From Alphaproteobacteria bacterium (GTDB lineage: Bacteria; Pseudomonadota; Alphaproteobacteria; Puniceispirillales; Puniceispirillaceae): 53,931 nucleotides of DNA. Shown one piece after another: positions 1 through 53,931 of this stretch. The notes under the pieces were generated by a model. It was not told the DNA's origin. It made no database searches and saw nothing but the letters and a program-made list of their open reading frames with translations. Numbering within the stretch: position 1 is the stretch's first letter; every line of letters starts with the position of its first letter. The stretch spans positions 1 through 53,931 of the forward strand of contig JABJAN010000036.1 of the NCBI GenBank assembly GCA_018666135.1. The letters run 5' to 3'. A program made the position numbers and the translations under genes.

Positions 1-680
1 AGCGCTTCATGTGCATCATTGCCACCAGCATCAACACACGTATTAGCCCCATGTTCAAGGCAAGCCGAGAATTTGCTTGTATCAATGTCAACAGCTGTTA
101 CATGACAATTTGCCCATCGAGCCATTTTTAACATTTGAATGCCGAGCCCCCCTCCAGCACCAAATACGGCAACCCGCTCAAGAGCAGCAACTCTACCTCT
201 TCGAAGCACTTTATACGGAGTGGCAATCGCATCACAAATCACCCCTATTTCAGCTGGATTCTTATAAATATCAAGTGTTTCTGGAATAGGTACGAAATTC
301 TTGGCTGGTAATTTTATGTATTCTGCATACCCCCCATCGCAGGCTCTGCCAATGTAGCCACCAAAATTTTCACATAATGTTTGGCGGTTAATCAAACAAT
401 ATTTACACTGTCCACACGTTAGGTAAAAATAAGCAGTTACAGGCATGCCAACGGTAAGATTGCCGCAATCGCCATTAACTTCCACTATTTCTGCTGCAAT
501 TTCATGACCTAATATTCTGGGGAATGGAATGGCAGAACGCCCCGCTTTAACGTGTTGGACAGTAAGACCTGCCCCACAGGCAAGAATCTTTGCCACTGCC
601 TCACCAGCCGCTGGGATAGGGTCAGCAACTGTCTCAAGAGAAAATGGCTGGTTAGGACCATGAGACACAAGTGCTTTCAT
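1..680 (-). CDS. Zinc-binding alcohol dehydrogenase (MDR family), partial
   Basis: The first 226 residues are visible; the C-terminal part lies beyond the window edge. The protein is a medium-chain zinc dehydrogenase oxidising or reducing an alcohol/aldehyde with NAD(P). The catalytic-domain fold is shown by C35 and the H59-E60 pair (GHE motif). Four structural-zinc cysteines (C89, C92, C95, C103) follow, then the Rossmann loop GAGGGLG at 174-180 and an acidic VDID strand end near 197-200 that suggests NAD. It starts one base after the stop of the upstream oxidoreductase gene on the same strand, so the two are very likely co-transcribed and act in one pathway. The substrate cannot be told. 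Confidence 0.85.
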   Translation of the reverse strand, partial: MKALVSHGPNQPFSLETVADPIPAAGEAVAKILACGAGLTVQHVKAGRSAIPFPRILGHEIAAEIVEVNGDCGNLTVGMPVTAYFYLTCGQCKYCLINRQTLCENFGGYIGRACDGGYAEYIKLPAKNFVPIPETLDIYKNPAEIGVICDAIATPYKVLRRGRVAALERVAVFGAGGGLGIQMLKMARWANCHVTAVDIDTSKFSACLEHGANTCVDAGGNDAHEA

Positions 681-681
681 T

Positions 682-1836
682 TTATTGTCCTTTAGTTTTT
701 ACAGAAGATTGAATTTCCAAAATATGGCTCTCCAGATTATCTGTTAAATCTATTGCTTCTCCTGTGAATGCAGAAGCGTCCATTGCCATTGTAAGCACTA
801 AATTTCTATGTCCGTCTTTGGCAGTTGCATGTGGTGTTGACTGCCCGGTAATCAGACGCTGATACCAAGAATTTGTCTCTTCGCGCATGGGTCCCCACAG
901 CTGTCCGCCATAAATGTCACCAGGAGGGTAGGAAGTAAGAAAATCAACATGTCTTTGTGGAGGCTCAAAACCGTGAGGAACATATCCCCCGCCTTGCGAT
1001 TTGGTACTTGCTAGCACTAGGTCGCGATGCGTATCCTCAATATCAATCACACCTTCAGTACCAACAATTCCAATTTCCAAACCATAAACCGAACCAGGCC
1101 AGACCTGAGGTAATGCCCAGCTGATATTCATGCTGAAAATTGTGCCATCATCCATAGTAAATATACCGAAAGTTGCATCTTTTGTTCCATATTGAGATAG
1201 CGATTTATCAACAGATTTAGCAAAGATTTGAGCTGGTGTTTTACCTTCTAATAACCATAGTGACATATCAAGGCTGTGTGTGCCTGATACTACCATAGGC
1301 GTAAGATTTTGGCGCTCATTGGTACGTCTGACAGTAGCAATTGGAACCATGGAGTTCATAAAAGCACGCGTAACAACAGAAGTTACATCGCCAATTCGAC
1401 CATCTTGTAGGCGCTGTTTTACGGTTAGGAAACGCCTTCTAAAGCGCTGAGTATAGCCCATAACGGCATCTATTTCTGCTGCTTCTATAGCAGCCAAAAT
1501 TTTTGCTGATTCTTGTATATCAGTTGCCAGCGGTTTTTCGATAAACAAACTAGCGCCAGCTTCTATAGCAGCCATAGTTGGTCCAAAATGATGATTTTCA
1601 TCAGTTGCTATAATTACGGCATCAACCTCGCTTCGGGAGAGTAGTTTGTTATAATCATCTGTAAAAAAATCAGCATTCGTATCCTGTTGCAAAGATTTGC
1701 CAAGTTCTGTGTCAATATCACATAGACCAATCCATCCAATGCCAGGATAATCTCGTGCCATGATAGCTCTTATCCTGCCAATAGCACCACACCCAATGAT
1801 AGCAAGTCCAATTTCTTTTTTCCCTGTATTAGTCAT
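682..1836 (-). CDS. Gfo/Idh/MocA family NAD(P)-dependent oxidoreductase
   Basis: A 384-residue protein with an N-terminal Rossmann fold (IGCGAIGR near residues 15-22), the EKPLA motif typical of the family, and the usual alpha/beta C-terminal domain with a GTHSLDMSLWLL segment. Members oxidise or reduce sugars, inositols, cis-dihydrodiols and related compounds. I chose the ATG at 1836, preceded by an AGGGG run about 10 bases upstream. A longer reading of the frame would add 54 residues without family character and would run into the neighbouring aminopeptidase gene. It is followed at once by the zinc dehydrogenase gene, which suggests a two-enzyme catabolic or sugar-conversion unit. The exact substrate is unknown. 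Confidence 0.85.
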   Translation of the reverse strand: MTNTGKKEIGLAIIGCGAIGRIRAIMARDYPGIGWIGLCDIDTELGKSLQQDTNADFFTDDYNKLLSRSEVDAVIIATDENHHFGPTMAAIEAGASLFIEKPLATDIQESAKILAAIEAAEIDAVMGYTQRFRRRFLTVKQRLQDGRIGDVTSVVTRAFMNSMVPIATVRRTNERQNLTPMVVSGTHSLDMSLWLLEGKTPAQIFAKSVDKSLSQYGTKDATFGIFTMDDGTIFSMNISWALPQVWPGSVYGLEIGIVGTEGVIDIEDTHRDLVLASTKSQGGGYVPHGFEPPQRHVDFLTSYPPGDIYGGQLWGPMREETNSWYQRLITGQSTPHATAKDGHRNLVLTMAMDASAFTGEAIDLTDNLESHILEIQSSVKTKGQ

Positions 1837-1885
1837 CTTCCCAATCCCCTGATACTGTAATTCACTGTTTTTTTTATTTTTAAGG

Positions 1886-3343
1886 CTAATGATTTTTGGC
1901 GAGTTCTGCAATATAATGATATGAAGCGCGAAGCCCCATAGCTTCCCCCCCTTTTGGTCTACCTGGTCTGCTTGAAAGATTCCACGCCATAACATCAATA
2001 TGTGCCCAATTTAATGTCTTACCAATAAATTTCTGTAAAAATAAAGCAGCTGTTATAGCTCCGCCATACCCAGATTGCCCGGTGCTTGAAATCGCAGATG
2101 TGCCTGTTTTTAAGTATCGTTCATAAGGTGCAAATAGGGGTAGCTGCCACATTGGGTCATCTGTTGCCTCGCCAAATTGCATTAAGTGTTGGGCTGTCTC
2201 ACTTTTATTACAGAATAATGCAGGACATTCAGTTCCAAGAGCTACTCTTGCAGCGCCTGTAAGGGTTGCAAAATCAATCACAAAATCTGGATTATCCTGT
2301 TTTGCATGGTGCAAGGCATCTGCTAATACCAATCTTCCTTCAGCATCAGTATTGCCGACTTCTACCGGAATACCAGCCGCAGTATCAATAATATCCAGTG
2401 GTCTCATAGATTTATCAGATACAGAATTCTCAGCTGCTGGTATTAAAACACGTAATTGCACTGGCAGTTTTGTCTGCATAATAGCATAGGCAAGCCCAAG
2501 CGCATGTGCAGCTCCGCCCATATCCTTTTTCATAATTTCCATTGCCTTAGACGGCTTTAGGTCAAGCCCGCCAGTATCAAATGTTATCCCTTTTCCAATA
2601 AGTGTAATTTTAGGACCTGTAGTGCCCCATTTAAAATCTATCAAACAAGGGGGCGTTTCTGCAGCTCTCCCCACAACATCAATTGCGGGCGCATGCTCTG
2701 CCAATTCTTCGCCTGAATATAGGGTAATATCAGCTGAAAATTCTGAGGCAATTTGGCTGGAAATATCTGCTAATTTTTGTGTATTTAGGTAATTTGCAGG
2801 CAGATTAATAAGATCTCTGCAAATAGATATAGCATTAATCATCGCTATTGCTTCAGCTAACTCAGCTGTTTCTGCTGCATATAAAAGAGCTGATTTACTT
2901 TCATTTTGGTCTGGTTCGTTGCGATAGATATCAGGAAAATCAAACCTATATTGCGCTAGTCCCCATCCCAACAGAAAGGCTCTATTATCAACATTTTTGG
3001 AGACAAAATCCATTTTCCAGATTCCTGGAGGGCATTTTTCTGCCGCAATTGCCATCTCCCAAATACCTGCCCAATTATGAGGGGGTGGCATATCTGCGTT
3101 ATTAACAGAAGAGTAAGAATTCTCAGAGATTATTAATAAGGCGGCGGCAACAGAACCATCATTTTTAGGGAGCAGAAGAAAACCACCTGCTTTAGATTTA
3201 AATCCAGACTGTTCAATCCAAGCTTGAAAGTGAATATCTGATTTTTGTGTCCACGCTTCAAATTGCGAAACAGTCACAATATAAAGAAGTCTGAATTCAC
3301 CGTTTTTCGAAGTAAGACCAGTCTTAGCTTTGATGAAATCCAT
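1886..3343 (-). CDS. Leucyl aminopeptidase family protein (peptidase M17)
   Basis: A 485-residue cytosolic dinuclear-metal aminopeptidase that removes N-terminal residues from peptides. The M17 catalytic half is clear: K251, D256 and K263 in the GKGITFDTGG...LKPSK region, D274, and the signature NTDAEGRL at 331-338 supplying D333, E335 and the catalytic arginine R337. The N-terminal third is poorly conserved, as usual in this alphaproteobacterial branch. An AAGGAT ribosome-binding sequence lies just upstream of the ATG. It is transcribed away from the glycosyltransferase operon at 3578, with a 234-base AT-rich divergent region between them, and sits 49 bases upstream of the Gfo/Idh gene. Confidence 0.93.
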   Translation of the reverse strand: MDFIKAKTGLTSKNGEFRLLYIVTVSQFEAWTQKSDIHFQAWIEQSGFKSKAGGFLLLPKNDGSVAAALLIISENSYSSVNNADMPPPHNWAGIWEMAIAAEKCPPGIWKMDFVSKNVDNRAFLLGWGLAQYRFDFPDIYRNEPDQNESKSALLYAAETAELAEAIAMINAISICRDLINLPANYLNTQKLADISSQIASEFSADITLYSGEELAEHAPAIDVVGRAAETPPCLIDFKWGTTGPKITLIGKGITFDTGGLDLKPSKAMEIMKKDMGGAAHALGLAYAIMQTKLPVQLRVLIPAAENSVSDKSMRPLDIIDTAAGIPVEVGNTDAEGRLVLADALHHAKQDNPDFVIDFATLTGAARVALGTECPALFCNKSETAQHLMQFGEATDDPMWQLPLFAPYERYLKTGTSAISSTGQSGYGGAITAALFLQKFIGKTLNWAHIDVMAWNLSSRPGRPKGGEAMGLRASYHYIAELAKNH

Positions 3344-3494
3344 TTAAAATCCTTATTATATATTTTTAATTATTTTTATAATTAGAGAGGGTTACGCTAG
3401 CACAAAATGATACGCTAAAAGGGTAGCATTACACCATAGATAATGGCAAAATTTTTAATCATTATTCTTGAATTTTATTGATATTTTAAAATTA

Positions 3495-3524
3495 TTCTTT
3501 GTTATTTGTGTTTTCTTCTATAAT
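3495..3524 (+). promoter_or_regulatory. Candidate sigma-70 promoter for the glycosylation operon
   Basis: A perfect TATAAT lies at 3519-3524, 53 bases before the TTG start of the downstream transferase gene. The -35 side is weak (TTCTTT at 3495-3500, 18 bases away). The surrounding 3344-3577 region is AT-rich and has no other feature I can support. Confidence 0.35.
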
Positions 3525-3577
3525 GCATCAAACTTGCAAAATGTGATGACTTATACAGAGATGAAAGAGTTTGGTTC

Positions 3578-5293
3578 TTGTATTCCCGAGCAGAAATTAT
3601 AGATAGAGCGCGATGGTTAACCCATCAAAGAGTAAGTCTTTGGCTGTTAATAGTATGTGCTAGTCTTTTTATTTTGATAGGTCATGGCAATATTGATGTA
3701 ATCGACCGTGATGAAGCGCGTTTTGCTCAGGCAAGTAAGCAGATGGTTGAAACAGCAGATATAATCACTGTCAGGTTTCAAGATGAGTTACGAGCAAAAA
3801 AACCAATAGGAATTTACTGGCTACAGGCTGCTTCTGCCGCATTTTTTGGTGAAGAAGATATATCATCCTACCGTATACCAAGCTTGCTAGGCTATATTTT
3901 AAGTCTGATTTTTTGTTATCAATTTGTAAAAAGCTTATGGCCTGATTCTGGTCATTTGCAACAGCTCATCCCTACATCCTTACTTGCAAGTTGTTTTATC
4001 ATTTTAGCTGAAGCACATATTGCGAAGACTGATTCAATTTTGTTGGGCTTAATAATGATTCAACAATACTCTCTTTGGTTATTTTATAAAAATAGAGATA
4101 ATATTAATAATTCATCAGGACGCAGTTGGTTTTGGGTATCTATGGCGCTGGCTATATTAATTAAAGGACCAATTGCGCCATTATTAGCACTAATAATGCT
4201 TGCTGGATTAACACTTATAGAACGCGACTGGCGCTGGCTAAAACAGCTACGTTTTTTATTAGGTTTACTCATTATTGCGGTTATTTGCTTGCCTTGGGTG
4301 GTTGCTGTTTCAATCGCAACAGACGGTCGTTTTCTTGCTGAGGCAATATCAATCGATTTACTGCCTAAAATTACGAGTGGTCAGGAATCACATGGTGCAC
4401 CTCCAGGCACTTATTTATTAACTATCCTATTATTGATATTTCCAGTGTCTTTATTGATAGGCGCGGTTGGGAGAACAGGGGCACAATTTTGGCGCTCAGA
4501 TGCGAGTAAATTTTGTCTTATCTGGCTGGTTGGCTATTGGTTTATCATTGAATTAATTCCTACAAAATTACCGCATTATATATTACCTATGCTACCAGCT
4601 TTAATGCTTCTCATTGGCAGGGCTGTTTTTCTGCCTGTGTCATCTATAAAATGGCGTCGCATTACGGAAATAGCTATTTATGTATTCGCCAGTCTATGTG
4701 GCGCTTTTCTGGTTGCATCTAGTCTTTGGGGGGCAGCCAAATTAGGGGCAGAAAATGGCGGATATGCATTTGGTTTTGTGCTCATAATGCTTGTTCTGTT
4801 TATTGCTATTTGTTGGTTTGGATATAAATGGCTAAAGGATAAAAATTCTCATATTAACGCCAGAGGGCAATTTGCACTGGTTATTGCTATCTTTGGGATA
4901 ATGTTTAATTGCATATTTTTTTCAGGTGTCATTGGCAATTTGAAATCAGTCCATATTGCCACAATGATAGAAACAGAATTAGAAAAATTTCCTATAAAAA
5001 CTAAAATTATAGCTCTAGCAGGCTATCATGAACCTTCTGCTGTGTTTACATTGGGGCGAGATATTTTGTTAGTGTCAGAAGATGAGGCAGCTCTTTTACT
5101 AGCAGAAGCGCCTGATGCTGTGATAATTGTAGAAGCAAAAAAATTAGAACAATTTCAGTTAGGAATTCAAAAATTAGGAATTTCTGCCTATCAGCTATCC
5201 AAAGTTACTGGATTTAATATTTCAAAAGGACAATTTGTTGAATTGCATTTCTTTTCTTCGATTAAATTTGACGATAAGGATTTGAACGGCTAA
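3578..5293 (+). CDS. ArnT-like GT-C glycosyltransferase (PMT/GT39/GT83 superfamily)
   Basis: A 571-residue inner-membrane protein with about 11-13 hydrophobic segments. The first periplasmic loop carries the family motif IDRDEARFAQ (about residues 42-51), whose acidic pair is needed for catalysis in ArnT/PMT enzymes, followed by the KKPIGIYWLQA motif. Such enzymes move a sugar from a polyprenyl-phosphate carrier to lipid A, core oligosaccharide or protein on the periplasmic side. No ATG fits the frame near the N-terminus, so I take the TTG at 3578, which has AAAGAG 8 bases upstream. It heads an operon with a DPM1-like GT2 and a LAB_N protein, which would make and handle the lipid-linked donor. 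Confidence 0.87.
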   Translation: MYSRAEIIDRARWLTHQRVSLWLLIVCASLFILIGHGNIDVIDRDEARFAQASKQMVETADIITVRFQDELRAKKPIGIYWLQAASAAFFGEEDISSYRIPSLLGYILSLIFCYQFVKSLWPDSGHLQQLIPTSLLASCFIILAEAHIAKTDSILLGLIMIQQYSLWLFYKNRDNINNSSGRSWFWVSMALAILIKGPIAPLLALIMLAGLTLIERDWRWLKQLRFLLGLLIIAVICLPWVVAVSIATDGRFLAEAISIDLLPKITSGQESHGAPPGTYLLTILLLIFPVSLLIGAVGRTGAQFWRSDASKFCLIWLVGYWFIIELIPTKLPHYILPMLPALMLLIGRAVFLPVSSIKWRRITEIAIYVFASLCGAFLVASSLWGAAKLGAENGGYAFGFVLIMLVLFIAICWFGYKWLKDKNSHINARGQFALVIAIFGIMFNCIFFSGVIGNLKSVHIATMIETELEKFPIKTKIIALAGYHEPSAVFTLGRDILLVSEDEAALLLAEAPDAVIIVEAKKLEQFQLGIQKLGISAYQLSKVTGFNISKGQFVELHFFSSIKFDDKDLNG

Positions 5294-5326
5294 GACCTCT
5301 AAAACTCCGTATTATGATACCTATAT

Positions 5327-6130
5327 ATGACCCATTTTATAACAGCGCCATTAAATAATTCTCATGCTGTCTCAGCACCAGAAATTTCTGTGTTGGTTCC
5401 AGTAATGAATGAGTGCGGTAATATACGACCCCTAATTGATGAAATCTGCGATAGCTTTAAAGGCAGAGCATTTGAAATCATATATATAGATGATGGAAGT
5501 TCAGATGGGTCTGGTGCCGAATTGCTAAATGCATTGCAAGATGTTGCTGAGTTACGTGTTTTACATCATAAAAAACGCTGTGGGCAAAGTGTTGCTATTA
5601 GGACAGGCTTGCTCGCTGCGAGGGCGCCTCTAATTGCTGTGCTTGATGGTGATGGTCAGAATATTCCCTCTGACCTCCCTTTATTAGAAAAAGCTCTGCT
5701 AGCAGCCCGTCCAGAAAAAGGGATGGTAGCAGGCGTGAGACAAGGCAGAAAAGACACAGCTGCAAAGAAAATAGCCTCTCGAATGGCAAGGAAAATCAGA
5801 CTGTGGCTATTAAATGATAGCCATCCTGATTCTGGGTGTGGGATTAAAATTATTGATCGAGAAGTTTTTTTAAGGCTACCATTTTTTAATCATATGCATC
5901 GATTTATGCCAGCGCTTGTGCGACGTGAAGGCGGAGTAGTTATTCAAGCACCAGTTAGACATCGTGCACGCCAGCAAGGAAATTCAAAATATAGAATTCT
6001 AGATAGATTATTGGTTGGCATTTCTGATATCATGGGTGTTATGTGGCTACGTAAACGCACAAATCACCCAGAAGAAATCACAGAGACACTTCTAAATAAA
6101 TCAAATAAGAAGACAATTAAAAGGCAGTGA
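5327..6130 (+). CDS. GT2 glycosyltransferase, dolichol-phosphate-mannose-synthase (DPM1/ArnC) type
   Basis: A 267-residue GT-A fold enzyme that would transfer a sugar from a nucleotide-sugar to polyprenyl phosphate on the cytoplasmic face. Visible motifs are SVLVPVMNECGN (nucleotide-binding strand), YIDDGSSDGS (first acidic motif), LDGDGQN (metal-binding DxD-like motif) and the RRKQGxSKY-like HRARQQGNSKYRI stretch near residue 220. It has no C-terminal transmembrane pair, unlike ArnC, so it is a soluble or peripheral DPM1-type enzyme. It lies 33 bases after the GT-C gene and 8 bases before the LAB_N gene. The sugar cannot be read from sequence. Confidence 0.88.
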   Translation: MTHFITAPLNNSHAVSAPEISVLVPVMNECGNIRPLIDEICDSFKGRAFEIIYIDDGSSDGSGAELLNALQDVAELRVLHHKKRCGQSVAIRTGLLAARAPLIAVLDGDGQNIPSDLPLLEKALLAARPEKGMVAGVRQGRKDTAAKKIASRMARKIRLWLLNDSHPDSGCGIKIIDREVFLRLPFFNHMHRFMPALVRREGGVVIQAPVRHRARQQGNSKYRILDRLLVGISDIMGVMWLRKRTNHPEEITETLLNKSNKKTIKRQ

Positions 6131-6138
6131 TGAGTTAA

Positions 6139-6513
6139 ATGCTTGATGCAATTTCAAATATCATAGGCAGTTCGGCGTTAGCGGTTGGCGGATTACTTTA
6201 CACCTTAGCACCTTTTTTGCCTGTATCTATTGCGAATGACCCAGCAACCATAATGGTGATTGTAGGGTTTGGCGGTCAGTTCTTATTTGCTATGCGATTT
6301 ATCATTCAATGGCTTAAATCAGAGGGTAAAAAAAAATCAGTTATACCGATAGCCTTTTGGTATTTTTCAATCGGTGGCGGATTAGTGCTTTTATTCTATG
6401 CTTTATGGCGCAAAGACCCTGTTATTATTTGCGGGCAGGGATTAGGGCTATTTATCTATGCCCGAAATCTATATTTCATTCACCGTAATACTAGTAATGA
6501 TATAGCATCATAA
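6139..6513 (+). CDS. LAB_N (lipid A biosynthesis N-terminal) domain membrane protein
   Basis: A 124-residue protein with three to four membrane segments matching the LAB_N family, with the characteristic GFGGQFLFAMRFIIQW and conserved S-x-x-P-x-x-F-W-Y-F segments. In other Proteobacteria this domain is found at the N-terminus of LpxB fusions or as a separate gene beside DPM1-like and ArnT-like transferases. The rhizobial RgtF protein, needed with RgtE to make dodecaprenyl-phosphate galacturonate, is as far as I recall of this type. The position directly after the GT2 gene supports a role in making or flipping the polyprenyl-phosphate sugar. The molecular function remains inferred. Confidence 0.82.
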   Translation: MLDAISNIIGSSALAVGGLLYTLAPFLPVSIANDPATIMVIVGFGGQFLFAMRFIIQWLKSEGKKKSVIPIAFWYFSIGGGLVLLFYALWRKDPVIICGQGLGLFIYARNLYFIHRNTSNDIAS

Positions 6514-6520
6514 TTTTATT

Positions 6521-6940
6521 TTAGAGGGATGTTTGGCTCATCTGTAATAAAATATCCCATTCCTCTTGTGAGACTGGCACAACTGATAATCTCGATTGAC
6601 GCACAAGGGCAAAATCATTAAGCGCTGGCGTATTTTTAATTTTAGCAAGGGTAACTGGGTTTGTTACATTTTTGACTGCCACTACGGTTACCATTCCAAA
6701 TCGTCCAGTTGGGTCTGTGGGATCTAAGTGCCATTCTTCTGATACTCGTACAATCCCGACAATTTTCTTTTCGACTACGGAATGATAAAAAAATCCAACA
6801 TCCCCTATTCTCATGGCTTTCATATTATTGCCAGCTTGGTAATTACGAACACCGTCCCAGCCTTCCCCTTCTTCCCCTTTTGCTATCTGGTCGTCAAATG
6901 ACCAGGTGTTGGGTTCTGATTTAAATAACCAATAAGCCAT
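6521..6940 (-). CDS. EVE domain-containing protein
   Basis: A 139-residue EVE (PUA-like fold) protein, nearly full family length. It shows the N-terminal YWLFKSEP motif, the GVRNYQAGNNM motif and the GDVGFFYHS strand that line the modified-base/nucleotide pocket in this family. The role is probably recognition of a modified nucleic acid; bacterial partners are unknown. It lies convergent with the glycosylation operon (8 bases between ends) and downstream of gpsA and tsaD on the same strand. That order, tsaD-gpsA-(YCII)-EVE, recurs in Alphaproteobacteria and suggests a housekeeping role rather than defence. Confidence 0.92.
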   Translation of the reverse strand: MAYWLFKSEPNTWSFDDQIAKGEEGEGWDGVRNYQAGNNMKAMRIGDVGFFYHSVVEKKIVGIVRVSEEWHLDPTDPTGRFGMVTVVAVKNVTNPVTLAKIKNTPALNDFALVRQSRLSVVPVSQEEWDILLQMSQTSL

Positions 6941-6980
6941 ATTTGCCTCTTTTGATGTTTTGTTAGCTGTATATTTCAGA

Positions 6981-7976
6981 TTATTCTGTATTTACTGTAC
7001 GAGATAAAAGAGCGTTAATGATGTCTTCAATCAATTCAGGGTGTTGTAGGATAGTATAAACCGCTTGTGCAATTGGCAGTTCAATTTTCTCAAAATGTGC
7101 ACGCTCTATAAGCAGCTTTGCTGCCTTGCTTCCTTCTGCTAATTTATCAGCAGGAGCCTGTTTTTTTGCAAGTGCCATTCCATACGCCATATTGCGAGAA
7201 TGAGGACCAGAACAAGATAGCATTAGATCTCCAATTCCAGCTAATCCATTTAATGTTTCAGCTTGGCCACCTATTCTCTCACCAAGCCGTTTAATTTCAG
7301 CAAGTCCGCGCGTAACTAATGCTGCGCGGGCATTATCTCCAAGATCAAGACCAGTTGCAATACCAGCAGCGATTGCAATTACATTCTTTGCTGCACCACC
7401 TAAAGCAACGCCAATAACATCATCGCCAATATAGCATCGCAAACAGCTAGATGAAAAATATTCAGAAACCTTAGCAGATAAAGGAAGTGAATTAGACGCA
7501 ATCATGACAGCTGTTGGTTTATCTGCAATTACCTCATCTGCAAAAGAGGGACCGCTTAATAAAGCAAATTGGTCAAAGCTAGGTAAATGAGTATCAACCC
7601 ATTCTGGTAAGAAAATGCCGCCTTTATGCGAGGCTGGAAGCAGCCCTTTTCCAGTAAAAAGAATTACAGCATTTGGGGATGTATAGTGTTTAACCATGGT
7701 CATAGTATCTTTGGTAGCAGACAAGGGAACAGCAATCACAATTAGTTCCGCAGACCTTAGACATTCTGGTTGCGTGGTAGAAGTTAGCGGGTGTTTTAAA
7801 GTCACTTGTGGTAGTGTTAAAACGCGTGATTGACTAAGAGCATCTGCAGTTTCCTGCCTTCTTGCCAGAACGGTAACGTTATTTCCTGCTTTTTGTAATT
7901 GGTCAGCGATAGCGCTACCCCAACTACCACCGCCAATGACAATGATTTGTTTTTCGTGTGTGTATTTATTTATCAT
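6981..7976 (-). CDS. gpsA: Glycerol-3-phosphate dehydrogenase [NAD(P)+]
   Basis: A 331-residue cytosolic enzyme that reduces dihydroxyacetone phosphate to sn-glycerol-3-phosphate for phospholipid synthesis. Evidence is the GGGSWGSA dinucleotide-binding loop near the N-terminus and the catalytic GGAAKNVIAIAAGIATGL stretch with its lysine, followed by a DNARAALVTRGLAE segment. The ATG at 7976 overlaps the tsaD stop codon as ATGA, so translation is probably coupled. A longer frame reading into tsaD adds 48 residues that are unlike the family. Confidence 0.96.
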   Translation of the reverse strand: MINKYTHEKQIIVIGGGSWGSAIADQLQKAGNNVTVLARRQETADALSQSRVLTLPQVTLKHPLTSTTQPECLRSAELIVIAVPLSATKDTMTMVKHYTSPNAVILFTGKGLLPASHKGGIFLPEWVDTHLPSFDQFALLSGPSFADEVIADKPTAVMIASNSLPLSAKVSEYFSSSCLRCYIGDDVIGVALGGAAKNVIAIAAGIATGLDLGDNARAALVTRGLAEIKRLGERIGGQAETLNGLAGIGDLMLSCSGPHSRNMAYGMALAKKQAPADKLAEGSKAAKLLIERAHFEKIELPIAQAVYTILQHPELIEDIINALLSRTVNTE

Positions 7977-9037
7977 TGCCTCACGCCTCGTCCTGGGGGC
8001 GGCATTGCATTTTTGTCTAACGGCCAGCGGGGTTTTGGCGCGAAATCGAGTGCTGTGTTTTGACCAATTTGATGATATTCCATACCAACCCATGCAATCA
8101 TAGCTGCATTGTCTGTGCAATATTCTAACGGTGGTAACACCATCTCAAAGCCATTTGAATTTGCAAGATATTTTAATTCTGCCCGAATAAGGCTATTTGC
8201 GGCAACGCCCCCAGCGACTACAAATGCTGGTTTTTTATTACTTGTCTGGCTTGATTTAAACTGGTGCATTGCAATAGCAGAACGCATGGTAAGAGAGGCA
8301 CTAATAGATGATTGAAGACTAGCTGCAAAATCATTAACTGGAAGTGGCTTTGAATGCGCACTTGCGGCATTTGCAAGGGCAGTTTTAAGACCAGAAAACG
8401 AAAAATGACAATCGCGATAACGCTGCCTTGGAATAGGTAATTTAATTGCCGAAGGGTTGCCAGCTTTAGCCGCATTTTCAATTGCTGGACCACCAGGATA
8501 GCCAAGACCTAAAATTTTTGCCCCTTTGTCAAAAGCTTCACCAGCGGCATCATCTAATGTGGTGCCGTAACGCTCATAATTACCTAGTGAATTTATTGAT
8601 AAAAGTTGAGTATGACCACCAGAAACAAGTAATAATAGATAAGGGAATTCCAATTTATGGGTAAATCTTGGGGTTAAGGCATGTCCTTCTAAGTGGTTTA
8701 CCGCATAATAAGGGCACCCGCTAGCACACGCAATTGCTTTGGCTGTTACAGTACCTACTAAAACACCTCCAATCAGACCAGGACCTCCAGTGGCGGCAAC
8801 ACCGTCAATTGCTGCGAAAGATAAACCAGACTGACTAAGTGCCTCTGCTATTACAGGTCTGATGGCAGATAGATGTTCTCTTGCGGCTATCTCAGGAACA
8901 ACGCCGCCATTTAAGGCATGAATGGAGGCTTGAGATGATATGACATTAGCTAAAACATCCCCATTTTCAGTGACAATAGCACACGCCGTTTCATCACAAC
9001 TACTCTCAATTCCTAATATGATTGACTGTTTTGTCAT
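7973..9037 (-). CDS. tsaD: tRNA N6-adenosine threonylcarbamoyltransferase
   Basis: A 354-residue Kae1/TsaD protein that transfers the threonylcarbamoyl group to A37 of ANN-decoding tRNAs, with TsaB/TsaE partners. The ASKHA start GIESSCDETACAIV, the metal-binding H115 and H119 in the NHLEGHA motif, the LVSGGHTQL loop and VAGGVAANSLIR are all present. It overlaps gpsA by four bases and is divergent from hemC across only 43 bases, so the two promoters must share this short region. The tsaD/hemC divergent pair is common in Proteobacteria. Confidence 0.97.
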   Translation of the reverse strand: MTKQSIILGIESSCDETACAIVTENGDVLANVISSQASIHALNGGVVPEIAAREHLSAIRPVIAEALSQSGLSFAAIDGVAATGGPGLIGGVLVGTVTAKAIACASGCPYYAVNHLEGHALTPRFTHKLEFPYLLLLVSGGHTQLLSINSLGNYERYGTTLDDAAGEAFDKGAKILGLGYPGGPAIENAAKAGNPSAIKLPIPRQRYRDCHFSFSGLKTALANAASAHSKPLPVNDFAASLQSSISASLTMRSAIAMHQFKSSQTSNKKPAFVVAGGVAANSLIRAELKYLANSNGFEMVLPPLEYCTDNAAMIAWVGMEYHQIGQNTALDFAPKPRWPLDKNAMPPPGRGVRQ

Positions 9038-9080
9038 TTTTTTCCTTTGAAAACTTCGACCATACTATTAGACAGTCTAT

Positions 9081-10013
9081 ATGCAAGACAAGAAAAATTC
9101 TGAAACATTTAATTTATTAAAAATAGCAACGCGGAAATCTAGCCTTGCAATGGCACAAGCTCAGCTTGTCTGTGATTTAATAATGCCTATGTCTGCGCAG
9201 CTTGTTGGAATGTCAACACCTGGGGATGAAAACTTGGTTAAGCCACTAGTTGATATAGGGGGCAAGGGTGTTTTTATTAAAACACTTGAGAGAGCGCTTC
9301 TGTCCCTTGAAGCAGATTGTGCTGTGCATTCCATGAAGGATATGGAAACCAGCTTTGCAGCGGATACAGAAATTGTCGCTGTCTTGCCAAGAGAAGATCC
9401 AAGAGACGCAATATTAGGGGCAGTTAGCCTTGATGCGCTTCCTATAAATGCTAGAGTTGGCACGGCATCTGTCCGACGAAAAGCGCAATTATTGAAACAC
9501 AGGCCTGATTTAAACATTCAGCTATTAAGAGGTAACATAAATCGCAGAATAGCCTGTCTTGAAAATAAAGAATTTGATGCAATAATTCTGGCAGTTGCTG
9601 GCTTAAAAAGACTAGAATTGAACATTGATTATTCTCCAATTGAGATAGAAATGATGCCACCGGCAGCTTCCCAAGGCACTCTTGCAGTCCAAATCTATCA
9701 AAAACATCCTAATTATGAGGTTATTAAAGACATTTTTGCGCCGCTTCATTGTCAAAAAACCAATAGCTGCGTGATAGCAGAACGCACAGTATTAGCAGGA
9801 TTAGATGGGTCGTGTAGGACACCTATTTCAGCATATGCCTTTATTGATTCATCTCAGAAAATACATCTTACTGGTTGTGTATATTCGCCAGATGGTAAAC
9901 AGGCGTATCAGGCAAAATCATCTGATGATGTGCAGAACGCAGAAGCTTTAGGAAAAAAAATCGCTCAAGAACTTCTTAAGAAATGTGGTGGTAAGTCTTT
10001 CTTAGCTAGTTAG
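9081..10013 (+). CDS. hemC: Porphobilinogen deaminase (hydroxymethylbilane synthase)
   Basis: A 310-residue cytosolic enzyme that joins four porphobilinogens into hydroxymethylbilane. The dipyrromethane-cofactor cysteine is C245 in LDGSCRTPIS, the catalytic aspartate is D87 in HSMKDMET, and the basic cofactor-contact residues are in the VGTASVRRKAQL and RGNINRR segments. The N-terminus carries the LLKIATRKSSLAMAQ family start. No clear Shine-Dalgarno sequence precedes the ATG; instead an 11-base hyphenated palindrome (TAGAC-A-GTCTA, 9069-9079) ends two bases before it. It is the first gene of a four-gene run with hemD, the mitofilin-like gene and hemY. Confidence 0.96.
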   Translation: MQDKKNSETFNLLKIATRKSSLAMAQAQLVCDLIMPMSAQLVGMSTPGDENLVKPLVDIGGKGVFIKTLERALLSLEADCAVHSMKDMETSFAADTEIVAVLPREDPRDAILGAVSLDALPINARVGTASVRRKAQLLKHRPDLNIQLLRGNINRRIACLENKEFDAIILAVAGLKRLELNIDYSPIEIEMMPPAASQGTLAVQIYQKHPNYEVIKDIFAPLHCQKTNSCVIAERTVLAGLDGSCRTPISAYAFIDSSQKIHLTGCVYSPDGKQAYQAKSSDDVQNAEALGKKIAQELLKKCGGKSFLAS

Positions 10014-10047
10014 GGTTTGTTGATTAAAAAAGGATAGATGGCGTAGA

Positions 10048-10770
10048 ATGATTGTTGTTATTCGCGATATTGATGATGCAACTTATAATGCCGAATATTT
10101 GCAATCGTCTGGTGTGCCTGCGATACCTTTAGCTATTTTATCCTTTTCTGCATTGGAGTTAAAAAATGAGGTATTTGATAAAAGCTATCAAGCGCTTATC
10201 TATACCAGTAAACACGCGATCGTAGAAAACAACTCTCTTTATTCTTTGCCTGTGTGGTGTGTTGGCAATGCAACTGGGGCGGCAGCAAAAAAAGCAGGAT
10301 ATAAAAATATTCTGGTACCTTCTGATAATGCCCGCTCAATGGCAGATGTTATGGTGCATAAAATTAAGGCAGATGATGGACCATTATTGTGGCTGTCAGG
10401 TGCAGATATTGCGTTCGATATAGCGAGTTATGTGTCTTCTACGAAATTGCAAGTAAAGCGTGTTATTAATTATCAAATGAAGCCTATTAGCCAATTGCCT
10501 GATTGGTTTGTAGATTTAGTGCGAACAGGAACTATAACAGGAATTTTGGTGCTATCAAAACGCAGTTTTGATTGTTTTAGCTCATTGATGATTTCTAAAA
10601 ATATTTGGGATTATCATAAAAAATGGTATTTATTTACCTTTGATAAAATACCATTTGGCACGACGGACACTTCTTCATTTTTGGGATGTATAAAATCACA
10701 AACTTCCAATATTGATGACTTGTTTAAACATATAAAAGATTGGTATTCTATTATAAATAAACCCCGATAG
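10048..10770 (+). CDS. hemD: Uroporphyrinogen-III synthase
   Basis: A 240-residue protein, normal for HemD, which cyclises hydroxymethylbilane with inversion of ring D. This family is poorly conserved. The recognisable points are the R at the N-terminal strand, ALIYTSKHAIVEN (family FTSxnav motif) near residue 51, and the CVGNATGAAAKKAGY segment. The call rests strongly on position: 34 bases after hemC and before the mitofilin-like and hemY genes, the standard alphaproteobacterial arrangement. Confidence 0.86.
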   Translation: MIVVIRDIDDATYNAEYLQSSGVPAIPLAILSFSALELKNEVFDKSYQALIYTSKHAIVENNSLYSLPVWCVGNATGAAAKKAGYKNILVPSDNARSMADVMVHKIKADDGPLLWLSGADIAFDIASYVSSTKLQVKRVINYQMKPISQLPDWFVDLVRTGTITGILVLSKRSFDCFSSLMISKNIWDYHKKWYLFTFDKIPFGTTDTSSFLGCIKSQTSNIDDLFKHIKDWYSIINKPR

Positions 10771-10783
10771 GTAGATAACCTGT

Positions 10784-12058
10784 ATGCAGGATTCGGAAAA
10801 AGAGGCATCTGAAGCGGTGATTGAAGGCAAGGCAAAAGTGCGTGCTGGTCGAAAAAAGTCGTATCATAATCCCATAGATGAAAATGAGACTGTGCTTGAT
10901 GAGGAATTTGCTGAAAAATTTGCTGGGGACGATGCGCAGAAAAAGCCCTTCGTGAATAAGGTTTTTACGACTTTTTCTGTGATCAAATGGGGTGTATTTA
11001 TTGCCATTACTATATCTGTGATTGGAAGTGCGATTTGGGTATTTAACACCCCTATTTTATTCACTATACAAGATAATCAAGATTCTAAAGTTACGATAGA
11101 TATTCTTTCCCAAGAACTTCTAGAATCAGGACAACAAAGGGCTCTGCTTGCAAGTCAGATTGATGATTTGGCAACTCAAATTACAAAGATAAATAATCAA
11201 CAGCAAAATGCTGCATCACCTATATCATCAGATGCACTAGATACGATTTTACTTAAAATTGAACACATAGAATCTAGGCTTGATAAACTCCAATTGCAAA
11301 CAAATCAAACGCCCTTGGTTATTTCAAATGCAGAAGATAGCACAAAACTAGGCTCTGCTCAGGCATTTAAATTTCTAAAAATTCTTTGGATGGATAGCCA
11401 AACAGGAAGAAATTTATCGCTTTTTCCAAGCCGTTTAGAAAATCTTCAGAAAACGTATAGATTCAACGATAATGCAACGATAATGTTGAGTTCTATTCGA
11501 GGTGCGTTGCAGGGAAATTTAGCCAGCCATGATAGAGTGTTATCTGAATTAAATAACGAACTAATTATTATTTATAAGGGTTCAGCTGATTTTGGATTGA
11601 GAGAAATTCAAAAGAATCAACCAGAATTAGGAACAGAAAATAGCAATAGATCAACAAATGAGTCTGACATAATACAAAAACCAAACTTTCCATTAATATC
11701 GTATTTAGCTGAATTAGTTAACCTCAGGAAACTATCGGATGAGAATAATGTAATCACCCAGGATCAGGATCAGAATCAGGATCAGAATCAGGATCAGGAT
11801 CAGAATCAAGCAACTAAACAGATATCAGATGATACACAAAAAGACCTGTCGCCAAAATCACCTATGTTACCTGCTACATTACCTCAAGCAATAAAAACTC
11901 TAATGGCGTTAAATTTAGGGGAAAATAAAAAGATTAGTTCAGAGAATAAAATAAAATTGGAACTGCTTTTAGAGCAGATACAATCACGGCAAAAGGTAGA
12001 TGCAATGATTGATGATGTTCATCGCAATTACATAAACTCATTACAGAGAAACAAGTGA
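10784..12058 (+). CDS. Mitofilin/Mic60-like inner-membrane protein (COG4223-type)
   Basis: A 424-residue protein with an acidic/basic cytoplasmic N-terminus, one transmembrane helix at about 67-88, a coiled-coil-prone region at about 100-165 and a C-terminal helical part. This is the layout of alphaproteobacterial Mic60 homologues, which shape intracytoplasmic or inner membranes and contact the outer membrane. The gene sits between hemD and hemY, the conserved location of bacterial Mic60 genes. An odd low-complexity Q/D/N tract encoded by a short tandem repeat interrupts the C-terminal half at about residues 326-342. Sequence identity to Mic60 is weak, so the call relies on architecture and synteny. 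Confidence 0.75.
   Translation: MQDSEKEASEAVIEGKAKVRAGRKKSYHNPIDENETVLDEEFAEKFAGDDAQKKPFVNKVFTTFSVIKWGVFIAITISVIGSAIWVFNTPILFTIQDNQDSKVTIDILSQELLESGQQRALLASQIDDLATQITKINNQQQNAASPISSDALDTILLKIEHIESRLDKLQLQTNQTPLVISNAEDSTKLGSAQAFKFLKILWMDSQTGRNLSLFPSRLENLQKTYRFNDNATIMLSSIRGALQGNLASHDRVLSELNNELIIIYKGSADFGLREIQKNQPELGTENSNRSTNESDIIQKPNFPLISYLAELVNLRKLSDENNVITQDQDQNQDQNQDQDQNQATKQISDDTQKDLSPKSPMLPATLPQAIKTLMALNLGENKKISSENKIKLELLLEQIQSRQKVDAMIDDVHRNYINSLQRNK
11759..11809 (+). repeat. In-frame CAG-GAT/CAG-AAT tandem repeat
   Basis: Seventeen codons alternate CAG with GAT or AAT, so a 6-base unit is repeated about eight times in frame and encodes a Q-D-Q-N tract inside the mitofilin-like protein. 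The unit length keeps the frame when copies are gained or lost, so the tract could vary between strains by slippage. Confidence 0.95.
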
Positions 12059-13383
12059 TGGTGCAGATTATTCGCTTAATTCTCATTGGAGTTATGGTTG
12101 CCATTACTGTTAGTTGGTTGAATCAGCAATCAGGTCAGAGTCAGATTCAATGGTTAGGCTACCAGCTTGAAGTTTCTACGAGTCTTCTGGTGAGTCTGGT
12201 TATTTTATTTGCTGTTATTGTATTATTGTTTGATAGGCTGTGGCGGCTTATTCGCAATTGGCCAAAAATGATGGCACATGGCTGGCAATATAGGCGCCGC
12301 ACAAATGGCGAGCGTGCGCTTGGACTTGGTCTGGTAGCTCTTGCTGCAGGGGATAGCCGTTCTGCACAAAAACAAGCAAGAAAGGCAGAAAAACTGCTTG
12401 GTAAAGGGCTGCTTCCAGATTTGCTTGCAGCTCAAGCAGCGCACCTGGCAGGGGATAAAAATGCAGCTAGACAGTATTTTGCTCAGTTATCCAAGCATAA
12501 AGACACAGCTTATTATGGTCTTATTGGATTAATGAATTTGCAGATACAGAACAATAATTCTGAGAGAAGTCTTGCAGCCGCGCAAAAAGCCCTGCAATTA
12601 CAACCAGATTCAATAACCGCATTAACGCATATATTCTCGCAAGAAATTTCACAGAAAAATTGGAAAAAAGCACTTAATACTTTGTCCCTTATGAAACCAC
12701 AAAAGGCGAATTTGCAGGAACAAAAACACCTATTTTTGAATCGGGAAATTGCATTATGTTATTTATCTGCTCAGGACACACCAGACGATAAAGATAAAAT
12801 TACTTGGTTGGAGCGGGCAATAAAGTTAGATGCCTCTCATATTGCTTGTCGGGTGATGCTTGCTCGTCTCTATCAGAAAAGTGATGCAAAAAAGCAGATG
12901 ATAAAAATCGTGGAACGCGGATTTATCTTGAAACCGCATCAGGATTATTTTGAAATTCTGCGTGAGACCTATCAAGATAATATTGGCAGTTTTATTGCGC
13001 GCGTTACTAAATTAGCTCGCCAGAGTGAGAATAAGTTGGACGCCAATAGAGTGGTAGTTGCAGCTTCCTTAGATGCAGGTATTTTGCCAACTGCAACCAG
13101 CTTATTGTCTGAAATACCGCAACCAGAAATGACCAATGAAGATTATTTATTAGCAGCAGAACTGGCAGAGAAGAGATTAGACCCAGTAGCAGTGAAAAAA
13201 GCGTTACAAGAAGCAGCGCGTGCTCCACGCGGAAAATCATGGCGCTGCTTTGCTTGTTCAACAGTAGTTGCCCAATATGAGCCTGTTTGCCCAAAATGTA
13301 ATGACGTCGGGACTATTGATTGGTTGCAGGAATCGCCCATCATTCTTAAGTCGATAAATGACGATAAACTATTGGCAAAATAA
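12058..13383 (+). CDS. hemY: HemY N-terminal-domain protein (membrane TPR protein)
   Basis: A 441-residue protein with two N-terminal transmembrane helices (about 4-20 and 36-57) followed by tetratricopeptide-like repeats facing the periplasm or cytoplasm, as in HemY of the haem cluster. The C-terminus ends in a rubredoxin-like zinc-ribbon motif with C397-x2-C400 and C411-x2-C414, a feature I associate with alphaproteobacterial HemY. The ATG overlaps the stop of the preceding gene by one base (TGATG); a GTG one codon earlier is also possible. Its biochemical role is unresolved; it is the last gene of the hemC operon. Confidence 0.85.
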   Translation: MVQIIRLILIGVMVAITVSWLNQQSGQSQIQWLGYQLEVSTSLLVSLVILFAVIVLLFDRLWRLIRNWPKMMAHGWQYRRRTNGERALGLGLVALAAGDSRSAQKQARKAEKLLGKGLLPDLLAAQAAHLAGDKNAARQYFAQLSKHKDTAYYGLIGLMNLQIQNNNSERSLAAAQKALQLQPDSITALTHIFSQEISQKNWKKALNTLSLMKPQKANLQEQKHLFLNREIALCYLSAQDTPDDKDKITWLERAIKLDASHIACRVMLARLYQKSDAKKQMIKIVERGFILKPHQDYFEILRETYQDNIGSFIARVTKLARQSENKLDANRVVVAASLDAGILPTATSLLSEIPQPEMTNEDYLLAAELAEKRLDPVAVKKALQEAARAPRGKSWRCFACSTVVAQYEPVCPKCNDVGTIDWLQESPIILKSINDDKLLAK

Positions 13384-13534
13384 CCTAAATAAGAGAAATT
13401 AGGTGGGAAATAGAAGGCAAAGAGAATTTTCTTTTCTTTTTGTTGAATTAAGTAGTAATTTAGAAGTAAAGGTCGATTTTTGATATTTGCTTTTGAAAAA
13501 GCGTTGTATCAATTCAAATAGGGAGTGAAATATT

Positions 13535-14755
13535 ATGTCACGAAATAATCTTATATTAGTAGTTGGCGTTATCATAGTCGCTGCAGTTGTCATTTTAAAT
13601 CTTGATTTAAATACTGAAAAGAAAACCGAAACAGCCGAAATTAAAATAGGGATTTCACTTGGTTTTACTGGACCATTAGAATCTCTGGCTCCAGCTATGA
13701 ATCAAGGGGCTCAAATGGCTATATCAGAAGTTGCTGAGAGTAATGCGTTGCTTGGTGGTAGCAAAGTTGCTGCAGTTACTGGCGACTCAACTTGTGCAGA
13801 TACAGCTGCCGCGGTTGCAACGGGCGAGCGCTTGGTAACAGCTGAGAATGTAAATGCTATCGTTGGTGCGATGTGCTCAGGTGCAGCACAAGCTGTATTA
13901 GAAGCTGTTGCTATGCCAAATGGTATTGTGATGATTTCTGGTTCTGCAACTGCGCCAGTATTATCAACTGTGGATGATAATGGTTTGTTCTTTAGAACAG
14001 CACCTTCTGATGCACGTTCTGCAGAGGTTCTAGCAGACATTTTGCTTGAGGGTGGATATAAATCTATTGCCATCACCTATGTAAATAATGATTACGGTAA
14101 AGGTCTTGGTAGTGCTATTGAAGCTAATTTTGTAGCTGGAGGTGGAACTGTTACGATCAATACAGGACATGAAGAAAACAAAGGTGATTATAGTGCGGAT
14201 GCAGCTGCATTAGCACAAGCTGGCGGTGACATTCTTGTTGTTGCTGGATATGCTGATGGCGGCGGCGGTGCTATCATTCAAGGCTCACTAGATATAGGGT
14301 CATTTGAGACATTCTTCCTTCCAGATGGAATGTATGCAGACAGTCTTACAACTAGTTTTGGCTCACAAATTGAGGGGTCTTTTGGTGCTTCAGCTGGTAC
14401 TGATAGTCCAGGTGATGCAACATTTAAAACATTATTCGCAGAAGCAGGACATGAATATAATGTGTATGCGGGTGAATATTATGATGCAGCTGCGCTTATT
14501 CTGCTCTCTATGCAGGCAGCTAATTCAGCCTCTTCTTCTGATTTTAAAGGTCATGTGATGGATGTGGCTAATGCACCTGGGGAGAAAATCTATCCTGGTG
14601 AGTTAGCAAAAGCGCTGCAGATTCTTGCAGATGGCGGTGATGTTGATTACGTTGGAGCGTCAGCTGTCGAATTGATTGAACCAGGTGAGTCAGGTGGCTC
14701 TTATCTGCAATATGAAGTTCGTAACGGAAAGTTCGAAACTGTAGGATATCGCTAA
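13535..14755 (+). CDS. ABC transporter substrate-binding protein, branched-chain amino acid (LivJ/LivK) type
   Basis: A 406-residue type I periplasmic-binding protein (Peripla_BP_6 fold): IKIGISLGFTGPLESLAP is the typical first strand, with GSATAPVLS and ITYVNNDYGKGL motifs of the ligand-binding hinge. The N-terminus has a hydrophobic helix at about 6-22 but neither a clear AxA signal-peptidase site nor a lipobox, so it may stay anchored. The four transporter genes follow on the same strand, but a strong terminator stands directly after this gene. That arrangement would give excess binding protein over membrane components. The ligand may be an amino acid, amide or urea-like solute. Confidence 0.9.
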   Translation: MSRNNLILVVGVIIVAAVVILNLDLNTEKKTETAEIKIGISLGFTGPLESLAPAMNQGAQMAISEVAESNALLGGSKVAAVTGDSTCADTAAAVATGERLVTAENVNAIVGAMCSGAAQAVLEAVAMPNGIVMISGSATAPVLSTVDDNGLFFRTAPSDARSAEVLADILLEGGYKSIAITYVNNDYGKGLGSAIEANFVAGGGTVTINTGHEENKGDYSADAAALAQAGGDILVVAGYADGGGGAIIQGSLDIGSFETFFLPDGMYADSLTTSFGSQIEGSFGASAGTDSPGDATFKTLFAEAGHEYNVYAGEYYDAAALILLSMQAANSASSSDFKGHVMDVANAPGEKIYPGELAKALQILADGGDVDYVGASAVELIEPGESGGSYLQYEVRNGKFETVGYR

Positions 14756-14766
14756 GAAAATTAAAT

Positions 14767-14800
14767 AAAAGCGACCCAGAAATTCTGGGTCGCTTTTTTT
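14767..14800 (+). terminator. Rho-independent terminator after the binding-protein gene
   Basis: A 9-bp GC-rich stem (GCGACCCAG with CTGGGTCGC) with an AAATT loop is flanked by AAAA and a run of seven T. It lies between the binding-protein gene and the transporter ATPase gene of the same system, so it probably attenuates read-through. This resembles terminators or stable hairpins found after highly expressed binding-protein genes. Confidence 0.93.
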
Positions 14801-14833
14801 ATGCCAAATATCAATCGAATAAGTTTTCAGGTA

Positions 14834-15604
14834 ATGCTTAAAGTACAACAGTTAGAAAAATGGTTTGGTGGCATTCATGCTGTTAATGATGTCTCATTAA
14901 CATTTGAGACAGGTAAAATCACTGGTCTCATCGGACCTAACGGAGCTGGAAAAACCACCTTATTTAATATTATTGCAGGACTTCATAAGCCTAGCTCTGG
15001 CCGTGTTTTCCTGAATGAAATGGATATCACAGGTCTGCCGCCGCATGAGCTGTTTGCGCAAGGAGTGTTACGAACATTCCAGATTGCACATGAATTTTCA
15101 ACATTGCCTGTTCGGGATAACTTGATGATGGTGCCATCACATCAATCAGGAGAGATGTTGTTAAATGTTTGGCTGCGACCGAATAAAATAAAACAAGAAG
15201 AAGAACGGTTGAGGCAAAAAGCAGAAGATGTTCTTGCTTTTTTAAAGTTGAGTTCTTTGGCAGATGAGCCAGCAGGAAATCTATCAGGAGGTCAAAAAAA
15301 ACTTCTTGAATTAGGTAGATGCATGATGGTTGATGCTAAGATTGTATTTTTGGATGAGGTTGGTGCAGGCGTAAACAGAACGCTACTTAATCATCTTGGT
15401 GAGGCAATAATTAGGCTAAATCAAGAAAGAAATTATACTTTTTGTATGATTGAACATGATATCGAGTTCATCGGTAAATTATGCGATTCTGTGATTGTAA
15501 TGGCAGAAGGCAGCGTATTGGCAACAGATAATATAGAAGCCATTAAATCAAACCCAGAAGTGATAGACGCATATCTTGGACGCGGGATGAAAAATAAATC
15601 GTGA
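14834..15604 (+). CDS. livG: ABC transporter ATP-binding protein, LivG type
   Basis: A 256-residue ATPase of the branched-chain amino acid importer family. Walker A (GPNGAGKTT), the LSGGQ signature (NLSGGQKKLLELG), Walker B (IVFLDEVGAGV) and the switch histidine (MIEHD) are present. The Walker B tail reads DEVGAGV rather than the more usual DEPAAGL. I chose the ATG at 14834 because an in-frame ATG at 14801 falls right at the terminator T-run and adds 11 residues with no family character. An AGG lies just before 14834 but is close. Confidence 0.93.
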   Translation: MLKVQQLEKWFGGIHAVNDVSLTFETGKITGLIGPNGAGKTTLFNIIAGLHKPSSGRVFLNEMDITGLPPHELFAQGVLRTFQIAHEFSTLPVRDNLMMVPSHQSGEMLLNVWLRPNKIKQEEERLRQKAEDVLAFLKLSSLADEPAGNLSGGQKKLLELGRCMMVDAKIVFLDEVGAGVNRTLLNHLGEAIIRLNQERNYTFCMIEHDIEFIGKLCDSVIVMAEGSVLATDNIEAIKSNPEVIDAYLGRGMKNKS

Positions 15605-15638
15605 TTTCTGTTTATAAATTAGTGACGAGTATAAGAGC

Positions 15639-16343
15639 ATGAGCTTTTTTGTAGGAAGCAATATGTATGCTGGCTATGGGGCGAGCATGATTTTAAATGG
15701 CTGTGATATCGCAGTCGATAAAGGCAAAATTGCCGTCATTGTTGGCCCTAACGGAGCAGGCAAATCTACTGCTATGAAAGCATTATTTGGGATGCTGCCA
15801 TTGCAAAAGGGATCTGTATTTATGGATGCTACCGATATAACCACTCTTCGACCAGAACAACGGGTGATTCAAGGGATGGGGTATGTACCACAAATTAATA
15901 ACGTATTTCCGTCTATGACCGTTTTAGAAAACCTTGAAATGGGTGGGTTTGTTAGGAGAGATGATCTGAGTGACACAATATCGGATATTTTTGATTTATT
16001 TCCGATTTTAAAGACAAAACAAAATCAACCAGCAGGTGAATTATCTGGTGGACAAAGGCAGCAGGTCGCAGTTGCACGCGCCTTAATGACACAACCTAAA
16101 ATCCTTATGTTAGATGAGCCAACAGCAGGCGTCTCCCCGATTGTGATGGATGAGCTATTTGATAGAATAATTGATATTGCTAAAACAGGTGTTGCTATCA
16201 TCATGGTAGAGCAGAATGCAAAACAAGCGTTACAGATAGCAGATACTGGATATGTGTTGGTACAAGGGGAAAATAAGTTTAATGACACGGGTGCCGCATT
16301 ATTAGCTAATGCAGAAGTCCGACAAGCATTTTTGGGAGGTTGA
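15639..16343 (+). CDS. livF: ABC transporter ATP-binding protein, LivF type
   Basis: A 234-residue second ATPase of the importer, with Walker A (GPNGAGKST), signature ELSGGQRQQVAVARAL, Walker B ILMLDEPTAGVSP and switch region MVEQN. The length is usual for LivF. It lies 34 bases after livG and 7 bases before livH. With LivG it would form the heterodimeric motor below the LivH/LivM channel. Confidence 0.94.
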   Translation: MSFFVGSNMYAGYGASMILNGCDIAVDKGKIAVIVGPNGAGKSTAMKALFGMLPLQKGSVFMDATDITTLRPEQRVIQGMGYVPQINNVFPSMTVLENLEMGGFVRRDDLSDTISDIFDLFPILKTKQNQPAGELSGGQRQQVAVARALMTQPKILMLDEPTAGVSPIVMDELFDRIIDIAKTGVAIIMVEQNAKQALQIADTGYVLVQGENKFNDTGAALLANAEVRQAFLGG

Positions 16344-16350
16344 TTTTGCG

Positions 16351-17364
16351 ATGATAGATGTTGCAAATGCTATTACGCTTTTAGCCAATTATATTATTGT
16401 ACCCTCTCTTGCTTATGGCAGTCAGCTTGCGCTTGGCGCGCTCGGAATAACGCTAGTCTATGCGGTTCTTCGTTTTTCAAATTTTGCCCATGGTGAAATG
16501 ATGTCATTTGGGACTATGATAGCCATCCTTATGGTTTGGCTGTTTCAATCCATAGGTATATCCATCGCGCCATTGCCAACCGCTCTTATTGCATTACCGT
16601 TTTCTATTATTACAACTATATTTTTATTGCTGATTTTAGATAAATTTGTGTTTCGTTATTATCAATCACAACGTGTCCAACCAGTAACTTTTATGATTGT
16701 ATCTGTCGGCGTGATGTTTTTTCTGGCAGGGTTTATTCGCTTTATTATTGGAACTTCGAAGAAGAATTTTGCTGATGGTGAGAGATTTATTATAAAAGCA
16801 TCTGAGTTTAAGCAGATGACAGGGTTAGCAGAAGGCTTGTCAATTCGAACTACTCAGGCGATTACAGTAATTGCAACCTTGATTCTTGTGACGGCAATTT
16901 TTTGGTTTTTAAATAAAACAAGAATGGGTAAGTCAATGCGGGCTTTTTCAGATAATGAGGATCTTGCCCTTTTGTCAGGTATTAAGCCAGAGCGTGTGAT
17001 TATCGTTACCTGGATGCTGGTAGGCGCACTAGCAGCGGTAGCTGGCACCTTATATGGGCTAGATAAAGGATATAAGCCTTTTGTTTATCTGCAGTTGGTT
17101 TTACCAATATTTGCAGCAGCTATTGTTGGCGGTGTAGGTAACCCAATTGGCGCTGTTATTGGAGGATATGTGATTGCTTTTTCAGAGGCATTTATTACCT
17201 TTGCATATAAGCGCTTCCTTACCTATCTATTACCAGATGAGTGGGCGCCTGATGGTCTTGTTCAACTATTATCTACGGAATATAAATTTGCAGTTTCTTT
17301 TGTGTTATTGGTAATCGTATTGCTTGTTAGACCAACCGGGTTATTTCGCGGGAAAACGCTATGA
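16351..17364 (+). CDS. livH: Branched-chain amino acid ABC transporter permease, LivH type
   Basis: A 337-residue polytopic permease with the family motifs LRFSNFAHGEMMSFG near residue 36 and the EAA-like cytoplasmic loop (MRAFSDNEDLALLSGI). The GAVIGGYVIAFSEAF segment follows near the C-terminus. I chose the ATG at 16351, which has GGGAGGT 10 bases upstream; an earlier in-frame start would overlap livF. It ends in an ATGA overlap with livM, so the two are translationally coupled. Confidence 0.93.
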   Translation: MIDVANAITLLANYIIVPSLAYGSQLALGALGITLVYAVLRFSNFAHGEMMSFGTMIAILMVWLFQSIGISIAPLPTALIALPFSIITTIFLLLILDKFVFRYYQSQRVQPVTFMIVSVGVMFFLAGFIRFIIGTSKKNFADGERFIIKASEFKQMTGLAEGLSIRTTQAITVIATLILVTAIFWFLNKTRMGKSMRAFSDNEDLALLSGIKPERVIIVTWMLVGALAAVAGTLYGLDKGYKPFVYLQLVLPIFAAAIVGGVGNPIGAVIGGYVIAFSEAFITFAYKRFLTYLLPDEWAPDGLVQLLSTEYKFAVSFVLLVIVLLVRPTGLFRGKTL

Positions 17365-18695
17365 AGCTATCGATTACTAACTCTAGCAAACAAACTATAT
17401 TTTTATTCCTATGTATGGGTGCGGCACTTTTATTTGTTGGTTTTTTCCAAAGCTGGAATTTAATGCTGGCAATACTCAACTTATGTTTAATTTCTGCAAT
17501 AATGGCATTGGGGGTGAATCTCCAATGGGGATATGCAGGATTATTTAATGCAGGCATCATGGGGTTTGCGGCACTTGGGGGGTTGGCAGCAATGCTTGTT
17601 TCTAAGTCACCAATAGCGGGTGCATGGCAAGCAGGTGGCATGGGTGTTTTACTTGGCCTAGTTGTTTTAATTATAACTGGGATATTAGTGTATCTTATAT
17701 GGACCAGATATGCTCATAAAGGCAGGGTTCGGTTTTGGTATGTTGTTATAATAGCGGTGGCAGGCTATGTTTTCTCACGTTATTTTTTGGATCCTGCAAT
17801 TCTTCGAATTGAGGCTTTTGAGCCATCTTCTTCAGGCTATCTGGGGGGTGCTGGCTTGCCTGTTTTGTTCTCATGGATTATTGGCGGAATACTAGCAGCA
17901 TCAGTTGCCTTTTTTATAGGTAAGATCACACTTGGATTGCGTTCAGACTATCTTGCAATAGCAACTTTAGGCATATCAGAAATTGTTATTTTTATTTTTA
18001 AGAATGAAGACTGGTTAACCAGAGGTGTTAAAAATGTAACAGGTATTCCAAGACCAGTTCCGTATGAAATTGACCTGCAGTCAACTCTTTGGTTTCAAGA
18101 TACAACCCAGCTAATTGGCTTAGACCTTATCCAAACATCAAGTATATTTGTAAAATTATGTTATACAGGGTTATTTCTAAGCGTGCTTCTTGCTCTTTTA
18201 TGGCTATGTCAACGAGCACTGAATTCACCTTGGGGCAGAATGATGCGAGCCATTCGTGATAATGAAACTGCGGCAAGTGCAATGGGTAAAAATGTTACCT
18301 CAAGTCACCTGCAAATTTTCGTTATAGGTTCTGCGATTGTTGGAATCGCTGGCGCTATGCTGGTTACGCTAGATGGTCAATTTAATCCATCTGTATATCA
18401 TCCACTTCGATTTACATTTCTAATATGGGTGATGGTTATTGTAGGCGGCTCTGGAAATAATTTTGGCGCAATTCTTGGTGGGTTTATCGTCTGGTTCTTC
18501 TGGATTGAAGCTGAAACAATTGGAAATATGTTGGTGTATATCTTAACGCTTCCTTTGGCTGAAGGGTCTGCCATAAAAAACCATTTTATAAACACTGCGC
18601 CGCAATTGCGATTATTAATTATGGGGCTTGTACTATTGTTGTTTTTAAGGTTTTCCCCACGGGGATTAATACCAGAGCGTACGCCCCATAAATAA
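17361..18695 (+). CDS. livM: Branched-chain amino acid ABC transporter permease, LivM type
   Basis: A 444-residue permease, on the long side for LivM (many are 310-430). It has about ten membrane segments, the NLQWGYAGLFNAGIMGFAALGG motif split over two helices, LRSDYLAIATLGISEI and the RAIRDNETAASAMGKN cytoplasmic coupling loop. Extra length comes mainly from residues about 90-160, which carry two additional hydrophobic stretches and a polar loop. It is the last gene of the transporter operon. Confidence 0.92.
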   Translation: MKLSITNSSKQTIFLFLCMGAALLFVGFFQSWNLMLAILNLCLISAIMALGVNLQWGYAGLFNAGIMGFAALGGLAAMLVSKSPIAGAWQAGGMGVLLGLVVLIITGILVYLIWTRYAHKGRVRFWYVVIIAVAGYVFSRYFLDPAILRIEAFEPSSSGYLGGAGLPVLFSWIIGGILAASVAFFIGKITLGLRSDYLAIATLGISEIVIFIFKNEDWLTRGVKNVTGIPRPVPYEIDLQSTLWFQDTTQLIGLDLIQTSSIFVKLCYTGLFLSVLLALLWLCQRALNSPWGRMMRAIRDNETAASAMGKNVTSSHLQIFVIGSAIVGIAGAMLVTLDGQFNPSVYHPLRFTFLIWVMVIVGGSGNNFGAILGGFIVWFFWIEAETIGNMLVYILTLPLAEGSAIKNHFINTAPQLRLLIMGLVLLLFLRFSPRGLIPERTPHK

Positions 18696-18726
18696 GGGAA
18701 ATATTCGCTTTTATTGATTTACTGAC

Positions 18727-18764
18727 AAAAATGGCCTACTACGGTGCTGGAAACCTCCATTTTT
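18727..18764 (+). terminator. Possible weak terminator after livM
   Basis: AAAAATGG and CCATTTTT form an 8-bp inverted repeat with a 22-base loop, ending in five T. The stem is AT-rich and the loop long, so this is only a candidate between livM and pyk. Confidence 0.25.
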
Positions 18765-18784
18765 AATATAGAAAATTAGTATTC

Positions 18785-20212
18785 ATGAATTCTTACAAAG
18801 AAACCAAGAAGCATTTTCGAGCAACCAAAATTCTGGCTACATTGGGATCTGCTAGCAATGATATGGACCAAATATCAAGTCTGGTTGAGGCTGGTGTTAA
18901 TATTTTCAGAATGAACTTCAGTCACGGAACACATGAAGAACATCTGCTAAGAATACAGATGGTAAGAGAGATAGAAAAAGCACGTTCAATACCCATTGGT
19001 ATATTAGCAGATATGCAAGGTCCTAAATATCGAGTTGGCGAGGTTGCTGAGGGGACTTCATTAGTCGAAGGAGCTTCGATTCAGTTTGATCAAACAAATA
19101 AAATTGGTAATTCTGAAAGACTCCCTCTGCCGCATTCAGAAATTTTCAAAGCACTTTATCCAGGTGCTAGGGTGCTGATGGATGATGGTAAATTAGAGCT
19201 AATTGTAAAATCTCTGACAGATACAACATTTGTAGCAGAGGTGAAAACAGGTGGGGCTGTATCAAGCCGAAAGGGAGTTAATCTGCCAGATATAAAATTG
19301 GATACAGATGCTCTTACTGAAAAGGACCTAATAGATCTTGAGTTTGCTTTAAATAATGGGGCTGATTGGATTGCTTTGTCTTTCGTGCAGTCAGTATCAG
19401 ATGTTTTGGAAGCAAAAGTAAAAATAGCTGGTAGAGCGCAATTAATGGCGAAAATAGAAAAGCCTGCCGCTCTTGATGAAATTGAAGATATCATTAATGC
19501 AGCAGATGCAATTATGATAGCAAGAGGAGATTTAGGAGTTGAATTAGATGCAGCAGAAGTGCCAGCTGTACAAAAAAAATTGATTTATCAATGCAGGAGA
19601 GTTGGTAAACCAGTTGTAGTGGCAACTCAAATGCTTGAATCAATGATAAGCAGCCCCACGCCAACAAGAGCAGAAGCAACAGATGTTGCAGGGGCAGTAT
19701 TTGATGGGGCAGATGCCGTTATGTTATCTGCTGAAACGGCGATTGGGGCTTATCCTGTAATAGCTGTTGAAACGATGGCTCGTATTTTGATTTCTGCAGA
19801 AACGCATATAAAAACATTTCCATTTGATGGGCCAGCCCCATTAACAGTTGAGCCATCTATATATCATGCTGTTGCTAAGGCGGCAGTTGAACTTGCGCAA
19901 ACAATAGAGGCAAAAGTAATAATCGCCTATTCTACCTCTGGAAACACGGCTGTTAGAATTGCAAGGGAGAGACCGTTAATTCCTCTGTTCGTTTCAACAG
20001 TTGAATTGAATATACAAAGGCGGCTATCAATCTTATATGGTGCTATAACAAGCTGCCAATCAGAGACTGATTATGAAGCGGCGCTTTTACTTACTAAACA
20101 AATGCTCCAAAAGGCGGATATTGTTCGTAAAAATGATGCTATTGTTGTTGTTGCTGGGTTTCCATTTGGACTTTCTGGAAGTACCAATTCTATTCGCGTA
20201 GAACATATTTAA
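18785..20212 (+). CDS. pyk: Pyruvate kinase
   Basis: A 475-residue glycolytic enzyme converting phosphoenolpyruvate and ADP to pyruvate and ATP. Visible motifs are ILATLGSAS and FRMNFSHGTHEEH in the A domain, the B domain from about residue 75 to 160, and the active-site LMAKIEKPAALDEI (catalytic lysine). MIARGDLGVEL and the VATQMLESMISSPTPTRAE signature follow. The C-terminal allosteric domain is present with SGNTAVRIARERP. It stands alone between the transporter operon and a convergent TPR gene, 18 bases from it. Confidence 0.97.
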   Translation: MNSYKETKKHFRATKILATLGSASNDMDQISSLVEAGVNIFRMNFSHGTHEEHLLRIQMVREIEKARSIPIGILADMQGPKYRVGEVAEGTSLVEGASIQFDQTNKIGNSERLPLPHSEIFKALYPGARVLMDDGKLELIVKSLTDTTFVAEVKTGGAVSSRKGVNLPDIKLDTDALTEKDLIDLEFALNNGADWIALSFVQSVSDVLEAKVKIAGRAQLMAKIEKPAALDEIEDIINAADAIMIARGDLGVELDAAEVPAVQKKLIYQCRRVGKPVVVATQMLESMISSPTPTRAEATDVAGAVFDGADAVMLSAETAIGAYPVIAVETMARILISAETHIKTFPFDGPAPLTVEPSIYHAVAKAAVELAQTIEAKVIIAYSTSGNTAVRIARERPLIPLFVSTVELNIQRRLSILYGAITSCQSETDYEAALLLTKQMLQKADIVRKNDAIVVVAGFPFGLSGSTNSIRVEHI

Positions 20213-20230
20213 AAATAGCCTATATAAAGC

Positions 20231-20830
20231 TTAGGTTGCTATGCCCTTAAGCTGTTCTTCTAATCGGCTCATTGCTTGTTTCACATCTTGTAGATGTGGG
20301 TTAATCAAAGCTGCACGGCGATAGGCTTCAAGTGCTGCTTTTGGATTACCAAGATGTACTTCGATCATTCCAAGACCAGCAAGAGCTCCAAAATGGTTAT
20401 TTTCAAGAATTAAAGTTTGTGCAATATCATATTTCGCTTTTTCAAATTCACCCATAAAAAATAACACGGTTGCGCGTTTGTTCCATGCTTCTGCAAATTT
20501 TTCATCTTGATCTATCAAATACGTAAAAACAGCATTTGCAGCAACAAGTTGACCAGACTGCATTAGCTCAATTCCCATCTGCATTTGTTGGGTTAATGCA
20601 GGATCAATGTAATGCTTTGTCCAAATTTGCCAAATTTCATTAGATATTTCTTCGCCTACTTCTGGTGACTCTGCTGATTTTAATTCTGCAAATAAATTAA
20701 CTAATGATGAGTCTCGCTGGTCGGCTTTAATTGAATAGGCTGGCATCATAGCAGCTAGAACCAAAATAGCTGCAACCAGCAAGCCCCAACGCATGTTTTG
20801 GCTAAATAGATTATGATTTAATAACTTCAT
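20231..20830 (-). CDS. Membrane-anchored or secreted TPR protein
   Basis: A 199-residue protein with an N-terminal hydrophobic segment at about 12-33 (signal peptide ending near the AYSIKA region, or an anchor) followed by about three tetratricopeptide repeats. AEAWNKRATVLFFMGEFEKA and GALAGLGMIEVHLGNPKAAL are clear repeat cores. It is probably periplasmic and protein-binding; the partner is unknown. The start at 20830 is chosen because the upstream frame is unlike a signal sequence and overlaps the rhodanese gene; no good ribosome-binding site is visible. It lies 85 bases downstream of the rhodanese gene on the same strand. Confidence 0.8.
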   Translation of the reverse strand: MKLLNHNLFSQNMRWGLLVAAILVLAAMMPAYSIKADQRDSSLVNLFAELKSAESPEVGEEISNEIWQIWTKHYIDPALTQQMQMGIELMQSGQLVAANAVFTYLIDQDEKFAEAWNKRATVLFFMGEFEKAKYDIAQTLILENNHFGALAGLGMIEVHLGNPKAALEAYRRAALINPHLQDVKQAMSRLEEQLKGIAT

Positions 20831-20915
20831 AGAAATAAAATGAGCTAATTTTTTTAAAAAACAAGAAGTCAGCCTAAAATTATTATTGGTTATTTTGATT
20901 TTTGTTTTCTGATAC

Positions 20916-21317
20916 TTATTTATGCCATGGCAAATCATGGAATTGCCACCCGTCAATAGTCGCTCTATTGCCTTGATTATCTGGATTTCCTTCAAATCCT
21001 TCTGCAACATTTGTTACATCAACAAACCCAGTGTTCAGAAGCATTTGGCAAGCAGAAGCGGAGCGAGCGCCTGACCTGCATATTAAATATACAGGTGTAT
21101 TTGCTTCTGCATATTTGGATACTTCTTCAACAAATATTGGATTAACAGATTGGTCTTCTCGAAGTAGCTCAATTTTAACCAAAGATTTATTGAGTTCCGA
21201 TAAGTTAGGAACACCAATTATAGCCCATTCTTTTTCTGTACGGCAGTCTATTAAAATGGCTTCTTTTGTATCTTTTAAATTTTGATAAGCTATTGGTGGT
21301 GATACCTCTTTAAACAT
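20916..21317 (-). CDS. Rhodanese-like domain protein
   Basis: A 133-residue single-domain rhodanese with LIDCRTEKEWAIIGVP (substrate-side motif) and the active-site loop C80-R-S-G-A-R-S, in which C80 would carry the persulfide. It is probably a cytosolic sulfurtransferase. The C-terminal NRATIDGWQFHDLPWH ending is typical of an alphaproteobacterial subgroup. It is divergent from acuI with 137 bases between them; the next gene on its strand is the TPR protein. Confidence 0.93.
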   Translation of the reverse strand: MFKEVSPPIAYQNLKDTKEAILIDCRTEKEWAIIGVPNLSELNKSLVKIELLREDQSVNPIFVEEVSKYAEANTPVYLICRSGARSASACQMLLNTGFVDVTNVAEGFEGNPDNQGNRATIDGWQFHDLPWHK

Positions 21318-21379
21318 TTGTTTTCTCCGTATTTTAGATAAAAGTTAAAAAATTAGGCAGTTGAAGAATAAATTTACTA

Positions 21380-21409
21380 TTGCCTGAATGATTAACTTGA
21401 AACTATAAT
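21380..21409 (+). promoter_or_regulatory. Sigma-70-type promoter for acuI
   Basis: TTGCCT at 21380-21385 and a perfect TATAAT at 21404-21409 are 18 bases apart. This lies 45 bases upstream of the acuI ATG, which has an AAGGAA ribosome-binding site at 21441-21446. Confidence 0.55.
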
Positions 21410-21454
21410 TTTTGGTCCGCAAAGATAGCAGGATTTTAAAAAGGAATATAGCCC

Positions 21455-22456
21455 ATGTTTAAAGCAATTATTGTAAAAAAAGCAGAAGATGAGACAATTT
21501 ATGCAGAACTGTCAGATGTGGATGAGTCGCAATTGCCTTCTGAGGGCAATGTAACAGTTGAAGTTCATTTCTCAGACGTGAATTTTAAAGACGGATTGTG
21601 CCTTACTGGCAAAGGAAGATTGGTGCGCGAATATCCGCACATACCAGGGATTGATTTTTCTGGCATTGTGCTTGAGAGTGATGATTCTCGGTTTAAGCCA
21701 GGCGATAAAGTAATCAATACTGGTTGGCGTGTCGGAGAGATTTGGTTTGGTGGATATAGCCAAAAAGCTAAAGTAAAAGGGGATTGGCTAGTGCCTTTGC
21801 CAGAGGGTATGTCATTGCAAGCATCAATGGCAATTGGAACGGCAGGACTTAGCTCTATGCTTGGCATAGTTGAGCTAGAAGATCATGGTCTTATACCAGA
21901 GGCTGGCCCTGTTTTAGTAACAGGTGCTTCTGGCGGTGTTGGCTCTATTGCTGTGGCAATTTTGGCATCTCTTGGATATGAAGTGGCTGCTGTAACTGGA
22001 AATGTTGAAAAGAACACGCCTTTTCTTAAACATTTAGGAGCAACCAGTATTATAGATCGTCACACATTGAGTGAGCCAACAAATAAGGTTTTAGAGTCAG
22101 CAGTTTGGTCTGGATGTATTGATTCTGTAGGCGGTGTTATGCTGGCACGTATCCTGGCTCAGATGAAACCAGAGGCTACTGTTGCGGCTATAGGGAATGC
22201 TGGGGATTCATCTCTTCCAGCCTCAGTAATTCCTTTTTTGCTCAGAGGCATAAAATTAATTGGTATTGATTCTGCAAGCAAAGAGACTCCTAAACGCATT
22301 CGTGCATGGCAGCGTTTGTCAACCGACCTGCCAACTGAAAAACTTGATTCCATAAGCACTGAAATTCCGTTGTCAGCTGTTATTCAGGCAGGACAGGATA
22401 TTCTTGTCGGGAAAACATCTGGCAGGTTAGTTGTCAATGTGAAGGAAGCTAAATAG
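21455..22456 (+). CDS. acuI: Acrylyl-CoA reductase (NADPH), AcuI/YhdH family
   Basis: A 333-residue zinc-free medium-chain reductase of the YhdH/AcuI family. The start MFKAIIVKK, the DVNFKDGLCLTGKG segment (about 41-54), HIPGIDFSG, GWRVGE and the NADPH loop GASGGVGS at 157-164 match this family closely. AcuI reduces acryloyl-CoA to propionyl-CoA and protects marine Alphaproteobacteria from acrylate made from DMSP. No DMSP lyase or propionate gene is visible here, so the pathway link is inferred from the family. It appears monocistronic, convergent with hpt. Confidence 0.88.
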   Translation: MFKAIIVKKAEDETIYAELSDVDESQLPSEGNVTVEVHFSDVNFKDGLCLTGKGRLVREYPHIPGIDFSGIVLESDDSRFKPGDKVINTGWRVGEIWFGGYSQKAKVKGDWLVPLPEGMSLQASMAIGTAGLSSMLGIVELEDHGLIPEAGPVLVTGASGGVGSIAVAILASLGYEVAAVTGNVEKNTPFLKHLGATSIIDRHTLSEPTNKVLESAVWSGCIDSVGGVMLARILAQMKPEATVAAIGNAGDSSLPASVIPFLLRGIKLIGIDSASKETPKRIRAWQRLSTDLPTEKLDSISTEIPLSAVIQAGQDILVGKTSGRLVVNVKEAK

Positions 22457-22517
22457 GTCTATTAATAGAATAGCGTAAGGATATTTGGCTAATAAGATTT
22501 AGCGCTTGTTGACGGCG

Positions 22518-23060
22518 TTAGGGGGTTTTGACAATGGCAATATGCTGCAAATTTCGGCCCTGCTGAGCATAGTCTATTCCGTATCCAATTACGAATTCGT
22601 CAGGTATGTCAAAACCAACCCAGTCAATATCAACATCCACCTCTCTTCGTGAGGGTTTGTTTAATAATGTGCAAATTTTAAGTGATTTTGGTTTTCTAGT
22701 TTCAAGTAAACATATTACCTGAGACAAAGTGTACCCAGTATCAATGATATCTTCTATGATCAAAACGTCGCGGTCATTAAGGTCTGTTTCAACATCCTTT
22801 AAAATACGCAATTGTCCAGATGATTTCATTTTATTGTCATAGCTTGTCACTGTCATAAAATCTACCTCAACTGGTAAATCAAGGCATCTTACTAAATCAG
22901 CTGTAAATACAAAAGAGCCTCGCAATAAGCCTATTACTACAAGTTGATTTGTGTGCTGATAGCTATTACTTATCTGTTCTGATAATTTGTTTATTCTAGA
23001 GGCTATTTCAGCCTCGGTTATCAAAATTTCAAGTTTTTCACCTGTAATAAGAACAGCCAT
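22518..23060 (-). CDS. hpt: Hypoxanthine phosphoribosyltransferase
   Basis: A 180-residue type I phosphoribosyltransferase for purine salvage, making IMP/GMP from the base and PRPP. The PRPP-binding motif is VLIIEDIIDTGYT with E103 and D104 preceding the DTG turn. The LLRGSFVFTADL loop near 45-56 and the purine-contact WVGFDIPDEFVIGYGIDYAQ-type ending are typical of Hpt. It is divergent from the beta-hydroxyacid dehydrogenase gene across 175 bases. Confidence 0.94.
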   Translation of the reverse strand: MAVLITGEKLEILITEAEIASRINKLSEQISNSYQHTNQLVVIGLLRGSFVFTADLVRCLDLPVEVDFMTVTSYDNKMKSSGQLRILKDVETDLNDRDVLIIEDIIDTGYTLSQVICLLETRKPKSLKICTLLNKPSRREVDVDIDWVGFDIPDEFVIGYGIDYAQQGRNLQHIAIVKTP

Positions 23061-23235
23061 TATTCTCTACTTATATTTTAATTAATCGGCAGGTTTATGT
23101 TAGCCTGTTTTTAGGATAAAAACCAGTAAGAACAATTCTAGATTGGCAAATGTTTTTAACCAGACTAATCTTGTGAATGCAGGTTGAAAAATAGAAAAAA
23201 TCCAGAATTTATCATAAAAATGAAAGAGATAGTAA

Positions 23236-24105
23236 ATGGCAAAATTGGCTTTTCTTGGTTTGGGAGTAATGGGATTTCCGATGGCGCGTCATCTGGTTGA
23301 AACTGGACATGATGTTACGGTTTATAACCGCACCAGCGCAAAGGCCAAGAAATTTGCAGCAGAGTTTAAATCCCAAATGGCGGATAGTCCTGGCGAAGCA
23401 GCCATTGGCGCTGATATTGTGTTTGCGTGTGTTGGCGATGACCCAGATATCAAGCAGATTACCATTGGTGAGAGGGGGGCTTTTGCAGCAATGAAGCCTA
23501 ATAGTATTCTTGTAGATCATACAACTGCCTCTGCCAAGGTTGCGCGTGAATTAGCAGACGCGGCTAATGAAAAGAATTTATATTTCATAGATGCACCTGT
23601 ATCTGGCGGTCAATTAGGAGCCGAGAATGGAAAACTTACGATAATGTGTGGTGGGCAAAAAGAGATTTTTGAGAAAGCCCAACCAATTATGGCATGCTAT
23701 GGTGCCAAGATTACTTGGATGGGCCCAGCTGGCTCTGGGCAGCTAACAAAAATGGTTAATCAAATCTGCATAGCAGGGCTTCTTCAAGGACTTTCAGAAG
23801 CGCTGAATTTTGGTCAGAAGGCGGGTCTGGAAATGGAACGTGCTTTAGACGTAATTGCAGGTGGCGCTGCTCAATCTTGGCAAATGGAAAACCGAGGCAC
23901 AACCATGCTTGCAAACGAGTTTGATTTTGGCTTTGCTGTGGATTGGATGCGGAAAGATTTAAACATATGTATCGAAGAAGCTGCGAAAAATGGCGCTGAG
24001 TTGCCGATTACCGCCATTATATCACAATTATATGGGCGTTTATCTAATCAAGGATTTGGAAGGAATGATACCTCTTCTCTAATTCGTTTGCTAAAAGAGA
24101 GGTGA
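23236..24105 (+). CDS. Beta-hydroxyacid dehydrogenase (3-hydroxyisobutyrate dehydrogenase family)
   Basis: A 289-residue NAD(P)-dependent enzyme. The Rossmann loop GLGVMGFPMA (8-17), the substrate-binding DAPVSGGQLGAENG signature (119-132) and the catalytic lysine K172 in GQLTKMVNQ are all present. The family covers 3-hydroxyisobutyrate, tartronate semialdehyde and glyoxylate/succinic semialdehyde reductases; NRTSAKA after the second strand suggests NADP preference. A reductase acting on small semialdehydes is most likely, but the substrate is not decided. It stands alone, with a probable promoter in the preceding 175-base divergent region. Confidence 0.88.
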   Translation: MAKLAFLGLGVMGFPMARHLVETGHDVTVYNRTSAKAKKFAAEFKSQMADSPGEAAIGADIVFACVGDDPDIKQITIGERGAFAAMKPNSILVDHTTASAKVARELADAANEKNLYFIDAPVSGGQLGAENGKLTIMCGGQKEIFEKAQPIMACYGAKITWMGPAGSGQLTKMVNQICIAGLLQGLSEALNFGQKAGLEMERALDVIAGGAAQSWQMENRGTTMLANEFDFGFAVDWMRKDLNICIEEAAKNGAELPITAIISQLYGRLSNQGFGRNDTSSLIRLLKER

Positions 24106-24253
24106 CACCTTTGCGCTATGAGCACACGCATTCCTAATCTATCACCTATATTGCCATATTTTCAGATGTGTTTTTTGAGATAATGAGATATCAATAGGAT
24201 ATTTTGTGATGCTTCATGATACCAACAAAGCAGAGATATATTTAAGGAACTAA

Positions 24254-25102
24254 ATGCTTGATTTTCTTCTTAGTAATCCTGCTGGGATTACCATAGTGTT
24301 ATTGCTTACAGGTGCTTCTGCTGGGTTTGTTGCAGGTCTTTTAGGGGTTGGTGGCGGCATTATTATGGTGCCTTTGGTTTCTTATATTTTAACGCATACA
24401 CAGCCAGATGTTATTACTAGTATGCATTCTGCTATCGGTACATCTTTAGCTGTTATTATTCCAACCTCTATTTTATCTGCTCGAACGCATATGTCGTTAG
24501 GTAATGTTGATTTTATGGTTGTCCGCAAACTAGCATTATTTGTATTTATTGGGGCATGTGGCGGCGCAATAGTTGCCAGCCAATTAGATAATTCATCTTT
24601 AAAAATTTTATTTGGTTCTTTATGCATAGGATTTGGAGTAATTTTTCTAATTCGTATTTTTATTATTGGTTATGGTCTGCCTAATATTTTTATAAGAGCA
24701 TTAATCGGCGTTATTGTGGGGCTATTATCATCATTAGTGGGTATTGGCGGCGGGTCTTTAATGGTGCCAGCACTTACCTCATTTGGCTGGACTATGCACC
24801 GAGCAGTTGGCACAGCCTCTCTTGTTGGGTTAGTGATTGCCATTCCCGGCATGATAAGTTTTATTTTAATGGGATTGGATGTGCCAGCACGACCTACCTA
24901 TTCTCTTGGATTTGTTTGGCTCCCAGGAGTTATATGTATTGCCTCCACTTCATTTTTTATGGCGGGTGTAGGCGCCAGAACGGCATATAAAACTAATCGT
25001 GAACTACTCCGAAAAATATTTGGTATTGTCTTATCTATTGTTGGAATACGTCTTGTTTATTCAGGATATGTAGCTGGCGGGTTCTCGTTTCTTACTGGAT
25101 AG
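24254..25102 (+). CDS. Sulfite exporter TauE/SafE family permease
   Basis: A 282-residue protein with about eight transmembrane segments in two repeated halves. Each half opens with the family GxGGG motif: GLLGVGGGIIMVPL near 29-42 and SSLVGIGGGSLMVP near 160-173. TauE/SafE proteins export or import sulfur-containing anions and related organic acids. Taurine or DMSP-related sulfur metabolism would be a reasonable context here, but no such operon partner adjoins it. It is convergent with the carbonic-anhydrase-like gene, 17 bases between ends. Confidence 0.9.
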   Translation: MLDFLLSNPAGITIVLLLTGASAGFVAGLLGVGGGIIMVPLVSYILTHTQPDVITSMHSAIGTSLAVIIPTSILSARTHMSLGNVDFMVVRKLALFVFIGACGGAIVASQLDNSSLKILFGSLCIGFGVIFLIRIFIIGYGLPNIFIRALIGVIVGLLSSLVGIGGGSLMVPALTSFGWTMHRAVGTASLVGLVIAIPGMISFILMGLDVPARPTYSLGFVWLPGVICIASTSFFMAGVGARTAYKTNRELLRKIFGIVLSIVGIRLVYSGYVAGGFSFLTG

Positions 25103-25119
25103 AATGGCCAAGGAATCTG

Positions 25120-25710
25120 TTACGGAATTGGTTTGACTGAAAAATGCGAGAAAGGAGCAGCCCCAAGACCTAATTTTGCTGCTTTGCCTACTTCCACATA
25201 TCGTGCGGCAGATGTTTCAATCATTTTGAATTCTTGGCTAGTTAAGTCACGCATTTTTTTTGCAGGTGAGCCTGCCCATAACTCTCCTTTTGGAACCTGT
25301 TTTCCAGGGGTAACAAGAGCGCCAGCTGCCACCATTGCATAGCTATCTACGACTGCCCCATCCATAATTGTCGCACCCATCCCAATAAAACAATAGGAGT
25401 GTAATGTGCAGGCATGAATAATGGCAGAATGACCAATCGTTACATAATCACCGATGCGTGTTGGAAATTTGGCAGAATCAATATGTACAACTGAATTATC
25501 TTGAATATTGGTGCCTTTGCCAATTTGAATATAGTTCGCATCTCCTCTCAGTGTAGTGTGATGCCAAATAGAGCAATCTTCTCCTATCTCAACAGCACCG
25601 ATTATTGCGGCAGATTTTGCAATAAAAGCAGTTGCGTTAATTTTTGGGACCTCACCTAAAAAAGGCTCGATAAATAAATGGTCTGCAAACGGATTATTTT
25701 TAGATGTCAT
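25120..25710 (-). CDS. Gamma-carbonic-anhydrase family (left-handed beta-helix) protein
   Basis: A 196-residue trimeric hexapeptide-repeat protein. Repeats run from about residue 25 to 140, with the metal-ligand-type histidines seen in VTIGHSAIIHACTLHSYCFIGMGATI and the WHHTTLRGD motif before them. Members are reported as gamma-carbonic anhydrases or acyl-carrier-like proteins; activity is often unproven. I chose the ATG at 25710, since upstream in-frame codons add a non-conserved N-terminus. It is convergent with the TauE-like gene and divergent from sodB. Confidence 0.88.
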   Translation of the reverse strand: MTSKNNPFADHLFIEPFLGEVPKINATAFIAKSAAIIGAVEIGEDCSIWHHTTLRGDANYIQIGKGTNIQDNSVVHIDSAKFPTRIGDYVTIGHSAIIHACTLHSYCFIGMGATIMDGAVVDSYAMVAAGALVTPGKQVPKGELWAGSPAKKMRDLTSQEFKMIETSAARYVEVGKAAKLGLGAAPFSHFSVKPIP

Positions 25711-25814
25711 TAAAGCTATGTTCCCGATAAGTTTATTAATCAGCATGAACAAATGATATGATAGCTGAAAAAAATCTCCTATAATAAAATAAATTTATTG
25801 AGAAGGTTTGGCTT

Positions 25815-25843
25815 TTGGCTTTTTTAGCTTAAATAAGTATCAT
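25815..25843 (+). promoter_or_regulatory. Candidate promoter for sodB
   Basis: TTGGCT at 25815-25820 and TATCAT at 25838-25843 are 17 bases apart and 24 bases from the sodB start, leaving a short leader that includes GGAG at 25858-25861. Confidence 0.45.
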
Positions 25844-25867
25844 TGATTAAACTTAATGGAGAATGAC

Positions 25868-26467
25868 ATGGCTTTTCAACTTCCCGAGCTTCCCTATGCA
25901 CATGATGCACTAGCTCAACATGGCATGAGCGCAGAAACGCTTGAATATCATCATGACTTACATCACAAGGCGTATGTCGATAATGGAAATAAATTGATTG
26001 CAGGCACAAAATGGGAAACAGAATCACTTGAATCTGTCATTACAGGTACATATGAAGCTGGCGCTCTAGCCCAAAATGGTATTTTTAACAATGCTTCACA
26101 GCATTGGAATCATATTCAATTCTGGGAAATGATGGGACCAGGCAATGCATCTATGCCGTCTGAGCTAGAAAAAGCAATTAATGAAAGTTTTGGCAGCGTT
26201 GCTTCATTTAAAGAATCATTTAGCGCAGCTGGCGCAGGTCAGTTTGGTTCTGGATGGTGTTGGCTTGTAAAAGACGCTGATGGAGGATTGCAGGTTACTA
26301 AAACAGAAAACGGCGTAAACCCGCTATGTTTTGGTCAAACAGCTTTGTTAGGATGTGATGTTTGGGAACATTCTTACTATATCGATTTCCGGAATAAACG
26401 TCCTGCATATTTAGCAAATTTTCTGGATAATCTTGTAAATTGGGAGAATGTGGCTAGCCGATTATAG
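25868..26467 (+). CDS. sodB: Superoxide dismutase [Fe]
   Basis: A 199-residue Fe/Mn superoxide dismutase. Metal ligands are H28 (EYHHD), H82 (QHWNH), D164 and H168 (GCDVWEH). Q78, just before the second ligand, sits where Fe-type enzymes keep their second-shell glutamine, so iron is likelier than manganese. There is no signal peptide, so it is cytosolic. I chose the ATG at 25868, with GGAG 6 bases upstream; an ATG four codons earlier would lie on the ribosome-binding site. It is monocistronic with its own promoter and terminator. Confidence 0.96.
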   Translation: MAFQLPELPYAHDALAQHGMSAETLEYHHDLHHKAYVDNGNKLIAGTKWETESLESVITGTYEAGALAQNGIFNNASQHWNHIQFWEMMGPGNASMPSELEKAINESFGSVASFKESFSAAGAGQFGSGWCWLVKDADGGLQVTKTENGVNPLCFGQTALLGCDVWEHSYYIDFRNKRPAYLANFLDNLVNWENVASRL

Positions 26468-26492
26468 GCTTAAGCGAACAAACTCTTTTGAT

Positions 26493-26525
26493 AAAAAGCA
26501 CATTTTTTAAAGTGTGCTTTTTTTT
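26493..26525 (+). terminator. Rho-independent terminator after sodB
   Basis: AAAAAGCACA and TGTGCTTTTT form a 10-bp stem around a 10-base loop, followed by more T residues (26518-26525 is all T). It ends 25-58 bases after the sodB stop codon. Confidence 0.88.
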
Positions 26526-26628
26526 AACATGAACAAGCCATTATTATGTCATGTTTAATGCTTAATTAATATACTTAACCTTATTATTTGATTCTTTAAG
26601 AACTCACTTATGAAGAGAGAATAAAACA

Positions 26629-26859
26629 ATGGCATTCATAACGATTTTTATTGGTCTAGTTTTAATCGTCAGTCAATCTGATGACGCACGGCTTTTTTCG
26701 CAACACTCAAATAAAATTCCTGAATATAAATTTGTTTCAGTAAAATGTGAGGGTGGTTTGCATGATAGTGGTTATTCGATCCCAATAGATAAAAAAGTAT
26801 TTTTCAAGCAGATAAACAAAGATGGAACAATTGGTTCTGTATGCAAAAATAATAACTAA
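26629..26859 (+). CDS. Small hypothetical protein with N-terminal hydrophobic segment
   Basis: An unrecognised 76-residue frame with a GAAGAGAGA purine-rich ribosome-binding sequence 8 bases before the ATG. The first 15 residues are hydrophobic (signal or anchor), and the rest is polar with two cysteines near residues 43 and 72 that could form a disulfide in the periplasm. It occupies the space between the sodB terminator and the convergent argG end (5 bases apart). The AT-rich codon use resembles its neighbours. It may be a real secreted micro-protein; no homology can be claimed. Confidence 0.5.
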   Translation: MAFITIFIGLVLIVSQSDDARLFSQHSNKIPEYKFVSVKCEGGLHDSGYSIPIDKKVFFKQINKDGTIGSVCKNNN

Positions 26860-26864
26860 TGAGG

Positions 26865-28094
26865 TTATTTTTGGTTATTCTTTTGTCGAACCATTTCAGC
26901 CACTCGTAATCGAAGAGCATTTAATTTTATAAAGCCTTCTGCATCACTATGATTATAATCAGCAGTTCCTTCTTCAAACGTTACCAAATCCTCTGAATAA
27001 AGTGAATTTGGTGATTGACGGCCTATCATTATCATATTGCCTTTATAGAGTTTGAGTCTCACCTCTCCATTAACAACCGATTGGCTTCTGTCTATTGCTG
27101 CCTGTAGCATTTCCCTTTCAGGGGAAAACCAGAAGCCATTATAAATCAATTCTGCATATTTGGGCATTAATGAATCTTTTAAATGTGCAGCGCCCCTGTC
27201 TAGCGTAATTGATTCCATGGCACGTCTGGCTTTTAGAAGAATTGTTCCCCCAGGAGTTTCATAAATACCTCGTGATTTCATGCCAACAAATCTATTTTCA
27301 ACTAAGTCTAACCTGCCTATGCCGTGTTTGCCGCCAATTTCATTTAGGAAGGTAAGCAGAGAAGCAGGGGACATTTGCGTGTTATTAATGGCAACTGGAT
27401 CACCGCCAGCAAACTGAATTTTAATTTCTTCAGCTGTGTCAGGTGCGTCCATTGGGTCAACTGTGCGGCTAAATATATATTCTTCTGCAGGGATGTTTGG
27501 GTCTTCTAGCACTTTTCCCTCAGCAGAAATATGTAAAAGATTGGCATCTACAGAAAATGGTGCCTCGCCTCTTTTGTCGGTTGGAACAGGGATTTGATTT
27601 GCCTCTGCATAGGCAATTAGTTTTGTGCGTGACGTAAGATCCCATTCTCGCCATGGGGCTATGACTTTTATATCAGGCTGTAAGGCGTAATATCCAAGCT
27701 CAAAACGAACTTGGTCATTTCCTTTCCCTGTTGCTCCATGAGATACAGCATCTGCGCCAAATTCACGAGCAATTTCAATTTGGCGTTTTGCAATTAAGGG
27801 TCTTGCTATTGAGGTGCCAAGCAAATATTCACCTTCATATAGGGCATTGCCTCTGAACATAGGAAACACATAATCAGACACAAACTCTTCACGCAAATCT
27901 TCAATAAAGATATGTTTTACACCGTGTAATTCTGCCTTGCTTCTTGCTTGCGTTACATCTTCACCCTGACCTAAATCAGCTGTGAATGTTATAACCTCGC
28001 AATTATAGTGCGTTTGCAACCATTTGAGGATAACTGAGGTATCTAATCCCCCAGAATATGCAAGAACAACTTTTTTTATGGATGTATCTGCCAT
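26865..28094 (-). CDS. argG: Argininosuccinate synthase
   Basis: A 409-residue cytosolic enzyme joining citrulline and aspartate with ATP in arginine synthesis. The N-terminal PP-loop AYSGGLDTS, the [15 protein letters not shown] motif and the [17 protein letters not shown]-type segment are diagnostic. The ATG at 28094 has GGAG 7 bases upstream; an earlier in-frame start adds 18 residues outside the family. argH is not adjacent. It is divergent from the DUF3429 gene. Confidence 0.97.
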
Positions 28095-28250
28095 TGTCAC
28101 TCCAGAAAGGCTATATGATGTGTAATCTATCCGTTTTAGGTATCGCAATATGTCGAATAAATCACTTTTTACTCAAGGTTACATGAATTTTATGACCTGC
28201 TTAACAAATTACACAAAATCATTCAAATTAATATAGGTGAAATATAAATT

Positions 28251-28718
28251 ATGGGCCAAAAAACCAATATTAATCACAATAAAGTCATCAAAAAATGGGC
28301 GCAGATATTAGGATATGCAGGCGCAACACCCTTTATTGGATTAGGGTTTTTATTGATGTTTGCTGGCAAACAATTCACGCCTTTTATCGCATCAGCACTG
28401 CTTTTTTATGGGGCAATTATTTTAAGTTTTCTAGGCGGATTACATTGGGGGCGGATTGCTTCTTTCCAACATAATCAGGCAAATGAAAAATGGATTTTGA
28501 TTTATTCGGTAATTCCTGCCCTGATCGGCTGGGCAAGTGTTTTGCTATATCCGATCTGGGGCGGTGTTATCTGGTTGCAGATTAGCGGGTTTATTTTTGC
28601 TTATATTATGGATGTGCATCTATTAAAAAGCAGTATATGGCAACAATGGATGCCTAAACTGCGGTTTCATTTAACCCTAGCAGCCAGTTTAAGCTTAATA
28701 ATTTTAGCGGTAAGCTAG
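28251..28718 (+). CDS. DUF3429 family membrane protein
   Basis: A 155-residue inner-membrane protein with about four to five hydrophobic helices. The conserved GYAGATPFIGL start of the first helix and the SFLGGLHWGRI motif in the middle (about 61-71) are characteristic of DUF3429. The function of the family is unknown. It is a single gene, divergent from argG and convergent with chrR. Confidence 0.88.
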   Translation: MGQKTNINHNKVIKKWAQILGYAGATPFIGLGFLLMFAGKQFTPFIASALLFYGAIILSFLGGLHWGRIASFQHNQANEKWILIYSVIPALIGWASVLLYPIWGGVIWLQISGFIFAYIMDVHLLKSSIWQQWMPKLRFHLTLAASLSLIILAVS

Positions 28719-28768
28719 TCATTTCATAGCTAAAAAAATATGTGATTATTTTCCAATTTTGAAAATAA

Positions 28769-29431
28769 TTATTTGATGAGCATATTCAAAAGTCTGCCAA
28801 CAGGTCCTGTTAAAACAATTGGCCCTTCATTTACAGCAAGAACGATACATTCCCCATCTGCATCAGCTACAGGTTTATGAACAGCACCTGTTTCTTGAAT
28901 AGCAATATCGCCAGGACCGTATGTGCCATATTCATCTGAAAAGCCACCAGATAAGACGAGTGTTACCTCATTGCCTTCATGTGAATGGCTTGGCACAGCA
29001 GCATTAGGGGCTATCTTATATAATTTTGCGCTCCCAATTTCTGCATCACCAAAATGAATAACTTGCTCAGCAAGACCAATACCAATTCGTCGCCAATTCT
29101 TGGAAAGGTCTAAGTCTAAAACATAGTTTCTAAGAGGTAATGGTAATTCATCATTATCATTACTGACGACATTTTGGGATATTTTTTCTTCATCTTGCAA
29201 TGTGTCTATTTCTGCCATTAATTTATTAAAGCTATCTTCTGACATTGAAATTGGCTCGGAGTTTTCCATTAACGCACCACCAAGTTGCATCAACATTTGA
29301 ATAGAGCGAGCACTCTCCGGATTCATGGAGATATGTGTTTCCACCAAAACCTCTAATGCAAGAGGCAAAGATCCGTTAGCATAATCAATCAGCAATGATT
29401 CTACTAGAGTTATTGTGTTTTGCTTATTCAT
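28769..29431 (-). CDS. chrR: ChrR-type anti-sigma factor (cupin domain)
   Basis: A 220-residue partner of the adjacent ECF sigma factor. In Rhodobacter, ChrR binds RpoE with an N-terminal zinc domain and releases it on singlet-oxygen stress. Here the C-terminal cupin zinc ligands are all present (H149, H151, E155, H185, each exactly 8 residues after the Rhodobacter positions). In the N-terminal anti-sigma domain only H33 remains: N37 and S40 stand where C35 and C38 should be, and the N-terminal histidine is missing. The fold (ETHISMNPESA in place of a THLSLCDEC-type segment) is otherwise recognisable. It starts 11 bases after the sigma-factor stop. Confidence 0.9.
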   Translation of the reverse strand: MNKQNTITLVESLLIDYANGSLPLALEVLVETHISMNPESARSIQMLMQLGGALMENSEPISMSEDSFNKLMAEIDTLQDEEKISQNVVSNDNDELPLPLRNYVLDLDLSKNWRRIGIGLAEQVIHFGDAEIGSAKLYKIAPNAAVPSHSHEGNEVTLVLSGGFSDEYGTYGPGDIAIQETGAVHKPVADADGECIVLAVNEGPIVLTGPVGRLLNMLIK

Positions 29432-29442
29432 TGCGTTAATAA

Positions 29443-30072
29443 TTACCTTTCAAGCTCTTCTAATTGATTTCGCAAACGGTTTATCGCAAGACGAATACGA
29501 GATTTTACCGTTCCGAGGGGTAAATTCGACTCATCTGCTATCTTTCTGTGCGAACTCTCTTCATAATACGCAGAAAGAATCAGTTTGGCTTGCTCTGGGG
29601 GTAAAGTTTTTAGTGCTTTTTGTATTTTTTTCTCTTCCTGGAAACGTTGTACTAGATCATCGCCCCTATCTATGGGCGTTTGATAGAAAGAAGGATCATT
29701 TAAATCAGGCAGAGGTCTGTTATCTTTTCTAAGCTTATCGATACGCTTGTTTCTTGCAATCGTAAAAATCCAAGTGCTAGCGCCAGCACTTTCAGGATTA
29801 TATGTTTCCGCCCTACGCCACACCATAATCATCGTTTCTTGGCAAATTTCTTCAGCAGCAGAAACGTCAGATCCTATTCGAAGCAAAAAAGATTTTAATC
29901 TAGGCGTAAAATGTTCGTATAATTTTTTAAAGGCAGATCTGTCCTTATTGCTGCCAACAAGAAGCAATAACTTATCCCATTCAGACAAGTTGTTCTGATT
30001 ATCATTAGAGGAGCCAGATCCCATGGCGCTATCTAACGATGAATTTATTTCTGCGACAACCCCAAAATTCAT
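29443..30072 (-). CDS. rpoE: ECF RNA polymerase sigma factor (RpoE/ECF11-like)
   Basis: A 209-residue sigma-70 factor with region 2 (FTPRLKSFLLRIGSDVSAAEEI, then CQETMIMVWRRAETYNPE) and region 4 (LPPEQAKLILSAYYEESSHRKIA, then LPLGTVKSRIRLAINRL). Pairing with a ChrR cupin anti-sigma factor places it in the ECF11 group, which in other Alphaproteobacteria controls singlet-oxygen and organic-peroxide responses. It has an N-terminal extension of about 25 residues before region 2; an internal ATG at 30024 is an alternative start. I looked for a TGATC-type self-regulated promoter upstream and saw no convincing one. Confidence 0.93.
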   Translation of the reverse strand: MNFGVVAEINSSLDSAMGSGSSNDNQNNLSEWDKLLLLVGSNKDRSAFKKLYEHFTPRLKSFLLRIGSDVSAAEEICQETMIMVWRRAETYNPESAGASTWIFTIARNKRIDKLRKDNRPLPDLNDPSFYQTPIDRGDDLVQRFQEEKKIQKALKTLPPEQAKLILSAYYEESSHRKIADESNLPLGTVKSRIRLAINRLRNQLEELER

Positions 30073-30298
30073 AAAATTATAAAAATATCAAAAAAATATG
30101 GATGAATTAACTATTTATATGAAATGTGAAAGTCATTAGATAATGGTGTCTTTCAAACAGCTTATAAAATTATTACCATGATTTTTTTTTAAATAAATCC
30201 TCCATACCCCTTGCTTCATTGTTAAAGTTTTGCGATTTATGAGCAAATAACCACTGGTCTTTTTACAATTCGGTAAATATTTATGAAAAATCTAGCGC

Positions 30299-30826
30299 AT
30301 GGTGCAAAATATGACTGAAAAAACAGCCTTTTTCCTAAAAATGATTGTAATCTGCCTTTTTTCTACAGGCGTTTCTGCTGCAGAAAAAATTAAAATCGAA
30401 CAATTTAATGACTGGTCTGTACTTCGGCAAGAAACAGATGCAGGTAGATTATGCTATATAACAAGTGATCCAATTGAAAAAAAAGGTGACTATGATAGAG
30501 ATAATCGCGGTGAAACTAGAGTCTTCGTTACGCATGGTCCTGGCAAAGCAGAACGAGATGTAGTGTCAATCGTGGCAGGCTATATTTATAATAAACAATC
30601 TGAAGTTGAGATAAAGATAGACGGAAAAAAACAGACCTTTTTTACGTTGGAAGACAGAGCCTGGTCTTATGGTCCAGATGAAGATAAGAAATTAATTCAG
30701 AATATGAAACGCGGCAATAAATTAACTATCACAGGTGTTTCAAGCAGAGGAACTACGACAATAGATGAATATTCTCTGTCTGGGTTTACCAAAGCAAAGC
30801 AAATGCTAGATAAAATCTGTTCTTAA
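30299..30826 (+). CDS. Invasion-associated locus B (IalB) family periplasmic protein
   Basis: A 175-residue secreted protein with a signal peptide cleaved near VSAA-EKI (about residue 28-29). The mature part has the [21 protein letters not shown] start of IalB-family proteins and two cysteines (C52 and C174) suited to a disulfide. Homologues are widespread in free-living Alphaproteobacteria and do not imply invasion. Two starts are possible, 30299 and 30311; neither has a strong ribosome-binding site. It is followed 29 bases later by rlmN. Confidence 0.84.
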
Positions 30827-30855
30827 TCAGGACAGGCAGAAAAAAGTTAAACTCT

Positions 30856-31983
30856 ATGACATCACAAGCGCTAGGTAGGTCAGACCTTAAAGGCACAATA
30901 GCAGAATTGCCAAAACTGATAAATTTGACAGGGCTATCACTTGCAGAACTTACAGAAGTTTTGATCGAACTTGGTTTACCGAAGTTCAGGGCAAAACAAG
31001 TATGGAGCTGGATTTGGCGCCACGGAGTTACTGATTTTCAGGATATGAATAATATTGCTAAACCCATACGCGAACTATTGGCAAAGCATTTTATCATTAC
31101 TCGTCCTGCAATTAGCCGCAGGCAACAATCTTCTGATGGCACTATTAAATGGCTAATAAGATTAGCAGATGGTCAAGAAGCGGAAACTGTTTATATTCCA
31201 GAAGATGACAGAGGAACAGTTTGTATATCTAGCCAGGTAGGATGCACACTGACCTGTTCTTTTTGTCATACTGGGACGCAACGGCTTGTGCGTAATTTAA
31301 CCGTAGATGAGCTTTGTGGTCAGATTTTATTGGTAATGGACGAATTAGGTGACTGGCCAGCAGGGAACCCAACACGGCGACTAACAAACGTTGTTTTGAT
31401 GGGAATGGGAGAGCCATTATTTAATTATGAATATGTCGCACAAGCCATGAAGATTGTCATGTCTGGTGACGGCATAGGGATATCAAAGAGACGAATCACG
31501 TTATCTACTTCTGGAATTGTGCCTGAAATCGCCCGTTGCGGCGAAGAATTAGGAGTGAATCTTGCTATCAGCCTGCATGCGGTTTCAGATACATTGCGAA
31601 ATGAGCTGGTTCCTATAAATAAAAAATATAATCTTGAGCTATTGCTGGATACAGTGCGTAATTATCCTGGTTTGTCTAATGCAAGACGCGTAACTTGGGA
31701 GTATGTTATGTTGGACGGGATTAATGATAGCCCTGAAGATGCTAAGGCATTGATAAAATTGATCAACGGAATCCCATCAAAAATTAATTTAATTCCGTTT
31801 AACCCATGGCCAGGGTCAATCTATCAAACGTCTAAGCCTGAAAAAATAGAAGCATTTGCAAGCATTGTTCTAAGAGCAGGATATGCCTCACCTGTTCGCA
31901 CGCCAAGAGGCAGTGATATTCTTGCTGCTTGTGGTCAATTAAAATCTGACTCCGTGCGCCTGAGGGCACGAGAAAGAGTATAA
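30856..31983 (+). CDS. rlmN: 23S rRNA A2503 / tRNA A37 C2-methyltransferase
   Basis: A 375-residue radical-SAM methyltransferase. The [4Fe-4S] cysteines are C130, C134 and C137; C123 lies seven residues before the cluster as in E. coli, and the methyl-carrying C359 lies near the C-terminus in [22 protein letters not shown] and the SAM/ribose-contact [14 protein letters not shown] motif complete the family pattern. It modifies rRNA near the peptidyl-transferase centre. It directly follows the IalB gene, an order seen in other Alphaproteobacteria. Confidence 0.96.
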
Positions 31984-32058
31984 CAGATAGTTAAAAGCGT
32001 TAAATTTGTTTCTTGGTTTAAAATTATTCTAAAAATGCAAAATAGATTGCAGAAACCC

Positions 32059-32087
32059 TTGCACAACTAGTTTACCCCCCTTACATT
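32059..32087 (+). promoter_or_regulatory. Candidate promoter for the BI-1 gene
   Basis: TTGCAC at 32059-32064 and TACATT at 32082-32087 are 17 bases apart. The gene starts 40 bases downstream after an AAAGGAGT ribosome-binding site. Confidence 0.5.
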
Positions 32088-32126
32088 ATGGAATAAGGAA
32101 ATTTGCAGCGTTAAAGGAGTATTTAC

Positions 32127-32846
32127 ATGCAAGATAATCGTTATGCCAATACAGCTTCAGCAGAAGCGAGCCAAATCGATGTTGGTTTGCGTCGTTATAT
32201 GCTTGGTGTTTATAATCATATGACAACTGCACTTGCACTTACGGGTCTTTTCGCATTTGCCATGAAATGGGCAGCGTTATCCATACCAGGTGTGGCTCAA
32301 ACAGTTTATGGTTCGCCATTGCAATATGTAGTGATGTTTGCACCATTCGCTTTGGTAATGTATCTCAGTTTTAATATTCAAAAATTGTCCCCTTTTATGG
32401 CACGTAATTTATTTTATATTTATGCTGCCTTAATGGGACTTTCGCTTTCCTCTATTTTGCTCGTGTTTACGGGTGAGTCTGTTGCACGTGCCTTTTTCGT
32501 AACCGCAGGTGCGTTTGCAGGATTATCTATTTATGGATATACGACAAAACGTGATTTAACAGCCATGGGATCATTTATGATTATTGGATTGTTTGGAATC
32601 ATAATCGCATCTTTGGTCAATATCTTTGTTGGTTCTGATGTGATGCAATTTGCTATATCAGTAGTAGGTGTTTTTGTATTTGCAGGTCTTACAGCATGGG
32701 ATACTCAAACAATTAAATCAATGTATTCTGCTGCAGATAGTGCCCAGGCAGCAGCAACAAAATCAATTTATGGTGCATTGAAATTATATCTTGATTTCAT
32801 TAACATGTTCATCATGTTGTTACATTTGTTTGGCAACAGAGAATAG
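32127..32846 (+). CDS. Bax inhibitor-1/YccA family membrane protein
   Basis: A 239-residue inner-membrane protein with seven hydrophobic helices, the typical BI-1 layout. The N-terminal VGLRRYMLGVYNHMTTALALTG segment, the SSILLVFTGESVARAF helix and the C-terminal AWDTQTIKSMY, then ALKLYLDFINMF motifs are family hallmarks. Bacterial members may be pH-sensitive calcium channels or quality-control partners of FtsH. It has a strong ribosome-binding site, its own promoter and a terminator, so it is a single-gene unit. Confidence 0.93.
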   Translation: MQDNRYANTASAEASQIDVGLRRYMLGVYNHMTTALALTGLFAFAMKWAALSIPGVAQTVYGSPLQYVVMFAPFALVMYLSFNIQKLSPFMARNLFYIYAALMGLSLSSILLVFTGESVARAFFVTAGAFAGLSIYGYTTKRDLTAMGSFMIIGLFGIIIASLVNIFVGSDVMQFAISVVGVFVFAGLTAWDTQTIKSMYSAADSAQAAATKSIYGALKLYLDFINMFIMLLHLFGNRE

Positions 32847-32878
32847 AGTTAAGATTCACTGAGGCGTAAATTAAATTT

Positions 32879-32912
32879 AAAAAACGCTCTTTTAAATGAG
32901 AGCGTTTTTTTT
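32879..32912 (+). terminator. Rho-independent terminator after the BI-1 gene
   Basis: AAAACGCTCT and AGAGCGTTTT form a 10-bp stem with an 8-base loop, followed by a T-run to 32912. It stops just before the fbp ribosome-binding site at 32917. Confidence 0.9.
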
Positions 32913-32929
32913 AATGAGGAGATAATAAA

Positions 32930-33925
32930 GTGAGTGTGAGTTTAACACACTATCTTTCACAAAATCTTGACCAAGATGAGATTGGAAAAGCGGTTAAAGA
33001 TACTGTCCTTTCTCTTTGTAATTCTTCCAAAATAATTGCTCAAGCATTGTCTGTAAACGGGCTAACCGACGCTCAATTTGGCGACCAAATTGGTGGTCTT
33101 AATGCTGATGGAGATTCTCAGAAGGCACTTGACGTACTCGCAGATAAGGCAATTATCCAAGAAATTTCAAACTATCCAGTAGCAGCCTATTTCTCAGAAG
33201 AACAGGATGAAGCGCTTCTTCTTGATAAGAATGGCAGCCTGATTGTTTGTGTTGATCCTCTAGATGGTTCTTCTAATATTGATAATAATCTTTCTGTTGG
33301 GACTATTTTTTCAATATTACCTCGCCAAGCAGAATTGTTTGAACCTGATTACTTGATGGCAGATGCGCTGCAGCCTGGTAAAAATCAGCTGGCAAGTGGA
33401 TTTTTTGTTTATGGTCCGCAAACAAGCTTAATTTTAACTACAGGTAACGGCATTGCAGGATTTATTCTTAGCGGCGATGATTTTGTCCAAATGGAGTGGC
33501 AACCGAGCCTGCAAGAATCTAGTGATCAGTTCGCTATAAATATGTCAAATATGAGACATTGGGCACCCCAAGCAAGAGATTATATTCAAAAATGTCTAGA
33601 TGGTTTAGAGGGCGCTTTTGCAAGAAACTATAATATGAGATGGTGTGGCTCTTTGGTAGCAGATGCCTGGCGCATATTTAGGCAGGGGGGTATTTTTTTA
33701 TATCCAGAAGACAATAGACAAAATTATCATGCAGGACGCTTGCGTCTTATTTATGAAGCAAATCCAATCGCTTTTTTAGTAGAACAAGCAGGGGGGCGCG
33801 CCAGTGATGGTAAAACCCCGATTTTACAGATTAAGCCGCAGGCTATACACCAAAGAATACCGTTAATTTTTGGGTGTAGAAAAGATGTTTTAAATTATGA
33901 GTTACATCATTCAAATAAACCATAA
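32930..33925 (+). CDS. fbp: Fructose-1,6-bisphosphatase class 1
   Basis: A 331-residue enzyme hydrolysing fructose-1,6-bisphosphate in gluconeogenesis. The metal-binding E90-E91 pair and the [10 protein letters not shown] motif at 109-118 identify class 1. The C-terminal [24 protein letters not shown] region forms the sugar-phosphate site. It begins with GTG, supported by AGGAG 8 bases upstream. The gene follows the BI-1 terminator with only 17 bases between, so its promoter must lie within or upstream of that terminator region or it relies on read-through. It is paired with fba, 35 bases downstream. Confidence 0.95.
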
Positions 33926-33960
33926 AACTTAAATCTGATGCTAGTAAGAAGGGGAGTATA

Positions 33961-35022
33961 ATGTTAATTACGTTACGTCAGTTGTTAGATCACGCCGCAG
34001 AAAATGGGTATGGATTACCTGCGTTTAATATCAATAATTTAGAACAAGGTCTTGCTATTTTAATGGCTGCCGAAAAAACTAATTCTCCTGTTATTATTCA
34101 AGCATCAAGAGGCGCCAGAGCTTATGCGGGTGATCAGTTATTGCAGGCATTGATAAAAGGATTGATAGAGACTTATCCCAATATTCCTGTTTGTATGCAT
34201 CAAGATCATGGAAATTCCATGGCGACTTGCATGACAGCAATGCAGTATGGTTTTTCATCAGTTATGATGGATGGTTCTCTTGAAGCAGATGGTAAAACAG
34301 CTGCTAGCTATGACTATAATGTAGCAGTTACCTCTTCTGTTGCTGAGATGGCTCATTATGCAGGTGTTTCTGTTGAAGGAGAGTTAGGTATATTAGGTTC
34401 CCTTGAAACAGGAGAAGGGGAGAGTGAAGATGGTCACGGTGTTGAAGGCAAAATAGCTCAAGATCAGTTGCTAACTGACCCAAATCAGGCGGTAGAGTTT
34501 GTAAAAGCAACAAAGGTTGATGCATTAGCAATTGCGATGGGGACAAGTCACGGTGCCTATAAGTTTTCACGAAAGCCAGATGGTGCAATACTCGCAATGC
34601 ATGTTATTGAAGAAATACATAAACGTCTGCCAAACACACATTTAGTTATGCATGGCTCATCTTCGGTGCCACAGGATATGCAGGATATTTTTAACGAATA
34701 TGGCGGAGAAATGCCGCAAACTTGGGGTGTGCCAATTGAAGAAATAGAGCGCGGTATTAAAAATGGGGTTCGTAAAGTCAACATAGATACAGATAATAGA
34801 CTGGCAATGGCAGGTGCTATCCGCAAAGTAGCGCAGCAGCATAAGAGTGAATTTGATTTAAGAAAATTTATGAAACCTGCAAGAGATGCAATGGAAGCTG
34901 TTTGTATTGACCGATTTGAAAGATTTGGTGCAGCAGGGCAGGCAGATAAAATCAAACCATTATCTCTTAAACAAATGTCAGCACGATATGAATCAGGTGC
35001 ATTAGAGCCTATTATTGGCTAG
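33961..35022 (+). CDS. fba: Fructose-bisphosphate aldolase class II, Calvin-cycle subtype
   Basis: A 353-residue zinc aldolase splitting or forming fructose-1,6-bisphosphate. The [10 protein letters not shown] segment supplies D82 and zinc ligand H83, VEGELG with the acidic loop after it supplies further ligands, and LVMHGSSS the third histidine. Length and the [13 protein letters not shown] insertion match the Calvin-type (CbbA-like) subgroup, which also serves glycolysis and gluconeogenesis in bacteria lacking RuBisCO. An AGAAGGGGAG ribosome-binding site precedes the ATG. It forms an operon with fbp. Confidence 0.95.
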
Positions 35023-35042
35023 ATATATAAGACAGTATTATA

Positions 35043-35855
35043 TTAACGCATATCTGCTACAAGCTTAGGGTCTAGGCGCTTATCTAACCAATTAATCCGC
35101 CAGTCTAAATGGGCGCCTGTTGAGCGCCCTGTGGACCCTACTCTGCCTATTATCTGGTCTTGTGTTACCTGTTCTCCTAAGTCAACAAAGACATCTTGAA
35201 GATGTGAATAGGTACTGCTGATATAATCACCATGTGAGATGATGATAGTCCATCCGGTAAAATATAAATTTTTTACCATGCTTATTTCACCTGAAGCAGA
35301 GGCATGAATTGGCGTTCCCAAGGGAGCTGCGATATCAATTCCGTAATGAGGTTGTCTTGGCGCACCATTCAAAATTCGCTGGCTACCATAAACACCTGTG
35401 ATAGTACCCTTAACAGGCCAGTTAAAACCGTCTGTGAAGTAATTTACAGAGTTCCCTTTTATGGCACGTGCCTGTTTAACTATTTGCGCATCCTTTTTTA
35501 TCCGATTTAGGGTATTAGCTGGAGGCGATACCATATTGCTAGGTAAACCATAGATTTTTTGAATATCATAAATTCTCTGTTTTGGTTTTAGTTTTATTAT
35601 AAAAGATACTCCGTCAGGGCAAACCCCTGATAAAATTTGTACCTCTGTGTCATCTCGATGAAAGCCAATCACAAAGCCATTTTCTGAGTTAATATTTATC
35701 AAAACACCATCTAATTGAATATTAGTAGCGCCTGCTGTTTTAAAAAGCATCAAGCCACCTTGTATAGGCTGTCCTTTTGTTGAAATTATGCAGGCGCTTA
35801 CGCTAGCAGGTAGAAGAACAAAAACGCAGATAAAAAATACAGTTAAATTTTTCAT
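35043..35855 (-). CDS. M23 family (LytM-domain) peptidase or peptidase-like protein
   Basis: A 270-residue exported protein with a hydrophobic signal at about 4-22. It ends in VSAC, so it may be a lipoprotein with C22 as the acylated residue. The C-terminal LytM domain (about 160-265) has the first zinc pair in HYGIDIAAPLGTPI and the SHGDYISSTYSHL loop. The last metal motif reads GAHLDWRIN, with aspartate where classical enzymes have the second histidine of HxH. That HLDW form recurs in alphaproteobacterial M23 proteins. It acts on peptidoglycan or activates amidases; which of the two is undecided. It is convergent with fba. Confidence 0.87.
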   Translation of the reverse strand: MKNLTVFFICVFVLLPASVSACIISTKGQPIQGGLMLFKTAGATNIQLDGVLININSENGFVIGFHRDDTEVQILSGVCPDGVSFIIKLKPKQRIYDIQKIYGLPSNMVSPPANTLNRIKKDAQIVKQARAIKGNSVNYFTDGFNWPVKGTITGVYGSQRILNGAPRQPHYGIDIAAPLGTPIHASASGEISMVKNLYFTGWTIIISHGDYISSTYSHLQDVFVDLGEQVTQDQIIGRVGSTGRSTGAHLDWRINWLDKRLDPKLVADMR

Positions 35856-35969
35856 TTTAGGTAAAGTTTGCTTGATGCGATTAATACAGATAGCTACCAT
35901 AGCAGTAATTACACTTTCTCTCTTATTTTTAAATGAAAATATACCTAACGGTTACATAAGAAGATCCAT

Positions 35970-36908
35970 ATGACACATTCCCACGAAAAAATGATTATAA
36001 TAGGCGCAGGCGCTGCTGGGTTCACGGCTGCAATTTATGCTGCTAGAGCAAATTTATCTCCTGTTGTACTTGCAGGCCTGCAACCAGGCGGGCAACTTAC
36101 AATTACCACTGATGTTGAAAACTATCCTGGTTTTGCAGATGTAATTCAAGGTCCTTGGCTTATGCAAGAGATGCAACAGCAAGCTGAAAATGTGGGAACA
36201 AGGGTGATTTATGATATTGCAACTGCAATAGATACAAGTCAGCATCCAATACATATTCAGCTTGATGGCGGTGATAGTATGACAGCAGATTGCCTAGTCA
36301 TTGCAACAGGCGCACAAGCACGCTGGCTTGGACTTGAGAGTGAGACAATTTTTAATGGCAGAGGTGTTTCAGCTTGCGCTACCTGTGATGGATTTTTTTA
36401 TAAAGGGCGTGATGTGGTTGTTATTGGTGGCGGTAATACAGCTGTTGAAGAAGCGCTTTACCTCTCTAATTTATGTAATTCTGTAACTTTGATTCATAGA
36501 CGCGACAGTCTGCGTGCTGAACAAATTTTGCAGGAACGTCTTTTTAAACGAGCAAATCTCTCAGTTGAGTGGAACTATACTGTGACTGAAATAGTTGGCG
36601 ATAGTACGGGTGTAAATGCTGTAAATCTTCAATCTACAACCGATAATTCTGAAAAACAGATTAGCGCGCATGGCGTTTTTATTGCTATTGGTCATGATCC
36701 TGCAACAAAACCATTTCAGAAAAATGTAGAATTGGATGATGAGGGGTATATTAAGGTAAAACCTGGAACAACCCTAACCTCAGCTAAGGGCGTGTTTGCC
36801 GCTGGTGATTGTGTAGATAAAATATATCGCCAGGCAGTAACGGCTGCAGGAATGGGCTGTATGGCTGCGTTAGATGCAGAAAAGTTTCTTGCATCTCTAT
36901 CAGACTAG
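35970..36908 (+). CDS. trxB: Thioredoxin-disulfide reductase
   Basis: A 312-residue flavoprotein transferring electrons from NADPH to thioredoxin. It has the FAD-binding IIIGAGAAGFTAAIYAAR at 9-26, the redox-active C136-A-T-C139, the NADPH loop VVIGGGNTAVEEAL and the FAD-closing GVFAAGDC. No second FAD-linked domain is fused. It ends 9 bases from the convergent MFS transporter gene. Confidence 0.97.
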   Translation: MTHSHEKMIIIGAGAAGFTAAIYAARANLSPVVLAGLQPGGQLTITTDVENYPGFADVIQGPWLMQEMQQQAENVGTRVIYDIATAIDTSQHPIHIQLDGGDSMTADCLVIATGAQARWLGLESETIFNGRGVSACATCDGFFYKGRDVVVIGGGNTAVEEALYLSNLCNSVTLIHRRDSLRAEQILQERLFKRANLSVEWNYTVTEIVGDSTGVNAVNLQSTTDNSEKQISAHGVFIAIGHDPATKPFQKNVELDDEGYIKVKPGTTLTSAKGVFAAGDCVDKIYRQAVTAAGMGCMAALDAEKFLASLSD

Positions 36909-36917
36909 GCTCTTGTT

Positions 36918-38168
36918 TTAAGCTATTGCTGGTGCTTGCGGTTTGGGCGTGCCAATTGAGAAATTAATAGCACTTGCAAAAATACCAGCGGCTATAGCAA
37001 TGCTCCACATGATCTGATAGCTGCCTGTTAAATCATATATATAACCTGCATACCAAGCGCCAAAGAATGAACCAATTTGATGAGATAAAAACACCATTCC
37101 ATATAACATAGTCACATGTTTAGCGCCAAAGAAGGACACCACAAGACCACTTGTTAATGGGATGGTGCCTAGCCACAAAAGACCTATTGCAGAGCCGAAA
37201 AATAGCGCCATAGCTGGAGAAGGTGGCATAAATACAAAAAAAGCAATCACCGCCGAACGTGCAATATAAATAAAGGCTAAAAGATTTTTCTTGGAAAATT
37301 TACCACCAAGATATCCAGCGGTAAAAGAGCCTATAATATTAAATAATCCAACTAAAGCAAGCGCCCAACTTCCCACTTTGGTTGTAAGACCAATATCAGT
37401 AATATAGGTTGGCAGATGCGTTGCGATAAAGGCAACATGAAGACCACAAACAAAAAAACCAGTTGTTAATAACAGATAATTTTTATCCTTAAAGGCTATT
37501 GAGATTGCTTGTTTGGCAGTAATTGCATCTGCTAAATCCTTGGTTGAAGCCTGTTGTTCTTTTGGTATGCGAAGACCAAGAGAAAACACTGTAACAGCAG
37601 CTACACAAGCAGCTAACACAACATAGGCTATCTGCCATCCGAAGTTAGATAAAAGTGTTTGGCTGAAAGGCAACATAATAAATTGCCCAAAAGAGCCAAT
37701 TGCTGTTACCAAACCGAGCGCAATCCCCATTTTTTCCTTCGGGGCTACTTTTGCAACTGCGCCAAGAGCTACAGACATACCAGCACTGGCAAGTGCCATT
37801 CCTATTAAAACCTGACCTATGATTAGGGTTGCAGGGCTTATAAACCCAGCCATCAGCAATAAACCTATCATATAAAACAAACCACCAGCCATGCAAATGC
37901 GGGCAGGTCCATATTTATCTGCCATCGCTCCAAATACAGGAGCAGCAAGTCCCCAACATAAATTTTGTAGTGCTATCGCAAGAGAAAATAAGGTTCTACC
38001 TTCGCCAAGTACCTCACTAACGGGTTGAAGAAATAAACCAAAACTCTGGCGCACCCCCATTCCAATCGAGATGATAATTCCACTGGAGATTAGAACAATA
38101 ATCCAGTTAACCTTACGAGAATCGTGTGTTTGGCTTGACAAAATATAAACCTTTTCTAAGAAAACCAT
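36918..38168 (-). CDS. MFS transporter (OFA/MCT-like)
   Basis: A 416-residue permease with twelve hydrophobic segments. The first helix IISIGMGVRQSFGLFLQPV, the DRxG-type loop ADKYGPARI after helix 2 and the second-half GGKFSKKNLL loop mark the major facilitator superfamily. The helix-1 motif resembles the oxalate/formate and monocarboxylate branch, so a small organic acid is a reasonable guess for the substrate. The true start may be a little downstream of 38168, as no clear ribosome-binding site is seen. Confidence 0.9.
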   Translation of the reverse strand: MVFLEKVYILSSQTHDSRKVNWIIVLISSGIIISIGMGVRQSFGLFLQPVSEVLGEGRTLFSLAIALQNLCWGLAAPVFGAMADKYGPARICMAGGLFYMIGLLLMAGFISPATLIIGQVLIGMALASAGMSVALGAVAKVAPKEKMGIALGLVTAIGSFGQFIMLPFSQTLLSNFGWQIAYVVLAACVAAVTVFSLGLRIPKEQQASTKDLADAITAKQAISIAFKDKNYLLLTTGFFVCGLHVAFIATHLPTYITDIGLTTKVGSWALALVGLFNIIGSFTAGYLGGKFSKKNLLAFIYIARSAVIAFFVFMPPSPAMALFFGSAIGLLWLGTIPLTSGLVVSFFGAKHVTMLYGMVFLSHQIGSFFGAWYAGYIYDLTGSYQIMWSIAIAAGIFASAINFSIGTPKPQAPAIA

Positions 38169-38298
38169 ATGAGATCACAATCCCAAAAATTAAGAATGCT
38201 GTCTAGCACTAGTTTTAGTAAAAAGGTCTAAAAATTAAAGGTATAATGATACCGTGTTGGCGGTTTCGTTTTTTAAAAGGTAGTAAAGAGAGTGAATA

Positions 38299-38775
38299 TT
38301 AGTCATCAAGGCTAAGAAGCCTAATTTCCGAGGCTTGTGGACCGCGTCCATCATCTGTGACTTTCAAAAATAATTTTTGACCCTCATTAAGATGATAAAT
38401 ACCAAAATTTCGTAATGTTTTTAAATGCACAAAAACATCTGCTTGTTCATTTTCAACTTCCACAAAGCCATATCCTTTTGCGGCATTGAAAAATTTAACA
38501 TTGCCTCGAATCTCACCTTCTAAAGGTTCTGAGTCTGAGGGAATAGTATCAGATAATGCACGCTCTATTGAGAGTATTTCCTTAACTACTTGACCTCGCT
38601 CATTAGAGGCTATGGATAAATGCAGCTTGTCTGTTGCATAAACGGTTGATAAGCCAAAGCGTTCTAACGCAGATCGATGTAAAAATATTTCTTTATCACC
38701 AACAGTAATAAACCCATATCCCTTTTTTTCGTTATACCAAACAACTGTACCAATCTTTACCGTTTCATCCATCAT
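38299..38775 (-). CDS. Double cold-shock-domain protein
   Basis: A 158-residue protein with two cold-shock domains. The first is at about 6-70 (GTVVWYNEKKGYGFI, then EIFLHRSAL), the second at about 88-155 (GNVKFFNAAKGYGFV, then DVFVHLKTL). Both have the aromatic RNP1/RNP2 residues for single-stranded nucleic-acid binding. Double-domain CspA-like proteins are typical of Alphaproteobacteria and usually act as RNA chaperones in cold or stationary phase. The ATG is doubled (two M codons); either could be used. A 170-base region separates it from pyrF upstream. Confidence 0.93.
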   Translation of the reverse strand: MMDETVKIGTVVWYNEKKGYGFITVGDKEIFLHRSALERFGLSTVYATDKLHLSIASNERGQVVKEILSIERALSDTIPSDSEPLEGEIRGNVKFFNAAKGYGFVEVENEQADVFVHLKTLRNFGIYHLNEGQKLFLKVTDDGRGPQASEIRLLSLDD

Positions 38776-38945
38776 AAATACCCAATAATAAAATCCAAAA
38801 ATAAAAAAACATCTTTAATTAAAAAATTCTCAAATAAAGGTTGAGCGTTCTTTTTTTACAAAAGCCCAACAAATGTTTTTCAATGTTGATAGGATTATCT
38901 AAATAACTTTAATAATTCGTAAAATTTTTAGGGAAAAAATTATTA

Positions 38946-39851
38946 TTATTTAAGTTTTTCAATAGAATCATGTATATTATGTATTACGGCAGATACGAAT
39001 TCTGAATGTGTAGTTACATTTTTGGTGTTATCTGCAAAAGTAATAGCTCGCGAAGAATTAATTAAGCCGCCCTGATAACAGGGTTCTTTATGGTCATATG
39101 TTAATCCAGATAACGCCATGGATGCATCTGCACCCTGTGCCCCAAATCCAGGTATAAGAAAAGGACTGGAATTAAGCTGTTTTCGCAGTAATCCTGCTTC
39201 TGATGGGTTTGTTGCTCCTACTACTACACCTATTGAAGACCAGCCTGTCTTGCCTTTATGCAAGTCAATCATTGGGGCAAGTTTACTAGCTAAGTGTTGA
39301 TAAACAGGTTTGTTTTCAGATTGTAATCCTTGTAAATCAGATGAACCAGGATTACTGGTTCTAAGTAAAATGAAAAGCCCTGCATGGTTCTTGATAGCGG
39401 TATTAACAAATGGTTCTAATGTATCAAGGCCAAGAAACGGGTTTACGGTAAGTGCATCTGCATAAAATGGCGCATTCGCGCCAAGCCAGGCATCTGCATA
39501 GGCAGTAGATGTTGAGCCTATATCGCCTCTTTTTGCATCCATTATTACAAGTAACCCCGACTCTTTTGCATCTTGTCCAATCTGCTGGAGGACCCGCATT
39601 CCCTCAGGACCAAATTTTTCAAATAATGCTACTTGTGGTTTTACAGCTGGAACATGGTCTTGGGCAGCTTTGATACAGGCATATGAGAAATCATATAATT
39701 TTTCGATCTGCTCTGCTTGCCCAGTTGCTCTAAATAAACTCGGCATCAATGATATATGGGGATCTATACCAACACATAAGGGTGTTTTTCTGGCTTTTAA
39801 TGCGTTTGATAAACGGTCACCAAAAGGCTGTTTGAGTGAATTCTCTGTCAT
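38946..39851 (-). CDS. pyrF: Orotidine-5'-phosphate decarboxylase (type 2 subfamily)
   Basis: A 301-residue pyrimidine-biosynthesis enzyme making UMP from OMP. The catalytic segment VIMDAKRGDIG carries D105, K107 and D110. LCVGIDPH near the N-terminus and VPGFGAQG-like LIPGFGAQGAD near the phosphate site match the longer type 2 subfamily (about 270-300 residues). It lies 41 bases downstream of gapR on the same strand and is likely co-transcribed with it. Confidence 0.95.
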   Translation of the reverse strand: MTENSLKQPFGDRLSNALKARKTPLCVGIDPHISLMPSLFRATGQAEQIEKLYDFSYACIKAAQDHVPAVKPQVALFEKFGPEGMRVLQQIGQDAKESGLLVIMDAKRGDIGSTSTAYADAWLGANAPFYADALTVNPFLGLDTLEPFVNTAIKNHAGLFILLRTSNPGSSDLQGLQSENKPVYQHLASKLAPMIDLHKGKTGWSSIGVVVGATNPSEAGLLRKQLNSSPFLIPGFGAQGADASMALSGLTYDHKEPCYQGGLINSSRAITFADNTKNVTTHSEFVSAVIHNIHDSIEKLK

Positions 39852-39892
39852 TATTTTTATATATCTTATAAAGGATAATTTTTTATTGGAAT

Positions 39893-40174
39893 TTATAATT
39901 CTTGTTCTGTCTCTGGCTTGGTGATAAGCCCAACAGCCGCACGATAGGTTGTAAGAAGAATATCTTGTTCTGCAAGCACCTCATGATCAAGCGCACGCAT
40001 TTTAACAATTTGACGCATTATTTTAGGCTCAAAACCAGTAGCTCTTGCTTCTGAATAGATATCTCGAATGTCTGCCATAAGGGCCCTTTTTTCTTCCTCA
40101 AGTCTTTCAACTCGTTCAATAAATTGGGATAACTGGCTTGCGGATGTATTAGCTGAAGGGGGTGTGTCAGACAT
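39893..40174 (-). CDS. gapR: GapR / DUF2312 nucleoid-associated protein
   Basis: A 93-residue protein matching GapR: a long first helix (QLSQFIERVERLEEEKRALMADI) followed by the conserved RDIYSEARATGFEPKIMRQIVKMRAL stretch, split here for reading. In Caulobacter, GapR tetramers clamp overtwisted DNA ahead of replication and transcription and stimulate topoisomerases. It is found almost only in Alphaproteobacteria, so it supports the assignment of the window. It lies 18 bases after the DUF1244 gene, a conserved pairing. Confidence 0.95.
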   Translation of the reverse strand: MSDTPPSANTSASQLSQFIERVERLEEEKRALMADIRDIYSEARATGFEPKIMRQIVKMRALDHEVLAEQDILLTTYRAAVGLITKPETEQEL

Positions 40175-40192
40175 AATTATATTCTCATTTCC

Positions 40193-40495
40193 TCAATGGT
40201 TAGGTGTTTTTTGAAATTGAATTTGCTGGTCAGCATTAGCCTCTGTTTGGTATTTTTCTTTCCAGTCTGAATAAGGCATCCCATAAATTAATTCTCTAGC
40301 TTCTTCCTTGGACAACATAATATTTTTTTCTCCGGCTGCATCCTGATACCATCCAGAAAGGCAGTTGCGGCAAAAACCAGCTAGGTTCATAAGATCAATA
40401 TTTTGTACATCAGTTCTGTTTTGTAAATGAGATACGAGCCTACGAAATGCGGCTGCCTGCACCTCAATTTCAGTTTGGGTTAGTTTTTCATCCAT
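40193..40495 (-). CDS. DUF1244 family protein
   Basis: A 100-residue soluble protein of the DUF1244 family. Characteristic segments are AAAFRRLVSHLQNRTDVQNIDLMNLAGFCRN-type (read in parts), CLSGWYQDAA and the EARELIYGMPYSDWK ending with closely spaced cysteines C43 and C46. Structural work on the family shows a small helical bundle; function is unknown. It sits directly upstream of gapR as in many Alphaproteobacteria, but here without the nearby pyk that often joins them. Confidence 0.92.
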   Translation of the reverse strand: MDEKLTQTEIEVQAAAFRRLVSHLQNRTDVQNIDLMNLAGFCRNCLSGWYQDAAGEKNIMLSKEEARELIYGMPYSDWKEKYQTEANADQQIQFQKTPNH

Positions 40496-40705
40496 AGTTC
40501 AACTCCTCATCAATCTTTGGATTTAACGCTTAATTCACAAAAATACAATATCGTGCCCTAAAAACATTAGGTGATAAGGTGATTATGTGATTCTGCGCGC
40601 TGAAACAACTTGAAAATTGAATAGTTTTGAAAAATCTAACGGAAAAAACTTTGCCAAGACTAACAAATTTTAATATTCTAAAATCGAAATTATGCAGAGA
40701 CCGAT

Positions 40706-41134
40706 ATGAAAAAGATACCCTTAATATCTGAAAGTCAAAGTGCGGACAAGTTTGAGCGTATTCGACGCGCACATCAATCTGAAGTAGCAGAAGATTATGT
40801 GGAGATGATTGCAGACCTTATTCAGGAAACAGGTGAGGCAAGGGCAGTTGATTTAGCAAGCAGGTTTGGTGTAACCAGTCCAACTGTAAATGCAACTATA
40901 CAAAGGTTGCAAAGAGAAGGGTTGGTTGAAAGCAAGCCATATAGGTCAATTTTCCTTACAGAGTTAGGCACACAGTTAGCTGAATCTAGCCAAATCAAGC
41001 ATAAGGTTGTCCGTGATTTTTTAATTGCCATCGGGGTAGATGAAGATGTTGCTGACCAAGATGCAGAAGGGGTAGAGCACCACGTAAGTGAACAAACATT
41101 AGCCAAATTTAAAGCATTTTTGGCGCAAAAATAG
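40706..41134 (+). CDS. mntR: Manganese-responsive transcriptional regulator MntR (DtxR family)
   Basis: A 142-residue DtxR-type repressor. It has an N-terminal winged helix (ARAVDLASRFGVTSPTVNATIQRL recognition region, about 49-72) and the dimerisation/metal domain with HKVVRDFLIAIGV, DEDVADQDAEGVEHHVS that supplies Mn ligands (E, H, H). It lacks the C-terminal SH3 domain, as MntR does. It should repress a Mn importer gene when manganese is plentiful; no mntH is in this window. It is divergent from DUF1244 across 210 bases. Confidence 0.93.
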   Translation: MKKIPLISESQSADKFERIRRAHQSEVAEDYVEMIADLIQETGEARAVDLASRFGVTSPTVNATIQRLQREGLVESKPYRSIFLTELGTQLAESSQIKHKVVRDFLIAIGVDEDVADQDAEGVEHHVSEQTLAKFKAFLAQK

Positions 41135-41198
41135 TAAAAAATAAATTTATCACTAAATAATTTTATTCAGCCTATAAACCGTGAATACTTCTTATACC

Positions 41199-41218
41199 CT
41201 GAAATTTAAATATTTCAG
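41199..41218. terminator. Small hairpin between convergent gene ends
   Basis: A perfect 7-bp inverted repeat, CTGAAAT and ATTTCAG around TTAAAT, lies between mntR and the GT-C gene at 41221. It could act as a bidirectional terminator, but the stem is weak and no long T-run follows. Confidence 0.3.
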
Positions 41219-41220
41219 CT

Positions 41221-42714
41221 TTAGTTTCTACCCAAATAAAAGAAATAATTCCGATTTTTGTTTTTACTAATTTTTTGAGAAGAATCCCCTACCAATCCAA
41301 TCCATTCAATGCCAGTGATATCTGGCGCTTCTGGTATTTGTGTTAACGCAATGATAGGTGAAGGAGAATCTGAATTATAATTATATTTAAGTTCAAAATG
41401 ATTGCTGGGGTAGTTGTCATTATCATACACAGTTACGGAAATAGGGTTTTGGTAAAAATACCATTGTAAGTTTGCAGCTGTTACACGTCTATCTGCTATA
41501 ATTGTTTTTACATCATGCTGTTCTATGTGGTTTTGCAAATCACTGGATAATGCTTGCCAGCCTCTTACGCGCCTGAGGGGATCAGATGATGGCGCGAAGA
41601 TGCCTAGTTGACCAGTGATAACAACACTAATTAGAAATAAAGCAAGTAATGCATTTATTCCATGGGTTGCTGAGCTTAATATTTTAGAAGGAAATGAGCC
41701 AAACCACCCTGCTACAAGCAAAGTAACAGCTGGATAAGCAGCCATCGCCCAATTTGCATTTGCTTCTTGTAAATAAGCTTGGATAGAAATAATTAGAAAA
41801 ATGGGAACGCAAAATAAAAGTAAGAATAAACTATGTTTCTGCCATTTGGTGATAGCCATAAAAAAACAAACAAGGGCTAATGGGCCAAAGACAAAAATTT
41901 GTGCCTGCCAAAAATCAATTACACCCTGAAATGAATAGGATGGAAGTGTTAGATTCGCATTTTCAGATAGGTGAATAACCGTAACTAGACCATTGTTCAA
42001 ATTCCAAATAAGATTAGGCATTAAAATAATTATAGCACCAGCTAATAATGCTAGAAAACATAAAAACCGCTTTGAATAAGAGGAAACATGACCAGATAAA
42101 AGCCATAATATAGCGCATAATATAAAATATGCGCCAGCATATTTGGATAGCATGGCAAACCCTACTAAAAATCCAGCAAGTAGAAATTTGTAAGGAGATA
42201 AATGGGTGACTGTATTTGATGGGAGTATTAAATATAATGCAGAGCACCAAAATAGCACCATTGGGGTGTCAGTTGAAATAACGGCACTGCCAAGTGAAAT
42301 CGCTGGCATTAGCGCCCATAATAAGGCAGCGATTCTGCCGATTCCACCTGCCCTTGGGGTGTCATCATTCAACTGATATGCACATCGCCAAATAATAAGA
42401 GTAGTGATAAATTGCAGTAATGGTGCAAAAATCCTAACTCCAAAGGTGCTATGACCAAAAACAAAATGAGAAATACTAATAAGCCAGGCAATTAAAGGAG
42501 GTTTTGAGTAATAGCCAAAAGATAAATCCTGGCTCCAGACCCAATATTGTGCTTCATCCACACCTAGTTCAAGAGGGGTTGTGTAAATACCAAAAATACG
42601 AAGTGCAAATAGGCAAAATAACCCAAAAAGCAAAATAATATCTGCTTTCACCCAATCATAAGATGCATGTTCCATGCTTGGTTGAGTAAAGTTATTCTGG
42701 TAATGGCGCCCCAT
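41221..42714 (-). CDS. GT-C glycosyltransferase of the PMT/ArnT superfamily (second copy)
   Basis: A 497-residue inner-membrane protein with about ten or more hydrophobic helices. The first loop carries the acidic motif LGVDEAQYWVWSQDLSFGYYSKPP, whose DEAQY core equals the DEARF of the first GT-C enzyme at 3578. It would use a polyprenyl-phosphate sugar to modify lipid A, polysaccharide or protein in the periplasm. It is not in an operon with donor-synthesis genes, so it may share the donor made by the GT2/LAB_N pair at 5327-6513; that is only inference. It is divergent from sufE. Confidence 0.87.
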   Translation of the reverse strand: MGRHYQNNFTQPSMEHASYDWVKADIILLFGLFCLFALRIFGIYTTPLELGVDEAQYWVWSQDLSFGYYSKPPLIAWLISISHFVFGHSTFGVRIFAPLLQFITTLIIWRCAYQLNDDTPRAGGIGRIAALLWALMPAISLGSAVISTDTPMVLFWCSALYLILPSNTVTHLSPYKFLLAGFLVGFAMLSKYAGAYFILCAILWLLSGHVSSYSKRFLCFLALLAGAIIILMPNLIWNLNNGLVTVIHLSENANLTLPSYSFQGVIDFWQAQIFVFGPLALVCFFMAITKWQKHSLFLLLFCVPIFLIISIQAYLQEANANWAMAAYPAVTLLVAGWFGSFPSKILSSATHGINALLALFLISVVITGQLGIFAPSSDPLRRVRGWQALSSDLQNHIEQHDVKTIIADRRVTAANLQWYFYQNPISVTVYDNDNYPSNHFELKYNYNSDSPSPIIALTQIPEAPDITGIEWIGLVGDSSQKISKNKNRNYFFYLGRN

Positions 42715-42899
42715 TTGCTTGTCCCAGTTTTACTAATCCGCATAAACGCATAAAAATGGTTTTAAACGGTTTTTTATGTTACTGTTCCCAAATCTCACAT
42801 GAAATGGAGATAAAATCAAATAAGCGTTTCAAATTAATTTATTTCTGGCATAAAAATCTCTAATATAAAGAGTGATAGTTACCTGATCTGAGAGTTTTT

Positions 42900-43322
42900 A
42901 TGAATAAGAATATTACCACTGAAATAGAAGAAATCATAGATGAGTTTTCATTTTTTGATGATTGGGCTGATCGCTATCAACATTTGATTGACCTTGGCAG
43001 GAAACTTCCAAACTTGCCTGAGAAATATCAGAATGATAGCTATAAATTATCTGGTTGCCAGTCAACGGTATGGTTTGTTGCTGATAAAACAGAAGATAAT
43101 CTAATACAGTTTAAAGCGCAATCAGATGCAGCCATTGTGCAGGGGCTAGTAGCTCTTATGCTGCGTGTTTATTCTGGTCGAACTGCGGCTGAAATATTGA
43201 GCACAAATCCAGATTTTCTTACTGAAATAGGACTCGATAAACATTTGTCTCCTTCCAGAAAAAATGGACTTTCTGCAATGATTACTAAAATCAGGACCTC
43301 TGCATCACAGTTAGTCAAATAA
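42900..43322 (+). CDS. sufE: SufE family cysteine-desulfurase activator
   Basis: A 140-residue SufE protein that takes persulfide sulfur from SufS for Fe-S cluster assembly. The acceptor cysteine is C53 in KLSGCQSTVW, and the FDDWADRYQHLIDLGRKLP start is typical. The remaining suf genes are not in the window, so this is a stand-alone sufE, as often in Alphaproteobacteria. It is convergent with the GlxA-type regulator. Confidence 0.95.
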   Translation: MNKNITTEIEEIIDEFSFFDDWADRYQHLIDLGRKLPNLPEKYQNDSYKLSGCQSTVWFVADKTEDNLIQFKAQSDAAIVQGLVALMLRVYSGRTAAEILSTNPDFLTEIGLDKHLSPSRKNGLSAMITKIRTSASQLVK

Positions 43323-43336
43323 CCTATTAAAGCTAT

Positions 43337-44329
43337 TTAATTAACCTCTCTCTCTGCTCTTGGGGTACACCCATAAGTCTCACGATAACATTTCGAAAAA
43401 TGAGAAGCAGAGATAAACCCGCAAGCAAGTGCAACTGATAAAATTGACATTGACGTCTGACGTAGCAGATGCCTGGCTCTGGCTAATCGAAGATTTAAAT
43501 AATGCCTTGTTGGAGTAATCTGCATATATTTTTTGAATAATCTTTCTAATTGGCGAGTTGAAAGATTTGCCTGTTCAGCTAAACCTGTCTGAGATAGGGG
43601 TTCTTCTAAATTTGCTTCCATATTAGCAATAACCAATAATAATTTAGGGTGTGATACACCAAGACGAGTTCGTAATTCTATGCGTTGTCGGTCGTGACTA
43701 TCCCTTATTCTATCATGAATAAATGTTTCAGAAATTTCTGCTGCAAATTTTGCGCCATGCGCCTCTGAAATAAGATGTAGCATCATATCAAGAGCAGCCG
43801 TGCCACCAGAACAGGTTAAGCGAGTGCCATCAATTTCAAATAAATCATTAGTAATTTCTAGATGCGGAAATTCTTCACGCATTGCATCTATATTTTCCCA
43901 ATGAATGGTGCAGCGTCTATCATTTAGCATTCCTGCTTTTGCTAATATATAGGAGCCGCTGCAAATTGCACCAACAATAATGCCGCTCCGCTCTAATCTT
44001 CTGATAATTGCTAATATTGCTTTATTAGTATGTTTTTCAACGTTGGTTCCGCTGCAAATCAATACTAATCTGCAGTTAAATAATGTTTGTATATTACCAC
44101 TAGTGGAAACCTCAAGACCATTCGAAGCTTTCACAATCTTATCAGTCAGATGCGTTGTAACCCAGCTAAATAACGATTTTTCACGAAGCCTATTAGCTGC
44201 ACGAAGAGGCTCGACAGCAGCGGAAAATGCGAGTAAGGAAAAATCTGAAATCATTAAAAACCCGACTTGAACTGTTTCCAATTCGGTTAGGGGTTTTAAC
44301 ATGTCTTTAACCGAGTTGCCTTTCACCAA
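43337..44329 (-). CDS. GlxA family AraC-type regulator (DJ-1/PfpI sensor domain)
   Basis: A 330-residue regulator. It has an N-terminal DJ-1/PfpI-like domain (VGFLMISDFSLLAFSAAVEPLR, read in parts; elbow at GAICSGSYILAKAG near residue 118) and a C-terminal AraC/XylS pair of helix-turn-helices from about 225 (LSTRQLERLFKKYM, then ALACGFISASHFSKCYRE). The N-terminal sequence style resembles GbdR/CdhR-type regulators of glycine betaine and carnitine breakdown. It is transcribed away from fhs across 269 bases, so fhs is a likely target; the inducer is unknown. Confidence 0.88.
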   Translation of the reverse strand: MVKGNSVKDMLKPLTELETVQVGFLMISDFSLLAFSAAVEPLRAANRLREKSLFSWVTTHLTDKIVKASNGLEVSTSGNIQTLFNCRLVLICSGTNVEKHTNKAILAIIRRLERSGIIVGAICSGSYILAKAGMLNDRRCTIHWENIDAMREEFPHLEITNDLFEIDGTRLTCSGGTAALDMMLHLISEAHGAKFAAEISETFIHDRIRDSHDRQRIELRTRLGVSHPKLLLVIANMEANLEEPLSQTGLAEQANLSTRQLERLFKKYMQITPTRHYLNLRLARARHLLRQTSMSILSVALACGFISASHFSKCYRETYGCTPRAEREVN

Positions 44330-44598
44330 TTTCTCCTAGTATGATGCGTACAATTTATAATTCTTTCGATTAATTTTTAATTTAAACCGTATATCCTAAT
44401 TTTCTATGATAATAGGATAAAGTTGAATTTTAAGGCGGATTTTGAGTATTTCTAGTCGAAAAAGCTCCCTTTATCTAGGCTTAAAGCGGTTAATTGGTGA
44501 TGTGAAGTAAAATGAGTTCACCTAATTATAAATCAAAGAGTGAATTATTTTCCTTGTAAAGGATTTTTAAAAAAGAAGTAGTTTAAGGAAATATAACT

Positions 44599-46266
44599 AT
44601 GAGTGATATAGAAATTGCCCGCAATGCAACAATAAAGCCTATTTCTGAAATTGCGGAAAGACTTAATATTCCCAATCAAGCTATGATACCTTTTGGGCAT
44701 GATAAGGCAAAGATAAATCTTGATTGGTTGGAAAAGCAACCTGCCAAGGATAATGCTAAGCTAATTTTGGTTACTGCAATTAATCCTACCCCAGCTGGCG
44801 AGGGCAAAACCACCACCTCTGTTGGTTTGGGAGATGGTATCAACCGAATAGGCAAAAAATCCATCATCTGCCTTCGAGAGCCTTCACTTGGACCCTGTTT
44901 TGGTATGAAGGGCGGCGCTGCTGGTGGGGGATATGCTCAGGTTGTTCCAATGGAGGATATCAATCTGCATTTTACAGGTGATTTTCATGCTATAACATCT
45001 GCCCATAATTTATTATCAGCAATGATTGATAATCATATTTACTGGGGCAATGAACTTGATATTGATACGAGGCGTATTGTTTGGCGCCGGGTTCTTGATA
45101 TGAACGATAGAGCGTTACGTCAAAACACGGTGTCTCTTGGTGGTGTTGCAAACGGATTCCCAAGAGAATCAGGATTTGATATTACGGTTGCTTCAGAGAT
45201 TATGGCAATCTTATGCTTAGCATCAGATCTTGAAGATTTGCAGGAAAGATTGGGCAATATAATTATTGGGTATCGTCGGGATAAATCAGCAATATATTGC
45301 CGTGATATAAAAGCAGACGGGGCAATGACAGTATTATTGAAAGCGGCATTGCAGCCTAATTTAGTGCAAACATTAGAATCAAACCCTGCATTTATTCATG
45401 GCGGTCCTTTCGCTAATATCGCGCATGGATGTAACTCTGTTATTGCAACAAAAGCAGCTCTTAAATTAGCTGATTATGTGGTAACTGAAGCAGGCTTTGG
45501 AGCAGATTTAGGGGCTGAAAAATTCTTTAATATAAAATGTCGTAAAGCTAATTTGCAACCAGCATGCGTAGTGCTTGTGGCAACAGTTAGAGCGTTGAAG
45601 ATGAATGGCGGTGTGAGTAAAGAAGCGTTGGGAGATGAGAATTTAGACGCAATTCAAAAGGGAAGCGAAAATTTATTAAGGCATATCGAAAATCTACATA
45701 AATTTGGTGTGCCTGCCATTGTAGCAATAAATCATTTTGTAACAGATACCCCAGCCGAAATTGAACGTGTCAAACAGATTACTAAAATTGCCGGTGTTGA
45801 AGCAATTGAATGTCGGCATTGGGCTGATGGTTCTAAGGGAACAGAAGAACTTGCCAAGAAGGTTGTAGATATTTGTGATAACGGACAGGCGAATTTTACC
45901 CCCCTTTATCCAGATTCGATGTCATTACTAGACAAGATTACAACCATCGCAACACAGATTTATCGTGCAGATAATGTAGTCGTGGATAAAAAAATTCAAG
46001 ATCAATTGGTAGAATGGGAAGCCGCGGGATATGGAGATTTGCCAGTCTGTATGGCAAAAACACAATATTCTTTTTCAGCAGATCCATCATTGCGTGGGGC
46101 GCCAATAAATCATAGCCTTCCCATTCGCGAGGTTAGGCTATCAGCAGGGGCAGGGTTTATTGTTGCTGTGTGTGGGGATATCATGACGATGCCTGGGTTG
46201 CCAAGGAGACCAGCTGCTGAAATGATAGGTATTAGTGATGCTGGCGAAGTTGAGGGGCTATTTTAA
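44599..46266 (+). CDS. fhs: Formate-tetrahydrofolate ligase
   Basis: A 555-residue cytosolic enzyme joining formate to tetrahydrofolate with ATP. The P-loop [17 protein letters not shown], the [20 protein letters not shown] segment and the [15 protein letters not shown] motif identify it without doubt. In marine Alphaproteobacteria it links C1 units from methylated compounds (betaine, DMSP, methylamines) to energy and biosynthesis. The divergent GlxA-type regulator suggests substrate-dependent control. An AAGGAAA ribosome-binding site precedes the ATG. Confidence 0.97.
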
Positions 46267-46315
46267 TCAGATTTGATACTGGTGCGAATTATGCAAATCT
46301 AATATGGAATGAAGT

Positions 46316-47167
46316 ATGAATGATACGGTAAGTCATACCCAAAATTATGACCAAAATTATAATCCGGATAGGGTAGTGATAACTTCTTCAAGTAATCAAG
46401 ATATCAAACGACTACGCTCATTGCATGAGCGTAAATATCGGAAGCAGACAGGCTGGTTTCTGGCAGAGGGTCTGCGCATTTGTACAGAAGCGTTGCAGCA
46501 AGGATTTGCCCCACAAAGATTGCTATATGAAGATGGCAGAGAGACAGACCCGTTAATTGCTAATTTAATTATCGCATGCGAGCAGGCTGGGGGAAGGGTA
46601 TTACCTGTAACCCGTTCCTTGCTAGTTAAAGTAAGCAATAAGGATAATCCGCAAACAGTTATTGGCGCCTATCAACAATTTACAACACCCTTATCTGATA
46701 TTTTAGCATCTGATGTTACATGCTGGGTTGCGCTTGATAGGATACGTGATCCTGGGAATTTAGGCACCATCATTCGCACGATTGATGCGGTAGCAGCTGA
46801 TGGTATTATTTTAATAGATGACTGTACAGACCCATTTTCCGTAGAATCAGTTAGAGCCTCTATGGGCGCAATTTTTACACTTAAAATTAGCGTTTGTTCT
46901 AGTGATGAGTTTCTCATTTTTAAACAAAATTTTAGCGGAGATGTAATTGGAACAGCATTGCAATCTAGCTCAGATTATAAACAAGCCAACTGGCGCAGTC
47001 CGTGTATTATTCTGATGGGTAACGAGCAAGCAGGATTGCCTGCGACGCTAAGAAATGCCTGTGACCAGCTTATATCAATGCCAATGCTTGGTCGTTCAGA
47101 TAGTCTTAATCTGTCTGTTGCAACTGGGATTGCTTTATATGAATACTTACGGCACCAACCTAGTTAA
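46316..47167 (+). CDS. TrmH/SpoU family RNA 2'-O-methyltransferase
   Basis: A 283-residue SPOUT methyltransferase. It has an N-terminal L30-like substrate-binding domain (SSSNQDIKRLRSLHERKYRK) and the three SPOUT motifs: LDRIRDPGNLGTIIRT, ILMGNEQAGLP, and SLNLSVATGIALYEYLR which form the knot and SAM site. It modifies ribose in rRNA or tRNA; the target nucleotide is not predictable. Its 3' end overlaps the convergent methyltransferase gene by four bases. Confidence 0.92.
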   Translation: MNDTVSHTQNYDQNYNPDRVVITSSSNQDIKRLRSLHERKYRKQTGWFLAEGLRICTEALQQGFAPQRLLYEDGRETDPLIANLIIACEQAGGRVLPVTRSLLVKVSNKDNPQTVIGAYQQFTTPLSDILASDVTCWVALDRIRDPGNLGTIIRTIDAVAADGIILIDDCTDPFSVESVRASMGAIFTLKISVCSSDEFLIFKQNFSGDVIGTALQSSSDYKQANWRSPCIILMGNEQAGLPATLRNACDQLISMPMLGRSDSLNLSVATGIALYEYLRHQPS

Positions 47168-48093
47168 AAACCAGACCATCTTGCATAAATGGCTTGTCCA
47201 ATCGCTCTTGGTGGCTTTTCTGATATCTGCTGATTTTCAATAATAGCTATTTCACCAGATGCTAATTGCCCGCCGAGACCTGCAAGATTATCTGCCATAG
47301 CAGAATGAACAGAAATAACAGACATTCTAACAGCATAAATAGTCGCAACCAGAAATAAGGGTGTGTCTGATAATAAGTGTCGGCATGATTTTAATAAAGA
47401 AGGCAGGTCCTGATGTAGTTGCCAAATTTCATTTTTGGGACCTCTGCCATATTTTGGTGGATCAAGAATGATACCATCATAAGTCTTATTCCGCCTTAAT
47501 TCGCGCTGAACAAACTGTAAGGCATCTTCAGTTATAAAACGAATAGGGGCATTTTCAAGCTTGCTAAGTGACCTATTATCAAATGCTAGCTGAATGGCTT
47601 TTTTGCTTGCATCTATGTGGGTTACTTCAGCACCTGCTTTTGCGGCATGAAGACTTGCAATACCAGAATAAGCAAACAGATTTAATAATCTTGGGGGGCG
47701 TTGATGAATTTTGATAAACTCTTTAATCTTAGCTGCGCACCATTGCCAGTGGACGGATTGTTCTGGGAAAAAACCCAGATGTCTAAAAGCCGTAGGCATC
47801 GCAAAGAAATGAATATCTTCAAACTGCATTTGCCAGCTTTCAGGAAGTGATTCAACAAGCTGCCAGCTGCCGCCCTTATCACTATCCTGACCAGATGTAA
47901 GAAAATGACCGTCTGCGTTATCCCAATCAGATTGCGGCAATCGCGGAGACCATAAAGCTTGCGCTTCTGGTCTTACAAATTGATATGGTCCAAATTGCTC
48001 TAACTTCTGGCCATTGCCAGAATCAATTAAGTGATAATCGCGCCATCCATTTGGATAGAGTTGTTGTGAGAATTCTGAATAATGTAGTTTCAT
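47164..48093 (-). CDS. Class I SAM-dependent rRNA methyltransferase (RlmI/RlmK-like)
   Basis: A 309-residue Rossmann-fold methyltransferase. Motif I reads LLNLFAYSGIASLHAAKAGAE (read in parts), motif II VTHIDASKKAIQLA, and the catalytic segment IILDPPKYGRGP has the DPPKYGRG form of m5C/m2G rRNA methyltransferases. It lacks the N-terminal PUA domain of E. coli RlmI. I chose the ATG at 48093; two upstream in-frame ATGs add non-conserved residues. It overlaps the end of the SpoU gene and is divergent from the Lrp regulator. Confidence 0.87.
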   Translation of the reverse strand: MKLHYSEFSQQLYPNGWRDYHLIDSGNGQKLEQFGPYQFVRPEAQALWSPRLPQSDWDNADGHFLTSGQDSDKGGSWQLVESLPESWQMQFEDIHFFAMPTAFRHLGFFPEQSVHWQWCAAKIKEFIKIHQRPPRLLNLFAYSGIASLHAAKAGAEVTHIDASKKAIQLAFDNRSLSKLENAPIRFITEDALQFVQRELRRNKTYDGIILDPPKYGRGPKNEIWQLHQDLPSLLKSCRHLLSDTPLFLVATIYAVRMSVISVHSAMADNLAGLGGQLASGEIAIIENQQISEKPPRAIGQAIYARWSGF

Positions 48094-48259
48094 GAACCGC
48101 ATATTGACGATTAAACGAGCTGCTGACAAGCCCAATAGTGCCCTTATGATACCTATGGAATAAATTTTTAGTTTAAGACATAATGGAGCTGTGATGAAGA
48201 ATTTTTTTTAATTCATTTTTAGATTAAAGTTTTTGTCTTACATAAATTTGGGAGCTTGC

Positions 48260-48718
48260 ATGGACGCTGTGGACAAAAAGATTTTGGATATATTGCAGAA
48301 AGATTCTGCCCAGCCAGTAGCTGATATTGCTCGTAAGGTTGGTTTGTCTGTCACGCCATGCTGGCGCCGGATACAAAGGCTTGAGGAAGATGGTATAATC
48401 AAGGCGCGTGTAGCTTTGCTAGATGCAGACAAGTTAGGTCTTGGGATGTCTGTTTTTGTTGCTCTTAAAATTGCCGAACATTCATCAGATTGGTTACATA
48501 ATTTTGCAACAAAAATTTCTGAATATGAAGAAGTTGTTGAGTTTTATAGAATGTCAGGAGAAGTTGATTATTTGCTTCGAGTAGTTGTAAAAAATATGGC
48601 AGCCTATGATGCATTTTATAAAAAACTAATTACAGAAGTGTCATTAAAAGATGTTAGTTCTTCTTTTGCGATGGAAGAAATTAAAAACTCAACGTCACTT
48701 CCTATCAATCAGAATTAA
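48260..48718 (+). CDS. Lrp/AsnC family transcriptional regulator
   Basis: A 152-residue regulator with an N-terminal winged helix (VDKKILDILQKDSAQPVADIA, then KVGLSVTPCWRRIQRLEEDG) and the C-terminal RAM ligand-binding domain (SGEVDYLLRVVVKNMAAYDAF). It binds an amino acid or related metabolite. The ATG at 48260 has GGGAG 5 bases upstream; the open frame begins earlier at a TTG without homology. Target genes are not evident from the surroundings. Confidence 0.93.
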   Translation: MDAVDKKILDILQKDSAQPVADIARKVGLSVTPCWRRIQRLEEDGIIKARVALLDADKLGLGMSVFVALKIAEHSSDWLHNFATKISEYEEVVEFYRMSGEVDYLLRVVVKNMAAYDAFYKKLITEVSLKDVSSSFAMEEIKNSTSLPINQN

Positions 48719-48723
48719 AATGC

Positions 48724-49752
48724 TTAACTCTGATGCGTAATATTCAAAATAATGGATAGTAAGTTTTTAATAAAGGCATTCTGTGAAAATCGTTCCTCTG
48801 CCAGAGTATTTTTTGCTTTTGTCTGATACTCACCTAATTTGTTTGGGTTTCTAATTAGCATTTTTATATGAGATGCTATTTGATGGCTATCAGCAGGTTC
48901 GAAAAAAAGCGCATTTTCATCACCCTGGCAAATCCACATTGGCCCATTTGTTTTAGAAGTGACGATTGCCACGCCATATTGCATCACCTCTGGCAAAACA
49001 TAACCATATGGCTCATCTAAAGAAGGAAGACAAAAAACGTCCAAGTTAGAGGCAAATTTATTGATATCTGTCCAACCAATAAATCGAATGGGGTTTCCTT
49101 TGTTTTCAGCATATTGATGAAGGTGTTTAGATAATGGACCATCGCCTGCAAGCAAGAATTTAATTTCTGGATATTCAGAACGCACATCAGCAGCAGCATC
49201 AATAAATGACTGAAACCCTTTTTTCTCAACGAACCTGCCAGCTGCCCCTACGGTTTTTAGCTGACTTGCTCGCCCCTTGTTACTTGGCATTTCGGCTTCT
49301 GCCCTTGGCTCAAAATAATGAGGTAATAAATGAATGGTATCGCTATTTCGGCCGATATTTTTTGCCTTTTTCACCGCATTTGGTGTGAGGCAAATAAGAT
49401 GGTGTGACCCCATAAATTGCTCTGGTTTATCATTATGGCAAATACCGATTATGATATCACAATATTTTCGAATGCTGGCGCACATAAAGCCGTTATGAAC
49501 AAGACCTAAGGTAAAGGATTGTTTTTGAAGTGCGCTAATAGGTAAATAGGGCGCTCGCCTTATCAGCATTTTTTGCAGAGGGGACATTTTGATAAAACAA
49601 GTATTTGCGTAGCTGTTATCTGATGCTAATTTAGTTGGCATAAAACAAGAATTGTCAAATTCTGGAAGGTCTCCTAAAGCATCAAGATAGGCTGAAAACG
49701 CCCTTTGAATTCCTCCTGGTTTATTATCACTTGTCACATGAAGAATTTTCAT
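48724..49752 (-). CDS. GT4 family glycosyltransferase
   Basis: A 342-residue GT-B fold enzyme. The N-terminal half has the acceptor loop KPGGIQRAFSAYLDAL, the C-terminal donor half has GAAGRFVEKKGFQSFIDAA, FLLAGDGPL and the E-x7-E nucleotide-sugar motif in SLDEPYGYVLPEVMQYG. Such enzymes extend lipopolysaccharide, exopolysaccharide or lipid-linked glycans in the cytoplasm. I chose the ATG at 49752, with AGG 5 bases upstream. It lies 20 bases after the EamA transporter gene on the same strand, in the neighbourhood of the STT3 gene. Confidence 0.9.
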   Translation of the reverse strand: MKILHVTSDNKPGGIQRAFSAYLDALGDLPEFDNSCFMPTKLASDNSYANTCFIKMSPLQKMLIRRAPYLPISALQKQSFTLGLVHNGFMCASIRKYCDIIIGICHNDKPEQFMGSHHLICLTPNAVKKAKNIGRNSDTIHLLPHYFEPRAEAEMPSNKGRASQLKTVGAAGRFVEKKGFQSFIDAAADVRSEYPEIKFLLAGDGPLSKHLHQYAENKGNPIRFIGWTDINKFASNLDVFCLPSLDEPYGYVLPEVMQYGVAIVTSKTNGPMWICQGDENALFFEPADSHQIASHIKMLIRNPNKLGEYQTKAKNTLAEERFSQNAFIKNLLSIILNITHQS

Positions 49753-49772
49753 CAACCTATCCAATCTATGAT

Positions 49773-50678
49773 TTATACATATAACAGCACAAGAATGATG
49801 GAAATGCCAAGTATTGCAATGCCAGCTACTTCAAAAATAGTTATTTTCTCTTTTAGAAAAAGCCAAGAAAATAAAATTGATATTACTAATTCTATTTGCC
49901 CAACTGCTCGTACTGCCCCGAGGTGAAACATTGCAAATGCGATAAACCAAGCAGCAGAGGAAATGGCAGCTGTAATACCAATAAAGATCCCAATACGCCA
50001 ATTCTCAAGACATAGTTTTAACTGGGCTGGTTCCTTTAATAAAAGATAGGTGCCTAGGATGATGGTTTGAAACGAGATAGCGATGGCAGCAGTAAAGCTT
50101 GCATCTAACACCAAGACATCTCCACCAAGCAGCAAAGTTGCTTTGAAATAACAAATATTAGCAAGAGCTAAAGCAGATCCAGATCCAATTCCAAGAAGAT
50201 GAGAAGAGGAGAAAAATAAATGTCTTCTGCCGCCATTAGCAAATTCTATTTTCTGGTAACTAACCAAAGCAATACCCACAAGCCCGATGAGGATAGCCAT
50301 TATAAGAGAAATGCTTGCGGTATATCCAATTATTATTGCTTCTAAAATGGCTGTTTGAAGAATTTCAGTTTTTGATAAGGCAATTCCAATTGCATAATTG
50401 CGATGTTTAAACATCATGATTAGAAGAATCGTAAATGCAATCTGCAACATACCACCGCTAGCAACACTTAAAATAAATAACGCATTCATGTGAGGCAGGG
50501 AGCTATTTGTTTGAATGCAAACAGCAAAGGTCCATAGCCAGGCGAATGCAATGCCATAAATAAAGCGGCTGAAACTGGCGCCTAATTCACCTGTGCGAGG
50601 CACTAAAATCTTTTGGCAAACTGTACGTAAAGATTGTGCAGTTGCCCCGATTATAGCAAGTATAGCCCAAATTTCCAT
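49773..50678 (-). CDS. EamA/DMT family transporter
   Basis: A 301-residue integral membrane protein with ten hydrophobic helices in two five-helix halves, the drug/metabolite transporter layout. The first helix AILAIIGATAQSLRTVCQKIL and the C-terminal SILFSWLFLKEKITIFEVAGIAIL are typical (FLKE motif). The substrate is unknown; amino acids, nucleosides or undecaprenyl-linked sugars are all represented in the superfamily. It probably forms an operon with the downstream GT4 gene, which could fit a flipping role, but that is speculation. Confidence 0.87.
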   Translation of the reverse strand: MEIWAILAIIGATAQSLRTVCQKILVPRTGELGASFSRFIYGIAFAWLWTFAVCIQTNSSLPHMNALFILSVASGGMLQIAFTILLIMMFKHRNYAIGIALSKTEILQTAILEAIIIGYTASISLIMAILIGLVGIALVSYQKIEFANGGRRHLFFSSSHLLGIGSGSALALANICYFKATLLLGGDVLVLDASFTAAIAISFQTIILGTYLLLKEPAQLKLCLENWRIGIFIGITAAISSAAWFIAFAMFHLGAVRAVGQIELVISILFSWLFLKEKITIFEVAGIAILGISIILVLLYV

Positions 50679-50722
50679 GTTGATGGTCTAATCTAAAAAC
50701 AGAGATAAATCTATGTTTTAGA

Positions 50723-50774
50723 TGATTTTCTCAGGTGATTTTCTCAGGTGAATTTTTTAGGTGATTTTCTTTTA
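50723..50774. repeat. 13-base direct tandem repeat at the 3' end of the hypothetical gene
   Basis: The unit TGATTTTCTCAGG occurs twice perfectly (50723-50735, 50736-50748), then twice in altered form (50749-50761, 50762-50774). It spans the stop codon of the minus-strand gene at 50744. A 13-base unit shifts frame, so copy-number change would alter the protein's C-terminus. Confidence 0.9.
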
Positions 50775-51367
50775 GATGTGATTGACGCACTACTTAGGTC
50801 TAGCACTCTTGATGTTTCCTGATTTTTATCTGAAATAATCTCTTTGACTACATTCCCAATATTATCTTTCACAAGATTATTTAATGTAAATTCAATAAAC
50901 TGTTTCAACTCATCCGATAGGGTTTGATTGGAGTTACTGCTTGCCAATTCCCTGTGCATTTCAGTTTTGGGTTTGATAGATGAATTACGGCTTGATATGT
51001 CCCCAGTTGCGATTGAAACAGCTTGCCTTATATCTTGCATTAGGCTGTCAACATGGGAAGGTTCAGAATGGTTTTTACTAACCTTATCTTTGTGTTTATA
51101 GTCATTTGTATCTTTAAGGGCAATTTTTTCTGATAACACAGCTATTTCTGCTTCTCTTAAAAGCAATTTTAACTGGTTTAGGTGATGCGTAATGATTAGT
51201 TTTTCTTCAAAAAGATGAGTTAGGGTAGAGATATATGTTTTATCAATTCCCAATCTTTGCAGCAACATATCGTCAATAATACCATTTTTTGAGGTTAAGG
51301 CTTCTATAGTTGCAATATTGCGCAATGATTTTAAGCTATCCAAAAGGGGGTTATTATCTCTCATCAT
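50744..51367 (-). CDS. Hypothetical protein, possibly PopZ-like
   Basis: A 207-residue soluble protein I do not recognise outright. The N-terminal third is helical (about 5-85) with LLQRLGIDKTYISTLTHLFEEKLI. A central low-complexity charged/serine region follows, and it ends with a basic tail (SKRKSPKK). Two segments recall PopZ: VDSLMQDIRQAVSIATGD (106-123), similar in spacing to the EEILASIRRIISED motif, and LSDELKQFIEFTLNNLVKD onward (150-180), similar to the C-terminal oligomerisation helices. PopZ itself normally neighbours valS, which is absent. It is divergent from the STT3 gene across 172 bases. A 13-base tandem repeat spans its 3' end. Confidence 0.6.
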   Translation of the reverse strand: MMRDNNPLLDSLKSLRNIATIEALTSKNGIIDDMLLQRLGIDKTYISTLTHLFEEKLIITHHLNQLKLLLREAEIAVLSEKIALKDTNDYKHKDKVSKNHSEPSHVDSLMQDIRQAVSIATGDISSRNSSIKPKTEMHRELASSNSNQTLSDELKQFIEFTLNNLVKDNIGNVVKEIISDKNQETSRVLDLSSASITSKRKSPKKFT

Positions 51368-51539
51368 TAACTCTCGAACTTATCAGTCAGAATATTATGA
51401 TAAGGTGATTCATTCATTTTGACTAGATTGAATATAGTATTTTTGCACGCTGCATCTGTATTGTTGTTATATCCAGCTATTTAATTTATATTTCAGCTAA
51501 GTGTTTAATTGTGTAAATCGTAAAAAATTGGGGGCATAG

Positions 51540-53654
51540 ATGTCATTTCTAGCAAAGATGGTTGCTTGGCATGAAAAAATATTTGAAAATCGCTGGTTTA
51601 CGCAAAGAGTGACATTGGTAACCATTGCCCTTGCTCTTTTATTGGGCGCAGTAGCGAGCTATATGAATTTTCAAGCAAGGCACATTAATTGGCAGATGTG
51701 GACTCAAAATAAGGCAGAGTTTTTTGTAGAGGATACCCCCCTTTTTACGACAATGGATGCTGGATATTTTCTTGGCATAGCAGGCTATCTAAAATCAGGT
51801 AAAACGGTAGAAGATTATCAAGCTCTTCGGGTATATCCTGAAAACCTGAATGAAAATCAACCTCTCAATACGCAAAGTAGGTCAGCACCCTTATTATCAA
51901 AAACCATTGCTTATTTTGCCGAAGATGCCTCGCCACAATCTTTGCTCACAGCTGGCAATAAAATTCTTCCCTACACAGCTGTGATAACAGTAATTGCAAT
52001 ATTTATAGCATTTGCGGTGACTGGCTACTGGATGGAAGCATCGGTTGCAGCAGCGGGAGGCGGCTTATCTCTTGCTTATTATTGGCGCTCGTCTATGGGC
52101 AGAATAGATACAGATCAGCTGAATCTGGGTTTTATGTATTTTATGTTTGCTATGGTTATGTGCGCTGGTAAGGCAAAAAACGTAAAATATGGCTTATTAT
52201 TTACAATTATTGCAGGGATTACAGCACATTTATTCATGTATTGGTATGGCAAAGCTGAACTAATCATAATGGCTGCAATCGCATTATTCTGGTTACTGCT
52301 TGTCCTTTCACGAGATTGGCGACGGTATTTAGGGTTTACTATCCTATTTCTTCTGATTTCAGGCGTTGGTTTAATAAATCCATTTGATTCAATATATCTT
52401 CGAACGGGTCTGGATTTTGATAATTTTATTTTTAGTAATGTGATTTCGACTGTTACAGAAGCATCACGCGTGGATATTATGGAAATTTTCTATAGGATGA
52501 CGGGTTCTGTTTTGATTAGCGTGATGTGTGTTTTTGGGATCTTATTATGGGCTTTCTGTCATCCAGTCATGGCAGTGGCATATGCCCCACTTGCTGGATT
52601 TTTTGTACTAAACATGTTTATTGGAAACAGAGCTGCTTTTTATTCTGCTCCTTTTTTCTGGTTTGGCGCAGCCTATTTAGCAGTGCTAGTAACCAAAATG
52701 ATTATTTATCAAGTTTCAGCCCAATTTGAGAACTCCAAACATTTTATCACCAGTATTCTATCTCCTGCAGCATCGTTTGGGGTATGCGCGATATTACTTA
52801 TATTAGTGTGGCTTGCAGGACCAGCCTATCAGCTTGCAAAACCATCTATTCCAGCCCCTGTAATTAAGGCGATGCTCTTTTTAAATCAGACAGAGATACA
52901 ATCAGAGAAAAGTGTTGTTGCTAGCTGGTGGGATTATGGATATGCCTCTATGTTGTTTAATAATCTGCCAACATTCACCGACCCTGGCTCACATGGGGGT
53001 AAATCAAATTATTTTATTGCAGACGCGTTATTAGCAGATAATCAAGCATATACCGCTGATATACTTCGTTTTCTTGCCCGTGGCGGTCTGGATAGCTTAG
53101 ATATGGCGGTTGCTAATAGCTCTGAGCTTAGAAAAAAAATCCTTGCTGATAGAAGCAAGCAAGCGCCAGCAGTATATTTTATGCTTACAGATCAGATGAC
53201 AAGTTGGATGCCCTCTATATCAAAAATAGGAAAGTGGGATATTGATTTAGGGGCGCCCATGCGGATTGAGGGTAATAATTTAGGTCAGCCTCTCTCTTAT
53301 AATTTTGTTTCCTGTGCTGATACAACCACACCTGGAATTGTAAGATGTAATAATTCGCCAGTAGATTTAAGAGAGGGTATGATAGATAACAAACCTGTTT
53401 TAAGTATGGTAAGTGAAACACGGGGAGGTAGATTTTTTGGGGGCAAACGCTTCAGAGATAATGCCTTAAATATGGTGCAAATCATGAAAGATAGTGAAGG
53501 AAAATCAACAAGAGTGGCTATTTTGCATAAAGAGCTTTTTTTAAGTAGCTATAATCAGATGTTTCATTTAGGCAGGTTTGATACTAAAAACTTTAAATTA
53601 ATATATGACGGATATCCATTTGTTCGAATTTTTAAACTTCTCCCTGCATCCTAA
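51540..53654 (+). CDS. STT3/PglB-type oligosaccharyltransferase
   Basis: A 704-residue GT-C enzyme with about 13 transmembrane helices and a C-terminal periplasmic domain, the layout and length of PglB. All catalytic landmarks can be found. D73 in TTMDAGYF is the first-loop acidic residue, D190-T-D192 is the second acidic motif, and T304-V-T-E307 matches the external-loop TIxE motif. The acceptor-binding W463-W-D-Y-G467 follows. Such enzymes transfer a lipid-linked oligosaccharide to asparagine in D/E-x-N-x-S/T or N-x-S/T sequons in the periplasm. Lipid-linked glycan genes (pglC-, pglK-like) are not seen. A GGGGG run precedes the ATG. Such genes are uncommon in Alphaproteobacteria to my knowledge. 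Confidence 0.93.
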   Translation: MSFLAKMVAWHEKIFENRWFTQRVTLVTIALALLLGAVASYMNFQARHINWQMWTQNKAEFFVEDTPLFTTMDAGYFLGIAGYLKSGKTVEDYQALRVYPENLNENQPLNTQSRSAPLLSKTIAYFAEDASPQSLLTAGNKILPYTAVITVIAIFIAFAVTGYWMEASVAAAGGGLSLAYYWRSSMGRIDTDQLNLGFMYFMFAMVMCAGKAKNVKYGLLFTIIAGITAHLFMYWYGKAELIIMAAIALFWLLLVLSRDWRRYLGFTILFLLISGVGLINPFDSIYLRTGLDFDNFIFSNVISTVTEASRVDIMEIFYRMTGSVLISVMCVFGILLWAFCHPVMAVAYAPLAGFFVLNMFIGNRAAFYSAPFFWFGAAYLAVLVTKMIIYQVSAQFENSKHFITSILSPAASFGVCAILLILVWLAGPAYQLAKPSIPAPVIKAMLFLNQTEIQSEKSVVASWWDYGYASMLFNNLPTFTDPGSHGGKSNYFIADALLADNQAYTADILRFLARGGLDSLDMAVANSSELRKKILADRSKQAPAVYFMLTDQMTSWMPSISKIGKWDIDLGAPMRIEGNNLGQPLSYNFVSCADTTTPGIVRCNNSPVDLREGMIDNKPVLSMVSETRGGRFFGGKRFRDNALNMVQIMKDSEGKSTRVAILHKELFLSSYNQMFHLGRFDTKNFKLIYDGYPFVRIFKLLPAS

Positions 53655-53730
53655 ATGGTATAGATAAATGCCTCAAAAAAAGGGCTTAAATTATTTAATA
53701 AAGAATATCTAAAACAGAAACCAAACATAT

Positions 53731-53807
53731 GGCCCCGTAGCTCATCAGGATAGAGCGCGAGATTCCTAATCCCGAGGTAACAGGTTCGAGTCCTGTCGGG
53801 GTCACCA
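53731..53807 (+). tRNA. tRNA-Arg (anticodon CCT)
   Basis: A 77-base cloverleaf with encoded CCA. The acceptor stem is GGCCCCG with CGGGGTC, the D-stem GCTC with GAGC, the anticodon loop TTCCTAA (53763-53769, anticodon CCT at 53765-53767), and the T-arm ACAGG-TTCGAGT-CCTGT. The D-loop carries the GGA that includes the A20 arginine identity base. One A-C mismatch lies in the anticodon stem (CGAGA with TCCCG). It decodes AGG. Confidence 0.96.
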
Positions 53808-53931
53808 TTTCCAAAAAAATACCTATAAAAATCAATAAGTTAATTACAAAAGCGTCCCACGTTTTTTGGGCGTGGTACACTTTACCAGTCTATTTTATCT
53901 AAAATATTAGCTGATTTTGACGCTAGATTGC

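Follow-up and report, generated by a model that had tools for sequence, protein, structure and literature searches.

The gene at positions 51540..53654 (+ strand) of the window, the whole 53,931-nt stretch of alphaproteobacterial DNA analysed here, very probably encodes an intact single-subunit oligosaccharyltransferase (OST) of the STT3/AglB/PglB family, an enzyme class that we regard as strongly supported (ORF, Pfam, PDB match, alignment and model). We further consider it likely, with a probability of roughly three in four, that this STT3 protein is an active N-oligosaccharyltransferase with a full WecA-primed N-glycosylation route, its activity, donor structure, sequon and flippase being predictions from sequence. 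N-glycosylation is the best reading because an intact STT3-family OST and the start of a polyprenyl-linked glycan route occur in the same genome.

The open reading frame begins with ATG, contains no internal stops and specifies 704 aa, the same length as Campylobacter PglB; together with the OST fold of the predicted structure, this uninterrupted frame bears out, well beyond chance, the full-length STT3/PglB of the earlier note. The protein matches the Pfam STT3-PglB_core model (E = 2.8e-13, 51 bits, cut-off 23), and its only sequence matches in the PDB are the PglBs of C. jejuni and C. lari (E = 1e-10 to 2e-11); the NCBIfam PglB equivalog model NF050801 gives 67.5 bits, below its cut-off of 1300. 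In an alignment of 45 diverse bacterial OSTs (the window protein and 44 others, at 18–64% identity), 14 residues are invariant in 45/45 sequences, namely R47, D73, R183, D190, D192, E307, R364, P371, W463, W464, D465, G467, G483 and Y546. D73, the first-loop acid of the metal site (51756..51758), corresponds to D54 of Campylobacter PglB, the second DXD motif D190-T191-D192 (52107..52115) to D152/D154, the TIXE motif T304-V-T-E307 (52449..52460) to T313-E316, the invariant arginine R364 (52629..52631) to R372 and the W463-W-D-Y-G467 motif (52926..52940) to W457-G461, all of these features lying on the + strand. The acidic residues, the TIXE and the WWDYG named in the earlier note are thus exactly where it had placed them. 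By alignment, all the metal-site acids of the STT3/AglB/PglB family (first-loop D, second DXD and the E of TIXE/SVSE) are present, and the metal site is predicted to consist of D73, D190, D192 and E307. Over 23 STT3 proteins of SAR116 (Puniceispirillales), mean column identity is 42%, and the catalytic residues are invariant.

The AlphaFold model of the protein, built on the 45-sequence alignment (mean pLDDT 92.6, pTM 0.91), contains a multi-TM GT-C domain and a C-terminal globular domain with the OST fold. Its best Foldseek match is the C. lari PglB complex with peptide and lipid donor (TM 0.70), followed by yeast and human STT3/OSTs and A. fulgidus AglB; OSTs account for all of the first 21 PDB matches, and other GT-C enzymes score lower. 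The SAR116 enzyme shares fold and catalytic logic with Archaeoglobus AglB and eukaryotic STT3 (Foldseek E ~1e-8 to 5e-11), whereas identity to them is 12–14% and they have a DK motif and a Lys-type pocket (PMC3703281); a SAR116 STT3 profile barely detected eukaryotic STT3 (E = 4e-5 to 9e-4) and did not detect AglB by sequence. Compared with Campylobacter PglB (C. lari 5ogl/3rce/6gxc, C. jejuni 3aag), which is likewise a single-subunit OST of the same fold and length with the D/DXD/TIXE/R/WWDYG residues in common, the window protein shows ~18–20% identity, belongs to a separate clade and carries a first-loop R97-x-x-P100 element that is absent from Campylobacteria.

The acceptor pocket also differs. 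Two kinds of +2 Ser/Thr pocket have been published, a Lys type (DK motif) and an Ile type (MI motif, MxxIxxx(I/V/W)), and all PglBs were stated to be of the MI kind (PMC3703281). The window protein instead has M553xxW556xxxI560 (53196..53219, + strand), a Trp-type variant of the pocket motif, so that Campylobacter MxxI is replaced by MxxW. Three observations support the register of W556: conserved residues nearby, an independent hhalign profile-profile alignment (probability 100, E = 3e-49) and its position on model helix 552–564, at the site expected for the kinked helix. At the key pocket position, Trp occurs in all 26 SAR116 sequences, Ile in 40/40 sequences from Campylobacteria and Lys in 23 of the 25 other bacterial OSTs, so that SAR116 enzymes bear a third, clade-specific pocket residue beside the Ile and Lys types. 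The non-Campylobacteria OSTs (L040, L042, L043, L047-L064, L070, L078 and L088), with Lys at this position in 23 of 25 sequences, indicate that Lys-type enzymes are widespread in bacteria other than Campylobacteria, contrary to the published all-Ile statement. The DGGK motif of Campylobacter PglB is not kept either: the window protein reads D481-P-G-S, and the clade has DGGxQ/H or DPGxQ/H, mostly DGGxQ. The claim that every PglB landmark is retained accordingly stands for the metal acids, TIXE and WWDYG but fails for the MI motif and DGGK.

R319 (52494..52496, + strand) occupies, also by hhalign, the alignment position of the minus-2 arginine (R328 in C. bilis, R331 in C. lari), a residue found in 9/26 SAR116 proteins, 40/40 Campylobacteria and 1/25 other bacteria. 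With R319 retained, an acidic residue at −2 might be favoured by the enzyme in the window's genus, which is a weak suggestion. According to published work, the minus-2 arginine alone does not decide the minus-2 rule (PMC4894442). The Desulfovibrio PglBs (DgPglB, DdPglB, DvPglB), which have no strict minus-2 acidic rule and were active in E. coli tests (PMC4894442), serve as a model for the SAR116 enzymes that do not have this arginine; they do not figure in the 80 loci that our genome scan retained.

Since the pocket is altered, there is room for a changed sequon. On the most far-reaching interpretation, W556 would remodel the +2 site and the SAR116 proteins would form a third, Trp-type OST class with an order-wide altered sequon (for instance a marked choice between Ser and Thr, or a different residue at +2) and a separate, WecA/Wzy_C-fed marine N-glycosylation system; we advance this tentatively, at somewhat less than even odds. 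Alternatively, the pocket Trp might reflect a changed acceptor, the protein being an STT3-descended GT-C transferase that acts on something other than asparagine (Ser/Thr, lipid or lipopolysaccharide). Such a transferase would accommodate both the presence of W556 in place of the Ile or Lys used by all characterised OSTs and the O-antigen-type genes, such as Wzy_C, that lie beside STT3 in some genera, but we consider it unlikely, given the invariance of WWDYG, TIXE and the metal-site acids, the features by which sequon binding and transfer to asparagine are defined, and given that the closest folds are N-OSTs, with the GT-C enzymes ArnT, AftA, Pmt4 and DPY19, which use other acceptors, scoring far lower in Foldseek.

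In a maximum-likelihood tree of 65 OSTs, all of them bacterial (midpoint-rooted), the SAR116 STT3 proteins form one clade (100/100), within which family f3 splits off first, then f2, then f1, in agreement with the taxonomy. The tree proposed as a check in the earlier note places Campylobacter PglB far outside this clade, the sister of which comprises enzymes from Nitrospirota (Magnetobacterium), Desulfurellales/Hippea and a 'Deltaproteobacteria' MAG (join 95/94). These sister OSTs (Nitrospirota, Desulfurellia/Hippea, 'Deltaproteobacteria NP72'; ~20–25% identity) share the RxxP element with SAR116, but in place of the SAR116 Trp their pocket is mostly of the Lys type ([ML]xxK), and the papers that we found describe no characterised member of the Nitrospirota/Desulfurellia type.

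Ten neighbouring genes occur in the same order in three other genomes of the window's genus, so the STT3 gene belongs to the SAR116 chromosome. The order ETF-QO, TPR protein, IspE, STT3 is preserved in members of three SAR116 families; we rejected this neighbourhood as a functional operon and take it, as a housekeeping context, for evidence of shared ancestry only. A recent horizontal transfer from Campylobacterota, or a contaminated metagenome-assembled genome (MAG), could be read from the fact that the best PDB matches are Campylobacter PglBs, but this hardly credible origin is rejected by the tree and the synteny, that is, by the fully supported clade with its taxonomic internal order, by the genus-wide synteny and the ancestral IspE-STT3 order across families, and by the presence of the gene in closed isolate genomes. 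The pattern fits a single ancestral acquisition in the order, followed by vertical inheritance, with the gene moved elsewhere in some genera and lost from others.

The STT3 gene lies on contig G000:C112 of the host MAG (G000; 1.77 Mb, 134 contigs, ~92% complete). Within Puniceispirillales, STT3 was detected in 37/136 genomes, in 18/43 good genomes and in 15 of the 20 genera, and the carriers include the cultured isolates Ca. Puniceispirillum marinum IMCC1322 (PMC3368413) and LSUCC0684 (PMC12262181); a closed 2.6-Mb SAR116 genome (G022) does not have the gene. STT3 is therefore no isolated oddity: a large part of the order has inherited it, and cultured isolates have it too. Another genome of the window's genus (G006, 92% complete) has WecA-type and Wzy_C genes and no STT3 match. 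At one locus (L119, G012:C37:4572-6754), in a genome scored as 100% complete, STT3 is in two overlapping frames of 239 and 495 aa, which is a frameshift or an assembly error.

A class-wide scan of 385 alphaproteobacterial genomes yielded PF21436 matches in 3, all from the window's own family (f1), and the SAR116 STT3 profile recovered from the same genomes those 3 plus one distant protein, L178. N-glycosylation as a class-wide trait of Alphaproteobacteria is accordingly rejected, the matches being nearly confined to family f1 among the 385 genomes. L178 (positions 67-2571, G075, from another alphaproteobacterial family) is an 834-aa GT-C protein that matches Pfam STT3 (PF02516) with 41 bits and has the elements HDSYY, DDD, AELTEP and GWWDVGHW; judging by these, it appears to be a second STT3-like protein, of very divergent sequence, from outside SAR116 but within the Alphaproteobacteria.

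Campylobacter pglB lies inside a pgl cluster, whereas no such cluster (initiating transferase, glycosyltransferases and flippase together) was found in the 53,931-nt window, as the earlier note had observed. Just upstream of STT3, on the opposite strand, are a 207-aa protein of unknown family (50744..51367, − strand; Pfam search, synteny) that is conserved next to STT3 in the genus, an EamA-family membrane protein of 301 aa (49773..50678, − strand; Pfam EamA, E = 4.7e-14), a speculative flippase candidate, and a GT4 glycosyltransferase of 346 aa (48724..49764, − strand; Pfam Glycos_transf_1, E = 1.7e-26), a candidate glycan-building enzyme. This arrangement is common to three congeneric genomes; the EamA protein shows 74–76% identity within the genus and ~40% in genera g5 and g10, where it is also near STT3. 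Farther away in the window, a 571-aa membrane protein that matches nothing in Pfam at 1e-4 stands in a row with a GT2 (PF00535) and a LAB_N protein (3578-6513), a set that resembles lipid A or polyprenyl-phosphate-sugar modification genes, and a PMT_2 protein is encoded at 41221-42714.

The search of the whole genome for an initiating transferase and a flippase, suggested in the earlier note, succeeded for the former. G000 contains, in addition to MraY, a second, WecA-type gene (PF00953); no PglC-type transferase (PF02397) was found in this genome. The WecA-type gene is in two pieces, the C-terminal part at the end of contig C21 and the N-terminal part at the end of contig C120. Since the two parts overlap by 46 identical aa and between them account for nearly the full length of the 354-aa WecA in a sister genome, the gene appears to have been broken by the assembly rather than by a mutation. 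Next to the WecA-type gene in G000 is a Wzy_C gene of the O-antigen ligase/polymerase family.

In other SAR116 genera, such genes are linked to STT3 itself. The gene order in G032 is epimerase-STT3-WecA; Wzy_C adjoins STT3 in G010 and G036 and, in genera g2 and g10, adjoins it or lies ~4 kb off; in G025, Wzy_C and an epimerase are ~3–4 kb from STT3; and a GalE-like epimerase adjoins STT3 in genera g3, g5 and g11 and is within ~3 kb of it in g10. The case for a lipid-linked glycan donor rests mainly on this linkage to WecA, Wzy_C and epimerase genes, and the earlier view that the donor must come from elsewhere gives way to WecA-type and Wzy_C genes that are in the genome and, in other genera, next to STT3. 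Among 39 good genomes, no association was found between STT3 and an extra initiating transferase (15/18 vs. 16/21, p = 0.70) or Wzy_C (14/18 vs. 12/21, p = 0.31), perhaps due to O-antigen synthesis drawing on the same genes; with co-occurrence not significant, the pathway argument rests on gene linkage.

Neither a Wzx-type flippase (PF01943, PF13440) nor Wzt_C (PF14524) was found in G000 (92% complete, 134 contigs), and across the genus a single PF01943 match was obtained, in G009; weak PF13440 matches of 520–540 aa were rejected as Wzx because they look like MurJ. An MsbA-like ABC gene at G000:C15, itself a possible flippase gene, lies beside apparent lipid A genes and is probably MsbA. The EamA protein and an ABC transporter are, speculatively, the flippase candidates. 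Thus, of the N-glycosylation pathway in a small-genome alphaproteobacterium that the earlier note had implied, the intact OST and the WecA-type start are present, but Wzx and Wzt_C were not found in this genome, which leaves the known route incomplete. The failure to find a flippase, along with the lack of the gene in many SAR116 genomes and the known hydrolytic side activity of OSTs (PMC8342417), might be taken to point to an enzyme that mainly hydrolyses lipid-linked glycan to free oligosaccharide, or to a vestigial one that has no working donor pathway; a full-length frame with catalytic residues and acceptor-binding motifs kept over deep divergence makes this quite improbable.

For the favoured reading, an active N-oligosaccharyltransferase, the following route can be proposed. 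The WecA-type transferase would put HexNAc-1-phosphate on undecaprenyl phosphate, GT4-type enzymes would lengthen the lipid-linked glycan and a flippase, for which the neighbouring EamA protein and an ABC transporter are candidates, would turn it to the periplasm. STT3 would then move the glycan to a periplasmic asparagine in an N-X-S/T-like sequon, the +2 residue being held, presumably, by WWD plus W556. The undecaprenyl-diphosphate glycan would probably be shared with surface polysaccharide synthesis.

SAR116 bacteria belong to the abundant heterotrophs of surface seawater. The open-access comparative-genomics papers on SAR116 whose text was searched mention neither oligosaccharyltransferases nor glycosylation, and the open-access literature on PglB or oligosaccharyltransferases in alphaproteobacteria and on SAR116 glycosylation, the scope of our search, does not describe SAR116 STT3. 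The gene itself must already be in public databases, as Ca. P. marinum IMCC1322 was reportedly sequenced in 2010. If the OST is functional, N-glycosylation would extend to a major alphaproteobacterial order, glycoproteins would be a surface trait facing phages and grazers, and glycoengineering would gain a naturally occurring OST whose acceptor pocket is of the Trp type. N-glycosylation is worth looking for in SAR116, and it can be tested directly, since STT3 is present in cultured isolates and absent from a closed SAR116 genome. TPR-sulfotransferase genes lie near STT3 in several SAR116 genomes (f2, g8; L022:3-1466, L124:15153-16970), and their products possibly sulfate surface glycans or proteins.
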